Shown: positions 1-64,000 of the stretch, piece after piece
Layout: each line of letters opens with the position of its first letter
How positions within the stretch are numbered: the first letter of the stretch is position 1
Assembly: GCA_029861865.1 (NCBI GenBank)
Contig: JAOTYL010000002.1
Coordinates: forward strand, 434,001-498,000
Reading direction: 5' to 3'
From: Myxococcales bacterium
GTDB taxonomy: Bacteria; Myxococcota_A; Polyangia; Polyangiales; Houyiibacteriaceae
DNA length: 64,000 nucleotides
The notes under the pieces: model-generated
The model's database searches: none
What the model saw: the letters and a program-made list of their open reading frames with translations, nothing else
Told to the model about the DNA's origin: nothing
Program-made: the position numbers and the translations under genes

Positions 1-1361
1 TCGAGAAATTTGGTGAGTCCGGTCCGAAGGTCCAGCGAAGCCAACCAAGGCCACCCGGCGGAGAAGTCGAGGGCTGCGACTCCGACCGGAACCGGCGCAC
101 CGGCGTGCGTAACGGTATTACGGAGTGCATCGTCGCGCTCCGCCTGCTTGTCACGGACCTCTCCGCTCACCGGAACGCTCGTAGGCGACAGGATCACTTG
201 GATCACTCGCACCGTCATCGACTTTTCGAGCCGAACCTGTTCGGTGTGCGCGTGATAGCCCTCCGCCCGCACTTCGATGCGGTGGCTACCCGGCGAAAGA
301 TCGCCCTCCCAGGGGATCGGTCCCAGAAGCTCCCCGTCGACGAAGAGCTGCGCCGCCGGAACGTTGGTCTCGATTCTGACGGGAACCCCCAACGGGGACA
401 GCTCGGCGTAGACCTCGCAGTCTCGCGCACGACCGACCGAGCACGTGCGGCGGACCTCGCGATACCCTGGCGCGCGCACCACGATGGTATGCGTTCCGAG
501 CTCGGCGGGCTCGATCGTGACCGGCGGCGCTCCGTATTCTTCCCCGTCGATGGCGATTGACGCGTCGGGCACGTTCGCGCGGACCAAAATGCGCGCGACG
601 TCCGTGCTCGTCGTCGTAAAACGAATCGAGGCCACTCTCTCCCGACCTGCGACCACCATGACCGTCTGCTCGACTGGCTCGTAGCCGGGGGCCCGCGCGA
701 TGACGACGTGCTCGCCCGGCGTAAGCCCACCCTTTGCGGCGGGAGAGACTCCGATGTCGGCTCCGTCTAGACTGATGATCGCGCCGGGCACGTTCGTGAT
801 GACGCGAAGACTTCCAAGATCTGGAGCGATGCGGATCGAGGCGTCCAAGGTGACCCGCTGGTTCGCTGTGATCATGACTGTTTTGGCAAAGGGCTTGTAG
901 CCATCGCCGGGGCTCCTGATCTCGACGAGGTGCTCCCCAACTTCCAGTCCGTCGAGGACGAGCGGAGTCGCCCCACGTTGTTGTCCGTCGATGAAGACCG
1001 GCAACCCCGTGACGTCCGCCGTCACCAAGAGGGATCCTGTCTTTGCCTCCTGTGGCCGCAAGATCACTGGGATCTTCAGAACCTGGCCGCTCTCGAGGTC
1101 GACCCACTTCGAGAAGGTGACGAAGCCGCGCTTACCGACTTGAACCAGGTGCCGCCCCGGCACGAGCGTCTCGCGAAGTGGAACGCTTCCCGCTGGCTTT
1201 CCATCGAGCCTGATCGACGCGCCCGAGGTGGCTTCGTCCCCAGCGGTGATGACCACCACACCTGGAGCGGCTTGCTGTGCCGCGCCCTCGGCGGCGATGC
1301 CGGCCAGACCGATCACGAGCACAATCCGCACCAAACCATCGACGCTGTACAACCGTTGCAT
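1..1361 (-). CDS. PEGA-repeat envelope protein, 3' end outside window
   Basis: The reading frame is open from an ATG at 1361 to the window edge, giving 453 visible residues. After a hydrophobic signal-like segment (about residues 10-29) come five PEGA-type beta repeats of about 70 residues each, starting near residues 35, 108, 182, 256 and 330. Typical elements are visible, such as SLDG, VPGA, LTPGEHVV and APGYEPV. PEGA domains are extracytoplasmic modules of surface proteins. The last visible residues (FSAGWPWLASLDLRTGL) differ from the repeats and could begin a C-terminal beta-barrel, but that part is outside the window. A GAGGA lies a few bases before the ATG. Role unknown; a structural or binding job in the envelope is inference. 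Confidence 0.85.
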   Translation of the reverse strand, partial: MQRLYSVDGLVRIVLVIGLAGIAAEGAAQQAAPGVVVITAGDEATSGASIRLDGKPAGSVPLRETLVPGRHLVQVGKRGFVTFSKWVDLESGQVLKIPVILRPQEAKTGSLLVTADVTGLPVFIDGQQRGATPLVLDGLEVGEHLVEIRSPGDGYKPFAKTVMITANQRVTLDASIRIAPDLGSLRVITNVPGAIISLDGADIGVSPAAKGGLTPGEHVVIARAPGYEPVEQTVMVVAGRERVASIRFTTTSTDVARILVRANVPDASIAIDGEEYGAPPVTIEPAELGTHTIVVRAPGYREVRRTCSVGRARDCEVYAELSPLGVPVRIETNVPAAQLFVDGELLGPIPWEGDLSPGSHRIEVRAEGYHAHTEQVRLEKSMTVRVIQVILSPTSVPVSGEVRDKQAERDDALRNTVTHAGAPVPVGVAALDFSAGWPWLASLDLRTGLTKFL

Positions 1362-1379
1362 AATTCCTCGGACGCGCGT

Positions 1380-1410
1380 CGCTTGGGCGGATTCACTCCC
1401 GACCCAAGCG
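1380..1410 (-). other. Hairpin in the leader of the PEGA gene
   Basis: An 8-bp perfect inverted repeat (CGCTTGGG / CCCAAGCG) with a 15-base loop lies between the glycosyltransferase stop and the PEGA gene start, about 20 bases before the ATG. No T-run follows on either strand, so it does not look like a classic terminator. It could be a leader structure or chance. The rest of 1362-1513 shows nothing clear. Confidence 0.3.
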
Positions 1411-1513
1411 CCTCGCTAATGTTTACCCCCACCCCTGTGCACTAGGTAAAAAAGTGACCGACTTCCATCGCCGAGCTGTCTCCGATGAGGCAAGAATTTT
1501 CGAGCGCGAAGGA

Positions 1514-3889
1514 TCAAGGGGCCACAAACAAGACTTCGTATGGATCGGGCTCGAGGACCTCGTCCACGGTCACTCCGAGCGGCGGCAGGACGCGCGGCAG
1601 AGGCGGCGGATCGTCGACCTGCTGAAAATCGAACTGCTCGAGCTCGGCAAGCCCATAGGCGAGTGGTTCAGGGCCGATGCGCTGCCGCTTCGCCATGTGT
1701 TCGAGAAGTCGTCCCATTTTGCTCCGGATGCTTTTCGTGAGCGCGTCACGCTCATAGTAGACGTGGTAGCGCTTTGGGGATGGCAGAATGCACGCCAGGA
1801 AAGCCGCCTCCGCAGGACTCAAGTCACTCGGTATGCGCCCGAAGTAGTGCAACGCTGCGTTCTTCAGACCGTAGATACTCGGTCCGTATTCGATGACGTT
1901 GAGATAGAGCTCGAGAATCTCGTCCTTGTTGAGGGCGTTCTCGAGCCACCACGTCAGAATCACTTCTTGGGCTTTGCGTGCGAGGGTTTTCTCTCGCTGT
2001 AAGTAGAGGTTCTTCGCAAGTTGCATCGAAATCGTGCTGGCTCCGACCACGTAGCGACCCTCTTGCAGATTGCGGACGAGCGCATCTCGGATGGCCCACG
2101 GGGCAAAGCCGCCGTGGTCGTAGAACCGCGCGTCCTCGTGGCTGAGGACGGCTTCGATCAGGAACGGGCTAACGTCGACCAATGGAACCCAGTTGGCAGT
2201 CGTCGGGCCGGTCACCATCGTGAAGACGGTCTCGTCGGGCTCTACGACTTTGTGCCGAAACGGCTGGCGAAAGCGTTCGACTCGCACCCAGCGCGGGATT
2301 TGCTCGAATTCGCAGAGATTGCGGACGCGGATCGAAAGCCCGGTGGCCTCCAGATCGCGTGAATCGAGAGCGATGCGCGCGAGCGCGCTCCAGTTACCCG
2401 ACCACGCAAAGCCTCGAAGGCTGCCGAGCACGTCTTGGGGAATGGCGCCGACGACATCATTGCAGGGGGTGGGCGGCAGTTCCGCGGTCAGATCGGCTCG
2501 ATAGTGCTCGGCTGTTCGTTCGAGCTCCCCGTTCACCAGGACATGCGTGTCGCCGAGCCGAATGCGGCCCTGGTCGATCACGAGTCGGCGCTGGGCCGGA
2601 AACCAGGTGCCCTCGCCTGCAAGGTCGAAACCGATCTTCTCGATGGGTTCGGGTGCGATGCGCTCTGAGAAGAGGGCCGCATTGCGGAGCGCGGCCTTGC
2701 CCTCGATGCGAAACCGGTCGGGCGAATCGGCGCGGAGATCGAGCTCGGCGGTCACAGTGCCTGCCTCCGCGTCGTAAAAAGGAACCACAGGAACGAACGG
2801 CGCGACGAGGGCAAGGGAAATTCCGCGAACGATGACGTTTCCTTCTGCCTGAGCTTTGCTCGGTTGCACACGGAGATCGACGTTGAGGGTGCCCTCGTTC
2901 GATGTATGTCCACCCATCAAGAATCGGAACCAACCGTCGCCGTTGCCGGTGAGCGCAACCGCAAGGTCTTGTACGCGCTCGGCGCGACCGTCGGGCGTTC
3001 GACTCTCGATCGTCAGGTCTGAGAGCTTGATCTCCGATTCGACGCTCAGGCGTGAAAGAAACGGCGGTTGTGCATTTGGACCGATATCGGAGGGCGGCTC
3101 CGCGGCGTCATCTGGCTCGGGGGCAGCCCGCGACGCACGCAGCACCTGCAAAGCTTTGCGAACTCTGGGAGCCAACGGCTCGTTTTCACCGACCGCAGCG
3201 CCCAGCCACCGAACACTTGCGCCGTCGACCGAGAGCTCGCGCAGCGCCCACGTTCCGTTCTCCCGATGCAGCGCAAGCGTCGTCGGACCGATGCGTGCGT
3301 GGTCGCCGATCGTCACTCCGATTAGAGTTTCTGCGATCGAGGTGCGTAACTCATTCGACTTCTTGCTGAGGTCGACGTCGCGCATTTGCACGAGCGCGCC
3401 CTCTGTGTCGCGAACCCGCACAGTGAGGTCGGTTATCAGGTACTCACGTCCTTTACCGGGCGAACCGGACGCAGTAGCGGACGAAGGTGGACGAAGTGCG
3501 AGTTTGCTCTCGATCTCGGAAAGCGAGGCCTCGATACCGGGGTGGCCGAAGTCGACCGATACGTCGATCCCATCGGCGTAGATCGCGTCCACTGCACGCG
3601 CTCCGGAAAACAATGCAGCGAGCGGACTCACCCGCGCGTCCACACGATTGGCGCGTACGAGCAGACCTCCGCCGCGACCGCGAAGCTCGACATTCTTCAA
3701 CTCCACACCGCGTAGACCCAGGTCGGCCGCGGCGATGTCGGCGTCGAGCCCAAAGCGGTCATGGATCAGCTCCGAAGCTCGGGCCGCTGCGTGGCGCGCG
3801 CCCCACGTCCACAGAGCCACCACCACGAGGACCGACACCAACCCAACCGCGACTACCCATGCGCGCCGCTCGCTGAGGAACCGCAGCAT
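1514..3889 (-). CDS. Membrane-anchored peptidoglycan glycosyltransferase (GT51) with large N-terminal region
   Basis: 791 aa. An N-terminal transmembrane helix (about residues 9-28) is followed by some 500 residues resembling AsmA-like periplasmic repeats. The C-terminal GT51 domain begins near residue 580. Its hallmark motifs are present: HEDARFYDHGG (catalytic Glu near 585), GASTISMQLAKN (about 616), RKAQE and ILELYLNVIEYG. GT51 enzymes polymerise lipid II into glycan strands. No transpeptidase domain follows, and only about 60 residues remain after the GT51 fold. It is therefore a monofunctional glycosyltransferase, unusually long compared with MtgA (about 240 aa). The ATG at 3889 lacks a strong Shine-Dalgarno sequence. 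Confidence 0.85.
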   Translation of the reverse strand: MLRFLSERRAWVVAVGLVSVLVVVALWTWGARHAAARASELIHDRFGLDADIAAADLGLRGVELKNVELRGRGGGLLVRANRVDARVSPLAALFSGARAVDAIYADGIDVSVDFGHPGIEASLSEIESKLALRPPSSATASGSPGKGREYLITDLTVRVRDTEGALVQMRDVDLSKKSNELRTSIAETLIGVTIGDHARIGPTTLALHRENGTWALRELSVDGASVRWLGAAVGENEPLAPRVRKALQVLRASRAAPEPDDAAEPPSDIGPNAQPPFLSRLSVESEIKLSDLTIESRTPDGRAERVQDLAVALTGNGDGWFRFLMGGHTSNEGTLNVDLRVQPSKAQAEGNVIVRGISLALVAPFVPVVPFYDAEAGTVTAELDLRADSPDRFRIEGKAALRNAALFSERIAPEPIEKIGFDLAGEGTWFPAQRRLVIDQGRIRLGDTHVLVNGELERTAEHYRADLTAELPPTPCNDVVGAIPQDVLGSLRGFAWSGNWSALARIALDSRDLEATGLSIRVRNLCEFEQIPRWVRVERFRQPFRHKVVEPDETVFTMVTGPTTANWVPLVDVSPFLIEAVLSHEDARFYDHGGFAPWAIRDALVRNLQEGRYVVGASTISMQLAKNLYLQREKTLARKAQEVILTWWLENALNKDEILELYLNVIEYGPSIYGLKNAALHYFGRIPSDLSPAEAAFLACILPSPKRYHVYYERDALTKSIRSKMGRLLEHMAKRQRIGPEPLAYGLAELEQFDFQQVDDPPPLPRVLPPLGVTVDEVLEPDPYEVLFVAP

Positions 3890-3924
3890 CCCGCGGTGAG
3901 TATGCCGCTTCTACAATGGGAAGC

Positions 3925-4374
3925 CTAATAAAGCTTTCGACTGTCGATTTGGATGGTGACCGGTCCGTCCACGCTGGATTGCACGAGCATCATCGCGCGA
4001 AAGGTGCCTGTTTCGACGGGCACGCCTTTGGCACGCAACCCATCGACGACTTCGAGGTAGAGCCGCTCGGCATCGGCCGGATCTGCTGCACCGTCAAACG
4101 AAGGACGCCGCCCGCGTCGAACGTCGCCAAGAAGCGTGAACTGCGAAACGACTAAAACCGCCCCACCGATTTCGGTGACCGACGATGACATTCGCCCTTG
4201 GTCGTTCGGGAACACGCGAAGCCCAGCAATCTTGTTGACGGTGTAGCGAACATCATCCGCCTCGTCCCCCTGCGCCGCACCGAGGTAGACCAAGAGGCCA
4301 CGTTCGATCGAGCCGACGACCGAACCTTCGACGGTCACACTTGCTTCGTTGACACGCTGCACCACGGCGCGCAT
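3925..4374 (-). CDS. dtd: D-aminoacyl-tRNA deacylase
   Basis: 149 aa, the family's usual size. It hydrolyses D-amino acids (and glycine) mischarged on tRNA in the cytoplasm. It begins MRAVVQRV as the family does, and the motif SQFTLLGD and the C-terminal GPVTI motif are present. The family's usual Asn before GPVT is Asp here (VDGPVT). The frame stays open upstream to 4476, but the conserved N-terminus fixes the start at the ATG at 4374. It runs divergently from coaE. Confidence 0.95.
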   Translation of the reverse strand: MRAVVQRVNEASVTVEGSVVGSIERGLLVYLGAAQGDEADDVRYTVNKIAGLRVFPNDQGRMSSSVTEIGGAVLVVSQFTLLGDVRRGRRPSFDGAADPADAERLYLEVVDGLRAKGVPVETGTFRAMMLVQSSVDGPVTIQIDSRKLY

Positions 4375-4439
4375 GCGGGCTTCAGTAGCACAGTGTGAAT
4401 CGTCTTGCCCGATCGGAACGATGCTCAATACTCCTCGGG

Positions 4440-5060
4440 ATGAAACCGGTTGTGGGGCTGACGGGTGGGATCGCATGTGGCAAGACTACCGTCGCGAGAA
4501 TATTTGGCGACCTCGGCATTCCGGTGATCGATGCGGACATTCTCGCGCGTCAAGTCGTCGAGCCTGGAACGCCAGGTCTCGCGCGCATCGTCGAGACGTT
4601 TGGCGAGGAAGTGCTCGATGCCGAAGGGCGCCTGGACAGAAAACGACTCGCGGACCTCGTGTTCGAGGACGAGCAGGCCCGGGCGAGCCTCAATGGGATC
4701 CTGCATCCCTTGATCGGGGCGGCCGGCGCTCAGCACATCGCCAACCTCCAAGATAGCCCCGCTCCGTACATCCTTTATGAGGCGGCGCTTCTGGTCGAGA
4801 CGGGCTCCTACAGGGCTTTTTCGGCGCTAGTCGTGGTCAGCGCCGACGAAACGGTGCAAAGAGCGCGCCTGGTGGAGCGTGATCACTTCACGGAAGAGGA
4901 GGCGGACACCCGAATCGCGTCTCAGCTACCGCTCACCGAAAAAACCGCGGTAGCAGACTTCGTGGTCGTGAACGACGGTGATCTAGCAGCAACCCGCTCG
5001 CAGGTTTTGACGGTTCATGAGAAGCTCGTGTCGCGCTTTAGTCAGGAGGGATCGGCATGA
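4440..5060 (+). CDS. coaE: Dephospho-CoA kinase
   Basis: 206 aa. It phosphorylates the 3'-hydroxyl of dephospho-CoA, the last step of CoA synthesis. The Walker A motif GGIACGKTT is close to the N-terminus, followed by the DADILARQVVEPG stretch typical of the substrate-binding region. The start is the ATG at 4440, right before VVGLTGG; an in-frame ATG at 4395 would add 15 non-conserved residues. The stop overlaps the next gene's start (ATGA at 5057-5060), suggesting translational coupling. Another CoA gene, coaX, ends this window but is far away. Confidence 0.95.
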   Translation: MKPVVGLTGGIACGKTTVARIFGDLGIPVIDADILARQVVEPGTPGLARIVETFGEEVLDAEGRLDRKRLADLVFEDEQARASLNGILHPLIGAAGAQHIANLQDSPAPYILYEAALLVETGSYRAFSALVVVSADETVQRARLVERDHFTEEEADTRIASQLPLTEKTAVADFVVVNDGDLAATRSQVLTVHEKLVSRFSQEGSA

Positions 5061-6148
5061 TGGGGGGTTCTGCAAGGGCTGCGTTGGTGACGGGCTTTCC
5101 GGGAAGGCAATTGGCGGTGCACCTGGTGCGCGAGCTTTGCCGAGACGAGCGGCTTTCGATTCACTGTCTCGTCACGGAGAGCCAACGAGAACGTGCGCTC
5201 GCGCTCGTCGCTCAGCTGCCCGCCTCGGCGCATTCACGCATCTCGTTGCTGATCGGCGACCCACGCGCGCTCGACCTCGGGCTCAGTGGGGAAGAATTCA
5301 GGACGCTAACGGAACGGCTTGGGGTCATTCACCACTGCGCCTGCATCACAGACCCTGCTGGAACCAAAGAAGAGGGCGCGGGCAACGTAGCGGCCACGGC
5401 CGAAATCCTCGAGCTGGCCGAGAGCTCGCCCCATCTCAAGCGACTGGTGTGTTGGTCGAGCGCGATCGTTTCCGGCAATCGCGAAGGCTTCGTCATGGAG
5501 GACGACCTGAGCGAAGCCGAAGGCTTTCGAAATCCGATCGAAGAATCACTCTACAAGGTCGAGCTGATGGTCCGGGAAGCCGCCGAAGAGCTCCCCGTTG
5601 TCATCATCCGCCCAGCGCTTTTGGTGGGGGACTCGGTTACCGGGGAAGTCGAGGACCTCAACGGGCTCTATCTCCTCATCCGATTCTTGTTGAGCGCGCC
5701 CGATGACTTCCGGATCCCGGCACCCAGTCGGACAGGGGTCCGGATCAGTGCGATCCCCGTTGACTACGCCGTAAAAGCCGGGCTCCAGATCGCCACCGAC
5801 GACCGTTCGCTTGGTCGCACGTTCCACGTCGTCGACCCGAAGCCGGTCACGGTGCAGCACGCGCTCCAACTCTTTGCCGAGGCAACGGGAAAGCCGCTCC
5901 CGAAAGAGCACGACCCGCTCAACCTGGCCACGGCTCTGTTGCGAGCGCCAGGGCTCCAGCGCTTCACCCACACGACCCGCGCCTTCCTCGACCACCTCAG
6001 GGCCGACGTCGTCTACGATGACCGCAACACTCGAGAGCTCCTCCGCGGAAGCCGAATCACCTGCCCCCCACTCGACAGCTACGTGGACCTAATGGTGGAA
6101 CAGGCGAGACGCGGACCCGGCAAAGCGACTGTAACGCCGCGCCGCTAG
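5057..6148 (+). CDS. SDR-superfamily (thioester-reductase-like) NAD(P)-binding protein
   Basis: 363 aa. The Rossmann start reads ALVTGFPGRQL, a TGxPGxxL form of the nucleotide-binding loop. It is followed by IHHCACI and a CWSSAIVSGN serine region, matching the NAD_binding_4/male-sterility group of extended SDRs. The usual catalytic pattern is of the form NPYEESK; here the stretch reads NPIEESLYKVELMVREA, so both the Tyr and the Lys appear replaced (Ile and Leu). It may bind a nucleotide without the standard chemistry, or use the shifted Tyr-Lys pair. It overlaps coaE by 4 bases, and its stop overlaps the convergent porin gene by 4 bases. Confidence 0.75.
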   Translation: MMGGSARAALVTGFPGRQLAVHLVRELCRDERLSIHCLVTESQRERALALVAQLPASAHSRISLLIGDPRALDLGLSGEEFRTLTERLGVIHHCACITDPAGTKEEGAGNVAATAEILELAESSPHLKRLVCWSSAIVSGNREGFVMEDDLSEAEGFRNPIEESLYKVELMVREAAEELPVVIIRPALLVGDSVTGEVEDLNGLYLLIRFLLSAPDDFRIPAPSRTGVRISAIPVDYAVKAGLQIATDDRSLGRTFHVVDPKPVTVQHALQLFAEATGKPLPKEHDPLNLATALLRAPGLQRFTHTTRAFLDHLRADVVYDDRNTRELLRGSRITCPPLDSYVDLMVEQARRGPGKATVTPRR

Positions 6149-7737
6149 TTGTCAGTCGCAGTGTCAGTGTCAGTGCCAGTGTCAGTGTCAGCGCCAGGGC
6201 CAGTGTCAGCGTCAGCGTCAGTGCCAGCGTCAGTGCCAGCACCAGCGCCAGTGTCTCCGTTCTTCCGCTTTCGCTTCCTCTCCTTCTGCTTCTCTTGGAC
6301 CTGCTTGGCCCCCTTTGTGGCGACCGAGATTGCACCGGAAATGTAAAGGATGATGGCCGCGCGTGTCGCTTGTGTGCGTCTGTACGAAACGACGTCCGTG
6401 TTCTCGTCGAGGACCGCGGCGAGCGCGTCGCCCTTGCCAAATAGCCCGGTCGCTCCCACCGTGAACCGGTATCCCTTTGTATCGACGCCAATCGCCACGG
6501 AGGCTCCCCACATATTGACTTGGTCCGGTGTGTACTCCTGCGAAGTCTCAGGGACGTCGGGGGCCGCTGAAAAGTTCGTGAAGAGGCCACCGGCGACCAC
6601 GGCCTTACCGAACTTGTGTTCGGCCCCGATGGAGAGGTTCGGGGTCCACCGCCGCGCGATCGATGACGAGAAGTAGACCCCCGAGCGAACATCGATGTTC
6701 TCGAGCTCGGCGGGTCGCCCGAACAGCGTGCCGTCTTTCACGGGGCCGGTTACGGCGGCATCAAATGAAAGCAAGGTCTCTTCGTTGATCTGGAAACCAA
6801 AGCCTGCGCGGAGCTCGAACGGAATGGGCATTTTCGCCTTGATGCTCCCGGAGTCGAAAAGGAAGAACGTCGGTTCGTCGGGGCTGATGTCGGTGGTGAT
6901 GCGACGGAGGACATCACCCTTCTGCTTCAGCGGAATCCCTGGTGTCTGAACCATCATGCCGATCGCCCATTGGGAATTGATTTGGTGGAGCCATCCCAAA
7001 CGCGGGACGAAATGGTACGCGCGGACCCCGATCGAGCTGCTCGCCGTTACGGAGTCCCCACCCACGCGAAGACCGGTTTGCTCGTCGAAGGTGCCGCCCA
7101 GGGCAATGCCGATGTCCTCCCCGTAACCGAAGGCCTGGTCCGAAAGAAAGATTGTAAATCCGACCGCCGACTTCTTGGTCACCTCGGCCGCGAAGGAAAC
7201 ACCGTACCAGCGGGAACGGTAGTTGTTGTCGACGCGAAGATCGAGACTGAAGGTTGGATCGTTTTGGGCGGTGCCGATATTCAGTCTGTTGCGTGCGACC
7301 TCGACCGTGCTGTAGCCGACGGCAAACTGATGGTCGTCGCCGAACTTCTTGGGACCCACCTTGACTGCCGTTCCGACGAAGCGTGGCAGGGCTGACGTGC
7401 CCGTGGAGTCGAAGGTCTCGTCCCTTTGAGGCGAATCGAACGCATTCTCGATCTTGTACTTGGTGAATACGATCGAGGCGAAGCTTCCCTGGAGCTCAAA
7501 GCGTCCTCCCCGCACCAAGCCAGCGGGATTGTAGTAAGCGGCGGAAGAATCGGTGGCTACTCCGGTGAAGGCCCCGCCGAGGCCCACCGCGTGGTCGCCG
7601 ATCGGGATAGAACGGTAGTACAAAGCCTGCGCCTCGGCGCGGGTGGGCAGAGCACCAAGAACGATCGCCAATAGGAGCAGCAGCGATACCCGCGACGGCC
7701 ATCCCCCGCCCCCCCCTGGGTCCACGATCACGCACAC
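6145..7737 (-). CDS. FadL/OMPP1-type outer-membrane transport protein
   Basis: 530 aa. A signal peptide (hydrophobic LLLLLAIVLGAL, then TRAEAQA) is followed by a family-typical N-terminus: GDHAVGLGGAF, then DSSAAYYNPAG. Long beta-rich stretches follow, as in FadL/TodX porins that take up hydrophobic compounds. The start is GTG; several in-frame GTG codons between 7725 and 7737 make the exact one uncertain. The last 40 or so residues are a Thr/Asp/Gly/Ala tail made by the 6-bp repeat array at 6151-6252, which is not a normal part of the family. Substrate unknown. Confidence 0.85.
   Translation of the reverse strand: MCVIVDPGGGGGWPSRVSLLLLLAIVLGALPTRAEAQALYYRSIPIGDHAVGLGGAFTGVATDSSAAYYNPAGLVRGGRFELQGSFASIVFTKYKIENAFDSPQRDETFDSTGTSALPRFVGTAVKVGPKKFGDDHQFAVGYSTVEVARNRLNIGTAQNDPTFSLDLRVDNNYRSRWYGVSFAAEVTKKSAVGFTIFLSDQAFGYGEDIGIALGGTFDEQTGLRVGGDSVTASSSIGVRAYHFVPRLGWLHQINSQWAIGMMVQTPGIPLKQKGDVLRRITTDISPDEPTFFLFDSGSIKAKMPIPFELRAGFGFQINEETLLSFDAAVTGPVKDGTLFGRPAELENIDVRSGVYFSSSIARRWTPNLSIGAEHKFGKAVVAGGLFTNFSAAPDVPETSQEYTPDQVNMWGASVAIGVDTKGYRFTVGATGLFGKGDALAAVLDENTDVVSYRRTQATRAAIILYISGAISVATKGAKQVQEKQKERKRKRKNGDTGAGAGTDAGTDADADTGPGADTDTGTDTDTATDN
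6151..6252 (-). repeat. Hexamer tandem array A (coding, C-terminal tail)
   Basis: Seventeen consecutive 6-bp units on the plus strand, mostly GTCAGT, GCCAGT, GTCAGC and GCCAGC. On the sense strand of the porin gene this reads GRCRCT. It encodes alternating Asp/Gly and Thr/Ala up to the stop codon. It belongs to the same repeat family as the arrays at 11521, 17789, 23285, 61835 and 63789. Confidence 0.9.
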
Positions 7738-7934
7738 ACGAGTGTTATGACCAAGAGTGCGCCAAGAATAAAGGCCCTTCTACTGCGGGCAGGGCGCGAC
7801 CGGATGACGCCACGACCAGACCGTGGCATGATGCGCTCCATCTTGTCATCGGGTAGACAATGATGGCGCGCTGGAGAGTGGTGCTTCTTGCTTGGGTGGC
7901 CTTAATGACGACGGGCTTCGTGAGGAGACGATCT

Positions 7935-10900
7935 GTGGCGCGTCAGCCCTTGCTTAGAGGCTTGTTTCAGGTCGCGTTTTTTTACTTAGGCGTCGCGGCG
8001 CTGTGTGTGCCAACCAACGGCCGCGCGCAGCCCACCACGGCCTGTGACTTCATGTGCCTGGACTTTTTTCCGACCTGCAATGAGGTGACTTGCGTGATCG
8101 GCGAAGTTTGTAATGGCACGGCGGCTACCGACTGCATCTTTGGATCGCCCGACTCGGACAGCATACGAGGGCATGGCGATACCGATTGCATTTGCGGCAA
8201 TGATGGCGATGATACCATCTACGGCGGCTCGATTTTGTTTCCACTGGGCGTGGACGCCGGTGACCTGATCGAGGGCGGAGCCGGAAGTGACACGATCTTT
8301 GGCCAACTCGGCGCTGACCAGATCAACGGCAACGACGGCAACGACGTCATCGAAGGCGGCGACGGCGACGACTTCCTCTTTGGCGATGCCGACAACGACG
8401 ATATCTCAGGCGGCGATGGCAACGACACGATAACGGGCGACTCCGGCGCCGACATTCTGCGCGGCGACTCCGGGGACGATACGCTCATCGGTGGCACCGA
8501 AAACGACTTTCTGTTCGGCGGAATCGGCGCGGATAGCCTCACCGGCGGCGGCGGAGACGACAGCCTGAATGGAGAAGGAGGGAACGACCCTCAGCTGGAC
8601 GGTGGCGACGGGAACGACACAATCAGCGGCGGCCCCGGGATTGACAACGCCAATGGCGGCCCGGGGGACGACACGCTCAACGGCGGCGCGGGGGACGACA
8701 CGCTCAACGGCGGCGACGGGACCGACGTCATCAACGGCGGCGACGGCATGGACATCCTCAACGGCGGCGGTGGGCCGGACCGCGTCAACGGAGATGGTGG
8801 GGACGACTTGATCAACGGCAACGCGGATAACGACCGCCTCGATGGTGGGACCGGTATCAACACCGTGAACGGAGGCACGGGCACGGACGTCTGCCTCAAC
8901 TTCACGTTCACCGACTTCACTTGTGAGTTGTTTACGCACGCCACGCTGGATTCGTTCATTTCGTTCGTGGAGCGCCGCTCCGTCGTCGTACGATGGTCGA
9001 CGTCTTCGGAGGCGGGAACCATGGGCTTTCGGGTGCTCCGTGAAGAGGGAGGCGAATGGATGCCGATCCACGACGGCCTACTTCCGGGATTGCTAGCCTC
9101 GCCGCAAGGAGGCATCTACGACCTTCGCGACAACGGGGCGCGGCCCGGTCAACCTCAACAGTATCTCGTCATCGAAGTCGACATCCGGGGAATCGAATCG
9201 GAGCATGGACCCTTCGACGTCGTACCTGACTCCGAGGGCGAGAGCCTCCTCAGCGAAGAAGCGAGATACGGGCGCGAGCCTCATGCGACGGCTTCCGCGG
9301 GACTCGTCCAGAAGTCGCTCGAGTCTGACAAGCAGAGTGCGGGGCAACCTGTGGCGCTCTACTTCGGCGTCGAGCGCACGGGCCTCTACGCCGTCTCCGC
9401 GGCGGAGATCGCCGCTGGGCTTCGGGTGGACGAGTCGGAAGTTCAAGCCTGGATCCAGGCTGGCGAGCTTCGACTGACCGAGGGCGGAGAGAGCGTGGCC
9501 TGGACAGCCGCCGCGGACGGTTCGGAGCTGTCCTTCTTCGGCCTCGAGCGTGAAAGCCTTTACACGACGGAGCGCTTCTATCGTCTTTCGGTCGCCCGCG
9601 GTGACACGATGACCGAGCGCTCGGTGAGCCCCGATACGATCACCGATGGGCTCGTATTCGCGGACACCGTACACCTCGAGGAGAACCTCATTCAAGGCAT
9701 CCTCGTTGCGCAAGATCCCAACGAAGACTACTGGTATTGGCAGCTGGTCACCGCGAGCCCCGACATTCCGACCGACGCGGAAACGTCTTTCGCCCTCGAG
9801 GACGTCGCAGGTGGCGGTAGCCTTCGCGTGCGTCTCCACGGTGTCTCCTACGACCCGCACTCGGTCGACGTATGGGTCAACGGCACATTGCTAGGCACCA
9901 CTCGATTCCTCGGCCTTCAGGCACACGAGGCCGTGTTCGCAATCCCCGATGGCTTGCTCGACACCAACAACAGACTTCGGGTGGCGCCCAGTGAGCCCAG
10001 CGACAGCATATTCTTCCTCGACGCGGCCGATGTCACCTACATGCGTGGCTACGACACCTCGTCTGAAACGCTTCAGTTCCGCGCCGAGCAAGCCGCATCC
10101 GTGGAAATCGGCGGCCTCACAAACGGCGGTACGCGGTTCTTCGACGTGACCGACCCCCAACGGCCAGCCAAGTTGGTGGATGCCGTGATCGGAGCGTCAG
10201 GCGCTCGACTCGCGATCGAACCTGCGATCGAATACTTCGCGGTCGCACCCGGCGAGCTGCTTCGGCCGAGCTCGAGCTGGGCAGACGTCGCATCCGATCT
10301 GCGGAACGCCAACAACCGCGCCGACTACCTGATCATCGCACCGGCCAGTTTCATCGACGAGGTCGAAGAGCTTGCAACCTACCGAGAGACAGACGGGTTC
10401 ATGGTGCGAATCGTCGAGCTTCAGGACATCTTCGACGAGTTTGCCAACGGCTCCCCGAATCCGAATGCCATTCGGGAGTTCCTGCGTTTCGCGAACGAGA
10501 CTTGGACGACCTCGCCCCGCTTCGTCGTGCTCGTCGGCAAGGGGTCGTTCGATTATCGCGAGATACTCGGGCCTGCCATCAACCTATTACCGCCGATCAT
10601 GGCGCTCACCCATGCGGGGATGGCGTCGTCCGACACGAAGTACGCCGACTTCCTCGGCGACGATGGCATGCCCGACGTCGCGATCGGCCGTCTCCCCGTG
10701 ACCTCGGGTGCCGAGCTCAACACAATCGTTCGACAGATCATCGACTACGAGAACGCCTTCGACACCATTGGCAATGGCATCACCCTGTTCGCCGACGCAC
10801 CAGACCCCCAGGGTGACTTCGCCGCAATGCAAGATGACATCGCTGCCCAGCTGCCGGGCATTTGGGAGCCGACAAGCGTGTATCGCTCGCAGTTCGAAGA

Positions 10901-11528
10901 CGTGGAAGCTACGCGGGCCGCTTTCTTCGAGGCGGTGAAACGGAGCCCCCGTGTGGTCAACTACTTCGGCCACTCGGGCATGACCACGCTCGGCAAGAGA
11001 GAACCGCTTTTCGGGGTCGCCGACCTCGAAACGATGACGATCGATGAGACTCAACCGATCTTCGCCGCGATGACGTGCTTGGCATCGCGCTTCGAAGTCC
11101 CCGGCGTGATCTCCCTCGGAGAGGCCCTCCTCGTCGACGAGGAAGCTGCCATCGCAGTGTGGGGGCCCTCAGGGAACTCAGTCAACGAGTACGCGACTCT
11201 CCTGTCGAGCGCATTCCTGGACGAGCTCCATGCCGGTATCGAAACCCGGATCGGCCCCATCATCAACCGGGCGTTCAGCCAGCTGGACGGCATGGAGGAC
11301 GGTCGCGACATGGTCGAGATCTACCATCTGCTCGGTGACCCTGCGCTTCGTGTAGCCAAGGGAGCTGCGCCACCTGATGGAGCTGGCAACGATGGCGACG
11401 GCCCACAACCCCCAATCGACCAACTGACCGAGGGCGGTTGCTCGGTAGGATGGACGAACAGGAACACCGCCGGCGCAACCCTACTCCTAATCGGACTAGC
11501 CCTCCTGATCAGACGACGGCGACACTGA
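7935..11528 (+). CDS. Secreted RTX-repeat and peptidase C25 protein with MYXO-CTERM tail
   Basis: 1197 aa from GTG 7935, which has GAGGAG 8 bases upstream and gives a normal signal peptide ending near NGRAQ. An ATG at 7860 in the same frame lacks a Shine-Dalgarno sequence and would add a second hydrophobic segment. Residues about 70-320 are Gly/Asp nonapeptide repeats (GGDGNDTI type), the calcium-binding RTX fold. The C-terminal half matches peptidase family C25 (gingipain-like), with candidate catalytic His1013 in YFGHSG and Cys1048 in MTCLAS. The end has Gly-Gly-Cys1169, a hydrophobic helix and RRRRH, the MYXO-CTERM layout for sorting to the cell surface. Proteolytic activity is inferred. 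The stop lies inside a hexamer array. Confidence 0.85.
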   Translation: MARQPLLRGLFQVAFFYLGVAALCVPTNGRAQPTTACDFMCLDFFPTCNEVTCVIGEVCNGTAATDCIFGSPDSDSIRGHGDTDCICGNDGDDTIYGGSILFPLGVDAGDLIEGGAGSDTIFGQLGADQINGNDGNDVIEGGDGDDFLFGDADNDDISGGDGNDTITGDSGADILRGDSGDDTLIGGTENDFLFGGIGADSLTGGGGDDSLNGEGGNDPQLDGGDGNDTISGGPGIDNANGGPGDDTLNGGAGDDTLNGGDGTDVINGGDGMDILNGGGGPDRVNGDGGDDLINGNADNDRLDGGTGINTVNGGTGTDVCLNFTFTDFTCELFTHATLDSFISFVERRSVVVRWSTSSEAGTMGFRVLREEGGEWMPIHDGLLPGLLASPQGGIYDLRDNGARPGQPQQYLVIEVDIRGIESEHGPFDVVPDSEGESLLSEEARYGREPHATASAGLVQKSLESDKQSAGQPVALYFGVERTGLYAVSAAEIAAGLRVDESEVQAWIQAGELRLTEGGESVAWTAAADGSELSFFGLERESLYTTERFYRLSVARGDTMTERSVSPDTITDGLVFADTVHLEENLIQGILVAQDPNEDYWYWQLVTASPDIPTDAETSFALEDVAGGGSLRVRLHGVSYDPHSVDVWVNGTLLGTTRFLGLQAHEAVFAIPDGLLDTNNRLRVAPSEPSDSIFFLDAADVTYMRGYDTSSETLQFRAEQAASVEIGGLTNGGTRFFDVTDPQRPAKLVDAVIGASGARLAIEPAIEYFAVAPGELLRPSSSWADVASDLRNANNRADYLIIAPASFIDEVEELATYRETDGFMVRIVELQDIFDEFANGSPNPNAIREFLRFANETWTTSPRFVVLVGKGSFDYREILGPAINLLPPIMALTHAGMASSDTKYADFLGDDGMPDVAIGRLPVTSGAELNTIVRQIIDYENAFDTIGNGITLFADAPDPQGDFAAMQDDIAAQLPGIWEPTSVYRSQFEDVEATRAAFFEAVKRSPRVVNYFGHSGMTTLGKREPLFGVADLETMTIDETQPIFAAMTCLASRFEVPGVISLGEALLVDEEAAIAVWGPSGNSVNEYATLLSSAFLDELHAGIETRIGPIINRAFSQLDGMEDGRDMVEIYHLLGDPALRVAKGAAPPDGAGNDGDGPQPPIDQLTEGGCSVGWTNRNTAGATLLLIGLALLIRRRRH

Positions 11529-11598
11529 CACTGGCACCGTCGCTGACGCTGACACTGGCGCTGACACTGGCGCTGACACTGGCACTGTCGCTGACACT
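11521..11598 (+). repeat. Hexamer tandem array B (straddles a stop codon)
   Basis: Thirteen 6-bp units such as GACACT, GGCACT, GGCGCT and GTCGCT. The array begins 8 bases before the end of the C25 gene and supplies its TGA stop. It shares the dodecamer GGCACCGTCGCT with the array at 63789-63818. Confidence 0.9.
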
Positions 11599-11612
11599 GC
11601 TCACAAGGAGTA

Positions 11613-11746
11613 GGTGACCCGGCCCGCGGCGCGGGATGGGCAGCACAGCGATGGGGAGGAGCCCGCGTAAGGATCCATAATTATCCGCAAGGGCGACCGG
11701 GGCCCCATCGCGAGCACGCCCGTGCCGTGTCGCGGGCCGGGTCACC
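11613..11746. repeat. 134-bp element bounded by 16-bp perfect inverted repeats
   Basis: Arms at 11613-11628 (GGTGACCCGGCCCGCG) and 11731-11746 are exact reverse complements, 102 bases apart. Inside, a second exact pair (GCGATGGGG / CCCCATCGC) is nested, and near the centre GGAT and ATCC face each other. The whole could fold into a long stem or cruciform. It lies between convergent genes, so it may be a bidirectional terminator, although it has no T-run. The terminal inverted repeats also suit a small non-autonomous mobile element (MITE). No target-site duplication is obvious at the ends. Confidence 0.75.
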
Positions 11747-11758
11747 GGTTGACGGAGC

Positions 11759-13138
11759 CTAGATCCCCGCCAGCGTCATCGACGAGACCCGGAATGTCGG
11801 CGACGTGATCGCGGTCCTGTAGTCTAGATCGTTTGCCACGGCGTCGATCCGTTGCAGGATCTGGTCGAGGTTCAGCGAGATCGTCACCTCGGAGACAGGC
11901 TCGCAGAGCTCACCGTCTCGAATCAGAAAACCCGATGCGCCGCGGCTGAAGTCGCCTGTCACTGCGTTGAAGCCGAAACCCATCATGCCGGTCACGTAGA
12001 GGCCATGCTTGGTGTCGGCGATGAGCTCTTGACGCGATTGGGAGCCCGCCTCGAGAACGAAGTTGCTGGTCGAAGACGAGATCCCTCCGGCAGGAGACCG
12101 TGAGGCACTGGCGGTGCTCTTCAGGCCGAGCTTTCGGGCGCTGTACGTGTCCATCAGGTACGTCCTGAGCACCCCACCCTCGACGACCACGTTGCGGCGC
12201 GACAGCAATCCCTCTCCATCGAACCCTCGCGAGCCGGGAGCTCGCGGCAACAGTGGATCATCGGCGATCGCCACGAGATCGCTTGCCACCTTGGAGCCGA
12301 CTCGGTCGACGAGATAGGAGCTCTTTCGCCAGATCCCGCCGCCGAGAACGCAGCCCGCAAACAGCCCGACGATAGACCGAGCGGCGTCTCGATCGAACAC
12401 GACGGGAAGCTCTTGTGTCGGAAGCTTGGTGGCGCCCAGCTGTGCAACGGTGCGACGCGCGGCCTCTCGGCCGACTTTGTTGCTGTCTTCCAGGTCGGCG
12501 TAGTGTCGCGAGGCTGACCAATAGTACCCACTCCGCTTCTTGCCTCCTTCATCGTCTGCCACGGGATTGACCACAACCGACGCGTACGTTCCGCGGTCGC
12601 CCCCTGCGAAGCCACCGCTGGTCACGAGCGCGCTGAAGCCCGCCGCTCGGCTGAACGACGCCCCCTCGCTATTCGTGATACGCGGATCGAGCTCGAAGGC
12701 GGAACGCTCGCCGCGGAGCGCCAGCTCGAGCGCTTCATCGGCAGCCACCCGGCTCACGGCGTCGTCGAAGGTATCCAACTCCGCCCACGCGGTGGGAGAC
12801 GAGAGCTCGGAGGGATCCGGCGGCCCGGCGAATTCGTCCGCTTCGCTGAGTCGAGCGAGCTCCATGGCGTCCTCGATCAGCATGCGTTGCCCCGCTGGGC
12901 TCAAATCGCTGGTGTACGTCGAGGCGACGCGCTGCCCGACCATGACGCGAAGGCCGAGTGCGCGCGATCTCGCTTCCTCGACCAGCTCTGGCTCACGAAT
13001 GCGAACCTTGACCGAAAGGTGCGAGCCGTCATGGACGCTGGCTTCGGCAACGTTGGCGCCCGCCCCGAGTGCGCGCTCCACGACGGAACGCCCGAGATCG
13101 ATCAGCACTGCTGGATCTTCGCCAGCCTTTTTGAACAT
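11759..13138 (-). CDS. pmbA: Metalloprotease accessory subunit TldE/PmbA
   Basis: 459 aa. TldE forms a heterodimer with TldD that degrades or trims unstructured peptides; TldE itself lacks the zinc motif, and none is seen here. The family fold is clear: the N-terminal SVHDGSHLSVKVR region, the Gly-rich VLGGGIWRKSSYLVDRVG segment and the C-terminal GMMGFGFNAVTGDFSRGASG motif. The start is the ATG at 13138, which overlaps the tldD stop (TGATG); the frame is open further upstream, but that would run into tldD. Confidence 0.92.
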   Translation of the reverse strand: MFKKAGEDPAVLIDLGRSVVERALGAGANVAEASVHDGSHLSVKVRIREPELVEEARSRALGLRVMVGQRVASTYTSDLSPAGQRMLIEDAMELARLSEADEFAGPPDPSELSSPTAWAELDTFDDAVSRVAADEALELALRGERSAFELDPRITNSEGASFSRAAGFSALVTSGGFAGGDRGTYASVVVNPVADDEGGKKRSGYYWSASRHYADLEDSNKVGREAARRTVAQLGATKLPTQELPVVFDRDAARSIVGLFAGCVLGGGIWRKSSYLVDRVGSKVASDLVAIADDPLLPRAPGSRGFDGEGLLSRRNVVVEGGVLRTYLMDTYSARKLGLKSTASASRSPAGGISSSTSNFVLEAGSQSRQELIADTKHGLYVTGMMGFGFNAVTGDFSRGASGFLIRDGELCEPVSEVTISLNLDQILQRIDAVANDLDYRTAITSPTFRVSSMTLAGI

Positions 13139-14580
13139 CAACCCGTCACCTGAGTGCCACCGACTGTCATCGAGGAAATCTTGATGGTCGGACAGCCGAC
13201 CCCGACCGGCACGGATTGTCCTTCCTTGCCGCACGTCCAGATCCCATCCGAGACCTCGAAGTCGCTTCCCAGCATGACGACTCGACGCATGGCCTCTGGA
13301 CCGTTACCGATCAGGTTCACGCCCTTGAGCGGCGCGGTGATCTTGCCGTCTTCGATGAGGTATCCCTCGGTCAACGAGAACACGAAGTCCCCATTCGAGA
13401 TGTCCACCTGCCCGCCACCGAATCGCTTGGCGTAGACCCCTCGGCTCACACTGCGAACGATGTCTTCTGGCGCGTCTTTCCCTCCAAGGAGCATCGTGTT
13501 GGTCATGCGAGGCATGGGATGGGATCGAAAGCTCTGCCTCCTGCCGTGCCCGTCGGGGGCGGTTCCGAAGAAGTCAGCGCTGTGTCGATCTTGCATGTAG
13601 CCGCACAAGATGCCCTCCTCGATGAGCACCGATCGCGTCGGCAGCTGACCCTCGTCATCCACGTTGATCGACCCACGCGAGCCCTGAAGCGATGCGTCGT
13701 CCACGACTGTGCAAAGCTCGCTCGCCACTTCCTGGCCCACCTGATCGGTGTAGTTGCTCGTCTTCTTCCGGTTGAAATCCGCCTCGAGCCCGTGGCCGAC
13801 CGCCTCGTGGAGCAGGATCCCGCTATCGCCAGGGGCCAATACGACATCCATCTCGCCGGCGGGAGCCTCTCGGGCATCGAGCATGACGAGAGCCTGGCGT
13901 ACAGCTTCCTCTGCGTGCCACTCGGGACTGGTGTCTTCGAAATAGTCGAGGCCCACCCGACCGCCGCCGCCAGACGAGCCGGATTGACGTTGGCCGCCGT
14001 CTTCTACGATGACGCGAACACCGAAACGAATCAGGGGTTGCCTGTCACGCGCCATGTGACCGAGGCTGTTCGCGATCAGGATCTCTCGAACGCTTTCGCT
14101 GAACGAAGCGTCGACTCGCACGACGCGCGGATCGCTCCTGCGTGCCGCAAGGTCTGCTCGCTCGAGTAGTGCCTTCTTGGTGGCTCCGTCGACGTCGAGC
14201 GACTCTGCAGCCACCGGATAACGGTTCGGAGTATCGCGCAGAGTGACTTCGAGCGGTGCGACCGGCCGGTTTCCGGATGCGATCTGGGCAGCGGTCTCGG
14301 CCGCCCGCTTCATCGTGTCATAAGCGAAGTCCTCGCAGTAGGCGTAGCCGGTTGCATCGCCCTTCATAACCCGCACCCCGAGGCCCATGGAGACCGCGCG
14401 ACGAGCGGACTTCAGAATCTGTTCGTCGTACGCATAGCTTCCGCTCACCGAGTACTCGAAGAATAGATCGGCGTAGTCGCCTCCTTGGCCGAGTGCGACG
14501 CGAAGAAGACGCTGAGCCACGTCCCCGTCGATCGCGTGAGAGCCCCCTTGGCCAAACGGTGCGTGATAGCGGCCTGTCAT
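13138..14580 (-). CDS. tldD: Metalloprotease catalytic subunit TldD
   Basis: 480 aa. It carries the family zinc-binding motif HEAVGHGLEADF (His258, Glu259, His263). The N-terminal GGDYADLFFE and C-terminal GYLIEDGKI and MTVGGT elements are also typical. With TldE it acts on peptides such as microcin precursors or CcdA in other bacteria; no precursor peptide gene is visible nearby. The gene is coupled to pmbA through TGATG. It has ordinary codon use for the window. Confidence 0.95.
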   Translation of the reverse strand: MTGRYHAPFGQGGSHAIDGDVAQRLLRVALGQGGDYADLFFEYSVSGSYAYDEQILKSARRAVSMGLGVRVMKGDATGYAYCEDFAYDTMKRAAETAAQIASGNRPVAPLEVTLRDTPNRYPVAAESLDVDGATKKALLERADLAARRSDPRVVRVDASFSESVREILIANSLGHMARDRQPLIRFGVRVIVEDGGQRQSGSSGGGGRVGLDYFEDTSPEWHAEEAVRQALVMLDAREAPAGEMDVVLAPGDSGILLHEAVGHGLEADFNRKKTSNYTDQVGQEVASELCTVVDDASLQGSRGSINVDDEGQLPTRSVLIEEGILCGYMQDRHSADFFGTAPDGHGRRQSFRSHPMPRMTNTMLLGGKDAPEDIVRSVSRGVYAKRFGGGQVDISNGDFVFSLTEGYLIEDGKITAPLKGVNLIGNGPEAMRRVVMLGSDFEVSDGIWTCGKEGQSVPVGVGCPTIKISSMTVGGTQVTG

Positions 14581-14625
14581 CGACTGAGCAGGACTCTAGG
14601 GCTCGGGCCCTCAACTGGCCAGCTT

Positions 14626-15750
14626 CTAGCGATCGAACGTGTCAATTACCGTATCGATGATGCGGGCTTGGCGCGCCTCTCCGAGCCCCGAGAAGATCGG
14701 GAGCGCCAACACCTCCTCGCTGGCGTTTTCCGCTACGGGAAGCGACCCAACCGCGTAGCCGAGGTAGGCAAAGCATTCCTGTCGGTGGAGTGGCACCGGA
14801 TAGTAGATCGCCGTCGCGATTTTGTGTCGTTTCAGATTGGTTTGAAGCGCATCTCGCTGCGAGGTGCGAATGACGTACTGATTGTAAATGTGACCCTCGA
14901 AGCGTCGCACAGGAGTGCGCAACAGGCTTGGGTCGAGCCTCGCAGCGGCGAAGGCCGCGTCATATCGATCGGCGTTCTGACGCCGAACCGAGGTCCATCC
15001 TTCGAGGGCGGGGAGCTTCACCCGGAGGAGCGCGGCCTGAAGCGCATCGAGGCGAAAGTTTCCGCCGACCACGGCGTGATAGTACTTCGGCTTGCTTCCG
15101 TGCGCGCGAATCACACGGGCCTTGTCGGCGAGATCGGCATCGTTGGTCGTGACGAGGCCGCCGTCGCCAAAGCCTCCGAGGTTCTTGGATGGGAAGAACG
15201 AGAAGCACCCATAGGCGCCCAAGCCCCCGACCGGACCTGCGGGGCTCCTGGTCCCTATCGCCTGCGCCGCATCCTCGATCAACGGCAGTTGGTGCTTTGC
15301 TGCGATCTCCCTCAACGCACGCATGTCACATGCTTGTCCGAAAAGATGCACCGGTAGAATCGCTTTGGTGCGTTCGGTCACGGAAGCTTCGACCTGTTCA
15401 ACATCGATATTGAACGTGTCTGGTCGGATGTCGACGAACACGGGCTTGGCTCCGACTCGAGCGATGCATCCAGCGGTAGCGAAGAACGAGAAAGGCGTCG
15501 TGATCACCTCGTCGCCTGCTCCGATGCCGAGCGCCATCAGAGCCACTAGCAGCGCGTCGGTTCCGCTCGATACGCCGATCGCGTGCTCGACTCCGATGTA
15601 CTTCGCGACTTCTCGCTCGAACGCCTCGACCTCCGGCCCGAGAATGTATCGTCCGGAACGAATGACCTCGGCTGCCTTGTCGATCAAGCGCTGCATCAGC
15701 GGCCCGTTTTGGGCCGCAACATCCAACATCGGTATTTGCTCTTCAGGCAC
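14626..15750 (-). CDS. wbpE: WbpE-type sugar-nucleotide aminotransferase (DegT/DnrJ/EryC1)
   Basis: 374 aa from GTG 15750. This is a PLP-dependent transaminase. The cofactor lysine is in FFPSKNLGGFGDGG, preceded by the LPLIEDAAQAIG aspartate region. Other matches include SSGTDALLVAL and YYPVPLHRQECF. It starts like the family (IPMLDVAAQNG); ATG 15729 is the alternative start. It overlaps the preceding acetyltransferase gene by 8 bases. With its two upstream partners it fits conversion of UDP-GlcNAc-uronate to UDP-GlcNAc(3NAc)A; the exact sugar is inferred from gene order. Confidence 0.88.
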   Translation of the reverse strand: MPEEQIPMLDVAAQNGPLMQRLIDKAAEVIRSGRYILGPEVEAFEREVAKYIGVEHAIGVSSGTDALLVALMALGIGAGDEVITTPFSFFATAGCIARVGAKPVFVDIRPDTFNIDVEQVEASVTERTKAILPVHLFGQACDMRALREIAAKHQLPLIEDAAQAIGTRSPAGPVGGLGAYGCFSFFPSKNLGGFGDGGLVTTNDADLADKARVIRAHGSKPKYYHAVVGGNFRLDALQAALLRVKLPALEGWTSVRRQNADRYDAAFAAARLDPSLLRTPVRRFEGHIYNQYVIRTSQRDALQTNLKRHKIATAIYYPVPLHRQECFAYLGYAVGSLPVAENASEEVLALPIFSGLGEARQARIIDTVIDTFDR

Positions 15751-16315
15751 GACTCTCCACACGCTCGCAAGAGTGCTCGGTGATTCGATATCGGTCCCCG
15801 CATCGCACACACACCCCGTCGCGTCCGAGAACCTCTCCGCAGCGACATGCCCATGCGGTCCGCCGCGCGGGGTTGCCGACGACGACCGCATGGGGTGCTA
15901 CGTCTTTCGTGACCACGCTTCCAGCGCCGATCAAAGCGTACTCGCCGAGCTCATGACCGCAAACGATGGTGGCATTGGCACCGACCGTCACCCCTCGACA
16001 AACCTTGGTAGGCGCAAACTCCTCTTTGCGCTCCACGTGCGCGCGGGGGGTCAACACGTTGGTGAAGACACTGCTCGGACCGAGGAATACATCGTCGTCG
16101 ATCGTTACCCCGGCATATACCGAAACGTTGTTTTGAATCTTGACCCCGCTCCCGATCTGCACGCCCCGCCCAACGAATACGTTCTGCCCGAGGACACTTC
16201 GCCCGCCAATCCGGGCTCCGCGAGACACATGTGTGAAGTGCCAAATCCGAACGTCTTGGTCGAGCTGTACCTCGTCGTCGATGACGGCGGTCTCGTGAAC
16301 GAAGGGCTCGGCCAT
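15743..16315 (-). CDS. wbpD: WbpD-type sugar-nucleotide N-acetyltransferase (hexapeptide repeat)
   Basis: 190 aa, close to WbpD (about 192). Left-handed beta-helix hexapeptide repeats run through most of the protein (VQIGSGVKIQNNVSVY and YALIGAGSVVTKDV are clear). The C-terminus has a small zinc-ribbon-like CxC..CxxC tail (CRCGEVLGRDGVCVRCG). It would acetylate the 3-amino sugar made by the aminotransferase. ATG 16315 overlaps the oxidoreductase stop (TGATG); an in-frame ATG far upstream would lie inside that gene and is rejected. Confidence 0.88.
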   Translation of the reverse strand: MAEPFVHETAVIDDEVQLDQDVRIWHFTHVSRGARIGGRSVLGQNVFVGRGVQIGSGVKIQNNVSVYAGVTIDDDVFLGPSSVFTNVLTPRAHVERKEEFAPTKVCRGVTVGANATIVCGHELGEYALIGAGSVVTKDVAPHAVVVGNPARRTAWACRCGEVLGRDGVCVRCGDRYRITEHSCERVESRA

Positions 16316-17349
16316 CAGCTGCCCCCGTCGAGCTCGATGCGCGCACCTCCACGAGCAAGCGACGCTGCACCCGCTTCGAGCGTGCGCACGACCTCGAGCC
16401 CCGATTGCCCATCTGCCACCGGCGCCTTCCGGGTCCGCACAGCATCGAGAAAGGCTGAGCACTCCCTTCGAAGCGGCTCAGCCATCTTGAGCGCCGGGAT
16501 GCGAATGTCCCCCGTTCGAATGCGAACGCCCTCTTCATAAGAGACGGTTGCGGGAGGCTCGACACCCTTGTCGAAGACCGCGAGCTTTTGATCTGGGGAA
16601 GTGTCGTCGAACACCGCCATTTTTCGATCGCCCACGACCGTGAGCTTTCGGATCTTGTGCGGGTCGAGCCAGCTCACGTGAATGTGAGCCATCCGCCCTC
16701 CCGGATAGTGCATTGTCGCGAAAACGACATCTTCGACGCCGCGCTCGGGTTGAAGGTAGCACGAACCGGTCGCGCTCACGGCTTGGGGAGGTGCACCGAG
16801 CAGATAGTTGGCGACCGAGATGTCGTGCGGGGCCAGCGACCACCAGGCGTTTTCCTCCCGGCGGACTACACCGAGGTTCACGCGTTGGGCATAGATGTAG
16901 AGCACGTCCCCAAGCTCGCCACTATGCACCAGCTTCTTGAGACGCTCGACGGCGGGGTGATAGAGGAGCAGATGCCCAACCATCAGGATGCGTTCGTTCC
17001 GCTCCGCGAGCGAGCATAGCGACCTGGCCTGAGCGCCGGAAAGGCAAAGCGGTTTTTCGACGAACACATCGCGGCCTGCCACGAGCGCAGCCTCGGCCAG
17101 CTCGAAGTGCGATGGGGCGGGCGTTGCCACGACGACCGCCGACACGGAGGCGTCACTCAACACAGCATCGAAGTCCCCAACCGCCGAAACGCTCGGATAC
17201 GTCGCGGCCATCGTCGTACGAATTGCTTCGTCGCGATCGCAGATGTAGCGCAAATCGGCCGCCGGCAGAGCTGCGTAGTTACGGACGTGGTTCTTGCCCC
17301 ATCCGCCGGCACCGACGACAGCAACCCCAATTGCTTCGCTCCGACTCAA
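16315..17349 (-). CDS. wbpB: WbpB-type Gfo/Idh/MocA sugar-nucleotide dehydrogenase
   Basis: 344 aa. The N-terminal Rossmann loop GAGGWGKNH and the EKP motif (VFVEKPLCLSG) place it in the Gfo/Idh/MocA family. A second motif, WWSLAPHDISV, contains the His-Asp pair expected at the active site. In the WbpA-B-E-D pathway, WbpB oxidises C3 of UDP-GlcNAc-uronate. It is the first gene of a three-gene overlapping operon. WbpA (6-dehydrogenase) and WbpI (epimerase) are not in the window. Confidence 0.85.
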   Translation of the reverse strand: MSRSEAIGVAVVGAGGWGKNHVRNYAALPAADLRYICDRDEAIRTTMAATYPSVSAVGDFDAVLSDASVSAVVVATPAPSHFELAEAALVAGRDVFVEKPLCLSGAQARSLCSLAERNERILMVGHLLLYHPAVERLKKLVHSGELGDVLYIYAQRVNLGVVRREENAWWSLAPHDISVANYLLGAPPQAVSATGSCYLQPERGVEDVVFATMHYPGGRMAHIHVSWLDPHKIRKLTVVGDRKMAVFDDTSPDQKLAVFDKGVEPPATVSYEEGVRIRTGDIRIPALKMAEPLRRECSAFLDAVRTRKAPVADGQSGLEVVRTLEAGAASLARGGARIELDGGS

Positions 17350-17418
17350 GCCGCCCCCCGCATCATCGATAGAGCTTAGCAGGGCGGGTGCGCTTCGAGA
17401 AAACTCTGGGGGGAGCTG

Positions 17419-19791
17419 TCAACGAAGCATCGATCTACACTCGGAAACGAAACGCCCCTTCCCGAGCTTCACGCAGTTCAAATAGGCCTGACGCGCGCCC
17501 TGGCGGTCGCCTCGGTCGTGGCGAGCGGCGCCGAGGGTTACCCAGGCCAGGGCATTCGCTGGATCGATTGCAGTCGCTCGTTCGGCCAGCTCGGCCGCTT
17601 CACGGGTACGTTGCCGTCCGAGCTGCAACCGTGCGAGCTCGGCCAACGCGTCACTCGCCTGCGGATCGAGCTCGATGGCCCGCCGATACGCAGCCACGGC
17701 ACGCGAACCGCGCTTCAACTGACGCGCAAGCGCGAGCTGAGCCTCATAGGTATCCTCCGCCCCGGTCTTGGCATGAACCGGAGGAGCTCCTGTCTCTGCC
17801 GCTTCCGCTGCCCCTGTCACGGCCCCTGCTTCTGTCCCTGCCGCTGCCGCTGCCTCTGTCTCTGCCCCTGTCGCTGCCTCTGTCTCTGTCCCTGCCCCTG
17901 TCTCTGTCCCTGTCACTGCCTCTGTCCCTGCCCCTGCCTCTGTCCCTTCCCCTGTCACCGCTTCACCCATTTGCTTAGAGTCTCGCGACGGCAGCAAGTA
18001 CATCAACGCCACAATTCCGAAGGCCAACAGGGCGATCCACACGAAGCGCGCCGGGCTCTGAGCTTGAGCCTCCTTGGGCACTCGCGCAGCGCCGGGAATG
18101 GTCCGTTGAGCGGTGGGGCTCGGAGCTGCCGGCTTGTCGAAGACCTCTTCGTAGGTGAGCGGCGGCGGGTCGGCTTCCGGCGGTTCGCGGTATTCGAGGA
18201 TCGCATCCCGGTGCTCTTCTTCAACGCGATCGCTCACCACGTCGATCGCCTGGGCGCGCGGAGGCGTCGACCGAACGAATGGGCCGGGGGGTGGGTCCGA
18301 GTCGATGATGGCAATCGCTTCCGTAACCTCGGGATCGTCTCGAAGCTCGTCGAGGGTTCGGTCCCACTGACCAACTTCGACTGTCTCCCGCGTCGTCTCG
18401 TCGCCGAGACTCGCTACCTCCGGAACTCGACCCGCCCAATTCAAGATCGTGCCCCCACCCCGCACGGTCTGAAACCCTGTCGGCGTATGCTTCCTGGGAC
18501 GCGCCGTGGGCGGTGGCGGGGCAGGCCCCCACCCCGCCGGGCCCGCGGTCGATCCCGGCGACGGGAGTGACTCCGGGGTCGGAGCCAAATCGGATGCGAG
18601 GCCCGAAACGGACTCGCGCTTCGGCAGCGGAGGCGGAGCCGGTACGGAGATCGGCATCGACGCCCGCTCGGAGAACGGCACCAACTCCGTCTCGGGCAAG
18701 CGGCTAGTCCCAGGGATCGCGATCGGAGTGAGCGGTGGCTTCGGGCCGGGACCCGGAAGCGTGTTAACCGGCGCTTTCGGGGGCATCGAGGAGAGCGGCA
18801 TGGGCATCTGCGCGAGTATCGGAATACTTTCCTTCACCTCGCCGACCTCGCGAATGATCCCCTCGAAGTAGAGATCGACGACTTTGCGGAGCGCTTCTAC
18901 GTGGTCGCCCCCATGCGCGCGAATGGCCTCGCCGGTCGTCCGAACGCCGTCGATCAAACGCACCATAGTGTTCTGTTCGTCGGGGGTTTCGTGGAGGCGA
19001 TCACGCAGAACATCTGCGTCGACTTCGAGCACCGCATCAAATGGGGGAAGCAATTCGGACAGACGGCTCCACTCGTCGAGCCGGCGCATGCCTTCCATCA
19101 GCAACGCCTGCGTCGTTCGGTGGACAGTGCGCTCGACCAGGCTCACTCGACAAAACTCGAGGTCGAACGTCCCGTCTCGCCAGAGCAACAATCGGTAAAC
19201 CGCGTCCTCCCCGCCGAGATCCTCGACAGCAGCGTGGATCACCGCTCCCGAATCGAAAGAGATCATCCCCTCATCGCCGACCGCCGAGGCCAGGTTCAGC
19301 ACACCCGACTTCCGGCTCACGTCGATCGTCTGAAGGAGGTCGACCACGCTCATCTCCGACAGCGACCCGCTGAACCGGGTCCGATCGTCGCCCGTTCGCT
19401 GGGCCAAACCTTCACGAGCTTGTCTAGCGAGCTCCAGGCCGACTCGCGCGATCACCTCACGGATGTAGATCGGCTTCGTGAGATAATCCTCGACCCCGAG
19501 CTCGAGCCCACGGATCTTGCTTTCGATCGACTCGTCACTCGACAAGAACATGAACGGAATCCGTGACCACTCGGGGTTCTGTCGGAGTTGCTCGACGAAT
19601 TCGAAGCCGTTCATATCGGCGAAAGCCGTGTCCGACAGAATCAGGTCCGGCTTATTGGTGTGTAGGATCTCGAAGGCCTTACCCACACTGGGACAGCCAG
19701 CCACGTTGTAACCGGCATTACGCAAGCTCACCTCCAACACCCGGAGGCTGCGGGGATCCGCGTCGACGACGAGAAGGTTTTGCTTGGTCAC
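17419..19791 (-). CDS. Receiver-DUF4388(PATAN)-TPR membrane signalling protein
   Basis: 790 aa. Residues 1-125 are a receiver domain (LLVVDADPR, phospho-acceptor in LILSDTAF, lysine in YLTKPI). A DUF4388/PATAN domain follows (FSGSLSEMSVVDLLQTID, about 140-230). After a long Pro-rich stretch there is one transmembrane helix (FVWIALLAFGIVALMYLL). Next comes a Glu/Thr/Ala/Gly linker coded by hexamer array C, then C-terminal TPR repeats. Receiver-DUF4388 proteins are common in Myxococcota. Output unknown. The start is GTG, only 19 bases from the divergent lipoprotein gene's start. Confidence 0.8.
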   Translation of the reverse strand: MTKQNLLVVDADPRSLRVLEVSLRNAGYNVAGCPSVGKAFEILHTNKPDLILSDTAFADMNGFEFVEQLRQNPEWSRIPFMFLSSDESIESKIRGLELGVEDYLTKPIYIREVIARVGLELARQAREGLAQRTGDDRTRFSGSLSEMSVVDLLQTIDVSRKSGVLNLASAVGDEGMISFDSGAVIHAAVEDLGGEDAVYRLLLWRDGTFDLEFCRVSLVERTVHRTTQALLMEGMRRLDEWSRLSELLPPFDAVLEVDADVLRDRLHETPDEQNTMVRLIDGVRTTGEAIRAHGGDHVEALRKVVDLYFEGIIREVGEVKESIPILAQMPMPLSSMPPKAPVNTLPGPGPKPPLTPIAIPGTSRLPETELVPFSERASMPISVPAPPPLPKRESVSGLASDLAPTPESLPSPGSTAGPAGWGPAPPPPTARPRKHTPTGFQTVRGGGTILNWAGRVPEVASLGDETTRETVEVGQWDRTLDELRDDPEVTEAIAIIDSDPPPGPFVRSTPPRAQAIDVVSDRVEEEHRDAILEYREPPEADPPPLTYEEVFDKPAAPSPTAQRTIPGAARVPKEAQAQSPARFVWIALLAFGIVALMYLLPSRDSKQMGEAVTGEGTEAGAGTEAVTGTETGAGTETEAATGAETEAAAAAGTEAGAVTGAAEAAETGAPPVHAKTGAEDTYEAQLALARQLKRGSRAVAAYRRAIELDPQASDALAELARLQLGRQRTREAAELAERATAIDPANALAWVTLGAARHDRGDRQGARQAYLNCVKLGKGRFVSECRSMLR
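17789..17956 (-). repeat. Hexamer tandem array C (coding, linker after a transmembrane helix)
   Basis: Twenty-eight 6-bp units, mostly NCTGYC on the plus strand, which is GRCAGN on the sense strand. They encode alternating [EGAT]-[TA] residues between the transmembrane helix and the TPR region. The reading frame of the unit differs from array A by one base. Confidence 0.9.
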
Positions 19792-19810
19792 TGCTCAGTG
19801 ATAAATTGAG

Positions 19811-20200
19811 ATGGGCACAATGAAAAACCCTAAATGCATGCTAGGCGTGATCATCGGCGCAGTAATCGTGCTCGGCGCCTGCGAAAAGCAGAGCGCCGAC
19901 ATGGCGTTTGACAGGCTCGACCCCGACTTTGGCGGCCTTCAGGGTGGCAAGAGCGTCCGGGTCCTCGGCGACAATATCCGGTTGGACATTGGCTACTCGG
20001 TCCTCTTCGGTCAGCAGATCTCCCCTCAAGTGTCGATCGAGAGCGAAAAGGCCTTGATCGCCGTGACGCCGCGGACGATCGATCCAGGTCGCGTGGATGT
20101 GGTGGTTCGAACCGACGATGGCTCGGTCTTTCGGATCAACGAGGGGTTTCAGTACGTCAATCAGGCCGGGAACCTGCTCGACGAGCCCGAGAAGCCGTGA
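19811..20200 (+). CDS. IPT/TIG-like lipoprotein
   Basis: 129 aa. A short charged start, a hydrophobic stretch and the lipobox VLGAC give a lipoprotein with Cys near residue 24. The mature part looks like a single IPT/TIG immunoglobulin-like fold (GGLQGGKSVRVLGDNI, ending DDGSVFRINEGFQYV). The start may be ATG 19811 or 19820. The start is 19 bases from the divergent receiver gene. Function unknown; TIG lipoproteins usually bind other surface components. Confidence 0.7.
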   Translation: MGTMKNPKCMLGVIIGAVIVLGACEKQSADMAFDRLDPDFGGLQGGKSVRVLGDNIRLDIGYSVLFGQQISPQVSIESEKALIAVTPRTIDPGRVDVVVRTDDGSVFRINEGFQYVNQAGNLLDEPEKP

Positions 20201-20211
20201 ACGGCAGTGCG

Positions 20212-20409
20212 TCACGAGCCGCCATCTGGGTCGGCCGGCATGTCGAGCCCGCCATCGGTTGCTACAAGGCAAACCCCGCTTAGGCAAACGAGCCCTGTCT
20301 TGCACTGACCCGTGCGCGTACACGGCTCGTCGACGTCCTTGGGGGTAATGCTCGTCCCACAGCCAAGCAACGCGAACAAGAATGCCAAACACGATAGGCG
20401 CCTCACCAT
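20212..20409 (-). CDS. Small Cys-rich lipoprotein
   Basis: 65 aa from ATG 20409. After a signal segment (LSCLAFLFALLGC, lipobox LLGC) the mature peptide has four cysteines spaced C-x5-C-x5-C-x4-C and ends in an acidic Gly/Asp tail. Short secreted peptides of this kind are frequent in Myxococcota. Function unknown. Upstream in-frame ATG 20460 would add non-signal residues. Convergent with the preceding TIG lipoprotein gene. Confidence 0.65.
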   Translation of the reverse strand: MVRRLSCLAFLFALLGCGTSITPKDVDEPCTRTGQCKTGLVCLSGVCLVATDGGLDMPADPDGGS

Positions 20410-20479
20410 CGCGGGGACGATAGCGCAGCTCACGATCCGGGACCACGCCCCGCAAATCAAACACTGCTAGGCTCCGATC

Positions 20480-21709
20480 GTGGACATTCGCGTCCTTATC
20501 ACCGAGCTCTTCGAGAAGCTGAGCCTCATCGCTACCGCGGGCCTTCTCGGTGTCCTGGTGCCACCGCTCCGCAATCGGTTGCTTGGCGTTGGGCGACCCC
20601 GGGATATCTGGGTGGCGGTCGTGTTTGGACTCTTGTTGTCGCTTTGGGGCTCGACGATGGGCTTTGCGTGGCTTGGGCATCACCTGAATCTCCGAGCGGT
20701 CGGAATCATGATCGCCGGAATTCTCGGCGGTGCTAGGGCGGGAGCCCTTACCGGCCTGTTGGCGGGCTTGTTCTTCGTCGCCCGTGTCGCTCCGGACGCG
20801 GGTGTCTGGGCGCTCGGGGCTTCGATTCTCGACGGATGGCTGGCCGGTCGCATTGCAGAGCGCAAGGAGCGGTGGTTCGTCGGTTGGCGTGCCATTCGGG
20901 CCGCTGCTCTGATTCAGCTGGCGAGTCTGACGATCGTCGCCCTCGGAATCGGCGTCTCGGGCGGTAATACCGTAGGCGCGCTTCCGTCTCTAGGGGCTCA
21001 ACTGCTCGGTGTGGCGGCCGGCGTCGCGCTTTGGGTGAACGTGGCACGCGTCGTGCTGGCGCGCGAAGAGCAGGCCGTCGCTCTCGTTGCCGCTCAAGCG
21101 GCGGCGAACGAGCTCTCACTTCAAGCGTTGAGGAGTCGCCTCGAGCCGCACTTTCTCTTCAACGCCCTCAACACATTGCGCGCAACCATCCGTACGGACC
21201 CCGATCGCGCCCGTGGGCTCGTGTCCGATCTAGCCGATCTGTACCGATATCTCTTGCACCATCCGCGCGACGCTTCACTGGACAACGAGGTCGAGCACGC
21301 ATGTGCGTACCTGGCAATCGAACGAGCGAGGCTCGGCGAAGAAAGGCTGGCTGTCCGTACCGCGATTGACGAGAACGTCCGCGACACACGCGTCCCTGCA
21401 CTCCTCCTTCAACCCATTGTCGAGAACGCGGTCAAGCACGGCATTACCCCCAAAGATGGCGTCGGCACCATCACCATTCGCGCGCGGGACCTCGGTGACC
21501 TCGTCCGCATCGAAGTCGAGGATGAGGCGGACGGCCCGGCGAGCCATCCTCCGACCAAGGGGTCCGGCCTCGCCCTCACAACGTTGCGCAAGAGGCTCGA
21601 GAGGCAGTACAACGGAAACGCAGCGCTTCGGCTTTCGCCCCTCGAGCGCGGGACTCTCGTGACCGTGGACCTTCCGAAAATGCCTGGAGACATCGGAGAA
21701 AACGCATGA
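20480..21709 (+). CDS. LytS-type sensor histidine kinase
   Basis: 409 aa from GTG. The N-terminal half has about five or six transmembrane segments, as in the 5TM-LYT group (LLLSLWGSTMGFAW, LTGLLAGLFFVARV). The kinase core is of the His_kinase/LytS kind, with the phospho-acceptor His in LEPHFLFNALNTL. The N-box QPIVENAVKHG and a GSGLALTTLRKRL ATP-lid region follow. It overlaps the response-regulator gene by 4 bases, so they form a two-component pair. The signal is unknown. Confidence 0.9.
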   Translation: MDIRVLITELFEKLSLIATAGLLGVLVPPLRNRLLGVGRPRDIWVAVVFGLLLSLWGSTMGFAWLGHHLNLRAVGIMIAGILGGARAGALTGLLAGLFFVARVAPDAGVWALGASILDGWLAGRIAERKERWFVGWRAIRAAALIQLASLTIVALGIGVSGGNTVGALPSLGAQLLGVAAGVALWVNVARVVLAREEQAVALVAAQAAANELSLQALRSRLEPHFLFNALNTLRATIRTDPDRARGLVSDLADLYRYLLHHPRDASLDNEVEHACAYLAIERARLGEERLAVRTAIDENVRDTRVPALLLQPIVENAVKHGITPKDGVGTITIRARDLGDLVRIEVEDEADGPASHPPTKGSGLALTTLRKRLERQYNGNAALRLSPLERGTLVTVDLPKMPGDIGENA

Positions 21710-22434
21710 CGTTGCGAGCGATCGTCGTCGATGATGAGCCGCTCGCCCGGGACGAGCTGAAGTTCCTGCTCGGTCAGTGTGAGGGCGTCGAAGTCGTCGG
21801 CGAGGCGAGGAACGCCACCGAGGCGCAAGCACTCTGTGAGGAGCAAGAACCGCATGTTGCCTTCGTGGACCTTCGAATGCCAGGTCCCGACGGGGTGGCG
21901 TTGGCTGAGAGCCTGATGGCCAAAGCGCCGCAGATGAAGGTCGTCATCGTGTCCGCGCACGACGAAGGAGCCCTTCGCGCATTCGAGGCACGTGTCGCGG
22001 ACTATTTGCTCAAGCCAGTCCGGCTCGAACGACTCCGCCAAGCCGTGCACCGGGTTGAGGACAGCAGCTCGAGCGCCTCGGGCACGCACGAGCGCCTCGA
22101 TCGCATCGCCGTGCGGAGGCGCGACGCATACGTGGTGTTGGAGTTGAGCGATGTCGTTTATTTCGAGGTGAAAGACGAGCTGGTCTGGGCCGTCACTGGG
22201 ACCGATCGTTTTTCGATCGAAAAGACGCTTGCGACTCTCGAGGAAGAGCTGGATCCCGAGCTCTTCTTTCGATCGCACCGAGGCTTCATCGTCCGGCTCG
22301 ACCGCATCCGAGCGATCGAGCCTGTCGGCGCCGGCACTTACCAACTGCTGCTAGACCATCCCGAAGAGCCCAAGGTTCCGCTGGCTCGCGAGCGCGCTAA
22401 GAAGCTACGCGAACGCATTCCTTTTTCGGGCTGA
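21706..22434 (+). CDS. LytR/AlgR-type response regulator
   Basis: 242 aa. The N-terminal receiver (IVVDDEPLARDEL; phospho-acceptor in AFVDLRMPG; lysine in DYLLKPV) is joined to a C-terminal LytTR DNA-binding domain. The LytTR signature region is DVVYFEVKDELVWAV and FFRSHRGFIVRLDRI. It is the partner of the upstream kinase (ATGA overlap). Target promoters cannot be seen. Confidence 0.93.
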   Translation: MTLRAIVVDDEPLARDELKFLLGQCEGVEVVGEARNATEAQALCEEQEPHVAFVDLRMPGPDGVALAESLMAKAPQMKVVIVSAHDEGALRAFEARVADYLLKPVRLERLRQAVHRVEDSSSSASGTHERLDRIAVRRRDAYVVLELSDVVYFEVKDELVWAVTGTDRFSIEKTLATLEEELDPELFFRSHRGFIVRLDRIRAIEPVGAGTYQLLLDHPEEPKVPLARERAKKLRERIPFSG

Positions 22435-22484
22435 GCCGACGAAACCGTTGAGTCTGGCGGGGCGTTGGTGCTACATCGGTGCGC

Positions 22485-23264
22485 ATGCGGGGAAGCTCGA
22501 GACTGTTGCGGTTCTCTCTCGTCGGTGCCCTGGCCCTGGCATTCACCCTGTCCGCTTGTAAGAAGGGCAAGAGCTCGTCGAATGCGAATGAGGCCGCGAG
22601 CCACGAGCCCAATCCATCCGGCCTGATGACGGTCGACGGTATGTACACCTACTTGGCCGACGCCGGGATCTTCGAGGATTGCGCCACCGGAGAGAAATGG
22701 CCGGTAGCCACCGAAGGCGATAACGCAGCGCTCGAGCGGGCGTACACCAGCTCCGGAGTCGAGCCGGGCTCACCGCTGCTCGTCACGGTCGATGGGCGTG
22801 TGGACCTGCGTCCCAAGATCGATGGCCCAGGTAGGGAAAACGTTCTCATCATCGAACGTTTCGTTCGCGTGCGACCGAGAGAGACCTGTGGAAGCATGAC
22901 CCCGATGGCTCTCGAGAACGTGAGCTGGGCTCTCCTCGAGCTCAACGGTAAGCCAATCGTCGTCACCTCCGAGGCCACCGCGCCGTACCTCGAGTTCAAC
23001 GCCGCGAAGAAGAGCTCCTACGGGTTTGGCGGATGCAATCGCTTCTTCGGATCCTATGACGCTGGGGAAGATCAGGCTCTCACGTTCAGCACGATCGGTG
23101 CAACACGAATGGCGTGCCCTGAAGGGACGAATCAGGAGCAGGAGCTCTTCACCGTGCTCGGGCAGACGACCCGATACGAAATTCACGGATCCAAGCTCCT
23201 GCTCTACGCGGACGACACTGTCGTGGCGCGGTTTCAGACACGGAATCTGCTGAAAACCGACTAG
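22485..23264 (+). CDS. META/HslJ-domain lipoprotein
   Basis: 259 aa from ATG 22485 (a GTG two codons earlier is possible). A signal segment ends in the lipobox LSAC, followed by KKGK. The C-terminal part is a META/HslJ-like domain, with GGCNRFFGSY and TRMACPEG as in heat-inducible lipoproteins. The middle part (residues about 50-150) shows a GEKWPVA motif reminiscent of NlpE-type domains. Role unknown; envelope stress is a family-based guess. The gene is followed directly by hexamer array D. Confidence 0.75.
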   Translation: MRGSSRLLRFSLVGALALAFTLSACKKGKSSSNANEAASHEPNPSGLMTVDGMYTYLADAGIFEDCATGEKWPVATEGDNAALERAYTSSGVEPGSPLLVTVDGRVDLRPKIDGPGRENVLIIERFVRVRPRETCGSMTPMALENVSWALLELNGKPIVVTSEATAPYLEFNAAKKSSYGFGGCNRFFGSYDAGEDQALTFSTIGATRMACPEGTNQEQELFTVLGQTTRYEIHGSKLLLYADDTVVARFQTRNLLKTD

Positions 23265-23284
23265 CCAGCGCTGACATGGGCGCT

Positions 23285-23404
23285 GACACTGGCGCTGGCA
23301 CTGACACTGGCACTGACACTGACACTGGCACTGGCACTGACACTGACACTGGCACTGGCACTGACACTGACACTGACACTGGCACTGGCACTGGCACTGA
23401 CACT
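23285..23404 (+). repeat. Hexamer tandem array D (intergenic, 20 units)
   Basis: Twenty exact-length 6-bp units without a break. Nineteen are GACACT or GGCACT and one is GGCGCT, so almost all variation is A/G at the second base. Looser copies extend upstream to the META-lipoprotein stop codon at 23264. It reads in the same sense as that gene and ends 23 bases before the next ATG. Confidence 0.95.
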
Positions 23405-23427
23405 GAGAATATGGGAGTGACCGACTC

Positions 23428-24288
23428 ATGAAGATTGGAATTGCGCCGATCAATGTCGGTGGGCCCGAGACCGCTGAGCGGATGATCGAGACCGTCCAAT
23501 ACGCCGAGAGCGCGGGGATCGAATCGGTCTGGACCTTCGAGCACGTGATCGTGCCCACGGAATACGAGTCGGTGTATCCCTACGGCAGGTCCGGAAAGAT
23601 GCCGATCGCCCCCGAAGCTTGGTTGATCGACCCGCTCATCTCACTGGCTCACATCGCTGCGGCGACCCAAACGATTCGCATCGGTACCGGGGTCAACATC
23701 TTCCCTCAAACCAACCCCCTTCTGTTTGCGAAACAAGCGGCGAGCCTCGATGTGCTGAGTGGCGGCCGCCTCGAGCTCGGGCTCGGCCTTGGGTGGCTCG
23801 CCGAAGAATACGAAGCCATGGGCACGCCCTTCGCACGGCGCGGTGCGCGATTCGACGACTATCTCGAGGCGGTGAAGAAAGTCTGGAGTGGCGAGGTCGT
23901 CGAGCACCAAAGTGAGCACCTGTCGTGGCACGACTTCAAGAGCTACCCCACCCCAACGCAGAAGCCGCACCCCCCGATTCTGATCGGCGGCACCACCAGC
24001 AAGAGCCTTCGGCGCGTCGTCGACTCCGCGCAAGGGTGGTACGCGCCAAGCGATTCACAGGAACAGCTCTCCGAAAAGATCGCCGAGCTCAAGCGAATTG
24101 CAGTCGAGGCGGGACGCTCGTTCGACACGATCGAGGTGTCGGCGAGTTGGCGAGTCAATAAGCGGCCCGATGCACTCCCGGCCTTTGAAGACCTCGGCAT
24201 CGAGCGTGCCGTGGCGTTTCTGACCTGGGCAGGTCAATCCGACCCGCGGCAGGCGATCGACGTGATCGCCTCACACGCGGGCCTCTGA
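23428..24288 (+). CDS. Luciferase-like (LLM class) flavin/F420 oxidoreductase
   Basis: 286 aa, a single TIM-barrel of the bacterial-luciferase superfamily. Visible elements are WTFEHVIVPTEY, the IRIGTGVNIFPQTNP strand-loop, SGGRLELGLGLGW and PILIGGTT. The pattern suits the subgroup annotated as F420-dependent, but cofactor and substrate are not decided by sequence alone. It stands alone, with hexamer array D directly upstream. Confidence 0.85.
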   Translation: MKIGIAPINVGGPETAERMIETVQYAESAGIESVWTFEHVIVPTEYESVYPYGRSGKMPIAPEAWLIDPLISLAHIAAATQTIRIGTGVNIFPQTNPLLFAKQAASLDVLSGGRLELGLGLGWLAEEYEAMGTPFARRGARFDDYLEAVKKVWSGEVVEHQSEHLSWHDFKSYPTPTQKPHPPILIGGTTSKSLRRVVDSAQGWYAPSDSQEQLSEKIAELKRIAVEAGRSFDTIEVSASWRVNKRPDALPAFEDLGIERAVAFLTWAGQSDPRQAIDVIASHAGL

Positions 24289-24311
24289 CGCGCCGCACAG
24301 GACGGTAACCG

Positions 24312-24725
24312 CTACGGGAAAGCGGGAGCGATACACATGCCCCAGGCAATCGCTTCGTTGTTGCAGTTCTGTGTCTCCTCGTCGCACTCGTTGTCCTCGA
24401 GGCAACTGAGGTATGCGTCGCCCTGGGAGCCACAGTCGTCGTTGAACTGAGGTAGGAACTCATTGCACGTCGAAACACACTGCTCGAACTCCATGGCTGT
24501 CGGGTCGACGCCCTCGAAGTCGCAGGTGCCGCTACAGATCGCCTCGCAGGTGCTCGACGAAGGGCCACCGCCACCGCCTGTCGCGCCGGTTCCGCCACCG
24601 CCTGTGGCACCGGTTCCGTTGGTCCCGCCGGTCCCGTCTCCCTCGCCGTCACCTCCGCAGCCGGTGATCGCCAACATCGACCCGAAAACGATCGACAACA
24701 AAATATGCTGCTTTTTCATCCTCAT
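24312..24725 (-). CDS. Cys-rich lipoprotein with Gly/Thr linker
   Basis: 137 aa. AGGAG lies 5 bases before ATG 24725. Signal peptide with lipobox ITGC is followed by a Gly/Thr/Asp linker containing two copies of GTGATGGG. The mature C-terminal half has about ten cysteines and many acidic residues, suggesting a disulphide-rich exported domain. No family recognised with confidence. Confidence 0.7.
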   Translation of the reverse strand: MRMKKQHILLSIVFGSMLAITGCGGDGEGDGTGGTNGTGATGGGGTGATGGGGGPSSSTCEAICSGTCDFEGVDPTAMEFEQCVSTCNEFLPQFNDDCGSQGDAYLSCLEDNECDEETQNCNNEAIAWGMCIAPAFP

Positions 24726-24869
24726 TGTCTCCTTCGCCGCCGTGTCGGCCAGCGTTGAGGCCGACTGCTACCAGCTGGGGACACTTTGGTAAAGCAATTC
24801 TGCATGTACCGAAGGCCGGCGGCAGTATCAACTTGGAGTCTCGGGACGTCGGCAGGCGCGATCCCCGCC

Positions 24870-24898
24870 TTGACGGCCCCAAACCGCACGCCCATACT
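24870..24898 (+). promoter_or_regulatory. Candidate sigma-70 promoter for rpsO-pnp-dut
   Basis: TTGACG (5 of 6 to the -35 consensus), 17 bases, then CATACT (4 of 6 to the -10). It sits 59 bases before the rpsO start. The rest of the 231-base gap upstream of rpsO shows no gene. Confidence 0.5.
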
Positions 24899-24956
24899 CC
24901 CGCCCGCTTTAGACAGATAAACACGCAATAAGAGAGAGATTTAGCGCGAGACACGC

Positions 24957-25226
24957 ATGGCACTGACCGCCGACAGAAAGTCCGAATTGATCGGTCAATT
25001 CCGCACCCACGACAAGGACACCGGGTCGCCCGAGGTCCAGATCGCGATCTTGAGCGAGCGGATCACCTACCTGACCGAGCATTTCAAGACGCACAAAAAG
25101 GACCATCACTCCCGTCGAGGGTTATTGAAGCTGGTCAGCCAGCGCCGACGGCTCCTCGACTACGTCCGTTCGCAGGACGTGGAGCGATATCGCAAGATCA
25201 TTTCGGAGCTTGGCATTCGGAAGTAA
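24957..25226 (+). CDS. rpsO: 30S ribosomal protein S15
   Basis: 89 aa, exactly the usual length. It binds 16S rRNA and helps form the intersubunit bridge. The sequence is highly typical: [23 protein letters not shown] and a C-terminal [12 protein letters not shown]. It is followed by pnp, the conserved rpsO-pnp order. The gap to pnp is 178 bases with two hairpins. Confidence 0.98.
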
Positions 25227-25303
25227 GCTGAGCTCGGGGGCGTTGCCCCAATAGATACTTGGCAGCCTTCTCCTGGAGTCCGGAGTTCGCTCTTCGCTTC
25301 GAT

Positions 25304-25326
25304 GATTCGAGTCGACACCTCGAATC
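25304..25326 (+). promoter_or_regulatory. Hairpin 1 in the rpsO-pnp gap
   Basis: Perfect 8-bp stem (GATTCGAG / CTCGAATC) with a 7-base loop. No T-run follows, so it is more likely a processing or regulatory stem than a terminator. Confidence 0.5.
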
Positions 25327-25371
25327 CTGGAACCGGGGACCGAGACCCGCTCTCTACGGGACGCTGTCACG

Positions 25372-25388
25372 GCGCGGAGGCTCCGCGC
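25372..25388 (+). promoter_or_regulatory. Hairpin 2 just upstream of pnp
   Basis: GCGCGGAG and CTCCGCGC are exact reverse complements one base apart, 16 bases before the pnp ATG. In other bacteria a stem in this place is cut by RNase III and mediates PNPase autoregulation; the same role here is inferred by position only. Confidence 0.5.
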
Positions 25389-25404
25389 GGAAGGCAAGAG
25401 AGCG

Positions 25405-27846
25405 ATGATAATCAGAGAATCCGTTCAAGTTGGTGACAAGACGATCACCATCGAGACCGGCCGTATTGCAAAACAGGCGGCTGGCTCGGTGTTGGTGAGC
25501 TGCGGCGAGACCATGGTCCTCGTCACCGTATGTGGCAACAAAGAAGCCCGGCCGGGTCAGCCGTTTTTCCCACTGACCGTCGACTACGTCGAGAAGACCT
25601 ATGCCGCCGGCAAGATCCCGGGCGGCTTCTTCAAGCGCGAAGGCAGGCTCCGCGACAACGAGGTACTGACGTCGCGGCTGATCGACCGTCCCTGCCGTCC
25701 GCTCTTCCCCGAAGGCTACATGGCCGAGACTCAGGTCATCGCCACGGTGATGTCCGCGGACGCGATCAACCCCTCGGACGTGCTGGCGATGATCGGTGCT
25801 TCGGCGGCGATTCACATCAGCCCGATTCCTTGGGCGGGTCCGATCGCTGGAGTGCGCGTGACGCGCGTAGACGGGGAATTGATCGCAAACCCGACGTACG
25901 AAGAGATTGAAAAGGGCGACTGCGAGCTGATCATCGCCGCATCCAAGGACGCCATCGTCATGGTCGAAGGCGAATCCGAAGAAATGTCCGAGGCAGACAT
26001 GGTCGCCGCCATCCAGTTCGGCCACAAAGCCGTGCAAGGAGTGCTCGAGCTCATCGAGAAGATTCGAGAGGCGGTGGGCACGGCGAAGTGGCCTTTCGAG
26101 ACTCCGCAGCGCGACAAGAAGATCGAAGCACGCGTCAAAGAGGTCGGCCTCGCCAAAATTGTCGAGGCCTGCAACATCGCGGACAAGCACCCGCGCTACG
26201 ACCGCTTCAGCGAGATCAAGAAAGAAGTCGTTGCGGATCTAGCCGAGGAGTTCCCGGACCACGAAGGTGACATCAAGGGCGCCTACGAGGCCCTCCGTTA
26301 CGACACGATGCGCGCCCAGGTGCTCGACGAGAAACGCCGGGTCGACGGTCGCGACTATAAGACCGTGCGACCGATCAGCATCGAAGTCGGTCTCTTGCCG
26401 CGTGTTCACGGCTCAGCGCTTTTCACCCGTGGTGAGACCCAGAGCATCGTGACCACCACGCTCGGTACCCGTCAGGACGAGCAGAAGATGGACGGCCTGA
26501 TCGACGACTACTGGAAGCCGTTCATGCTCCACTACAACTTCCCCCCGTACTCCGTGGGCGAGACGAAGTTCCTCCGCGGCCCCGGTCGGCGCGAAGTTGG
26601 TCACGGCAATCTCGCTGAGCGCGCGATGACGCAGCTTCTCCCCTCGCGCGAGGAGTTCCCATACACGTTGCGCATTGTCTCCGAGATTACGGAGTCGAAT
26701 GGGTCGTCGTCGATGGCCACCGTTTGCGGTGGAAGCCTTGCGATGATGGACGCGGGCATTCCGCTCAAGGCGGCCGTCGCCGGCGTCGCGATGGGTCTGA
26801 TCATGGAAGGCGCTAAGTACGCTGTTCTGACCGACATCCTGGGCGACGAGGATCACCTCGGCGACATGGACTTCAAGGTCTGCGGCACCGCCAAGGGCAT
26901 CACCGCCATCCAGATGGACATCAAGATCGCTGGCTTGAAGCGGGAGATCATGAGCGAGGCGCTCGATCAGGCGCGTGACGCCCGGCTCCACATCCTCGAG
27001 AAGATGAACGAGGTGCTGGCAACGCACCGTCCGGATCTTTCGCAGTACGCGCCGCGAATCGAGACTCTCAAGGTCAAGCCCGACCAGATCCGTGTCGTCA
27101 TCGGCCCCGGCGGCAAGATGATCAAGGCGATTACGGATCAGACAGGCGCCAAGATCGATATCTCCGACGACGGGACGATCAGCATCGCGTCACCGGATGG
27201 CGAAGCGCTCAAGAAGGCGATCGCAATCATCGAGAGCCTCACGGTCGAGCCTGAAATCGGAACCAAGTACAAGGGCGTCGTTCGACGCGTCGAGAACTAT
27301 GGTGCGTTCCTCGAGATCGCTCCAGGCAAGGACGGGCTCCTCCACATCACCGACATGGACTGGGGCTTCGTCGAAAAAGTCGCGGACGTCATGGACCTCG
27401 GCGACGAGGTCGAGGTGATGATCAGCGACATCGACCGCGAAGGCCGCATTCGGTTGTCACGCAAGGCCCTGCTCGAAAAGCCCGAAGGCTACGTCGAGCC
27501 CGAGAAGCGCGAACGCCGTGAGGGCGGCGGTGGTCGCGGGCGAGACCGGGACGGTGGTCGCGGGCGAGACCGGGACGGTGGTCGCGGGCGAGGCGGCCGT
27601 GACCGAGACCGGGGCGGCCGTGGCGGCCGAGATCGCGATCGCGGCGGTCGCGGCGGCGCCCGCGCCGGTGGACGGGATGGAGACCGCGATCGAGACCGTG
27701 ATCGTGGGCGAGACCGGGACCGTGACCGCGATCGTGATCGTGATCGGGACCGCGATCGAGACCGCGCACGAACCCAGGATCGCGACAGCGACGGTGACCG
27801 ACCCCGTGAGCGCACCCGCGAGCGCACCGGCGAACGAAACGACTAA
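25405..27846 (+). CDS. pnp: Polyribonucleotide nucleotidyltransferase with Arg/Asp/Gly-rich tail
   Basis: 813 aa. It degrades RNA from the 3' end with phosphate. Two RNase PH-like domains (the second beginning near [11 protein letters not shown]), a KH domain ([13 protein letters not shown]) and an S1 domain ([17 protein letters not shown]) occur in the usual order and end near residue 695. The remaining 110 or so residues are a low-complexity Arg/Asp/Gly tail built on GRGRDRDGG-like units, longer than in most PNPases. Such tails often bind RNA or partner proteins. The stop overlaps the dut start (TAATG). Confidence 0.97.
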
Positions 27847-28292
27847 TGGCCACGCTGCGCGTCTTCAAGATGCGCGCCGACGCGGTGCTCCCGCGTTATG
27901 AATCGAGCGGCGCGGCGGGGATGGACCTCGCTGCCTGTCTCGACGCTCCGATCACGATCGACCCGGGGACCAGGGCGCGCGTCCCTACCGGGTTGCGCAT
28001 CGCGCTACCGCCCGGCCACGAGGGTCAGGTACGGCCACGCTCGGGCCTTGCGGCGCGTCAGGGCCTCACGGTGCTCAATGCGCCGGGGACGATCGACGAG
28101 GACTACCGCGGCGAGCTTCAGGTCCTCTTGATCAACCATGGGACCGAGCCGTTCACTATCGACAACGGCGACCGTATCGCTCAGCTCGTCGTCGCACCTG
28201 TGACGCACGTCGAAGTTGAAGCGGTCGACGACGAAACCCACCTAGGCCCAACGGAACGAGGCCAAGCCGGCTTCGGCAGCACTGGCCACTAA
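27846..28292 (+). CDS. dut: dUTP diphosphatase
   Basis: 148 aa, normal trimeric dUTPase length. All five motifs are visible: AAGMDL, PRSGLA, the [10 protein letters not shown] beta-hairpin, GDRIAQLVV, and the C-terminal [10 protein letters not shown]. It hydrolyses dUTP to dUMP. It is coupled to pnp by TAATG. Convergent with trxA, with only 8 bases between the stops. Confidence 0.97.
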
Positions 28293-28300
28293 GAAGTTGC

Positions 28301-28630
28301 CTACAGGGCGCGATCCATGAGTTGCGCGATGGTCGTCTTCGGCGCGGCACCGACGTGTTGAGCCACGAGCTCGCCGCCTTTGAACACCATCAGCGTTGGG
28401 ACACCGCGGATGCCGAACTTGGCGGCCATGCCGGGGTTTTCATCGATGTCCAGCTTGGTCACCTTGACCTTACCGACGTACTCGTCCGCGAGCTGGTCGA
28501 TGAGCGGCGCGATCTGCTTGCACGGCCCACACCAAACCGCCGTGAAATCGACGAGCACGGGTGTATCTGAGCTCAGAACCTCCGTGTCAAAGTTCAGGTC
28601 GTTTACCGCGTGTACATTTGGACCAGCCAT
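28301..28630 (-). CDS. trxA: Thioredoxin
   Basis: 109 aa. The active site is WCGPC, followed by the usual cis-Pro loop GVPTLMVFKGG. It is a cytoplasmic disulphide reductase with no signal peptide. GAGGAG lies about 7 bases upstream of ATG 28630. Confidence 0.97.
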   Translation of the reverse strand: MAGPNVHAVNDLNFDTEVLSSDTPVLVDFTAVWCGPCKQIAPLIDQLADEYVGKVKVTKLDIDENPGMAAKFGIRGVPTLMVFKGGELVAQHVGAAPKTTIAQLMDRAL

Positions 28631-28662
28631 CTGTGCTCCTCTTCGGGTTTCGTGTACCGGAC

Positions 28663-28691
28663 TAAGTAAGGACGCGATGTCGTATTGTCAA
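28663..28691 (-). promoter_or_regulatory. Candidate promoter for trxA
   Basis: On the minus strand a perfect TTGACA is followed after 17 bases by TACTTA, a weak -10. The start point would lie about 25 bases before the trxA ATG. Confidence 0.35.
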
Positions 28692-28781
28692 CGTCCACCG
28701 GTCCCTGACTACCGCCCAAAACCGGTGCATGGTAGGCTTTTTTCTGGGTTGAGCCACGCGCGTGGGGGCCCAGTCAAGACC

Positions 28782-29582
28782 ATGAAAAGCGGCCTTTTTA
28801 TCGCCACGGCAACCCTTTACGGGATCGCATGCATTCTATACCTGACGCTTCTGACGCGCCGCTCGGACTCGATGCGACGCCTTCCCGGACTCGTCTTCGT
28901 TTCGGCCCTCGGCGCACACCTCGCGTTCCTGATGTTGGAGAGTCCTCCACCGGGCGACATCCCACTGGCTGACATCTCACAAATTCTCAGCATCTCGTCG
29001 CTGGGGATCGGGATTGCGTTCCTGCTGGCCTCCTATCGATTCGATGTCACGGTGCTAGGTGCGTTCATGGTTCCCGTCGCCCTCATGCTCTTCCTCGCGT
29101 CGGGTCTCGGAAGCAGTTACGCCCCTGTGTCACCGCCCGTGGAAGACGCAGTGCTGACCCTTCACATCGGTGCAAACATCTTGGGACTGGTCGCGTTTGC
29201 GCTCGCGTTCGGAGCTGGCGTCGCCTACGTGCTTCAAGAACGCCTCCTGCGACGCCGGCAGCTGAGTGGGCTCTTTCAACGCCTCCCCTCCCTGGATGTG
29301 CTCGACACGATCGGGCTGCGGGCGGTGCTTACGGGGTTTCCACTCCTGACGTTCGGAATGGTGACCGGCACGTTCTGGCTTCTGCGGACGGATGGCTCGG
29401 AATTTTACGTGAGTCAGTTGCTTGGCTTGCTTGCCTGGGCGATCTTCGCGGCCGTGATCGTGCTTCGGGTCGCCGCAGGCTGGCAGGGCCGTAAAGCCGC
29501 GCTTGGCACGATCATGGGCTTCGTGTGCACATTGCTCGTTCTGGCAGGTTACGTCGTACGCGCAGCGGGTGGGAGCGCCTGA
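28782..29582 (+). CDS. HemX/CcsA-type membrane protein (haem or cytochrome c assembly)
   Basis: 266 aa from ATG 28782 with about eight transmembrane helices. The sequence resembles the CcsA/CcmC/HemX group (LHIGANILGLVAFALAFGAG), but the tryptophan-rich WWD loop that marks true CcsA proteins is not seen; TGTFWLLRTD is at the equivalent place. HemX next to hemA is known to tune glutamyl-tRNA reductase levels in other bacteria, and the gene overlaps hemA by TGATG. The frame is open upstream over trxA, but that part is not a gene. Confidence 0.8.
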   Translation: MKSGLFIATATLYGIACILYLTLLTRRSDSMRRLPGLVFVSALGAHLAFLMLESPPPGDIPLADISQILSISSLGIGIAFLLASYRFDVTVLGAFMVPVALMLFLASGLGSSYAPVSPPVEDAVLTLHIGANILGLVAFALAFGAGVAYVLQERLLRRRQLSGLFQRLPSLDVLDTIGLRAVLTGFPLLTFGMVTGTFWLLRTDGSEFYVSQLLGLLAWAIFAAVIVLRVAAGWQGRKAALGTIMGFVCTLLVLAGYVVRAAGGSA

Positions 29583-30943
29583 TGCGGGATTTCGTAGTCG
29601 TCGGTTTGTCACATCGGACCGCGCCAGTGGAGGTACGCGAACGCCTGGCCGTTGCGCCCGAAAGACTGGAAGACGAGCTGAAGGAAATCTCGGCGAGGGG
29701 TAGCTTCGACGAAGCGCTGCTGATCTCGACTTGCAATCGAGTCGAGCTCTATGCCACGAGCGCGAACCCCGCCGAAGCAGTTCGAAGCGCGAGACACACG
29801 CTTGGCAGCCGCCTGCCCGACGACGCATCGGAGGATGTCCTCTACACCGAGCGCGGTGTGGCCGTAGTACGTCATGCATTTCGCGTTGCGTCGAGCCTCG
29901 ACTCGATGGTGGTAGGCGAACCACAAATACTCGGACAGGTGAAAGAGGCTTATGACGCGGCTAGGAGCGCCGGTACCGCCGGCCCACTCCTTGGCCGGTG
30001 TTTCAGCCAGGCATTCTCGACCGCGAAACGCATTCGCAACGAAACCGGGATCGCCCAAGGCACCGTAAGCGTCAGCTCGATCGCCTGCGAGCTCGCAAAG
30101 AAGATCTTCGGCAACCTCGATGGCCGCCGCACACTTCTGCTGGGCGCTGGCGACATGGGAGAAACCGCCGCTCGAAGCCTCCGTCAAACCGGGACGCAGC
30201 TCCACGTCATCAACAGGAGCGAAGAGCGAGCCGAGAAGCTTGCGAGCTCGTGCGGGGGTCGCCCTGTTCCCTACGAACGACTGACGACCGAGCTCGCCGA
30301 GGCCGACGTCGTGATCGCTTCGACCGCAAGCAGCAAGTTCATTCTGACGCCGGAGCTCATGAAAGGAGTCGTTCGGAGCCGTCGACACCGCCCGCTGTTC
30401 ATCATCGATATCGCCGTGCCCCGCGATGTAGACCCGCGAGTGGGCACGATGGACAACGTTTTCGTATACGATGTCGACGACCTACAGCAGGTAGCCGAGG
30501 AAAACCTGGCCGTCAGAGCGCGCGAGGCAAACCAAGCCGAGCGCATCATCGAAGAGGAAGTGGCATCGTTCTTGACGTGGCGCCGGTCGCTCGAATTGGC
30601 ACCGACGATCGTCGCTCTACGGAAACAGTTCGGCGACGTTGCCGACGAGGAGCTTCGACGAGCACTCAGCCGGCTCCAAAACCTGAATCCGTCTGATCGT
30701 GCCGTGCTCGAAGCCATGGCGCGCTCGTTGGTGAACAAGCTGCTGCACCAGCCGATGATCCAGCTCAAGGCCGGCGCGGCCGAGGCGGACGGCGCCCAAT
30801 TGATCGACACGGTGCGCAGGCTCTTCGCGATCACCGATGACGACAGCGGCGGGACGGAAACCTCGATCGAGGCCGGTGACGAGGCAAACGTCACGCAGTT
30901 GACCGCCGCAGCCGCATCCGGCCCCACGGGCGAATCCAAGTGA
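29582..30943 (+). CDS. hemA: Glutamyl-tRNA reductase
   Basis: 453 aa. It makes glutamate-1-semialdehyde from Glu-tRNA, the first step of the C5 haem pathway. The N-terminal domain has the catalytic Cys51 in LISTCNRVEL and the SHRTAPVEVRE start. The NADPH domain begins at LLLGAGDMGE, and the C-terminal dimerisation helices end near residue 425, followed by an acidic/Ala-rich tail. ATG 29582 overlaps the hemX stop and its own stop overlaps hemC (GTGA). Confidence 0.97.
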   Translation: MRDFVVVGLSHRTAPVEVRERLAVAPERLEDELKEISARGSFDEALLISTCNRVELYATSANPAEAVRSARHTLGSRLPDDASEDVLYTERGVAVVRHAFRVASSLDSMVVGEPQILGQVKEAYDAARSAGTAGPLLGRCFSQAFSTAKRIRNETGIAQGTVSVSSIACELAKKIFGNLDGRRTLLLGAGDMGETAARSLRQTGTQLHVINRSEERAEKLASSCGGRPVPYERLTTELAEADVVIASTASSKFILTPELMKGVVRSRRHRPLFIIDIAVPRDVDPRVGTMDNVFVYDVDDLQQVAEENLAVRAREANQAERIIEEEVASFLTWRRSLELAPTIVALRKQFGDVADEELRRALSRLQNLNPSDRAVLEAMARSLVNKLLHQPMIQLKAGAAEADGAQLIDTVRRLFAITDDDSGGTETSIEAGDEANVTQLTAAAASGPTGESK

Positions 30944-31920
30944 AGCTCCGTATCGCCACCAGAAGCAGCAACCTGGCCTTAATTCAAACTCGCTGGGTCG
31001 GTCGAGAGCTCCAGAAGCTGTTCCCCGAGCTCACGATCGAGGAAGTGCACGTAGTCTCGGAGGGGGATCGAATTCAGGACCGTCCCCTCGCACAGGTCGG
31101 TGGCAAGGGTTTGTTTGTCAGTGAAGTCGAAGCCGTCGTCGTCCGAGGCGCAGCTGATTTTGCGGTCCACTCTCTCAAAGACGTACCAGGCGACGTCCCG
31201 CTCGCGAAAGGAATGGGCATTCTCAGCATTCCCGTGCGCGAGGATCCACGGGACGTGCTCGTGACCGTGGACGGAACCGACCTCGCATCTCTTCCGCGGG
31301 GGGCCCGGGTCGGCACCACGTCGCGAAGGCGAATCGTGCAACTCCAGCGGAGGCGCCCCGACCTCGCTTTCCTTCCCATGCGCGGCAACATCGAAACGCG
31401 CCTGCGCAAGCTTCAAGAAGGGCGGTGCGATGCGATCGTCCTCGCCGCAGCGGGCCTGTCGCGTGCTGGCCTGCTCGATCAGGTCCCGCATGAGGTGCTG
31501 TCTCCCGACCTGTGTCTACCGGCGGTGGGTCAAGGAGCGCTCGCCATCGAGGGCTCCCTCGAAGATGACGCCTTGCGCCATCGACTGAGCGCCATCGAAC
31601 ATTCGATCGCACGCATCGAGATTACAGCCGAGCGCGCGATGCTCCAAAAGCTGGAAGGGAACTGTCATTCCCCGATTGCAGGGCATGCCACCATCGCGGA
31701 CGCGCGAATCAAGCTCGAAGGCCTCGTAGCCTCGTATGACGGCGATCAACTACTGACCGCGGCCTCAGACGCGTACATGGAGCCCGGCTCGCCCAATGCG
31801 ATCGAGCACGCGCATGCTCTTGGGGAGGAAGTGGCTGAGCAGTTGTTGGACCGCGGCGCAGGGGATTTGATTCGCCAGGCAGCCCTTGCCGCCATGCAGA
31901 GCCAGTTGACGACAAACTGA
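30940..31920 (+). CDS. hemC: Porphobilinogen deaminase (hydroxymethylbilane synthase)
   Basis: 326 aa, GTG start overlapping hemA by 4 bases. It joins four porphobilinogen units. The dipyrromethane-cofactor cysteine is Cys242 in EGNCHSPIAG. The N-terminus MKLRIATRSSNLALIQ and VHSLKDVP (active-site Asp) are typical. It is the third gene of the hemX-hemA-hemC unit; no hemD or hemB follows directly. Confidence 0.97.
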   Translation: MKLRIATRSSNLALIQTRWVGRELQKLFPELTIEEVHVVSEGDRIQDRPLAQVGGKGLFVSEVEAVVVRGAADFAVHSLKDVPGDVPLAKGMGILSIPVREDPRDVLVTVDGTDLASLPRGARVGTTSRRRIVQLQRRRPDLAFLPMRGNIETRLRKLQEGRCDAIVLAAAGLSRAGLLDQVPHEVLSPDLCLPAVGQGALAIEGSLEDDALRHRLSAIEHSIARIEITAERAMLQKLEGNCHSPIAGHATIADARIKLEGLVASYDGDQLLTAASDAYMEPGSPNAIEHAHALGEEVAEQLLDRGAGDLIRQAALAAMQSQLTTN

Positions 31921-31947
31921 GGGCTGGTTTCCGCAGCGGCTGCGTGG

Positions 31948-32319
31948 CTAGTTCCGGTCGAGCCTTCGGCCTAGGATGCGGCGGACTCCATTGATCGAGC
32001 GTTGCAACCAGACGTCCGCAGGCCGATGACCCGCGCTCGCGACGTAGAGCATCTCGCCCTCGAGACGCATGGTGCGAACATCGATGTTCTGACCATCGAG
32101 CGCCCTCGGCATCGCGCCTTCGAAGCGCGATTCGTCCACCAACGGCGCCACCGCCCCTAACGCCTCGCACAGCGACTCGTCGCCTGCACCCGCGACGAGC
32201 AGCCCATTGTCGATGGCGACCACCACCGCCTCGAGCGCGCCATGAGTCCTCGAGTGCTCGAGCTGAAGGCACAAGGCGCGGTATGGGTCTTGGCTTCGTT
32301 GCGCGCGGCGTTCGTTCAT
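31948..32319 (-). CDS. Small roadblock/LC7-like protein
   Basis: 123 aa. The central stretch LEAVVVAIDNGLLVAGAGD followed by a helix (CEALGAVAPL) and later strands fits a roadblock/LC7-type alpha-beta fold, but the match is by eye and not strong. It has no signal peptide. It points toward hemC's end. Such proteins work with small GTPases in Myxococcota; no GTPase is adjacent here. Confidence 0.5.
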   Translation of the reverse strand: MNERRAQRSQDPYRALCLQLEHSRTHGALEAVVVAIDNGLLVAGAGDESLCEALGAVAPLVDESRFEGAMPRALDGQNIDVRTMRLEGEMLYVASAGHRPADVWLQRSINGVRRILGRRLDRN

Positions 32320-32446
32320 GAGAGAGCTCCTACTGATGTAGTCAAATGTAGCCTATTGTGCTCCTCTCTCTTGGGCAAAGATTCTACAAAATCCAGCGAT
32401 TTCAGGAAGATCGACATCGTCTATAGGGCTGCTAGAGTCGCCTTCG

Positions 32447-33595
32447 ATGAGTCTCGCGGACGTGCTCGACAGTCACCGTGTCGTCGTGACCGTCGGGAGC
32501 GGCGGCGTCGGAAAGACCACCACGGCCGCCGCCATGGCCGTCCATGCTGCCATGGAAGGCCGCAAAGTGCTGTGCCTGACCATCGATCCCGCCCGTCGAC
32601 TGGCGAACAGCCTGGGCCTCGACGAGATGACGACGAGTGAGCAGGACGTCCCTCGCGCGCTTTTTCAAAGGTATGGGCTCGAATGCAAGGGTGCTTTGTC
32701 GGCCATGATGCTCGACACCAAACGCACGTTCGATGGGCTGGTCGAGAAATACGCTTCGGACGAAGAAGCCCGCAACCGCATTCTGAACAACCAAATCTAC
32801 CAGTACGTCGCGAGCTCGCTCGCGGGCACCCAGGAGTACATGGCCATGGAGAAACTCCATGAGGTGCGCAAGGACGAACAGTGGGACCTCGTGGTGCTCG
32901 ACACCCCGCCTACTTCACATGCGATCGACTTTCTCACCGCCCCTGAGCGGCTGATCGACGCGATCGATTCACCCGCGATGCGTTGGTTTCTCCAGGTGTT
33001 CGAAGGAGCCGGCAAAGCGGGGTTTGGTTTGGTCGGCAGAAGTGCAACCGTGCTTCTAAAAGGGATCGGTAAGATCACGGGGCTCGAATTCCTCGAAAAA
33101 GTGGCCGAGTTCGTGAGCGGGATCAACGAAATGTTTGGCGGATTCAAAGATAGAGCCGAGCAGGTGTCGGATGCGTTGAGGAGCCCCGAGGTAGCGTTCG
33201 TTTTGGTTACCAGCCCTGCCCCCCTCGCCATCGGCGAAGCGCGTTACTTCAGCGACAAGCTTCAGGATGCTGGTATGAATCGAGAGGCAGTGGTCGTAAA
33301 TCAAGTCCACAGCCTGATCGAAGAGCCCCGCCTTTCGGCCGCCGAGCAAGTCACGGCCCTTCGAGAAGTCTTGCCCGAAGCGATTGATGCGGCAGATCTT
33401 CAACCGCGGCTCGAGCAGGCGCTTCGAGACGAAAGGAGGTGGGCCATCGCCGATCGGACCGAAGTCGAACGATTGAGCTCTCAAATCGGACAAGACACAC
33501 GGATTGTCGAAGTGCCCGCATTCGACGAAGATGTGCACGACATCGCAGCGCTTGCCAAAGTAGCCTTTTATCTGACCTCCACTGTCCAGGCCTGA
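32447..33595 (+). CDS. ArsA/GET3-family ATPase
   Basis: 382 aa. The deviant Walker A is GSGGVGKTT, followed by the switch and Walker B aspartates (DLVVLDTPPTSHA). ArsA/GET3 ATPases are soluble dimeric nucleotide switches; in eukaryotes GET3 delivers tail-anchored proteins, and in bacteria ArsA powers arsenite pumps. No ArsB is adjacent, so arsenic export is unlikely. The gap to glmU is 3 bases, so they are likely co-transcribed. Confidence 0.88.
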   Translation: MSLADVLDSHRVVVTVGSGGVGKTTTAAAMAVHAAMEGRKVLCLTIDPARRLANSLGLDEMTTSEQDVPRALFQRYGLECKGALSAMMLDTKRTFDGLVEKYASDEEARNRILNNQIYQYVASSLAGTQEYMAMEKLHEVRKDEQWDLVVLDTPPTSHAIDFLTAPERLIDAIDSPAMRWFLQVFEGAGKAGFGLVGRSATVLLKGIGKITGLEFLEKVAEFVSGINEMFGGFKDRAEQVSDALRSPEVAFVLVTSPAPLAIGEARYFSDKLQDAGMNREAVVVNQVHSLIEEPRLSAAEQVTALREVLPEAIDAADLQPRLEQALRDERRWAIADRTEVERLSSQIGQDTRIVEVPAFDEDVHDIAALAKVAFYLTSTVQA

Positions 33596-33598
33596 ATC

Positions 33599-35014
33599 AT
33601 GCCGACCAACCAACAAGCCCCGTGGAGTGCGATCATATTGGCCGCTGGCGAGGGCACCCGGATGAAGAGCAGCCGTCCCAAGGTGCTTCACACGATCGCA
33701 GGCCGTCCGCTGATATCCTGGGTCGTCCAAACCGCCTTGGAGGCGGGTGCTGCACGATGTCTAGTGGTGGTCGGCCATGGGCGAGCGGAAGTCGAACGCG
33801 AGGTCGTGGAGGCATTCGGTGCACGGGTCGAGGTCGTGCTTCAACCTGAGCAGCGCGGCACCGGTGATGCGGTCCGTTGCGCCCTCGAGTCCGACCCCAC
33901 GCTCTCGGGCCGGGTAGTGGTCCTCTATGGCGATTGCCCGCTCATTCCATCAGGCTTCATTGATGTCCTGCTCGATGCATCGCGTGCAGCGAAGGCAAGC
34001 CTCGGATTGGCCACGGCGAACCTCGCCGTCCCAGAGGGCTATGGCCGCATCCTCAGAGATGCCGAGGGAGCCGTCGTCCGGATCGTCGAGGATCGCGACT
34101 GCTCCGATGAAGAAAGGAAGATCAACGAGGTCAACCCAGGGCTGTACGACATCGATGCTGCGTTTCTGCGCAATGCGATTGGGCAGCTGACGCCGGACAA
34201 CGCCCAAGGCCAGCTGTACCTCACGGACGTGGTGGAGCTCGCGGCGCGCCGCGGAAGTGTAGCAACCGTTGCGGGCGATATGGCTGACCTCATAGGCGTC
34301 AACGACCAACGCGATCTCGCGATTTGCGCGGCCCGGGCCAGACGTCGGATCGCAGAATCCCTCGCCGAAAAGGGTGTTGCAATCACCGATCTCGATAGCC
34401 TCTACGTCGATGCTGATTGCGAGGTCGAAGGCGGTGCGTCGCTCGGCGCGCAGGTTCACTTGCGCGGGAGGTGTGTGGTTCGCGAGGGGGCGTCGATCGA
34501 CGTCGGTTGCGTGTTAACCGATGTCGTGGTCGAGGCGAACGCTTTGGTCTTGCCGTACAGCGTGGCGACAGACTCGTCGATTGGCGAAGGGGCCAGCGTT
34601 GGACCGTTTAGTCATCTTCGCCCTCAGTCCGAGCTTGGACCCCGCAGCAAGGTCGGGAACTTCTCCGAAACGAAGAAGACGACCCTCGGTGAAGGGTCCA
34701 AGGTCAACCACCTCGCTTACGTGGGCGACGGCGTCATCGGAAAAGGCGCGAACATCGGCGCTGGCACGATCTTCTGCAACTACGACGGTGAGCAAAAGCA
34801 CACGACAGTCATCGGCGATGATGTATTCATCGGGAGCGACACCCAGCTGGTTGCACCGGTCACGGTCGGGCGAGGCGCCTATATTGCGAGCGGAACGACC
34901 GTCACCCGGGACGTGCCCGAAGATTCATTGGCCGTGGGGCGCGCCAAACAGCAAAACAAGAAGGGTTACGCGGCCCGGCTCCGTGCCCGCCTGAGGCGGA
35001 AGAAAGAACCGTAG
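33599..35014 (+). CDS. glmU: Bifunctional GlcNAc-1-phosphate uridyltransferase / GlcN-1-P acetyltransferase
   Basis: 471 aa. The N-terminal nucleotidyltransferase domain has LAAGEGTRMKSSRPKVLH. The C-terminal hexapeptide-repeat acetyltransferase has GNFSETKKTTLGEGSKVNH. It makes UDP-GlcNAc, the precursor for peptidoglycan and for the wbp sugar operon at 14626-17349. The C-terminal basic tail is short. Follows the ATPase gene closely. Confidence 0.97.
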   Translation: MPTNQQAPWSAIILAAGEGTRMKSSRPKVLHTIAGRPLISWVVQTALEAGAARCLVVVGHGRAEVEREVVEAFGARVEVVLQPEQRGTGDAVRCALESDPTLSGRVVVLYGDCPLIPSGFIDVLLDASRAAKASLGLATANLAVPEGYGRILRDAEGAVVRIVEDRDCSDEERKINEVNPGLYDIDAAFLRNAIGQLTPDNAQGQLYLTDVVELAARRGSVATVAGDMADLIGVNDQRDLAICAARARRRIAESLAEKGVAITDLDSLYVDADCEVEGGASLGAQVHLRGRCVVREGASIDVGCVLTDVVVEANALVLPYSVATDSSIGEGASVGPFSHLRPQSELGPRSKVGNFSETKKTTLGEGSKVNHLAYVGDGVIGKGANIGAGTIFCNYDGEQKHTTVIGDDVFIGSDTQLVAPVTVGRGAYIASGTTVTRDVPEDSLAVGRAKQQNKKGYAARLRARLRRKKEP

Positions 35015-35018
35015 CCGG

Positions 35019-35792
35019 CTAGAAGCGGAGCGTGAACGAGCCGCCGGCGGGGTTCATACTGAAGTCGAGCTCGGGGCCCTCCTCGTGAATGTCGTAGTAC
35101 TTGCTCGAGCACGCAATGCCGCGGTAGCCCTCCCACGTGGCAACCGCCTCCCGGGGTGCGGTCGAAGCGGCAAGGATCGCAAGAACGGGCGGCGCGACGA
35201 ATAACCCCGCGGTCAAGCCTCTGGTTTGGCCTTTCCATTGGGCCGCCTTCACCGAGCCGCCAACCACACCAAAGATGGTCGCTCCTACGACTCCCAACGG
35301 CCCCCCAAGGAGCTCCTGAGTGTCATTCGCCTTTTGAAGGGTCTCCGTCGCGTATCGCAGCTTCGCGCGCCGCGCTTCTTCGGTGCTTCCGTCTTTGCGG
35401 CCGATGCGTTTGGCGCCCCAGACGTCCGCGGCCGGCAGCACTGCATGCACCACTCCCGAGAAATAGAAGCCCGATGCGAGATAGGCCCAACCAAACTTGT
35501 CCCATTGCTTGTTGTCCTGTGCGGCATTGACCGCCAGATACGTCGCGCCACCGCCGAGGCCTAGAAAGATCGACATCCACGTGTATCGCCAGGCGGCAGC
35601 GTGCTTCTTGCCGTCGCGAAGGTCATCCTCGATGACGCGAATCCTGTATTTCACCTCATCGTCGGAGAGCTCCTCGATGCAGCTAAACGCGTCCTGCGCA
35701 ACAGCCGTCTGCGGAGCGGTGCACACCGCAAGAGCCAGGGCGAAACCGAGCGCTGGCAAGACAACTTTCGCTTTTAGATGATGTACAACCAC
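35019..35792 (-). CDS. Exported hypothetical protein with hydrophobic segments
   Basis: 257 aa, probable GTG start. A signal peptide (LPALGFALALAV, cut near AVAQ) is followed by three or four hydrophobic helices (MSIFLGLGGGATYLAV, GFYFSGVVHAVL, VVGATIFGVVGGSV, TAGLFVAPPVLAIL). No family recognised. Convergent with glmU. The 208-base divergent gap toward rseP shows no clear promoter. Confidence 0.6.
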   Translation of the reverse strand: MVVHHLKAKVVLPALGFALALAVCTAPQTAVAQDAFSCIEELSDDEVKYRIRVIEDDLRDGKKHAAAWRYTWMSIFLGLGGGATYLAVNAAQDNKQWDKFGWAYLASGFYFSGVVHAVLPAADVWGAKRIGRKDGSTEEARRAKLRYATETLQKANDTQELLGGPLGVVGATIFGVVGGSVKAAQWKGQTRGLTAGLFVAPPVLAILAASTAPREAVATWEGYRGIACSSKYYDIHEEGPELDFSMNPAGGSFTLRF

Positions 35793-36000
35793 AACCTACC
35801 CCGTTCCTCAGGTGGCCGGGATATTACGCAAAACGAGAGCCAACTGCGACAGTGAACCGCACTGGAACCAACTTTTTCGGGGCGAAACGCCCTTGGCAAG
35901 TGTAGTGATCCAGTCAGAGTAAACAGGTGTCGGAAGCCCCGCAGCCGCTTCTTGGCGCGAAGAGCCGGCCCCAAACCTCGACGGGATCCCCCGACGCATT

Positions 36001-37065
36001 ATGCTGGTGATCGTGGATAGCGTGCTTTTTAAGGTCCTTATTACAGTCGTCGCGCTGTCGGTGCTCATCATCATTCATGAGGGGGGTCATTATCTGGCCG
36101 CCCGAGCATTCGGCATGCGGGTCCTTCGCTACAGCATCGGTTTCGGCCCGACGTTGTTTCGCTATCAGCCGAAAGGAAGCCCGACGGTTTTTCAGGTCGC
36201 CGTCATCCCGTTCCTTGCGTACGTGCAGATCGCCGGGATGAACCCCAACGAGGAGGTCGATCCGAACGATCCCGAGCTCTACCCGAACAAGAGTTGGCTT
36301 GCTCGCGCGACCACCATCGCCGCAGGGCCATTCGCCAATTACCTCACGGCATCGCTGATCGTGTTCGGGCTAGGCGTGACGAACACCCTTCCGCCCCGGC
36401 AGCCCGCGGAACCCATGCAGGTGGCGCATGTCGTGCCCGACTCCCCTGCCGCGAAGGCAGGACTCAAAGAAGGGGACGTGATCGTCAAGGCAGACGGGCA
36501 GGAGATCGAGAACGTCGGGCAATTGATCGACGCGACCGCACCACGCGCTGGGCAACCCACCGAATATGTCGTCGAGCGAGCGGGCCAAGAGCTGCCTCCT
36601 TTGACGATTACCCCCGCCGATCGCGGTGGAAGAGGCCAGATCGGCGTGAGCGCACAGATGACGCGACTCTACGAAAATCTCAGCGTCTGGGAGTCCGCAA
36701 AGTTGTCGATCGTGTTTCCATGGCAAATGACGGTCATGCAGCTCGAAGGGCTCGCCGATATGGTGCAGCGTCGCAGCACGGAAGGCATCGGCGGTCCCGT
36801 GATGATGGGCAAGATGGTCGCCGAGGCCGCGGAAGCAGGCTTGCCGGCATTCCTGTGGATTCTGATGTTCATCTCAGTCGCGCTAGGGATGTTCAACCTC
36901 CTGCCGTTCCCCGCCCTCGACGGCGGTCGTTTGATCTTTCTCGGGTACGAAATGGTCGCGCGCCGAAGGGCCAACGAGCGCTTCGAGATGGCGGTCCATG
37001 CTTTCGGCATCGTTTTCCTCCTAGGCGTCATGCTCCTGGTCACTTACCGCGACATCTTCGGCTGA
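36001..37065 (+). CDS. rseP: RIP metalloprotease (S2P, RseP-type)
   Basis: 354 aa. The zinc motif HEGGH (His26, Glu27, His30) is in the first transmembrane helix, and the second site LDGGR lies near residue 305. One PDZ domain is present (VAHVVPDSPAAKAGLKEGDVIV). Four transmembrane helices are expected. RseP cuts membrane proteins, including anti-sigma factors and signal-peptide remnants. The usual neighbours dxr, cdsA and bamA are absent. Confidence 0.92.
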   Translation: MLVIVDSVLFKVLITVVALSVLIIIHEGGHYLAARAFGMRVLRYSIGFGPTLFRYQPKGSPTVFQVAVIPFLAYVQIAGMNPNEEVDPNDPELYPNKSWLARATTIAAGPFANYLTASLIVFGLGVTNTLPPRQPAEPMQVAHVVPDSPAAKAGLKEGDVIVKADGQEIENVGQLIDATAPRAGQPTEYVVERAGQELPPLTITPADRGGRGQIGVSAQMTRLYENLSVWESAKLSIVFPWQMTVMQLEGLADMVQRRSTEGIGGPVMMGKMVAEAAEAGLPAFLWILMFISVALGMFNLLPFPALDGGRLIFLGYEMVARRRANERFEMAVHAFGIVFLLGVMLLVTYRDIFG

Positions 37066-37142
37066 AGATCCCTGACTGTAGCCCCTTGGGTACCACATCG
37101 CGGTGCCTTTACGGGGCACGTCCAAGCCGCTAACTTCGCTCG

Positions 37143-38255
37143 ATGCGACCGGATGTGATCGTCGTCGGTGGCGGGGTGATGGGCTGCAGCGTCGCGTATC
37201 GACTCGCGAAGAATGACGTCCGGGTGCTGGTCTTGGAAAAGAGCGTGCCGGGTGCCGAGGCCTCGTCGGCGGCAGCCGGAATTCTCGGACCCTCGGTCGA
37301 GTTGTTCCGAGACGCGTTTGCACTCCAGTTGGGGCGACGCAGCCGTGAGTTACATGCCCACCTCTCCGACGAGCTCGATGAGCTCCTTGGTATCGATGTC
37401 GGATTTCGACGTTGCGGCGTGATCAAGCTCGCGTTCGACGAGGCCGATCGGGTCGAGATCGACGCTCAAGCCTCCGCGCTCGAGGCGAATGGTGTTCGTT
37501 GCGACAGATGGACACGCGAAGAGCTGCTTGCGGAGGAGCCGTCCTGTAATCCGGAAACACATGGGGCACTGCACGTGGCCGAAGACGCCCAGGTCGAGCC
37601 CAAGACGCTTCTTTCGGCTGTCGCGCTCGGAGCCGAACGCGAAGGAGCGGTATTCCGGACGGGCTCAGCGGTACGCAACATCATCTTGGACGGCCGCCAG
37701 GCGCGCGGCGTCAAACTCGACGGAGAGGTGATCGAGGCTGACCGCGTAGTGGTCGCAGCGGGCAGTTGGACGACCCTGATCCCGGGGATTCGACTCGACG
37801 CCAACGCGATTTATCCGGTCCGCGGTCAAATGCTTGCTACCCGCACGCGGCCCCCGATCTTTCGACGCATCGTCTTTGGCGCTGGTGGCTACGTCGTAAC
37901 GCGTCCGGACGGACAGGTGCTCTGTGGCTCCACCGAAGAGCACGTGGGCTTCGCGCGAGGCACCACCTTCGGGGGGATGGCGCAAGTCATTCAGACAGCG
38001 ACACGGATCGCACCGGCCCTCGAGAATGCCGCCGTTCGAGGTCACTGGTCCAGCTTCCGCCCCGGAACCCCCGACGGTCTGCCACTGGTTGGCGAAACTC
38101 ACGTCGAACGGCTGCTGCTCGCTAGTGGGCACTTCCGAAACGGAATCCTGCTTGCTCCTCTGACCGCGGAGCTGATCGCCGAAGCGATCGTCGGCGAACC
38201 ACCCTCGAGAGAGGCGAAGGCGCTTTCACCTCGCAGGTTCGAGGAGACGAGCTAA
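37143..38255 (+). CDS. thiO: Glycine oxidase
   Basis: 370 aa. An FAD-dependent amine oxidase of the DAO fold; the dinucleotide-binding start is VIVVGGGVMGCSVAYRLA. Other typical parts are AGILGP, VVVAAGSW, PVRGQM and FRPGTPDGLPLVG. ThiO makes the iminoglycine used in thiazole synthesis for thiamine. No other thi genes are adjacent, and no TPP riboswitch is seen upstream. It overlaps the next gene by one base (TAATG). Confidence 0.9.
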   Translation: MRPDVIVVGGGVMGCSVAYRLAKNDVRVLVLEKSVPGAEASSAAAGILGPSVELFRDAFALQLGRRSRELHAHLSDELDELLGIDVGFRRCGVIKLAFDEADRVEIDAQASALEANGVRCDRWTREELLAEEPSCNPETHGALHVAEDAQVEPKTLLSAVALGAEREGAVFRTGSAVRNIILDGRQARGVKLDGEVIEADRVVVAAGSWTTLIPGIRLDANAIYPVRGQMLATRTRPPIFRRIVFGAGGYVVTRPDGQVLCGSTEEHVGFARGTTFGGMAQVIQTATRIAPALENAAVRGHWSSFRPGTPDGLPLVGETHVERLLLASGHFRNGILLAPLTAELIAEAIVGEPPSREAKALSPRRFEETS

Positions 38256-39115
38256 TGCTGGCGACACGCGAGCACATGGTCGTCGCGAACGGCCTGCGAC
38301 ACCATGTCATCGTTTGGGGTGATCAGCCTGTAGACGTAATCTTATGCCACGGCTTTCTCGACATCGCGTGGAGCTTCGATGCAGTCGCGCGTGGGCTAGC
38401 CGCGGCTGGGCACGGGGTTGCATCCTTTGATTGGCGAGGGCACGGACAAACCGAATGGATCGGCGCTGGTGGCTACTATCACTTTCCCGACTACGTCCTC
38501 GATCTCGAGGAGTTGATCCCACAACTCGCCAGCCGCCGCATTCACCTGGTCGGCCATTCGATGGGGGGTAGCGCCTGTGCAATGTATGCGGCGGCTCGAC
38601 CGGAAAAGCTGCGCACACTCTCGTTGATCGAGGGTCTCGGCCCGCCGGAAATGGAGGCCCGAGATCCGGCCAGCCGTCTCCGCGCTTGGTTAGAAGGCGT
38701 CTCGAAAACGCGCAAGAGAAATCGTGCACCGATGAAGGATGAATCCACGGCGCTGAGGCGGATGCGAATTCAAAACCCGGAGCTGCCGGACGAGCTCGGT
38801 CTCTTTCTCGTGTCGAAGAGCACGATGGCGGTCGAAGGGGGCCTTCAGTGGACTTTCGACCCGCTGCACAAGACGTTTTCGCCCCGCCCGTTCGAAGCCG
38901 ATCTATTTTCGCGGACCTTAGAAGCGATCCCGGTCCCAACCCTGATCGTCGCCGGTCAGGGAGGCCTACGACTCGCCGATGAAGAGGCACGAATGAGCGC
39001 GATCCTCGACCATCGCTTCGTTGAGATCGCCGGCGTGGGCCACATGATCCACTGGTTCGAGCCGGACCGGTTGTCCTCCGAGCTCGCCACGTTTTTCTCC
39101 GAGCGTGGCGCTTGA
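38255..39115 (+). CDS. Alpha/beta hydrolase
   Basis: 286 aa. The nucleophile elbow is GHSMGGSACAM, an early oxyanion loop is LCHGFLD, and a late catalytic His is in GVGHMIHWF. It has no signal peptide. Substrate unknown. It is coupled to thiO by TAATG. Confidence 0.9.
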   Translation: MLATREHMVVANGLRHHVIVWGDQPVDVILCHGFLDIAWSFDAVARGLAAAGHGVASFDWRGHGQTEWIGAGGYYHFPDYVLDLEELIPQLASRRIHLVGHSMGGSACAMYAAARPEKLRTLSLIEGLGPPEMEARDPASRLRAWLEGVSKTRKRNRAPMKDESTALRRMRIQNPELPDELGLFLVSKSTMAVEGGLQWTFDPLHKTFSPRPFEADLFSRTLEAIPVPTLIVAGQGGLRLADEEARMSAILDHRFVEIAGVGHMIHWFEPDRLSSELATFFSERGA

Positions 39116-39130
39116 CCGGGTCCGGGCGCC

Positions 39131-40096
39131 GTGAAACGCTGGCCGCCCATGCGGGGTTATGCACTGGGTTCGGTCGTGCTGATCGGCGCGTTTTCCTTGC
39201 AAGCGCTTGCGGGGGACGCACCTGCGACCGAGGAAGAAGCACGACGGGCACGCGTATTTGCGACCGTTGGCGATGTGAAGATCACCGTTGGAGAGCTCGA
39301 AGACAATATCAACGCGCGCTCGCCATATGCACGAAAGCGATTCGAGGATCCGAAGATCCTACGCCAGTTTGCTGACGACCGCGTAAAGTCCGAGATTTTC
39401 GAACAAGGTGCGGAGCGGCTCGGCTACGCCGATGACCCGGACGTGGTGGCGTTTGTGGACCGAACGATCACGCAGTTCTTCCTCCGAAAAGAGATCGAGC
39501 AAGCAGAGCAGATCGAACCGATCGACGAAGAGCAAATCGCCACCTACTATGACGAGCATCCTGACGAGTTTCGAAGGCCGGAAATGCGTCGCGCGCGTCA
39601 CATCTTGGTCGGCAGTCGACGAGAGGCAAAGGAGATCATCGCCGAGAGTGAAGCAGGCACAAACAAGACCTTCGGTGCGATCGCAAAACAACGAAGCCTC
39701 GATACCGAAACCAAGCTCCGCGGCGGCGACCTCCTCTACTTCACGAAGGACGGGCGCACGGTGGGCAGCACGGACGACCCTGCCGTGGACGCAGCATTGG
39801 TGAAAGCCGCCTTCGCCCTCGAGAAGAAAAACGACATCACCCAGAAGCCGATCGACCTTGGCGACGGGAAATGGAGTGTGCTCCAACTGACGGCCATTCA
39901 GCCAGCAAGGGTCGAGAGTCTCCAAGACGCGAGCAACAGCATTCGGCGTCGCCTGTGGCGCGAGGGTCGGAAGGCCGCGCTCGACGAGCTTCTCAGCGAC
40001 CTGAGGGCCGAGCTCCAGCCGAAGACCTACCCCGAACGCTTGGACGCGATCGTGCTCGACAAAGCTGCCGGACGGATCGAGCCGCCCAACCAGTAG
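39131..40096 (+). CDS. Exported peptidyl-prolyl cis-trans isomerase (parvulin, SurA/PpiC-like)
   Basis: 321 aa. A GTG at 39131 is followed by ATG 39149; a signal segment (VVLIGAFSLQALA) follows. Then comes a SurA-N-like helical region (VFATVGDVKITVGELEDNI) and a parvulin domain beginning at RARHILVGSRREAKEII. Key parvulin elements GGDLLYF and a C-terminal strand are present. It likely folds or chaperones outer-membrane proteins in the periplasm. Confidence 0.87.
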   Translation: MKRWPPMRGYALGSVVLIGAFSLQALAGDAPATEEEARRARVFATVGDVKITVGELEDNINARSPYARKRFEDPKILRQFADDRVKSEIFEQGAERLGYADDPDVVAFVDRTITQFFLRKEIEQAEQIEPIDEEQIATYYDEHPDEFRRPEMRRARHILVGSRREAKEIIAESEAGTNKTFGAIAKQRSLDTETKLRGGDLLYFTKDGRTVGSTDDPAVDAALVKAAFALEKKNDITQKPIDLGDGKWSVLQLTAIQPARVESLQDASNSIRRRLWREGRKAALDELLSDLRAELQPKTYPERLDAIVLDKAAGRIEPPNQ

Positions 40097-40148
40097 AAAA
40101 CCACCGCACAAACTCGATACTTGCCAAATCGCGGGCCTCCAGCTACTA

Positions 40149-40162
40149 AATGAACGTTCATT
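40149..40162. promoter_or_regulatory. Palindromic operator upstream of the acyl-CoA dehydrogenase
   Basis: AATGAACGTTCATT is a perfect 14-bp palindrome, with an extra TCATT half immediately after. It lies 19 bases before the ATG, over the expected start region. TGAATGAAT-like palindromes are known sites of TetR-type fatty-acid regulators (FadR), so repression relieved by an acyl-CoA is a reasonable guess. Confidence 0.6.
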
Positions 40163-40181
40163 CATTGGTAGCGAGGGAGCC

Positions 40182-41360
40182 ATGACCACTACTTTTCAGC
40201 CCTTTCAGGAAGAGCACCATATTTTCCGACAGCAAGTGAGAAGCTTCGCGGAGAACGAGCTCGCACCGAAAGTGGACCAGTGGGAGGAGGACGAGCTCTT
40301 CCCCAATTCCGTGTTCGAGCGGGCCGGCGAGCTCGGCATCCTCGGCGCCCACTATCCCGAAGACGTCGGCGGTGGAGGCGGAGACTTCTGGATGAGCGTG
40401 GTGAAGTCTGAGGAGCTGACACGTTGCGGGGCTGCGGGGGTCACGATGGGATTACTCGTTCAGGCGGACATGGCCACGCCGGTCATCAACGACCTAGGCA
40501 CCCGCGAGCACAAAGAAGAGTTCCTGACGCCAGCCATCCGGGGTGAACGTATTGCGGCACTCGGTGTGAGCGAGCCAGGCGCCGGCTCCGACGTCGCAGC
40601 TCTGCGAACGACCGCGCGGCTGGTCGGTGATGAGTATGTGATCAATGGTTCGAAGACCTACATCACGAATGGAACCCGGGCCGATTTCGTGACACTGATG
40701 GTCAAGACCGACACCGAAGCCGGTCACAACGGTATTTCGATCATCTTGTGTCCCACGGACGTGAAGGGCTTCAGTGTTTCGAAGAAGCTCAAGAAGGCGG
40801 GCAACTGGTCGAGCGACACGGCTGAGCTGTTCTACGAGGACGTGCGCGTACCGAAGCGTTACCTGCTTGGGCAGGAAGGCATGGGCTTCGTGTACCTCAT
40901 GCAGAACTTTCAGTCGGAGAGACTCGTCGGTTGTGTGAGCGGGCTCGAGGGGTCGAAGCTCGCTCTCGACCGATCGGTGCAGTTTGGCCGAGAGCGCGTC
41001 GCATTCGGAAAACCATTGATCAAGCGCGAGTACTGGCAGCAGAAGTTCGTCGATCTATACACCAAGTACGAGGCAGCAAAAGCGCTCTCCTACAAGGCGT
41101 GCGCTGCCTACAACGAGGACAAGTTCGTCAACAAGCAACCCCTCTCGATGGAAACGACGAGAATCGTTTCGATGGCCAAGGCTTACGTAGGTGATGTGAC
41201 GGCGGAGATCATGGACCAATGCGTGCAGTTCCACGGCGGGATGGGCTACCTCGAAGAGCTGTGGGTTGCCCGTGCGTGGCGCGATGCTCGCCTGTTCCGA
41301 ATCGGGGGCGGCGCGACCGAAGTCATGCGCTACGCAGTTGCCAAGATTATGGGCTTTTAG
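40182..41360 (+). CDS. Acyl-CoA dehydrogenase
   Basis: 392 aa, normal family length. The two signatures are present: GVSEPGAGSDVAAL and the C-terminal CVQFHGGMGYLEE (substrate base region). It oxidises acyl-CoA with FAD. GAGGGAG lies just upstream of the ATG. A palindromic operator precedes it. Chain length preference cannot be told. An ETF-linked oxidoreductase gene lies at 44711-46933 and could take its electrons. Confidence 0.95.
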   Translation: MTTTFQPFQEEHHIFRQQVRSFAENELAPKVDQWEEDELFPNSVFERAGELGILGAHYPEDVGGGGGDFWMSVVKSEELTRCGAAGVTMGLLVQADMATPVINDLGTREHKEEFLTPAIRGERIAALGVSEPGAGSDVAALRTTARLVGDEYVINGSKTYITNGTRADFVTLMVKTDTEAGHNGISIILCPTDVKGFSVSKKLKKAGNWSSDTAELFYEDVRVPKRYLLGQEGMGFVYLMQNFQSERLVGCVSGLEGSKLALDRSVQFGRERVAFGKPLIKREYWQQKFVDLYTKYEAAKALSYKACAAYNEDKFVNKQPLSMETTRIVSMAKAYVGDVTAEIMDQCVQFHGGMGYLEELWVARAWRDARLFRIGGGATEVMRYAVAKIMGF

Positions 41361-41427
41361 GGCTCGTCGGTCGCAGCGCTAGGGCCGCGTCAACCGGTGC
41401 CGGTCTCCGCGTGATATTCTTTAGGGC

Positions 41428-42120
41428 ATGGATGTGGGGTCGCTTGGAATGTGCGAAAAGCACGAGCTGCCACTCGACGGCCGAGGCGAGTGTCAGCTTT
41501 GTCGGCTGAGTGTGATGCCCTCGAAACAGCCGTCATCGCGAGCCGCTCGGTGGGTCGGGGTGGCTCTGGTCGCGCTGCTACTTGGAGGCGGCGCCCTGGC
41601 GTTAGCCGCATTCTCGGATTTCAAACCGACGGCGCCCGAACGCGGCGTGCCCACACGCAGCGTACCAGCACCAACCGTCAAGACCGCCGCACCCGAGTCG
41701 CCTCGCACCGAGCCCGAGCCTTCGTCGGTTCCGGTTCCACCATCGCCGCCAACTCCAGAGCAAATAGAGGCTCGTAGAGTGGAAGTCGCCCCAGCCCCCG
41801 AAGCCCCCGCCGAACAACCGGTGCAGGACGCCATCTCCGAAGAGGATGCAAAGGCTGCGCTGAGTCAGGTGAAGATCGAGATGTATGCCACTCAGTGGTG
41901 CGGCTCGTGTCGACGCGCGCGCGAGTATCTAAGCTACAACGACATCGCCTACACCGAGTACGACATCGACGAGGATGAGGCAGCCAAAGAGCGGCTAGGC
42001 AAGATCAATCCGCGCACTAGCATTCCCACGTTCCAGATCGACGATATCGTCCAGATCGGCTTCTCCCCCGAAAACTTCGAGTACAGGCTCAACCAAGCGG
42101 TACGGAAGCGGCTCGACTGA
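41428..42120 (+). CDS. Membrane-anchored glutaredoxin-like protein with zinc-ribbon N-terminus
   Basis: 230 aa. The N-terminus has a small Cys motif (CEKHELPLDGRGECQLCR), then a transmembrane helix (WVGVALVALLLGGGALALAA), a Pro/Glu-rich linker of about 90 residues and a C-terminal glutaredoxin domain with active site WCGSC and SIPTFQID. ATG 41449, just before CEKH, is an alternative start. Likely a redox protein on the outer face of the inner membrane, fed from an unseen partner. Confidence 0.75.
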   Translation: MDVGSLGMCEKHELPLDGRGECQLCRLSVMPSKQPSSRAARWVGVALVALLLGGGALALAAFSDFKPTAPERGVPTRSVPAPTVKTAAPESPRTEPEPSSVPVPPSPPTPEQIEARRVEVAPAPEAPAEQPVQDAISEEDAKAALSQVKIEMYATQWCGSCRRAREYLSYNDIAYTEYDIDEDEAAKERLGKINPRTSIPTFQIDDIVQIGFSPENFEYRLNQAVRKRLD

Positions 42121-42122
42121 CG

Positions 42123-43154
42123 CTATTGCTCCACGATCGCTTGCCGCACGCTTTCCCATGAGTCCGTGCTGCCGATCACGTCTACGATCATCACCGCCTC
42201 GGCGGCCGAAACGTTGTCGCTTTTCGGGTTGCTGATGTCGAGCCATCCGGCGATGCGTCGTGCCACGGCCAGGCGGGTGGCGAGCTCGGCACGCGCCTTG
42301 GCGAAGCTGCCGAATGGAGTCCACCGAAGCGCCCAGACTTCATCCGCGAGCCAATCACCAAATACTCGATTCGGTGGCTCTGGGGCCACGATGCGTTGTT
42401 GGGCTCGGTCAAACGAGAAGTCCCATGGCCGGTCACGCTCCGTTCGCTCGCGCCGGTCGATCAGGTAACCGAGGGCATCACCGAACCATCGTGCGGCTGT
42501 CGCCACCCGCGACGGCCCATGAAACTCTCTTAGCTCGTCGGACACTTCGGCCCACGCGAGGCCATCGAGCGTTGGGAAAGGCTCGACGGCGAGCGTCCGA
42601 CCGATACTTTGCCCGTCGATGAGCGACTCGATCACCGCGCTCTCGCGCCTTTCGTATTCGCCAAATGAAATCGATTCGGACTTAGACCAAGCCATGGGTT
42701 CTTTGACGGCGTGATCCGGTTTGAGCTCTCCGCGGCGGCCGAGGAGGCAGGAGCGCGCGCCATCGGCACTCACCGGCGCTCGGGTTCCGAGAGTTCGACA
42801 GGGACATCGATGCTGGGTCGCGATGCGTCCACCCGTGGGCGTGGCGGTGAGGCTGTACGGAAACTGGATGCATGGGCTTGGTTTCCTCTCCGGGCCGAGC
42901 TTGATGTGGAGCGCACACCCGCGTTCACTCCAGAACACGCACGTGCCGGTATCACTGCGCATCATCAACACGGCCGCATCGTCGTCCGCGTGACGATCGA
43001 TGGCTTCTTCCGAAATGGCGGATAGAAAAACGATGTCTTCCTCGTTCAAGGGGCCGATCGCATGGACATCACTGCAGCAGAGCCCGTCTCCTTCGCAGGA
43101 GAAGCGTGCGCCGGGGCGGGCGAGCATCGGCTCGCACCTGGGCCGGAGCGTCAT
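42123..43154 (-). CDS. YkgJ-type Cys-cluster protein, paralogue 1
   Basis: 343 aa. The N-terminal metal-binding cluster is FSCEGDGLCCSDVHAIGP, then CALHIKLGPERKPSPCIQFP and HRCPCRT; these cysteines are those of the YkgJ/UPF0153 Fe-S or Zn family. A conserved C-terminal domain (FGDWLADEVWALRW, ELATRLA, AEAVMIV) is shared with the gene at 52663-53697. The ATG at 43154 overlaps the potassium-channel stop (ATGA), so they are coupled. Function of YkgJ proteins is not established. Confidence 0.75.
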   Translation of the reverse strand: MTLRPRCEPMLARPGARFSCEGDGLCCSDVHAIGPLNEEDIVFLSAISEEAIDRHADDDAAVLMMRSDTGTCVFWSERGCALHIKLGPERKPSPCIQFPYSLTATPTGGRIATQHRCPCRTLGTRAPVSADGARSCLLGRRGELKPDHAVKEPMAWSKSESISFGEYERRESAVIESLIDGQSIGRTLAVEPFPTLDGLAWAEVSDELREFHGPSRVATAARWFGDALGYLIDRRERTERDRPWDFSFDRAQQRIVAPEPPNRVFGDWLADEVWALRWTPFGSFAKARAELATRLAVARRIAGWLDISNPKSDNVSAAEAVMIVDVIGSTDSWESVRQAIVEQ

Positions 43155-44650
43155 GCCTGTTCCGAGAGGGGCCTTGTCGCTAGGTACAAAACCTCCATCT
43201 CCGGCGCGACGAGCTCGTCCTTCGGGGGGTTCACACGCTCTCGGCCGGTTGTCGGATCGCGCACTCCGACCACCAAACAACCCGTTGCCGCGCGCATCTC
43301 TTGACTGAGCTGGTCGAATGCAATGGGGGCCGTCACAGTTGTGGGAAGAGCACCGACGTAGAGGTTTTGATGCCCAGCAAACACCACTCGGCTCGTCGCA
43401 TCCGCAATACCAGGATATGACACGGCGTGCGCGAGCAGTGAGTACCCGACTCGGCGGGTTTCGACGACCTCGTCCGCTCCGGCCGCCCTCGCGTGCTGCA
43501 CGTTCTCCGAATCGAGGACCTCTGCAACGATGTGCACGGGCTTCTTGCGCTTCGCTGCCAAGCGGCTCTTGCTGAGGTGCGAACGAATCGTAAATGCCGT
43601 CAGGATCGTCGCGGCATCGGCTTGTTGTGGCTTGATCCGCCGCGAGCCGGTAATGATCACGTTCGCCGACTGCGTGATCCGTGCCTTGCTGAGCTCGCTT
43701 TCCTTGGTCGGATCACCCTGAACCCACATGAACTCCGGCGGAAGCTCGCGCGGTCGTTCGTAGGGACCGAAGAGGACGACAGGTTGCTCGTCGGTGTTGA
43801 TTGCGTTGACCAACACGTCGAGTAGCATCCCGCTTCCCATTTCGTACCCGCAAACGACGATGTGATTGACATAACCGCTCATACGGAACTGCTCCTCTCG
43901 GATACTGAGAACTGCGTGCAACAAACTGTGACCTACGATTCCTGCGAACAGCGCCAACGTGAACATACCGCCGACCATCATGGCGCCGCCGATGATGCGT
44001 CCCAGCGTGGTCACCGGCGTGATATCCCCAAAGCCGACGGTCGTGATCGTTACCAATCCCCACCAGAGGCTGTCGCCGATATTGTTGATTTCGGGGTTCG
44101 CACCGCGCTCCACGAGGAAGAGACTGATTCCCCCCAGAATCGTTTCAGTCCCGAGCACGGAAAACGCAAAGGTGAAAAGAAGGCGGTCTTCTTGGAACGC
44201 CCGCATGACCCCGTAGAACGGGTTCGCATACTTGAAGAGCCGTGCCGTTCGGAGCAGGCGCAAGAGTCGAAGCACCCGAAGGCCGCGCAGAGCGGGGACC
44301 AGCGCGAGTACCGTCAAGATGTCGATCAGCATCATCGGTGTCAGGGCGAAGCGAATCCGCCCCACAATTTCCGTCCGCAGCCGCCCAAGCGGGGTCCTCT
44401 TGAAGACCTCGAGCTCGGGTGGTCGATACGTGAGGATTCGAAGAGAGACTTCGACCGAGAACAACGAAAGGATCACGCGATCGAACCCCTGGAGGACCAT
44501 GTCCCCTCGGGAACCCACAGGAAAGAAGGGTTCGATGATCAAGAGAAGGATCGAAAGCAGGATCAGCGTCCAAACGACGCTCTCCACGATGCGATACGCA
44601 CGAAAGCGAGGTTCGTGAAACGCAGCGTGCAGAAAATCGCCCGCGGTCAT
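43151..44650 (-). CDS. Voltage-sensor-type potassium channel with RCK/TrkA-N domains
   Basis: 499 aa. Six transmembrane helices include an S4-like stretch with repeated Arg (LRVLRLLRLLRTARLF). The selectivity filter is TTVGFGD. The cytoplasmic part has an RCK/TrkA-N Rossmann domain (HIVVCGYEMGSGMLL), ending near residue 380, and a C-terminal region. Ligand unknown. Overlaps a YkgJ-type gene by 4 bases, an odd operon partner. Confidence 0.9.
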   Translation of the reverse strand: MTAGDFLHAAFHEPRFRAYRIVESVVWTLILLSILLLIIEPFFPVGSRGDMVLQGFDRVILSLFSVEVSLRILTYRPPELEVFKRTPLGRLRTEIVGRIRFALTPMMLIDILTVLALVPALRGLRVLRLLRLLRTARLFKYANPFYGVMRAFQEDRLLFTFAFSVLGTETILGGISLFLVERGANPEINNIGDSLWWGLVTITTVGFGDITPVTTLGRIIGGAMMVGGMFTLALFAGIVGHSLLHAVLSIREEQFRMSGYVNHIVVCGYEMGSGMLLDVLVNAINTDEQPVVLFGPYERPRELPPEFMWVQGDPTKESELSKARITQSANVIITGSRRIKPQQADAATILTAFTIRSHLSKSRLAAKRKKPVHIVAEVLDSENVQHARAAGADEVVETRRVGYSLLAHAVSYPGIADATSRVVFAGHQNLYVGALPTTVTAPIAFDQLSQEMRAATGCLVVGVRDPTTGRERVNPPKDELVAPEMEVLYLATRPLSEQA

Positions 44651-44710
44651 GGTGGCCGAGGATTAGGCGCATCGCTGCAGGTGTCAACTGCCGGGTTACG
44701 AAGCGGTGAC

Positions 44711-46933
44711 CTACTCCGCTGCGACCGGTGTGTCCTCGACCTCGTCGAGCTCGATGGCATCCGCGAGAATCTCCGCAATGTCGCGCTGCGCGATCTCTTC
44801 GTCTTTGTCTTGTTTCTTGAGGCCGTCGGTGAGCATCGTCATGCAGAAGGGACAACCGCTGGCAATCGTCGTAGCGCCGGTATCGAGGAGCTGAAGCGTT
44901 CGCTTGTTGTTGACGCGCTCTTCGCCTTGCTCCTCCATGAACATCTGCGCGCCGCCGGCCCCACAACAGAGACCCTTCTTGCGATTCCAGTACGGAACCT
45001 CGGTAAGCTCCAGACCTTCGATCGATTCCAGAATTTGCCGTGGCGAATCGTACACCTGGTTGTAGCGACCGAGATAACAACTGTCGTGGTAGACGACTTT
45101 ACCCCTCACCGCCTTCGAAGGAACAAGCTTGCCAGCGACGAGAAGGCCATTGAGGAAATCACTGTGATGAACCACATCGAACTGGCCCCCAAAATCGCCG
45201 TACTCGTTACCGAGGATGTTGAAACAGTGGGGGCATGCCGTGATCACTGTCTTCTTCGACACTTCGTAGCCGTTGAGGGTTTGGACGTTCTGCTCTGCGA
45301 GCATCTGGAAAAGGTATTCGTTCCCTGCGCGCCTAGCTGGGTCCCCCGTGCAGGTTTCTTCGGTCCCGAGGATCGCAAAGTCCACGCGGGCCTTCTTCAG
45401 TAACTTGGCCACCGAGCGAGCGACCCTCTTGGCACGGTCGTCGTAACTCGCCGCGCATCCAACCCAGTAGAGCACTTCGGCGTCGGGTTTGTCGCCAAGA
45501 AGGGGAATCTGCAGCCCGTCGGTCCAGTCGCCGCGGTCCATCGAGGAGAGGTTCCAGGGATTGCCATTGGTCTCGATACCGTTGAATGCCCCTTGAAGCT
45601 CGCTGGGGAACTCGTTCTTCATCATGACCTCCTCGCGGCGCATGCCGACAATCTTGTCGACATAGGAGATCATGACTGGGCACTGCTCCTCGCACGCGCG
45701 ACACGAGGTACACCCCCAGATGACGTCGGGGTGCAAGATGTTGGGGATGAGGTCGACCACCGTATCGCCGACGAAGTAGGCGCCTTCGGGAGCTCGAGGA
45801 AAGGTGTGAATCGGCTCTTCGCCCGAGCTCGGCGTCGGCTCTTCAACTGGGCCGTCGCTCGGCTCCGCCACCAAAGCGTCTTTGCCAAACATCGCTTGCT
45901 CGGTTGCGTACAAGTGGTCGCGCAAGGCAAGAGTGAGGTGCTTCGGGGAAAGCTTCTTGTCGGTGATGTAGGCTGGACAGTTGTCGCTGCACCGACCGCA
46001 CTCGGTGCAGGTATACAAGTCCATGATGTGCTTGTAGGTGAGATCGGTGAGCCGGTTGATGCCGAGCGATTCCTCTCGCTCGACCTTCCCTTCGAGGTCC
46101 TCGACTTTGGGCAGCGCATTGGGGCGCGGGTCGTAGGCGAATACGTTCGGAATGACGGTCAGCACGTGGAAGTGCTTCGAGTAGGGCAAGATGTTCAGAA
46201 AGATCAGGACGAACGACGAGTGCCACCAGAACCCCGCGTGCTGAAGTGCGCGAAGTGCAGAATCGTTCTCGACGCCCGACAGGAGTTGCGCCGTGATCCC
46301 CCCGAATGGTTCCCACCACCCGGCGTGAATCGGCTCGCCAAATGCCTGCGAGTCCAGAACGAGCGAGGAGCCGACGTAAAGGAAGTCCGCCAGCATCATC
46401 GTGATGATGATGAAGAGGATTAGGATGGGCTCGGTGAAGACATACCGATTGACCTGATGGCCGAGTGTCATCCTCGGCTTGTCCTTGACGGCTTCGGGGT
46501 CACCGCTGTCGTAGCCGCGTTTGACCCAGCGAAGATAGAGGAATGCCAGCGAGCCAACGATTGCCGCGAAGGCTGCGAGCTCCTTGATGAAGGAATACCC
46601 CTTGCCGATGATGTGGCTCTCGCTCAGCACTCCCCAGAAGTCGAATCCGGAATCGAAACCTCGCCCCCACAACATCAAGCTGTTCAACAACAGCACTTGG
46701 AAGGCGATGAAGATCCCCACGTGGGCGAAACCCGCGAGAGTGTAGTTGGGCATCCTCTTCTGCCCGAAGGCGTAAATGAGCGTCGTCTTGACCCGATCGA
46801 GGACCTGCTCCGACGTCCAAGCAAAGCGGGGGTCGGGAACGCCAACTTTGACTTGCCGTAGTCGCTTGTATGCCGACCACGAGAATAAGCCAAGCGTGCT
46901 TGCCAACAGCAATGTCATCCAAATCGGACCCAT
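44711..46933 (-). CDS. Membrane Fe-S oxidoreductase (HdrD/GlpC-like, EtfD/EMO type)
   Basis: 740 aa from ATG 46933, with AGGGAGAAG about 5 bases upstream (the frame is open to 47008). The N-terminal third holds five or six transmembrane helices of the nitrate-reductase-gamma kind with His residues. It is followed by two 4Fe-4S motifs (CTECGRCSDNCP, CTSCRACEEQCP) and two CCG domains (CPHC; GLCCGAGG, GCPFC). This layout matches the ETF-to-quinone oxidoreductase EtfD/EMO proteins, so it may pass electrons from ETF and acyl-CoA dehydrogenases to the membrane quinone. No ETF genes are nearby. Confidence 0.82.
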   Translation of the reverse strand: MGPIWMTLLLASTLGLFSWSAYKRLRQVKVGVPDPRFAWTSEQVLDRVKTTLIYAFGQKRMPNYTLAGFAHVGIFIAFQVLLLNSLMLWGRGFDSGFDFWGVLSESHIIGKGYSFIKELAAFAAIVGSLAFLYLRWVKRGYDSGDPEAVKDKPRMTLGHQVNRYVFTEPILILFIIITMMLADFLYVGSSLVLDSQAFGEPIHAGWWEPFGGITAQLLSGVENDSALRALQHAGFWWHSSFVLIFLNILPYSKHFHVLTVIPNVFAYDPRPNALPKVEDLEGKVEREESLGINRLTDLTYKHIMDLYTCTECGRCSDNCPAYITDKKLSPKHLTLALRDHLYATEQAMFGKDALVAEPSDGPVEEPTPSSGEEPIHTFPRAPEGAYFVGDTVVDLIPNILHPDVIWGCTSCRACEEQCPVMISYVDKIVGMRREEVMMKNEFPSELQGAFNGIETNGNPWNLSSMDRGDWTDGLQIPLLGDKPDAEVLYWVGCAASYDDRAKRVARSVAKLLKKARVDFAILGTEETCTGDPARRAGNEYLFQMLAEQNVQTLNGYEVSKKTVITACPHCFNILGNEYGDFGGQFDVVHHSDFLNGLLVAGKLVPSKAVRGKVVYHDSCYLGRYNQVYDSPRQILESIEGLELTEVPYWNRKKGLCCGAGGAQMFMEEQGEERVNNKRTLQLLDTGATTIASGCPFCMTMLTDGLKKQDKDEEIAQRDIAEILADAIELDEVEDTPVAAE

Positions 46934-47076
46934 CGACTTCTCCCTGACCTCGAGCGCGGAACCAGTGCCAACGTAGGCTCGCGCTGCGCGAAGGTCTAGA
47001 GGTGCCACGCATCGAAGTCAACCGGTGTCATTGCGCCGGCCGAGCCTCTTCTTGCCCCGTCGACTATGATGTGAGG

Positions 47077-48606
47077 ATGGGCCGCGCCGTAGCGATAATT
47101 CTACTGGGAGTTACAGCGTGCACACCCCCTGCCCCGCGAACCGTTCCGCGGATCGTTGACGGCCGGGTCGAGGAAGGAGCCTTCGTCTCGCCCTACGCTT
47201 ACGAGTGGTTCATCGAAGGCGAGGTTTCTGCCGCCAAAAAGGAGCATGACTACGCCGCCATCGCACTCGAAACCGCGACCGCGGCGCCATCGGAAGACGT
47301 GTTGCTCATGACGCGCCTAGCCGAGGAATACGAGAGGAGCGGCGCCTCTCGACGCGCGGATCGAACACTCACATTGGCGCGGCGGAGCTATCCCGAATCG
47401 GCGCGGGTCGACGTCGCCGCAGGACGCATCAAACGCCACAGAGGCGATCTCGACGGTGCCATGACATCGTTTCTCGAAGCCAGACGGCGGGCTCCGAAAT
47501 GGGAAGAACCCGTGATCGCGTTAGCCGAAGTGCTCCGAACGCAGGGACACCGGCTCAGGGCCAACGCGTTACTGATCGAGTACATCACCGTAAACCACGA
47601 GACGAACACGACGGGCGCACGCCGCGTCCTAATCGACTTCGCTCGCCGAAGGGGCGACGCCGAAACGTTGCTGCATGCGCTCTCCGTCGGCGACGGATCG
47701 AACCCGGAACGCAAAGCGCGCTTGGCTGCACGGGTCGCGTTCGATACGGGTCAACCCGCGCTTGCCGCACGGTTGTTGGCGGACACGGTCAGAGCGCCCG
47801 AAAATAGGCTGCTTTGGCTTCGGGCTCTGACGGCGAGCGGCGAGCGGAAGACAGCGCGGGAATTCCTCGAGAGCGCCAGAAGCGACGAGCTGGGTGGATC
47901 AGTCGCCCATGCAGAGCTCTTCATCGAGGTCGACGAGCCTGATCGAGCACTGAACCTCTTAAGAGCGGCCCCGAGCTCGCCGCGCGCACAGTACGCCGAG
48001 GGGATGGCGCTGCTCGAACGAGGCGATTACCTCCAAGCTTCACGCACTTTGTGCGATGTCCCCAGCGGAAGCTCGACCTTCGAAGCCGCGCGCATCGGGT
48101 TTGCGAAGTCCTCGGAAGCGCAGCGACGCACGGGGGCCGCCGCCGAAGCCTTGAGTCTCGCGCCTCACGACTCGCTGACCGTCCGCGTCAGGCTTGCGGA
48201 GCTCTATCTGGTGCAGGGAGACCTCCGGGCCGCGTTGGGGCTCTTCGATGCCAAGCTCGCCTCCGATCGCGCTGCAGTCGCTACGATTCTGGAACGAGCG
48301 GGACACTACGAGGAAGCCGCTGCCTATTATGGCACGCTAGAACCGAGCGCGTCCGATGATCCGCGCTTGCAGGCCCGCTCTACAGCCGAGCGGCTGGCCG
48401 CGCGCAGGCTCTATGGTCCCGCAACGATGATTCTCGAGCAGTGGAGCGAAACCGCGCCTGCCGATCTCTATGCCCGGGTGCGTTTGGTCGAGCTTCTCAA
48501 GGAAGCAGGCCAACCGGAAACGGCGGCCGAGAGGGGTCTCGCCACCTTGCCGCTCGTCGACGACTCACGTCTACGCGCGCATCTCGTCTCAATACTCGCC
48601 GAATAG
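47077..48606 (+). CDS. TPR-repeat lipoprotein
   Basis: 509 aa from ATG 47077. The signal segment IILLGVTAC gives a lipobox. The rest is all-helical, with at least eight TPR-like pairs (for example RLAEEYERSGASRRADRTL and LAELYLVQGDLRAALGLFD). It is probably a periplasmic or outer-membrane scaffold, perhaps for secretion or an envelope complex. The end overlaps the convergent regulator gene by 18 bases. Confidence 0.75.
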   Translation: MGRAVAIILLGVTACTPPAPRTVPRIVDGRVEEGAFVSPYAYEWFIEGEVSAAKKEHDYAAIALETATAAPSEDVLLMTRLAEEYERSGASRRADRTLTLARRSYPESARVDVAAGRIKRHRGDLDGAMTSFLEARRRAPKWEEPVIALAEVLRTQGHRLRANALLIEYITVNHETNTTGARRVLIDFARRRGDAETLLHALSVGDGSNPERKARLAARVAFDTGQPALAARLLADTVRAPENRLLWLRALTASGERKTAREFLESARSDELGGSVAHAELFIEVDEPDRALNLLRAAPSSPRAQYAEGMALLERGDYLQASRTLCDVPSGSSTFEAARIGFAKSSEAQRRTGAAAEALSLAPHDSLTVRVRLAELYLVQGDLRAALGLFDAKLASDRAAVATILERAGHYEEAAAYYGTLEPSASDDPRLQARSTAERLAARRLYGPATMILEQWSETAPADLYARVRLVELLKEAGQPETAAERGLATLPLVDDSRLRAHLVSILAE

Positions 48607-49197
48607 ATCCTGAATTCGGACGTCGAGCGCGGTTGCGATCTTGTACAGCGAGCTGATCGAAGCGCTGGATTCGGCGCGTTCGATCTGTGAGAGGAGGGAA
48701 ACGCTCAGCCCGGTGCGGCGTGCCATTTGTTTGAGCGTGAGGCTTCGGTCCTTGCGGAGTCCTCGAATGGTTTCTCCGATGACGCGGTGCAGATTTTCCT
48801 CGGGCGTCCGAAGCAAACCCTTCTTGCGCATGACTCGGTCGAGGACCTCGCGAAACTCGTCTGGGTTGAACGGTTTCTTGAGATAGTCGACAGCATCGAG
48901 CTTCATCGACTGCACGGCGGTGTCGAGAGAGGGATAGCCGGTGAAGATCACCACCGCGACGTCGCTGTCGACCTTGCGAATCTGCTCCAAAACCTCGACG
49001 CCACCAAGTCCGGGCATCATGAGATCGAGCACGACGAGGTGATAGCCGCCGTCTTTGACTTCATCGGGCGCGTCCTTGGGCTCGGCAATCGTAGTGACCT
49101 CAAAGCCATCCTTGGTGAGGAAGGTCTCCATGAACTCCAAGATCGCCGGATCGTCGTCGACGACGAGAACTTTTACCGGTGGTAGCGCCTTTGCCAT
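48589..49197 (-). CDS. Response regulator with XRE-type helix-turn-helix
   Basis: 202 aa from ATG 49197, with GGAGG just upstream. A receiver domain (VLVVDDDPA; phospho-acceptor in LVVLDLMMPG; lysine in DYLKKPF) is followed by a lambda/XRE-type helix-turn-helix (LTLKQMARRTGLSVSLLSQIERAE) instead of a usual output domain. XRE-type receiver fusions occur in Myxococcota; no paired kinase is next to it. The convergent TPR gene overlaps its 3' end by 18 bases. Confidence 0.85.
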   Translation of the reverse strand: MAKALPPVKVLVVDDDPAILEFMETFLTKDGFEVTTIAEPKDAPDEVKDGGYHLVVLDLMMPGLGGVEVLEQIRKVDSDVAVVIFTGYPSLDTAVQSMKLDAVDYLKKPFNPDEFREVLDRVMRKKGLLRTPEENLHRVIGETIRGLRKDRSLTLKQMARRTGLSVSLLSQIERAESSASISSLYKIATALDVRIQDLFGEY

Positions 49198-49237
49198 TGT
49201 GCCTCCGCCAAGAATTTTATCTTCAGTGTTCGATTCT

Positions 49238-49313
<76 letters not shown>

Positions 49314-49363
49314 TATTTCAAGCTCGGCGGAATCTAGCGTTGTGGCGGAGAACTGTCAACGAG

Positions 49364-50689
49364 TTATCCTACATGTACCCACACCAGGATTTGGTAGGCG
49401 TCTGCCCAGGGCCCCGACCCGGGCACCCAGGGCCCGAGAGCAAAGGGCTGGCTCGTCCAAAAGGGCAATAATTTCGGACCGAAAGACCGCGAGGTTGCCG
49501 GCGCGAAGCTTGGCAGATCGGCGCGCTCGGCGACCCTGGTTCCTTCCTCGCGAAGTGGCGAACAGACGGCGTAAAGCAGGGTTCCTCCGGGCCGCACCCG
49601 TGCGGCAGCGTGCTCGAGGATGAGCCGCTGAGTCTCACCCATCTGGGCTGCGTCCTGGGAACCGATCCGCAGTAAAATTTCAGGCCGGCGGCGAAGAGTC
49701 CCGAGCCCGGTGCATGGAGCGTCGACGAGGACCCGATCGAACAGGCCGACGACCCTGCCGGGGCCCGCGGTCCAGTCCACGCAGGCGCGCTCGAGCGACG
49801 ATGTGCTGAGACGAAGGCGCTCGAGCTCGTCCGAAATCTGAAGAAGCTTGTGTTCGTGAAGGTCCGTCGCCACCACGCTGCCGGAGGGTCCGACGGCCTC
49901 GACCAGCTGCGCGGTCTTTCCTCCGCGTCCAGCGCAAACATCGAGCACGCGCTCCCCCGGAAGAGCCCCGAGCAGCTCTCCAACCAGCTGCGCGCCTTCC
50001 TCCTGAACCGCGAAGTCGCCTCGAAGGTACGCCTTTAGCTCTCGAAGATCGCCGCCACCGCTCACGCGCAGACCACGCGAGCAGAGTGCGGTCCGCGCAA
50101 CCGAGGCGCCAGGTCGAGCAGCGCGGATCTCCGCCGCGACCTCATCCGGATCCACATCGGCGCGAAGACGAAGATCGAGGAACGTCGCGTCGTCCTCCAA
50201 CCTCAAGAGCGCTTCGACGTGGTCCGCGCCGATCGAATCTCGCAAGGTCCGATCCAGCCATGGAGGCACGACGAGCTTCGATGGAAGTTGCGGATCGACC
50301 GGGCGCATCGTCGCGATCTTCCGGAGGATTGCGTTCGCAAAGCCAGCGACGCGCGTGCCTCGTTTCTGACGGACGAGCTCGACTGTGTCGTTTACGACAG
50401 CATGAGAAGGCACTCGGCCGAGATGTAAGAGCTGAAATGTACCGCCAAGCAACGCCGCGTGTGTCCAAGCATCGACGCGCAGAGGACGGGTAGCATGCTG
50501 TTTGATCGCTGCGTCGAGCGCTGGCAAGACGCGCAGCACACCGTATACGATCTGGGTTGCCAACGCGGCGTCCAGACTGCTCGACTGAGAGCGTCTGAGC
50601 TCGGCATCGAGCGTTGGCGCAGCCCAGGCGTCATCGTGCACGACACGATGCAGAACGCGGGTGGCGATCCGTCTAGCTGGCGCAACCAC
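49364..50689 (-). CDS. rsmB: 16S rRNA (cytosine-967-C5)-methyltransferase
   Basis: 441 aa, GTG start. The N-terminal part resembles the NusB fold common to RsmB (RVLHRVVHDDAWAAP). The SAM domain has LDVCAGRGGKTAQL and the catalytic motif DAPCTGLGTLRRRPEI, with the second Cys in YAVCSPLREEG. It methylates C967 of 16S rRNA. The tRNA-Pro gene lies just downstream. No fmt or def neighbours. Confidence 0.93.
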   Translation of the reverse strand: MVAPARRIATRVLHRVVHDDAWAAPTLDAELRRSQSSSLDAALATQIVYGVLRVLPALDAAIKQHATRPLRVDAWTHAALLGGTFQLLHLGRVPSHAVVNDTVELVRQKRGTRVAGFANAILRKIATMRPVDPQLPSKLVVPPWLDRTLRDSIGADHVEALLRLEDDATFLDLRLRADVDPDEVAAEIRAARPGASVARTALCSRGLRVSGGGDLRELKAYLRGDFAVQEEGAQLVGELLGALPGERVLDVCAGRGGKTAQLVEAVGPSGSVVATDLHEHKLLQISDELERLRLSTSSLERACVDWTAGPGRVVGLFDRVLVDAPCTGLGTLRRRPEILLRIGSQDAAQMGETQRLILEHAAARVRPGGTLLYAVCSPLREEGTRVAERADLPSFAPATSRSFGPKLLPFWTSQPFALGPWVPGSGPWADAYQILVWVHVG

Positions 50690-50809
50690 GAGTGGAGCTT
50701 ACTCGCGTCGCGAGGCTGGGCACGGAGATTGGAGAGCCGGGCTTGCGCATGATACCGTGACGACCGTGGGGAACGCCTCCAAAGTTCCGCGAGAGCGAAG
50801 GGTGAGGCG

Positions 50810-51688
50810 ATGAGTGCCTTGGTGCTGGTCGCTGATCCGGATCCCTTCGATCTGCGCCTACTGCACGAAGCATGCGAGGCGGCAGGCTATGACGTCGTGA
50901 CTGCAGCCGATGGACCCGAAGTGCTGGCCATGGTGGCTCGGCGACAACCCGACCTGCTGATGCTCGACGCCAACATGTCGGAGGTGAACGCGTTCGAGAT
51001 CCTGCGCATCCTCAAGGCCGATGCGAGCCTTCAGAACATCCCCGTGCTGCTCGTCACCGACGAGGGCGATTTGGATTCGCGTCGCCGAGGCATCGAGCTC
51101 GGGGCCGAGGACTATCTCACGCGACCCTACCGTGTGTTCGAGATTCAACAACGCGTGCGCAACGTGTTACGCGCTACGCGCCGGGATCGTCTTGGTATTC
51201 CGGAAAGCACGCCGCCTGCCGACCAGCGTGATCCAGTCACTGGTGCAGGCACGCCCTCGCAGCTCTTGATCAGCTTGGACTACGAGCACACCCGTGCGGA
51301 ACGTTATGGACATCCGCTCACGTGCATGGTGGTACGTCTCGGCAACGCCAATGCGATCGCAGAAGCGAGCGAGGACGGCACGACGGACAGAGTCATGGCC
51401 CTGATCGGCACGGGGTTGCGGGGATGCATTCGTGCTGTCGACCACCTCTTTCGACTGCGCCGCGACGAGTTTTGCATCTTGCTGCCCGAGACCGATGGCG
51501 ACGGTGCGGTATACGTGCTTCGCAGATTGGAAGGACAGATCGCAAGTGGGGAGCTGTGGGGGCAGGCGGTTGCGCCCCGACCTGCGATGGAGATCGCGGT
51601 GACCAGCACACCTGCCACCACGGTGAAAAGCGGCGACGACCTTCTCAAGCAAACGCGTCACCAGCTCAAAGCGAGCGGGCCGAGCTAG
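50810..51688 (+). CDS. Receiver protein with degenerate GGDEF domain
   Basis: 292 aa. An N-terminal receiver (VLVADPDP; phospho-acceptor in LLMLDANMSEV; YLTRPYR with Arg replacing nothing obvious of the usual Lys) is followed by a nucleotidyl-cyclase-like domain whose GGDEF is changed to LRRDEF. The catalytic signature is lost, so the C-terminal part likely does not make cyclic-di-GMP and may only bind or regulate. It is divergent from rsmB with 120 bases between. Confidence 0.72.
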   Translation: MSALVLVADPDPFDLRLLHEACEAAGYDVVTAADGPEVLAMVARRQPDLLMLDANMSEVNAFEILRILKADASLQNIPVLLVTDEGDLDSRRRGIELGAEDYLTRPYRVFEIQQRVRNVLRATRRDRLGIPESTPPADQRDPVTGAGTPSQLLISLDYEHTRAERYGHPLTCMVVRLGNANAIAEASEDGTTDRVMALIGTGLRGCIRAVDHLFRLRRDEFCILLPETDGDGAVYVLRRLEGQIASGELWGQAVAPRPAMEIAVTSTPATTVKSGDDLLKQTRHQLKASGPS

Positions 51689-51696
51689 AGCTCTGC

Positions 51697-52134
51697 CTAG
51701 AGTGCCGAAGCGAACCGGACGACCCAAAGAACGACACCGCAGCCTGCGACGGCCAACGCCCATCGATCCAATGAGAGGCGGTCGACCACTGTGGCGAAGG
51801 ACCAACCGCGCACGAGCGCCAAGATGCTGATCGGAACGGTCGCACACACGACCAAGAACAAGACCAAACCAAGTGGGTTGGACGCCCCCGCGAGCCACCA
51901 CTGCCCACGGACCCCATATGCGAACGCCGTGGTGAGCCCGCAGCCCGGGCATGGGTAGCCAGTGAGCGCGAGGAAACCACAGGGGGGAAGGCCCAACTGC
52001 ATGTGGGTTCCGTAGCCACTCGGGTCGGGCTCGAGCCACGCGGCCGCGATGAGCACTGCAAACCCGCCAGCTGCCAAGCTCGCCCAAAGAAGGCGCTCTG
52101 CAACCGAGGTGGAGCGGATCTCATCAGATGGCAT
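51697..52134 (-). CDS. DUF2752 membrane protein
   Basis: 145 aa from ATG 52134. Three transmembrane segments are visible, and the family mark GYPCPGCGLTTAF is present. Function unknown. ATG 52134 overlaps the end of the preceding DUF501 gene by 11 bases, so they are probably coupled. An in-frame start at 52263 lies inside that gene. Confidence 0.8.
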   Translation of the reverse strand: MPSDEIRSTSVAERLLWASLAAGGFAVLIAAAWLEPDPSGYGTHMQLGLPPCGFLALTGYPCPGCGLTTAFAYGVRGQWWLAGASNPLGLVLFLVVCATVPISILALVRGWSFATVVDRLSLDRWALAVAGCGVVLWVVRFASAL

Positions 52135-52663
52135 CGGTCTCGCGCCAATCGGGATTTCGCCCGAAGCGACCGTCGATGTGAATGACACAGGGCACGGTAC
52201 ACCGAGGCTCTCCGATCGTGCGCGCGACGTCCAGTCCGATGGGATTGGCATTGCCAGCGGCATGGTCCGCGTAGTGCGCGTGCAGGCATTTTACGCCTCT
52301 CGATGTGCCACCTACCCCACCACTGGGCCTCGGATGCACTCCAGGCGACAGCGACTCGTCACGTTCGCGTTCATACCGCGCGTGTGCTGAGGCCAATCGT
52401 GCCGCCAACGCTTGGTCGACTTCGAGCTTGGCCTGGGCCGCACGGACACCGCCTTCCGCTTCAAGTCGCGCGATTCGACGATGGGCGAGCGGACAAGTCA
52501 GCCAATAGCGCGTGGGAAACGGCTCGCCGGTGTCCAGGATTGGTGGCACCGCAGCGACGATGGGGAGCTTTTGGTTGCACCGACGAAGTACTTTCGAGGT
52601 CGCGCGCAAGGGGCGCCCAATCTGAAGAGCAAGGACATCGCTATCTTGCTCGTGCCCGGTCAT
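52124..52663 (-). CDS. DUF501 protein
   Basis: 179 aa from ATG 52663. Family marks include PFPTRYWLTCPLAHRRIARLE, then SGGVGG and VKCLHAHYAD, with Cys in both. DUF501 is widespread and of unknown function; it often lies near cell-division genes in actinobacteria. Here it overlaps the stop of the YkgJ-type gene (TAATG) and the start of the DUF2752 gene. Confidence 0.85.
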   Translation of the reverse strand: MTGHEQDSDVLALQIGRPLRATSKVLRRCNQKLPIVAAVPPILDTGEPFPTRYWLTCPLAHRRIARLEAEGGVRAAQAKLEVDQALAARLASAHARYERERDESLSPGVHPRPSGGVGGTSRGVKCLHAHYADHAAGNANPIGLDVARTIGEPRCTVPCVIHIDGRFGRNPDWRETDAI

Positions 52664-53697
52664 TAGATTCGCATGCGGTCTTTGACCTCGGTCCAATAAT
52701 CCGATTCACCGACGACTTCGACCATCATCACGGCTTCGGCGGCCGCACGATCCAGTCGCGCTCCCGAGCCTTCGAGTCGTGCGCAGATGTCTTCTCCGAT
52801 TGCCAATCGGGTGGCAAGCTCCGTGCGAGCGAGATTGAAGTTGTAGTCGTCCGCCCACTTGAGAGACCAGACCTCGTCGGCCAACCAATCGCCGAAGACA
52901 TCGCGACTACTCTGCTTCTTGGGGGAACGAGCCTGTGCACGGTCGAACGCAGGTCCCCATGGTCGGCCCGGGGAACGTGTTTCATGCCCATTTTGAAGGG
53001 TCAAGATCGTGTCCCCAACCCAAGCCATCGCCACTCCGAACTGCGTGCCGTCGCGGGCGCCTATGAATTCGGTCGCCTGTTTTTCCCAACTGCTCCCGTG
53101 GAGCTTCGGAAAGGGTTTGGCGTCGAGAATGCCGAGCAGCGCTTCGCGACCGGAAAACCGGCGTATGTATTCGGCTTCGATGGGTTCCCACTCGGAGAAC
53201 TTGAGTTGCTTCTTCGAGGTCAATGGAATGCGCTTGATCCGACGATCGGCGACCGGTCTCTTGCTTCCATCGCAAATCGAGGCTTCGACATCCTCGGCAC
53301 GCAGCTCCGGCCGGTCTCCCATCGTTCGGCAAGGACAACGGTGCTCGGTAGTGATGCGGCCTCCACGAGGCGTTGCGACCAGGCCGAGCGGGAACCTTCG
53401 GCACCCGTCCGGCTTTGCTTCGAGCCCCTTCTGGGCGTGCACCGAGCAGCGTTGATCCGACATGAGGAACACGCACCCGCCGTCCGCCTCCGTCTTCAGC
53501 ATGTAGTCTTCGTGGTCGTCATCCCAACCGGCCGAACGGCGGTCGATGCGACGCATCTCTGCCATTTCCTTCTTGGTGAGCGGGCCGATCCCGTGGATAT
53601 CCGTGCAGCACAAACCATCCCCGAAGCAGGTGTAGCGAGCGCCCGGACGTACGAGCAGCGGCCGGACTTCGGTTTTTTTCTTCTTGTTTCCAGCCAT
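52663..53697 (-). CDS. YkgJ-type Cys-cluster protein, paralogue 2
   Basis: 344 aa. The cluster YTCFGDGLCCTDIHGIGP, then CSVHAQKGLEAKPDGCRRFP and HRCPCRT, matches paralogue 1 at 42123-43154 residue by residue. The C-terminal domain is also shared (FGDWLADEVWSLKW, ELATRLA, AEAVMMV). Between them lies a variable linker. It starts a three-gene overlapping operon with DUF501 and DUF2752. Confidence 0.78.
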   Translation of the reverse strand: MAGNKKKKTEVRPLLVRPGARYTCFGDGLCCTDIHGIGPLTKKEMAEMRRIDRRSAGWDDDHEDYMLKTEADGGCVFLMSDQRCSVHAQKGLEAKPDGCRRFPLGLVATPRGGRITTEHRCPCRTMGDRPELRAEDVEASICDGSKRPVADRRIKRIPLTSKKQLKFSEWEPIEAEYIRRFSGREALLGILDAKPFPKLHGSSWEKQATEFIGARDGTQFGVAMAWVGDTILTLQNGHETRSPGRPWGPAFDRAQARSPKKQSSRDVFGDWLADEVWSLKWADDYNFNLARTELATRLAIGEDICARLEGSGARLDRAAAEAVMMVEVVGESDYWTEVKDRMRI

Positions 53698-53730
53698 GGT
53701 CTAACGGGGGGCTCTCTGTTAACCCCTGGG

Positions 53731-53752
53731 AAAAGGGGACTGTCCCCTTTTT
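53731..53752. other. Perfect 9-bp hairpin next to a gene start
   Basis: AAAAGGGGA and TCCCCTTTT are exact reverse complements with a 3-base loop CTG. It lies 33 bases past the YkgJ start and 20 before ATG 53772. The A/T ends allow it to work as a bidirectional terminator, yet it is in a divergent gap. Similar GGGGACTGTCCCC stems recur in environmental genomes as small dispersed repeats (recollection; a genome search would test it). Confidence 0.6.
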
Positions 53753-53771
53753 CTGGGATATGATTTGGGGG

Positions 53772-54290
53772 ATGGTAGTGAATCCGTCACCGCTCGTGGG
53801 TTACAACACGAACGTGCGCCATAAGGGAAACCTCTATCACATTCAAACCGAGGATTCCGGGGTGAAGCGCCCACACGTCATCACTCAGCTTTTTGCGGAT
53901 GGGGGACGCATCATCGCGTCCGAGAAGACCTCGTACCAAGAACACGTGGGCGCCGAAAACCTGGGCGCGCTCGTGAAGCAACTCATGCAGGAGCAGCACA
54001 AGCGCGTGTTCATCGCGCTTCGCGACGGGGTCTATGACGAGGACGGCGATGGCGACACGAGCAAGAGCCAAGATGCGGACAAGCCCGTCACGACAGAGGT
54101 GTTGGAGCACGCGGCGGCTCGACTCGTGGAGGGCTCCCCGAGCTACGAACGCGTGCGACCGCCCTCCGGTACCAACCGCAGGGTGTCCAAACCGGCGCTG
54201 ACTCCGTTTGGACACGACGTGCTGACCGAGAAGACATTGGATGAGGTCATCCTCGCGTATCTGGCACAAGATCTGGAGACCGGTACCTGA
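53772..54290 (+). CDS. Conserved protein of the GYNTNVRHKG family
   Basis: 172 aa from ATG 53772; ATG 53760 and GTG 53778 (GGGGG 6 bases upstream) are alternatives. The N-terminal block VGYNTNVRHKGNLYHIQTEDSG, with QLFADGGRII and FIALRDGVYD, is typical of a family I recall mainly from Myxococcota. No signal peptide. Function unknown; a small beta-rich fold like PilZ or a ligand module is only a guess. C-terminal part is low-complexity. Confidence 0.7.
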   Translation: MVVNPSPLVGYNTNVRHKGNLYHIQTEDSGVKRPHVITQLFADGGRIIASEKTSYQEHVGAENLGALVKQLMQEQHKRVFIALRDGVYDEDGDGDTSKSQDADKPVTTEVLEHAAARLVEGSPSYERVRPPSGTNRRVSKPALTPFGHDVLTEKTLDEVILAYLAQDLETGT

Positions 54291-54318
54291 GCCCCCACAG
54301 GCTTGACACCGACGAACG

Positions 54319-54573
54319 ATGGGCGATCTCCGCAATCGGCTGCTTCAGTTGCTTCAAGATCCGCGTGTCGCCAAGCTGTTGGCCGATCCGAGAGCCCAAA
54401 AAGCGTTGATGCAGGGACTCCGCTTCCGTGGTCGGGTTCAAGAACGAATCGACCAGCGCTTGGAACGCATGGCGCGCCGTCTGAATCTGGCAACCGCCCG
54501 AGAGGTGCGCGAGCTCAAGCGTACGATTCGCCGCTTGGAGGAGCAGCTTCGAGACAGGCCCTCGAGCGATTAG
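54319..54573 (+). CDS. Small helical protein (phasin-like coiled coil)
   Basis: 84 aa, very basic, with leucine-rich helices throughout and the C-terminal stretch RLNLATAREVRELKRTIRRLE. That element recalls poly-hydroxyalkanoate granule (PhaI/PhaF-type) coiled coils. It sits just after the GYNTNVRHKG gene and could be in the same unit. No enzyme domain. Confidence 0.6.
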   Translation: MGDLRNRLLQLLQDPRVAKLLADPRAQKALMQGLRFRGRVQERIDQRLERMARRLNLATAREVRELKRTIRRLEEQLRDRPSSD

Positions 54574-54598
54574 CTGGCCAGACCATCGATCGCTCTGG

Positions 54599-55933
54599 CT
54601 ACTCGTCCACCAGAAGCTTGTCGCCGCAAACTTCGGCCAGGACTGCCCGAAGGCGCTCCCGCAGATTCGAGCCCTTTTCGACGAAGTGATGAATTCCGAG
54701 TTGATGAAGGAGCTGGACGTCGTGTGCGGCGGCTCCCGCGCTCACCGAGATGATCGATGAGCCTTGAGCGAGTCCCTCACCTTTCAACTGCATGCAAAGC
54801 TCTACGCCGTTCATCCGCGGCATGTGCAAGTCCAGAAGCATCACGTCGGGTTCTGCATCCTGCACCGCGCTCAGGGCTTCTTCCCCGTCGTGTGCGACGC
54901 GAACGTCGACTCCTCCCATGATCTGATGCACGTAGAACGTGAGAATCCGTGCAAGGTCGCGGTCGTCATCGACGATCAATACGGAAGCAGCCTTGGACCC
55001 ACTTTGCTCGGCGGGACGCTCGCTCTCGGGCAGATCGCTTCGACCCCGCTCATCGCGAATCGCTCGCATCTGCCACGCGACGGCTTCTGCGCTTTGAATA
55101 CGCACCTGGGGATTGTGATTCAACATCTCGTGAATCAACTGACACAATGCGAGAGGGCAATCGGAGCGAAGCTCGGCCAAAGCCTTCGCAGGCCCCCGTT
55201 GATGCGAAGCGAGTATCTCGCGAATCGTATTCCCCAGATAGGGTCGCACCCCGCCCAGGAGCTCGTAAGCGAGCACGCCCAAGCTAAAGATGTCGGAGAG
55301 ATGCCCATTTCCTGACGCCGCAGTGCTCAAGATTACCTCGGGCGCCATGTAAGGTGGCGAGCCTGCAACCGTCTGCTTGTTGTTGACGTCGAACTCGGGC
55401 AATACCAAACCAAAGTCCATCAAGACGACGCGATGGGACGGTGTCAGCATGACATTGTCCGGCTTGACGTCCCGGTGGACTAAACCTGCGCGGTGGACGA
55501 CGCTCAGGCCTTCGGCGACGGGAAGCAGCATCTGGACCGCTTCGGCGGAGCTGAACTTCTGGGAAGCGCTCCAACGCGTGACCGCGTGTTGCGTCATCGA
55601 AACGCCGTAGATGCGCTCCATCACCAGGTAGTCGATACCCCGATGCTCGCCGAGGGTATGAACACTCACCAGGCTTGGATGCTGGAAGGCGGCCAGTGCT
55701 CGCGCCTCATTTCGAAGCGGCGGTGTGAGCGGGTTCGGCCACGCTGCTTTGATGGCGACCCGCCGGTTCAGAAGATGGTCGTGGGCCTCGAAGACCTGTC
55801 CCATTCCCCCGCGTCCGAGTAGCTGCATGATCTCGTACACGCCGTCGAGCAGCTCGCCTGTCGCGAAGATCCGGTTTTCTCCATCGATCTGGTGGTCGCT
55901 CGCGGCCACGGCCCGTCCCCTCATATCCCGCAT
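54599..55933 (-). CDS. Serine/threonine protein kinase with C-terminal receiver domain
   Basis: 444 aa. The kinase domain (about residues 30-295) has GRGGMGQVFEA, VAIKAAW, HRDVKPDN, MDFGLVLPEF and APEV, so all catalytic elements are present. It is joined to a receiver (VLIVDDDRD; phospho-acceptor in VMLLDLHMPRMN) near residues 315-435. Fusion of an eukaryote-like kinase to a phospho-receiver links Ser/Thr and His-Asp signalling. ATG 55924 is a possible alternative start. Confidence 0.88.
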   Translation of the reverse strand: MRDMRGRAVAASDHQIDGENRIFATGELLDGVYEIMQLLGRGGMGQVFEAHDHLLNRRVAIKAAWPNPLTPPLRNEARALAAFQHPSLVSVHTLGEHRGIDYLVMERIYGVSMTQHAVTRWSASQKFSSAEAVQMLLPVAEGLSVVHRAGLVHRDVKPDNVMLTPSHRVVLMDFGLVLPEFDVNNKQTVAGSPPYMAPEVILSTAASGNGHLSDIFSLGVLAYELLGGVRPYLGNTIREILASHQRGPAKALAELRSDCPLALCQLIHEMLNHNPQVRIQSAEAVAWQMRAIRDERGRSDLPESERPAEQSGSKAASVLIVDDDRDLARILTFYVHQIMGGVDVRVAHDGEEALSAVQDAEPDVMLLDLHMPRMNGVELCMQLKGEGLAQGSSIISVSAGAAAHDVQLLHQLGIHHFVEKGSNLRERLRAVLAEVCGDKLLVDE

Positions 55934-55947
55934 ATCAGTATTTATAT

Positions 55948-55975
55948 ACTATATCGATGTCACTGTAATCTGCAA
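55948..55975 (-). promoter_or_regulatory. Candidate promoter of the kinase-receiver gene
   Basis: On the minus strand TTGCAG, 16 bases and TATAGT form a promoter-like pair in an AT-rich patch. The start point would be only a few bases before the ATG, so a nearly leaderless mRNA is implied. Confidence 0.35.
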
Positions 55976-55978
55976 CTT

Positions 55979-56785
55979 TCATAGATCGATCGCTTTCGTC
56001 TCAAAGCCCTCGAGGGGTGCCCCGAGGAACCTCGATGCCGCAATCCTAAATTGCGCGGGAAGATCGGTGACGAGCACCCGCAGCGAGCCGGAGCCGGAAG
56101 GCTCCTCGGGTTGAGCCTCGAGCAGGGAGCGAAGCGCGGACGCAGTCGCCTCGGCGCTGTCGACGATCGCCACCTCATGCCCGAGAAGCTCGCGAGCTAC
56201 CTCGTGGATGGTATCCGACAACAGCGGGTAGTGGGTGCAGCCGAGGACGATGGTGTCGACATCGGCTTTCACCAGCGGCTGAAGATAGCGCTTGGCCGCC
56301 AACGTCGGCACTTCCCCGGTTACCCATCCTTCCTCGGCTAGGGGAACGAGAAGCGGTGCTGGCTGTGCAAACACGCGAATCGCGTCGTTTTCCCGATGAA
56401 TCGCGCGCTCGTAGGCCCCCGAGGCTACCGTGCCCGGAGTGGCGAGGACTCCGATACGACCGCTGCGCGTCGCTCGTACTCCGGCGCTCGCGCCAGGCGC
56501 GATAACACCGATGACAGGGATCGACAGTTGCTGTTCGAGCGCCTCGAGGGCGACCCCGCTCGCCGTATTGCAAGCCACGACGAGAAGCTTGATGTCGAAG
56601 CCCATCAAGCGGTCAGCGCACCCTCGCGCATAGCGAGTTACCGTGCGCGCGCTTCTGGTTCCGTACGGGACACGCGCGGTGTCGCCTAGGTATACGAGAT
56701 TCTCACCCGGTAGCGTCTCGCGGACAGCGCGAGCGACCGTGAGGCCGCCTAGGCCCGAATCGAAGATTCCAATCGGCTTTGCCAC
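55979..56785 (-). CDS. murI: Glutamate racemase
   Basis: 268 aa. It makes D-glutamate for peptidoglycan. The two catalytic cysteines are Cys72 in VACNTAS and Cys183 in LGCTHYPLL. It starts GIFDSGLGGLTV, and YLGDTARVPYGTRS is present. Divergent from the histidine kinase at 56865. Sits next to the kinase-receiver gene. Confidence 0.97.
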   Translation of the reverse strand: MAKPIGIFDSGLGGLTVARAVRETLPGENLVYLGDTARVPYGTRSARTVTRYARGCADRLMGFDIKLLVVACNTASGVALEALEQQLSIPVIGVIAPGASAGVRATRSGRIGVLATPGTVASGAYERAIHRENDAIRVFAQPAPLLVPLAEEGWVTGEVPTLAAKRYLQPLVKADVDTIVLGCTHYPLLSDTIHEVARELLGHEVAIVDSAEATASALRSLLEAQPEEPSGSGSLRVLVTDLPAQFRIAASRFLGAPLEGFETKAIDL

Positions 56786-56864
56786 CGTGCCCCGTGTGAG
56801 GCAACGTTACACAAGCACCCCGAAAGGGCCACCATTCGGGGCGTCTCTGGTAGGCTGGACGAGT

Positions 56865-58259
56865 ATGGCCGCGCTGGCACTGATTTCGACTGACTCGAGT
56901 CTGTACGACGAGCTCGTGAGGGGGCTCGAGCGAAGCAGCTGGTCGGTCGAGTGGCTCGAGTCGAGCGCGATCGACGATGCCACGATCGACCACGACGTCG
57001 TCGTCCTGGATGCGGGGCATCCGTTGGCCGGTCAGTGGCAGGCCCCGCGGGGAAAGCCTGTCCTCTTGATTCTTGGCGCAGAGAAGAGCACCGGGGAGTT
57101 CGACGAGCTCGTGAACGACATCGTCTTTCGAGGTGCGCCAGCCGAAGAGTTGCTCCTTAGGCTCGAAAGACTTCGCACTAGAACGCCCCTCGAAGATCTA
57201 CGACGGCGTCATCTCGACGCCTTAGCCTCGATCGCGCGAGGCGTCATCGTCGTTGGACCGGACCTGCGAATCGTCTTTGCCAACCCTCGAGCTTCTGAGA
57301 TCATGGGGTACCGTGAAGAAACGATGGGCGGGGAAGAGCTAGCGCGGCTGGTCGCCCCCGAGGATTGGCCGCTTATCCTCGAGGCGCTCGAGCGTCGAGA
57401 GCTCGCACAGGGAAAGGACATTCATCTGATTCGCCGTGAAGGCGCCAAGATCCTCTGCAGCTCTTCGTTCGCGCCTCTGCTCGACGGTGAGGATCATACG
57501 GTGTTCTGCTTCGAAGACGTGACCGACGAGCGCAAGACCGAACGCGAGCTTCTCAAGACGATGGAGTTCCTCGGCTCCTTGATCGACGTGAGCGTCGACG
57601 CGATCATTGCGACCGACATGGAGCAACGCGTAGTCCTGTTGAACCCAAGTGCTGAGAGGATCACCGGTCACCATGTCTCGGATGCCGTGGGCATATTGAC
57701 GCTCGAGCACCTTCTTGGGCGAGGAGCTGCCGAGTTGGTGATGCGAAGGCTATTGGTGGAAGACCACGGCGGCGATGGTCGACTCGAGCCTACGATGCTC
57801 GAGCTGGTCGATGTACACGGCGCGCACATCCCGGTGCAACTATCGGCGTCACTGATCTACGAGCACGGTCAACCGTCGGCCATCGTGCTGATCTTCGCGG
57901 ACCTCCGCGACAGAATTCGCGTCGAAGAGCGACTCGCGGACGCGCAGAAGAAACTCGCTTTTACCGAGAAGCAAGGCGTGCTCGCTGAGCTGGCAGGCAC
58001 GGCGGCTCACGAGCTCAACCAACCTCTCACGAGCATGATGGCTTACGCCGAGCTTCTGTTGCGCCAATCGGAGGCAGGCTCGATAGGCGCAAAGGCGGCA
58101 GAGGTGCTGATCCGCGAATCCGAGCGCATGGCCGAGATCGTTCGTAAGATCGGAAAGATCACGCGGTACGAGACCACTTCGTACGTGGGTCAGCAGAAAA
58201 TCTTCGATCTCGATCGCGCTGCAGACGCGCCGAGCTCCGACCGGGGACCGGAGGGGTGA
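56865..58259 (+). CDS. PAS-PAS-HisKA protein lacking the ATPase domain
   Basis: 464 aa from ATG 56865. A pseudo-receiver-like N-terminus (LALISTDSSLYDEL) is followed by two PAS domains (GVIVVGPDLRIVFANPRASE and DAIIATDMEQRVVLLNPSAE). It then has a HisKA dimerisation/phospho domain with His382 in AAHELNQPLTS. Only about 80 residues follow, with no N, G1 or G2 box, so the HATPase domain is missing. It overlaps the complete kinase gene downstream by one base (TGATG). It may be a phospho-transfer or regulatory partner. Confidence 0.8.
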   Translation: MAALALISTDSSLYDELVRGLERSSWSVEWLESSAIDDATIDHDVVVLDAGHPLAGQWQAPRGKPVLLILGAEKSTGEFDELVNDIVFRGAPAEELLLRLERLRTRTPLEDLRRRHLDALASIARGVIVVGPDLRIVFANPRASEIMGYREETMGGEELARLVAPEDWPLILEALERRELAQGKDIHLIRREGAKILCSSSFAPLLDGEDHTVFCFEDVTDERKTERELLKTMEFLGSLIDVSVDAIIATDMEQRVVLLNPSAERITGHHVSDAVGILTLEHLLGRGAAELVMRRLLVEDHGGDGRLEPTMLELVDVHGAHIPVQLSASLIYEHGQPSAIVLIFADLRDRIRVEERLADAQKKLAFTEKQGVLAELAGTAAHELNQPLTSMMAYAELLLRQSEAGSIGAKAAEVLIRESERMAEIVRKIGKITRYETTSYVGQQKIFDLDRAADAPSSDRGPEG

Positions 58260-59947
58260 TGGACGATCCGGCTCCAAAGAAACCGCGCCGCTACCAGAGC
58301 TTGCAGCCCAGGGTGTCGGCTGTGAAGTCGATCGTGACCCCGCGCCGACGGACCGAGGAGCCCACGATACCTGAAATCCTCGGGGCTTTGAACCAAGCGC
58401 ATCACGAAACCCGAGGTTTTGCGACAGAGGAGAACATCCTGCGTGCGTATGTACATGCCCTCGAGAACCTCTATCCAAAGGTGCGGTTCGGCATGCGCCT
58501 CGCGCAGCACGCGGCGGCAGAGCCTGTGGCAGTAGTACAGGCCGCCACCCATCACATCGCGAACGAAGCGCTTCACGCGGTCACGATCACCGAAGCCGGG
58601 CTCGTACGCGGCGGTCTTTGGGAGGCAGCCCCGGCACTAGGCGAGTTGACCCTTCAACGCACATACGAGCCGATCCTGGAAGCGCCGCCTGACGATGCGC
58701 CTTTCTCGGATGGGTTCGACGTTCCCCTCACTCGGGGGGGCGAGGTGATCGGGGTCGTGCTTGCAGAGTTCGATCGGCGCGAGCCCTTCCCCACGAGCCT
58801 CGAAACCGCAGTCGTCATCGCAGCCAACCAGGCGAGTGCCGCCCTCGAGATTGGGAGCCTTCGTGGCGAAGCTAGCCATCTCCGTGATTACGTCGAGAAA
58901 CTCCTCGAGCATGCCAACATCCCGGTGCTTGTCGTCGGCCGCGATCGAGGTGTTCGCGTCGTCAGTAGCGCGTTTGCCCGAATCACTGGCATCCCGCGTG
59001 ACTCACTGATAGCGAAAGACGTCTTGCAGCTCGCCCCGCAAAGCGAGCGTGTGCGCGTCCTCTCGGCTTTCGTCGGTGCCTTGCGCGGGCGCAACGTCGA
59101 TCCATTCGAGCTTCAGCTCCCCAGAGCGGAGGGAGGGTCGGCACGTGTTTCGTTCAAGCTCGCACCGATCCTGGATTCCGAGGGGCGAGTCGCAGGGGTG
59201 ATCGCGATCGGCCAGGACCGTACCGAGGTCCGAGAGCTCGAGGGGCAAGTCATCCATGCGGAAAGGCTGGCAACCCTCGGCCAACTTGCAGCGGGCATCG
59301 TGCACGAGATCAACAACCCAGTCACCAGCATATCGGTGTATGGCGAGTATTTGCTGAGTAAGCTCACCCGGAGTGGCGCCGAGTCGTCCGACCTCAAGCG
59401 AATCGAGCGGATCCTACGAAGCGCAGACCGGATCGTGTCATTCACGCGCAACCTGCTGACCTACGCTCGACCCTCGAAGGAGGAGGCGCGGAAGGTCGCA
59501 GTCAACGAGCTTATCGACGAGGCGGTCGACTTCTGTGACCATTTGGCGAGGGAGACGAACGTCACCGTCATCCCCGACTATGCGGAGGGCCTCCCCCTAA
59601 TCCATGCGGTGCCCGGGCAACTTCATCAGGTCTTCGTCAACGTGATCACCAATGGTTGCAACGCAGCCGGCAAAGAGGGCGGGGTCCTGTCCATCCGGAC
59701 CCGTCCCCACGGCAACGACCAGATTGAGATCGTGTTCGAAGACAACGGCATCGGCATCCCAGAAGACCAGCTCGAGCAGGTGTTCGAGCCCTTCTTTTCA
59801 ACTCGGCGAAAGGGCAAGGGGACCGGGCTTGGGTTATCGATCGTCAAGAACATCGTCGAACAGCACAAGGGGCGAATCCAGATCGAAAGCAAGCCCGGCG
59901 AGCGCACGACCGTCACGATCGTCCTGCCCTGCCTGGTCGACCTCTAA
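58259..59947 (+). CDS. PAS-domain sensor histidine kinase
   Basis: 562 aa from ATG 58259 (GTG at 58256 also possible). A GAF-like N-terminal region (residues about 45-205) and a PAS domain ([17 protein letters not shown]) are followed by HisKA with His349 in [12 protein letters not shown] complete HATPase domain follows ([30 protein letters not shown]). No transmembrane helix, so it is likely cytoplasmic. The next gene is an HtrA protease; no cognate regulator lies next to it. Confidence 0.92.
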
Positions 59948-60055
59948 AATTATGTGATCATTGGTTTTTTGTGACAAGGCGCCCGGCTCGAGTGAGGGGC
60001 GCTGGAATCAAAAGTACCGCTTGGCGGTTCAGAGCTCCATAAGGAGGTCATGCTG

Positions 60056-61450
60056 ATGACTCGAACCAGGTTCCGGCGCCGGAGGGTTGCCTTGCTCGTC
60101 ACCGCAGTCACTGCCGCGGTTCTCGGTACCGCGTACGCTTCGCCCAAGAAGGCCAGCGTCGATCAGGAGGCACTGTCCAGGGCGATCGCGTTCGAAACTG
60201 CGCTCACTCAGGTTGCCGAATCGGTATCGCCATCGGTGGTAAGCATCAAAGTCGAGGTGACCCGACCCCAGCAAATGGGCTTTCCGATGCCGTTCTTCGG
60301 GATGCCCGACCGGGGCGGCATCGTTCGGGGGGGTGGCTCCGGAGTCATCCTGAGGTCCGATGGATACATTTTGACGAACAATCACGTGGTTCGTGAAGCG
60401 ACGCGCATCGACGTCACGCTCCAAAACGGCGAAAGCTACCTTGCAACCCTGATAGGTGCAGATCCGCCGAGCGATCTCGCCGTTCTAAAGATCGACGCCA
60501 CCGGACTCAAACAAGCCGACTTTGCCTCCTCACAGGATGCGAGGGTTGGGCAGCTCGTAATCGCGATCGGTTCGCCGTTCGGGCTCGACTACACGGTGAC
60601 CACCGGGGTGCTGAGCGCGAAGGGTCGTGGGGGCATCGGCGCCAACGAAATCGAAGACTATCTGCAGACCGACGCCAGCATCAACCCCGGCAACTCGGGA
60701 GGCCCGCTCGTCGACCTCAACGGGGACGTTCTCGGAATCAACACGATGATCATCGGTCGCGGCTCGGGGATCGGCTTTGCGATTCCCTCCGAGATCGCTC
60801 AGCGCGTCGCCAAACAATTGATTCAGCACGGCGCGATGAAGCGTGCTTGGCTCGGGGTCTCGTTCCAGGAGATCACACCGGAGCTCGCCTCGCATTTCGG
60901 GGGTGACTTCGATGGAGGCGCCTTGATCAACGGGGTGGTTCCGGAAGGTCCCGCGGACAAAGCCGGCTTGAAGGCGGGTGATGTCGTAGTGGCCGTCGGC
61001 GATATCAAGATACGAGAAGGCCACGACTTGCTTCGCACGGTGTTGCGCCACGAAGTGGGCGAGCGGCTCACGTTGAAAGTCCGGCGAGGGAACACCACAC
61101 GGAAAGTGAAGCTGGTCACCGGTGAGCGACCTTCCGGAGATGCTGCGCAAGCGAAGCCGAAGGGCTCCGATGATAGCGACACCTTGGGCCTCTCCTTACA
61201 AGAGATCACGCCGATGCTGCGGCAGCGCTTTGGATACGAGGGGGAAGGACGGGTGTTCGTAAGAGGGGTGCAGCCGGGTTCGGATGCTGACCGGGCGGGG
61301 CTGCAGCCTGGCGACATCATCTTGCAGGCCGACCAACGCCCCGTGCAGTCCGCCGCAGATGTGCAGCTTGCGCTGAGGGACGGTAAAGCGCTGCTCTACG
61401 TGGAGCGCGAATCTCGACGCTTCTTTCAGTCGATCGGTCGCTCGAAGTAG
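60056..61450 (+). CDS. HtrA/DegQ-type periplasmic serine protease with two PDZ domains
   Basis: 464 aa. AAGGAGGT at 60041-60048 is 8 bases before ATG 60056, which decides the start over ATG 60050. A signal segment follows. The catalytic triad is His110 (NNHVV), Asp140 (SDLAVLKI) and Ser214 (GNSGGPL). Two PDZ domains follow (near residues 270 and 380). It degrades or refolds misfolded envelope proteins. The rest of the 108-base gap before it shows no clear promoter. Confidence 0.95.
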   Translation: MTRTRFRRRRVALLVTAVTAAVLGTAYASPKKASVDQEALSRAIAFETALTQVAESVSPSVVSIKVEVTRPQQMGFPMPFFGMPDRGGIVRGGGSGVILRSDGYILTNNHVVREATRIDVTLQNGESYLATLIGADPPSDLAVLKIDATGLKQADFASSQDARVGQLVIAIGSPFGLDYTVTTGVLSAKGRGGIGANEIEDYLQTDASINPGNSGGPLVDLNGDVLGINTMIIGRGSGIGFAIPSEIAQRVAKQLIQHGAMKRAWLGVSFQEITPELASHFGGDFDGGALINGVVPEGPADKAGLKAGDVVVAVGDIKIREGHDLLRTVLRHEVGERLTLKVRRGNTTRKVKLVTGERPSGDAAQAKPKGSDDSDTLGLSLQEITPMLRQRFGYEGEGRVFVRGVQPGSDADRAGLQPGDIILQADQRPVQSAADVQLALRDGKALLYVERESRRFFQSIGRSK

Positions 61451-61455
61451 AAGCG

Positions 61456-63030
61456 TCAGCGGGCGATCGTGATCTCGATCGAGGGTCCGCGCGCCTGCAC
61501 TCGGAAGGCGGGATGGCGCCCCGCGACGAAGCGGACCGTGAGCTCGGAGAAGTCCCCCCGGTTGAGGATCCCTGCGTGCTCCACATCCGGGTGTGCGGTG
61601 GCGATGGGGCCTGCACGAGAAAGGGACAGGCTTCCGGGGATCATCACAGAAAAGCCGTCATCCTCGACAAGTCCATCCATGGTGGTCACCGGGTTGCTCA
61701 TTCGAAGCACGTACTTTTCGCCGCCCTGCACTTCGTCGGCGCCAAAGGCCATCCCCCGCACCCGCTCAGGCGGCGAAGGAACCGTCGCCGACCCTGCGGC
61801 TGAGTCCACCGCGGCCGCTGCCTCCACCACTATCGCTGTCTCTGCCGCTGACGCTGTCCCTGCCGCTGACGCTGTCCCTGCCACTGTCGCTGTCCCTGCC
61901 ACTGCCGCTGTCTCTGCCGCTGTCTCTGCCGCTGTCCCTGTCCCGGTCCCTGCCGTTGCCCAAAGGTAGATCCCCCAACCCGCCATCACGATGCCGAAAG
62001 CGAGGGCGGCGGTGATCAGGTACCGCCTCCGAGCGCGCCGCGAATTCTTCAGATGCTCACGAGCGGCCTGGCTACGCGGAACTTGCCTACGACGCGGTTT
62101 GTCATCGAGGCGGCCTCGCAAAGCCTCCACGAATCGCGCCAGCACCGTCCCGCTCCGACGCGTGCTCGCCGCAATCGATGGGATCATGTCGTTCTTGATG
62201 GCCCTGCCCATGCTCGCGATTGAGCTCGACAGCCGGTCGGATGCCGCGCGCGCATAGTCGCGAAGGCGCACCGCGATGGTTTTGTCGAGCGACCCCTCGG
62301 CGCTGAGGTCGTAGCGGACAATGCGCGGCGTATCGTGGATCCGAGCGCTCGAAGTGCGTCGGTTCGGCCGCGAGGCCCTTGGCGCCTCATCAGGGAGCGT
62401 GTCCCTGTCTGAATCTTGGGGCACGGAGTCGGCTGACTCCTCGGTCTCGTAGCCGATGTTGAGTACGAGTTTTGGCGTCCTCTCGTCGAATTTGAGCTCG
62501 ACCGCCTCGAGGTGTCCGCGGCGACCTGCGGTCTCGTTTTCTACCGCGCTTCCAATGGCAAGGAAGGGAAGACTCTGCTCGACCGCAAGCTCGGTGTCGG
62601 TTTCAGAAGTGAGCTCGGCGACTATCGGCGAACCGACACCGTCTAACCTCAGTCGAACAGACGGTGCCTCAGCCGAGCTGCGACCCCAGCGCTGGATGAG
62701 CGCCTCGATCCGAGTTTGATCCTCGTCCGAGAGTCGAGTGAATCGAATTCCGAACTCTCCAACCTGGGGGCCGCTGTCGTGCGCCCAGACGACCCTGCCC
62801 ACCATTTGAATCGGTGCCCCACCGATCGGGCTCTCGAGCTGGCACCGAAGCGTCGACCCGACCTGCGGAAGGACCGACGCACGCATCGAGATCCCGCCTG
62901 GGCCGACATTGAGGGCGTCCGCTTCGAACTCCTCGTCATGGAAACCTTCCGGGTAGAGCCTGATCAGAACCTCGTCGAGCGGCACGCGCGGAGGTCGAGG
63001 CGCTTGGTAATGACCGACGGATGTATTCAT
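61456..63030 (-). CDS. PilZ-domain membrane protein with AMIN-like C-terminus
   Basis: 524 aa from ATG 63030 (GAAGAGG upstream). The N-terminal PilZ-like domain (PRVPLDEVLIRL, DALNVGPGGISMRA) may bind cyclic-di-GMP, though the usual RxxxR is only partly met. A long Ser/Arg-rich stretch leads to one transmembrane helix (YLITAALAFGIVMAGWGIYLW). Directly after it is an Ala/Thr/Gly linker made by hexamer array E. The end (YVLRMSNPVTTMDGL, ELTVRFVAG) resembles an AMIN domain. Convergent with the HtrA gene, 5 bases apart. Confidence 0.7.
   Translation of the reverse strand: MNTSVGHYQAPRPPRVPLDEVLIRLYPEGFHDEEFEADALNVGPGGISMRASVLPQVGSTLRCQLESPIGGAPIQMVGRVVWAHDSGPQVGEFGIRFTRLSDEDQTRIEALIQRWGRSSAEAPSVRLRLDGVGSPIVAELTSETDTELAVEQSLPFLAIGSAVENETAGRRGHLEAVELKFDERTPKLVLNIGYETEESADSVPQDSDRDTLPDEAPRASRPNRRTSSARIHDTPRIVRYDLSAEGSLDKTIAVRLRDYARAASDRLSSSIASMGRAIKNDMIPSIAASTRRSGTVLARFVEALRGRLDDKPRRRQVPRSQAAREHLKNSRRARRRYLITAALAFGIVMAGWGIYLWATAGTGTGTAAETAAETAAVAGTATVAGTASAAGTASAAETAIVVEAAAAVDSAAGSATVPSPPERVRGMAFGADEVQGGEKYVLRMSNPVTTMDGLVEDDGFSVMIPGSLSLSRAGPIATAHPDVEHAGILNRGDFSELTVRFVAGRHPAFRVQARGPSIEITIAR
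61835..61960 (-). repeat. Hexamer tandem array E (coding, after a transmembrane helix)
   Basis: Twenty-one 6-bp units, mostly GCTGTC, TCTGCC and CCTGCC on the plus strand (GRCAGN on the sense strand). They encode Ala/Thr/Gly/Glu just after the transmembrane helix of the PilZ protein, the same place as array C in another protein. Confidence 0.88.
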
Positions 63031-63161
63031 CGAATGCCTCTTCGGCGGGACGCAGACGTCGCCCCGTCTCCTCTGGTCCCAAAAGTACGGCGAACCGTCC
63101 ACTTTTCTGCAACCCGGTTCCTTGACCGGCTCGCGCTCCGCCCCCAGCCTTGGCGGCCACG

Positions 63162-63788
63162 ATGGGCGTTCGTATCGCGGTGCAGTCGCTTTGGGCGAAG
63201 GAAGAGCCTTCCACGTTCATCTACGAGTTTGCCCAGTCTCGAATCGTCATCGGGCGCTCGCGCAGCGCGGATGTTCAGCTCCCTCACTTGGCGGTGAGCT
63301 CGACCCACGCGAGCATCCGCATCGAGGACACCGGCTACGTGCTCATCGACGAAGGTTCGACGAATGGAACCCGTGTCAACGAAACTCCCGTGGTCGCGGG
63401 CCGCCCCAAAACCCTACGAACACAAGACACCATCGACATCGGCGGCTACCAGCTCATCATCGACCTCGGTGTTCCCGTGGCACAGACGATATCGGCAAGG
63501 CTCACAACCGAGTACGCGCGAAAGATGCTGGAGGAACAGGACGCCGATCAGCAGACGTCGGTGGAAGCCCAGCTCGAGACGATCCAAAGTGGAGCCGATC
63601 AGTCGGTCGAGCTGCTGCCGATCCCGAAGGCATCTCCGACCAACCCGCCGCCGCGAACGTCAACCCCGCCCCCACAAAGACCGGTTCAGGAACGAACGCC
63701 GATGGGCACGAGCGAATTGGTGGTCTATTTGCTGGCGGGACTCTTGCTTGCGGCAAGCGTCGCGGTGATGTTCTTCCTGACCCGCTGA
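63162..63788 (+). CDS. FHA-domain protein with C-terminal transmembrane helix
   Basis: 208 aa from ATG 63162 (TTG 63150 is a weaker choice). The FHA domain has RIVIGRSRSADVQLPHLAVSSTHASI and DEGSTNGTRVN, matching the phospho-Thr-binding loops GRS, SSTHA and NGT. A Pro-rich linker and a transmembrane helix at the very end (VVYLLAGLLLAASVAVMFFL) make it tail-anchored. It likely binds phosphorylated partners of Ser/Thr kinases, such as the kinase-receiver at 54599. Confidence 0.85.
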   Translation: MGVRIAVQSLWAKEEPSTFIYEFAQSRIVIGRSRSADVQLPHLAVSSTHASIRIEDTGYVLIDEGSTNGTRVNETPVVAGRPKTLRTQDTIDIGGYQLIIDLGVPVAQTISARLTTEYARKMLEEQDADQQTSVEAQLETIQSGADQSVELLPIPKASPTNPPPRTSTPPPQRPVQERTPMGTSELVVYLLAGLLLAASVAVMFFLTR

Positions 63789-63818
63789 GTCGCTGGCACC
63801 GTCGCTGGCACTGACACT
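63789..63818 (+). repeat. Hexamer tandem array F (short, directly after a stop codon)
   Basis: Five units, GTCGCT, GGCACC, GTCGCT, GGCACT and GACACT. It begins the base after the FHA stop codon and shares GGCACCGTCGCT with array B. Confidence 0.85.
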
Positions 63819-63821
63819 GTC

Positions 63822-64000
63822 CTACGCGTTGCGCCTGTAGATCAGACGGAGACCTTCGAGCGTCAAGAACTCGTCGACCTCGTCGATGGTTTCGCTGTCC
63901 GGCTCGATGAGGGTCGCCAAGCCACCGGTTGCGATCACCGCGACCTCGGTCCCCATCTCCGACGTGAGTCGTCGGACGAGGCCGTCCACAAGGCCCACAT
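63822..64000 (-). CDS. coaX: Type III pantothenate kinase, C-terminal end only
   Basis: The last 58 codons and the stop are in the window. [29 protein letters not shown] and [13 protein letters not shown] are typical of CoaX. It phosphorylates pantothenate, the first step of CoA synthesis. The start is outside the window. Confidence 0.9.

What the first reader, a model, noticed from the sequence alone, without database searches (positions are those of the whole stretch)
23285..23404. A dispersed family of 6-bp tandem arrays with fixed orientation
Six arrays (6151-6252, 11521-11598, 17789-17956, 23285-23404, 61835-61960, 63789-63818) share a 6-bp unit G-R-C-R/A plus two bases. All six read in the same sense as the gene they follow or lie in. 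Two dialects exist: GRCRCT (A, B, D, F) and GRCAGN (C, E). Six such arrays in 64 kb, coding and non-coding, are not expected by chance and point to a repeat family with a DNA- or RNA-level role or spread. What they do (transcript end, protein binding, slippage) is unknown.
Basis: partly seen in the sequence, partly recalled or inferred. Interest (0 to 1): 0.85.

Follow-up and report, generated by a model that had tools for sequence, protein, structure and literature searches.

The report
Hexamer arrays tied to mobile four-helix genes
The scattered 6-base repeat arrays in this uncultured myxobacterium are real and numerous, and the same arrays bracket a tiny mobile element carrying 'four-helix bundle' (23S-rRNA-intervening-sequence) genes; that gene is paired with 6-8-base repeat arrays in other bacteria too, which gives a testable source for a long-known but unexplained class of bacterial short tandem repeats.

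Summary
In detail: six arrays of one 6-bp unit, best written CTGNCR, lie in the window. The 648-kb contig has 34 such arrays (0-1 in shuffles), and the genome has 571 four-unit matches against 0 for the reversed pattern. 'Fixed orientation' is wrong: arrays crowd at gene 3' ends in either sense (11 same, 9 opposite), and the 'second dialect' (C, E) is the same unit antisense inside genes.

The arrays are nearly genus-restricted, and the same arrays flank a ~0.84-kb element: two convergent four-helix-bundle genes (PF05635/TIGR02436), each behind a long hairpin. The array is co-directional with the first gene in all 17 copies checked across 11 genomes. Two copies are missing, and a third is reduced to a bare four-unit array, in a sister species (~88% identity) that has no such gene and only decayed arrays.

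The link is general. Outside the genus, 31 of 47 IVP loci in Myxococcota, and 15 of 15 read on plasmids, have 6-8-bp arrays close by, with different units. One is a 23S rRNA intervening sequence.

Best reading: the window's arrays are solo remnants or companions of a mobile IVP element. The association is shown; causation and the movement mechanism are inferred.

The parts
6150..6255 (-). Array A: CTGNCR array read on the - strand, forming the last ~35 codons of the OMPP1/FadL-like gene 6145-7731(-)
   Evidence: the G018 orthologue also has an array here
11521..11599 (+). Array B: starts over the stop codon of the C25-peptidase/RTX gene 7935-11528(+); the G018 orthologue has a degenerate array
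11603..11758 (+). R156: 156-bp near-perfect palindrome (MITE-like) 4 bp 3' of array B; same array-R156 order elsewhere in G000, including after an IVP element
   Evidence: DNA fold -53.6 kcal/mol
17790..17958 (+). Array C: CTGYCN units, antisense, inside gene 17419-19725(-) (response regulator/DUF4388/TPR protein); codes a low-complexity linker
23269..23406 (+). Array D (the finding): 22 units between the stop of the META/NlpE gene (23264) and the luciferase-like gene (23428). G018 has 3-4 degenerate units here
61784..61960 (+). Array E: antisense array inside gene 61456-63030(-) (PilZ-domain protein)
63789..63821 (+). Array F: short array filling the gap between two convergent stop codons

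Best explanation
The arrays are the repeat part of a small mobile element family. The complete form, absent from the window but present elsewhere in the same genome, is: CTGRCR array - short inverted end (ACTTGGTCATCG-like) - long hairpin carrying a ribosome-binding site - IVP1 gene -> <- IVP2 gene - second hairpin and inverted end - CTGRCR array in the same direction, often followed by the palindrome R156. IVP1 and IVP2 are four-helix-bundle proteins of the 23S_rRNA_IVP/S23 family (Avd fold). Element and arrays settle where they do little harm, mainly at gene 3' ends. Because the flanking arrays are direct repeats, recombination between them can delete the gene pair and leave a solo array, as a solo LTR is left; arrays then change by internal multi-unit duplication and point changes, and decay once the genome loses its IVP genes. 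SHOWN: the arrays, their genus restriction, the fixed anatomy, presence/absence between sister species, and the IVP-array association in other lineages. INFERRED: that the element moves with its arrays, that solo arrays are left by deletion, that IVP proteins help make or maintain arrays, and that the six window arrays arose this way.
For: Restriction: of 18 other species of the genus, 17 have the arrays; other genera of the family and order have 0-3 matches, at the level of the reversed-pattern control. Anatomy: identical in IVP elements of 11 same-genus genomes, with the array co-directional with IVP1 in all 14 copies plus three further G000 copies. Intragenomic IVP1 copies in G000 are 94-100% identical to the query copy, against 67-84% in other species. 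Insertion polymorphism: C6:495 kb has array+element (1.16 kb) in G000 against 13 bp in G018; at C6:465 kb G018 keeps only decayed array and an element-end-like TAGATCACACTGA; at C2:26 kb G018 has a solo 4-unit array in the same direction between matching flanks. Co-loss: G018 and G010 have no IVP gene and 15 and 0 array matches; Spearman IVP count vs array count 0.47, p 0.04. Generality: in 20-kb stretches around IVP genes of other genomes of the order, hexamer arrays fill 10.3% of bases within 600 bp of IVP genes against 0.57% elsewhere; 31 of 47 IVP loci outside the genus have 5-9-bp arrays within 400 bp, density 9-10% within 300 bp against 0.3-0.5% beyond 500 bp; 15 of 15 plasmid IVP loci read, both sides in 13. 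Gene-content changes between G000 and G018 fall at array junctions: 14 observed, 2.8 expected.
Against: Most arrays, including all six here, have no IVP gene or remnant nearby (tblastn of the contig found none). G004 and G005 have arrays but no IVP match, possibly because multi-copy elements are lost in short-read bins. In other lineages the flanking arrays are mostly inverted, so the solo-array route fits only the window's genus. No transposase was found, no target-site duplication was seen, and no movement has been watched. The IVP-array correlation within the genus is modest and not corrected for phylogeny. The breakpoint test counts some junctions more than once per event and includes the IVP insertions themselves.
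Confidence: 0.6

Rival explanations
1. Landing pads: the arrays arise first by another route, and IVP elements home into them by homologous or site-specific recombination because they are safe sites. Arrays are targets, not products.
For: Arrays far outnumber elements in G000; fixed element orientation relative to the array is what recombination between matching arms would give; a solo array exists at an orthologous empty site in G018; R156 also sits at array ends.
Against: Genomes without IVP genes have no (G010) or decayed (G018) arrays. At C6:495 kb the empty site has no array. In other lineages IVP genes are bracketed by arrays of many different units, mostly inverted, which a shared landing-pad sequence does not explain.
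Confidence: 0.27
2. Independent slippage arrays kept by selection for a local DNA- or RNA-level role at gene ends (termination, insulation, protein binding); the IVP link is secondary.
For: Preference for 3' ends and convergent gaps; the core bases stay conserved while two positions vary.
Against: Orientation is random with respect to the gene; some arrays lie after an ordinary terminator-like hairpin (C8:388,690); array presence and size differ freely between sister species; adjacent units are no more alike than shuffled, so simple unit-by-unit slippage is not the pattern.
Confidence: 0.08
3. DNA uptake sequences: the motif accumulates through biased natural transformation.
For: Genus-specific motif, many copies, gene-end location, both orientations.
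Against: Single or double units outside arrays are not enriched (CTGRCRCTG 20, against 43 for the reversed pattern).
Confidence: 0.02
4. Arrays are written by a reverse transcriptase from an RNA template (DGR-like or telomerase-like); the variable positions are the two adenines of a CTGACA template and the IVP fold is that of the DGR cofactor Avd.
For: Variable positions 4 and 6 match template adenines in this genus; the IVP1 model matches Avd (4dwl, 8ub7; TM about 0.85); no sign of copying between arrays.
Against: RVT_1 is found in only 2 of 19 genomes of the genus; in some other lineages the unit keeps adenines invariant (e.g. NGACGC in G044).
Confidence: 0.03

Closest known systems
Dispersed short tandemly repeated sequences: TAACTGA heptamers of Beggiatoaceae, cyanobacteria and Bacteroidetes (PMC4679880); GGGNATC heptamers of Xanthomonas and Nostoc (PMC4692102); STRR heptamers of heterocystous cyanobacteria (own knowledge)
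   Same: Many short arrays of one unit, mostly intergenic, on both strands, in particular lineages; PMC4679880 states that no transmission mechanism is evident
   Different: Hexamer CTGNCR here, found in one myxobacterial genus; here the arrays are linked to a mobile IVP element, which neither paper mentions (term searches)
23S rRNA intervening sequence (IVS) with its S23/IVP open reading frame
   Same: IVP gene of the same family (PF05635, E 1e-17) behind a long hairpin; an IVS inside Azospirillum lipoferum 23S rRNA is bracketed by inverted heptamer arrays
   Different: Here two convergent IVP genes in intergenic hexamer arrays, not in rRNA; arrays direct rather than inverted
Diversity-generating retroelement cofactor Avd (PDB 4dwl, 8ub7)
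   Same: Same four-helix-bundle fold, TM about 0.85
   Different: No reverse transcriptase in the elements; RVT_1 absent from 17 of 19 genomes; template repeat and variable protein were not searched for
Fold-back transposons and MITEs
   Same: Single-IVP elements in other lineages end in inverted arrays of short direct repeats; R156 is a MITE-like palindrome
   Different: No transposase or typical MITE termini found; the resemblance is in form only and was not tested further

Membership tests
Dispersed short tandem repeat (STRR-like) family | Many short arrays of one 6-8-bp unit, far above chance, dispersed and mainly intergenic | tested here: met
Dispersed short tandem repeat (STRR-like) family | Unit specific to a lineage | tested here: met
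   17 of 18 congeners have it; other genera at control level
23S_rRNA_IVP / TIGR02436 protein family (the two genes of the full element) | Match above the curated cut-off and four-helix-bundle fold | tested here: met
   PF05635 64.7 and 50.3 bits against cut-off 33.8; TIGR02436; IVP1 model pLDDT 93, best matches 2rld and 2gsc
23S rRNA IVS | Located inside the 23S rRNA gene | tested here: not met
   The elements of this genus lie in intergenic arrays; the Azospirillum comparison locus is in 23S rRNA
Mobile element | Filled and empty orthologous sites; multiple near-identical copies in one genome | tested here: met
Mobile element (cut-and-paste or HUH type) | Recognisable transposase in the element; target-site duplication | tested here: not met
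   Only IVP genes lie between the arrays; Y1_Tnp absent from array-rich G000, G002 and G015; no duplication seen at the three sites inspected by eye
Window arrays as derivatives of the IVP element | IVP genes or their hairpins at or near the array | tested here: not met
   tblastn of the contig found no IVP gene; array B alone carries the element-associated palindrome R156
DNA uptake sequence | Excess of dispersed single copies | tested here: not met
Diversity-generating retroelement | Reverse transcriptase of the system present | tested here: not met

The most novel reading that the evidence does not exclude
Four-helix-bundle (IVP/S23) genes define a widespread class of minimal mobile elements whose ends are arrays of 6-8-bp tandem repeats and which make or maintain those arrays. 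The dispersed hexamer, heptamer and octamer families of bacteria (STRR, TAACTGA, GGGNATC and the arrays of this window) and the 23S rRNA intervening sequences would then be outcomes of one system.
Probability: 0.42. Interest if true: 0.95.

Novelty: new variant of a known kind. Interest (0 to 1): 0.82.

Why it matters
Dispersed short tandem repeat families have been reported in several bacterial lineages without a known source, and the S23/IVP protein family has solved structures but, as far as I know, no known function. Finding that IVP genes sit between such arrays in Myxococcota and on plasmids of cyanobacteria, a gemmatimonad and an alphaproteobacterium (there inside 23S rRNA) ties the two puzzles together and makes both testable: remove the IVP gene and watch the arrays. 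It also suggests why assembly contigs of this genus often end in such arrays, and marks arrays as sites of gene gain, loss and inversion.

Tried and rejected
Fixed orientation: refuted. Uptake sequences: no single-copy excess. HUH/Y1 transposase or reverse transcriptase as the array-maker: distribution does not match. Array-to-array copying: shared unit words are no longer than in shuffles. Simple unit slippage: adjacent units no more alike than shuffled; only within-array multi-unit duplications, e.g. lag 30 bp. Leading/lagging-strand rule: array directions are mixed along the single-contig relatives G014 and G015. Known RNA family: no Rfam match on R156, the hairpins or the arrays. Reversed-profile array counts were a poor control, since they match the arrays themselves; shuffles were used instead. 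A genome contigs protein scan served mainly to name G018. The first IVP1 query found nothing on plasmids; a more typical IVP found 30 records. A batch fold of R156 failed on length; its fold is. Eight literature queries found no description of an IVP-array link in the open-licence library; subscription journals and preprints are not covered.

Full report
WHAT WAS CHECKED. The window is C8:434001-498000 of a 4.2-Mb, 23-contig genome. All six arrays exist. A profile of the unit (CTGNCR) finds 34 arrays of at least 25 bits in the 648-kb contig, against 0-1 in five dinucleotide shuffles. Genome-wide there are 571 exact four-unit matches and none to the reversed pattern.

ORIENTATION AND POSITION. 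Using one register, C and E are the same unit as the others but antisense to the genes they lie in, so the 'two dialects' are one. In the contig, 20 intergenic arrays lie within 30 bp of a gene 3' end: 11 with the gene, 9 against it. Nine of 28 intergenic arrays sit between convergent genes, against 40 of 333 intergenic gaps. Five arrays lie inside coding sequence, two of them at the C-terminus. Gene calls come from a home-made codon-model caller, so individual boundaries are approximate.

RESTRICTION AND TURNOVER. Seventeen of 18 other species of the genus carry the arrays; G010 has none and G018 has few. Other genera of the family and order are at the level of the reversed-pattern control. 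Along ~355 kb of collinear sequence at ~88% identity, arrays of G000 face short, degenerate arrays or none in G018. At array D, G018 keeps three or four worn units. Four other species (G002, G005, G006, G011) have an array of the opposite direction in the same gap but at another point, with conserved flanks and different lengths. Arrays therefore come, go and change length.

ARRAY INTERIOR. In 698 units, C-T-G-x-C-x is conserved and positions 4 and 6 vary. Neighbouring units are no more alike than shuffled units, but words of several units recur inside arrays, notably at 30 bp. No long unit words are shared between arrays beyond shuffles. This fits internal multi-unit duplication and gives no sign of copying between arrays.

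REARRANGEMENT. Junctions that hold an array carry gene-content changes between G000 and G018 far more often than others: 14 observed, 2.8 expected (some events touch several junctions and the IVP insertions are included, so the p-value of 2e-8 is optimistic). One small gene between inverted arrays, at C8:564-565 kb, is inverted relative to G018 (read by eye).

THE MOBILE ELEMENT. Two G000-only inserts bounded by arrays, at C6:465 and C6:495 kb, encode a pair of convergent four-helix-bundle proteins. A further copy of the pair (L163, C2:26 kb) matches PF05635 with 64.7 and 50.3 bits (cut-off 33.8) and TIGR02436. The AlphaFold2 model of IVP1 (pLDDT 93) matches S23-family structures 2rld and 2gsc and the DGR cofactor Avd. 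The same anatomy recurs in 11 genomes of the genus: array, inverted end, hairpin with ribosome-binding site, IVP1, IVP2 on the other strand, hairpin, inverted end, array (a few copies are cut by contig ends or lack part of an end). In all 14 copies of that set, and in three more from G000 (L217, L228, L229), the array runs with IVP1 on every side where it is present. A 156-bp palindrome, R156, lies just 3' of the array in most places where both occur; one copy follows array B in the window at 11603-11758. Fixed array direction and several near-identical intragenomic copies fit a mobile unit.

FILLED AND EMPTY SITES. At C6:495 kb G018 has 13 bp where G000 has 1.16 kb. At C6:465 kb G018 keeps worn arrays and a sequence resembling the element's right end, which suggests loss in G018. 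At C2:26 kb G018 has only four units, in the same direction, between matching flanks. The last case is what deletion between two direct arrays would leave, but insertion into a pre-existing array would look the same.

GENERALITY. In stretches of up to 20 kb around 20 IVP loci of other genomes of the order, hexamer arrays of other units fill 10.3% of bases within 600 bp of the gene and 0.57% elsewhere. Across 47 IVP loci outside the genus, 31 have a 5-9-bp array within 400 bp; density falls from 9-10% within 300 bp to 0.3-0.5% beyond 500 bp. On plasmids, 15 IVP loci were read (13 cyanobacterial, one Gemmatirosa, one Azospirillum): all have a 6-8-bp array beside the gene, 13 on both sides, mostly as inverted complements, e.g. 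AGGGAAC/CTGTTCC in Nostoc and TCAGAAT/ATTCTGA in Trichormus. The Azospirillum locus lies inside the 23S rRNA gene, which is the classical intervening sequence. The window's genus is unusual in having direct, not inverted, arrays around a gene pair.

WHAT IS SHOWN AND WHAT IS INFERRED. Shown: the arrays, their restriction, the fixed anatomy, presence/absence between sister species, and the IVP-array association in several phyla. Inferred: that the element moves as a unit with its arrays; that solo arrays, including the six in the window, are leftovers or companions; that IVP proteins help make or keep arrays. The main gaps are that no window array has IVP remnants, and that G004 and G005 have arrays but no IVP match. 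The landing-pad model, in which arrays come first, is the serious rival.

NOVELTY. Dispersed short repeat families and the IVS/S23 protein are both known. The two papers found on such repeats report no evident transmission mechanism (PMC4679880) or no general association with mobile elements (PMC4692102), and term searches in them find no mention of this protein. No paper found in the open library joins the two. I therefore rate it a new variant of a known kind, with a substantial chance that a wider class lies behind it.

Noticed in passing
window 11603-11758; also G000 C6:418952-419109, C6:420841-420999 and others: R156, a 156-bp near-perfect palindrome with ends GGTGACC...GGTCACC, usually just 3' of a CTGRCR array; also present in G018. 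No Rfam match.
   Followed up: partly
G000 C8:564156-565122 (outside the window): A small gene (looks NUDIX-like by eye) between inverted arrays is inverted relative to G018: a likely array-mediated inversion.
   Followed up: partly
G000 C8:382632-383518 (outside the window): A ~0.75-kb segment with one open frame between inverted arrays; G018 has only ~18 bp there. Gene not identified by search.
   Followed up: no
G000 C8 and G018, dispersed: Another palindromic motif, AAAGGGGACTGTCCCCTTT, is over-represented; in G018 one copy sits where G000 has an array (C6:484 kb).
   Followed up: no
window 27528-27766: Arg/Asp/Gly-rich 6-bp-periodic coding repeat in the tail of polynucleotide phosphorylase; a different repeat, not of this family.
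   Followed up: partly
L267 (Anabaena sp. 90), L268 (Pseudanabaena), L278 (Picosynechococcus) plasmids: Array-bracketed IVP genes lie between cas or cmr genes, i.e. inserted inside CRISPR-Cas operons.
   Followed up: no
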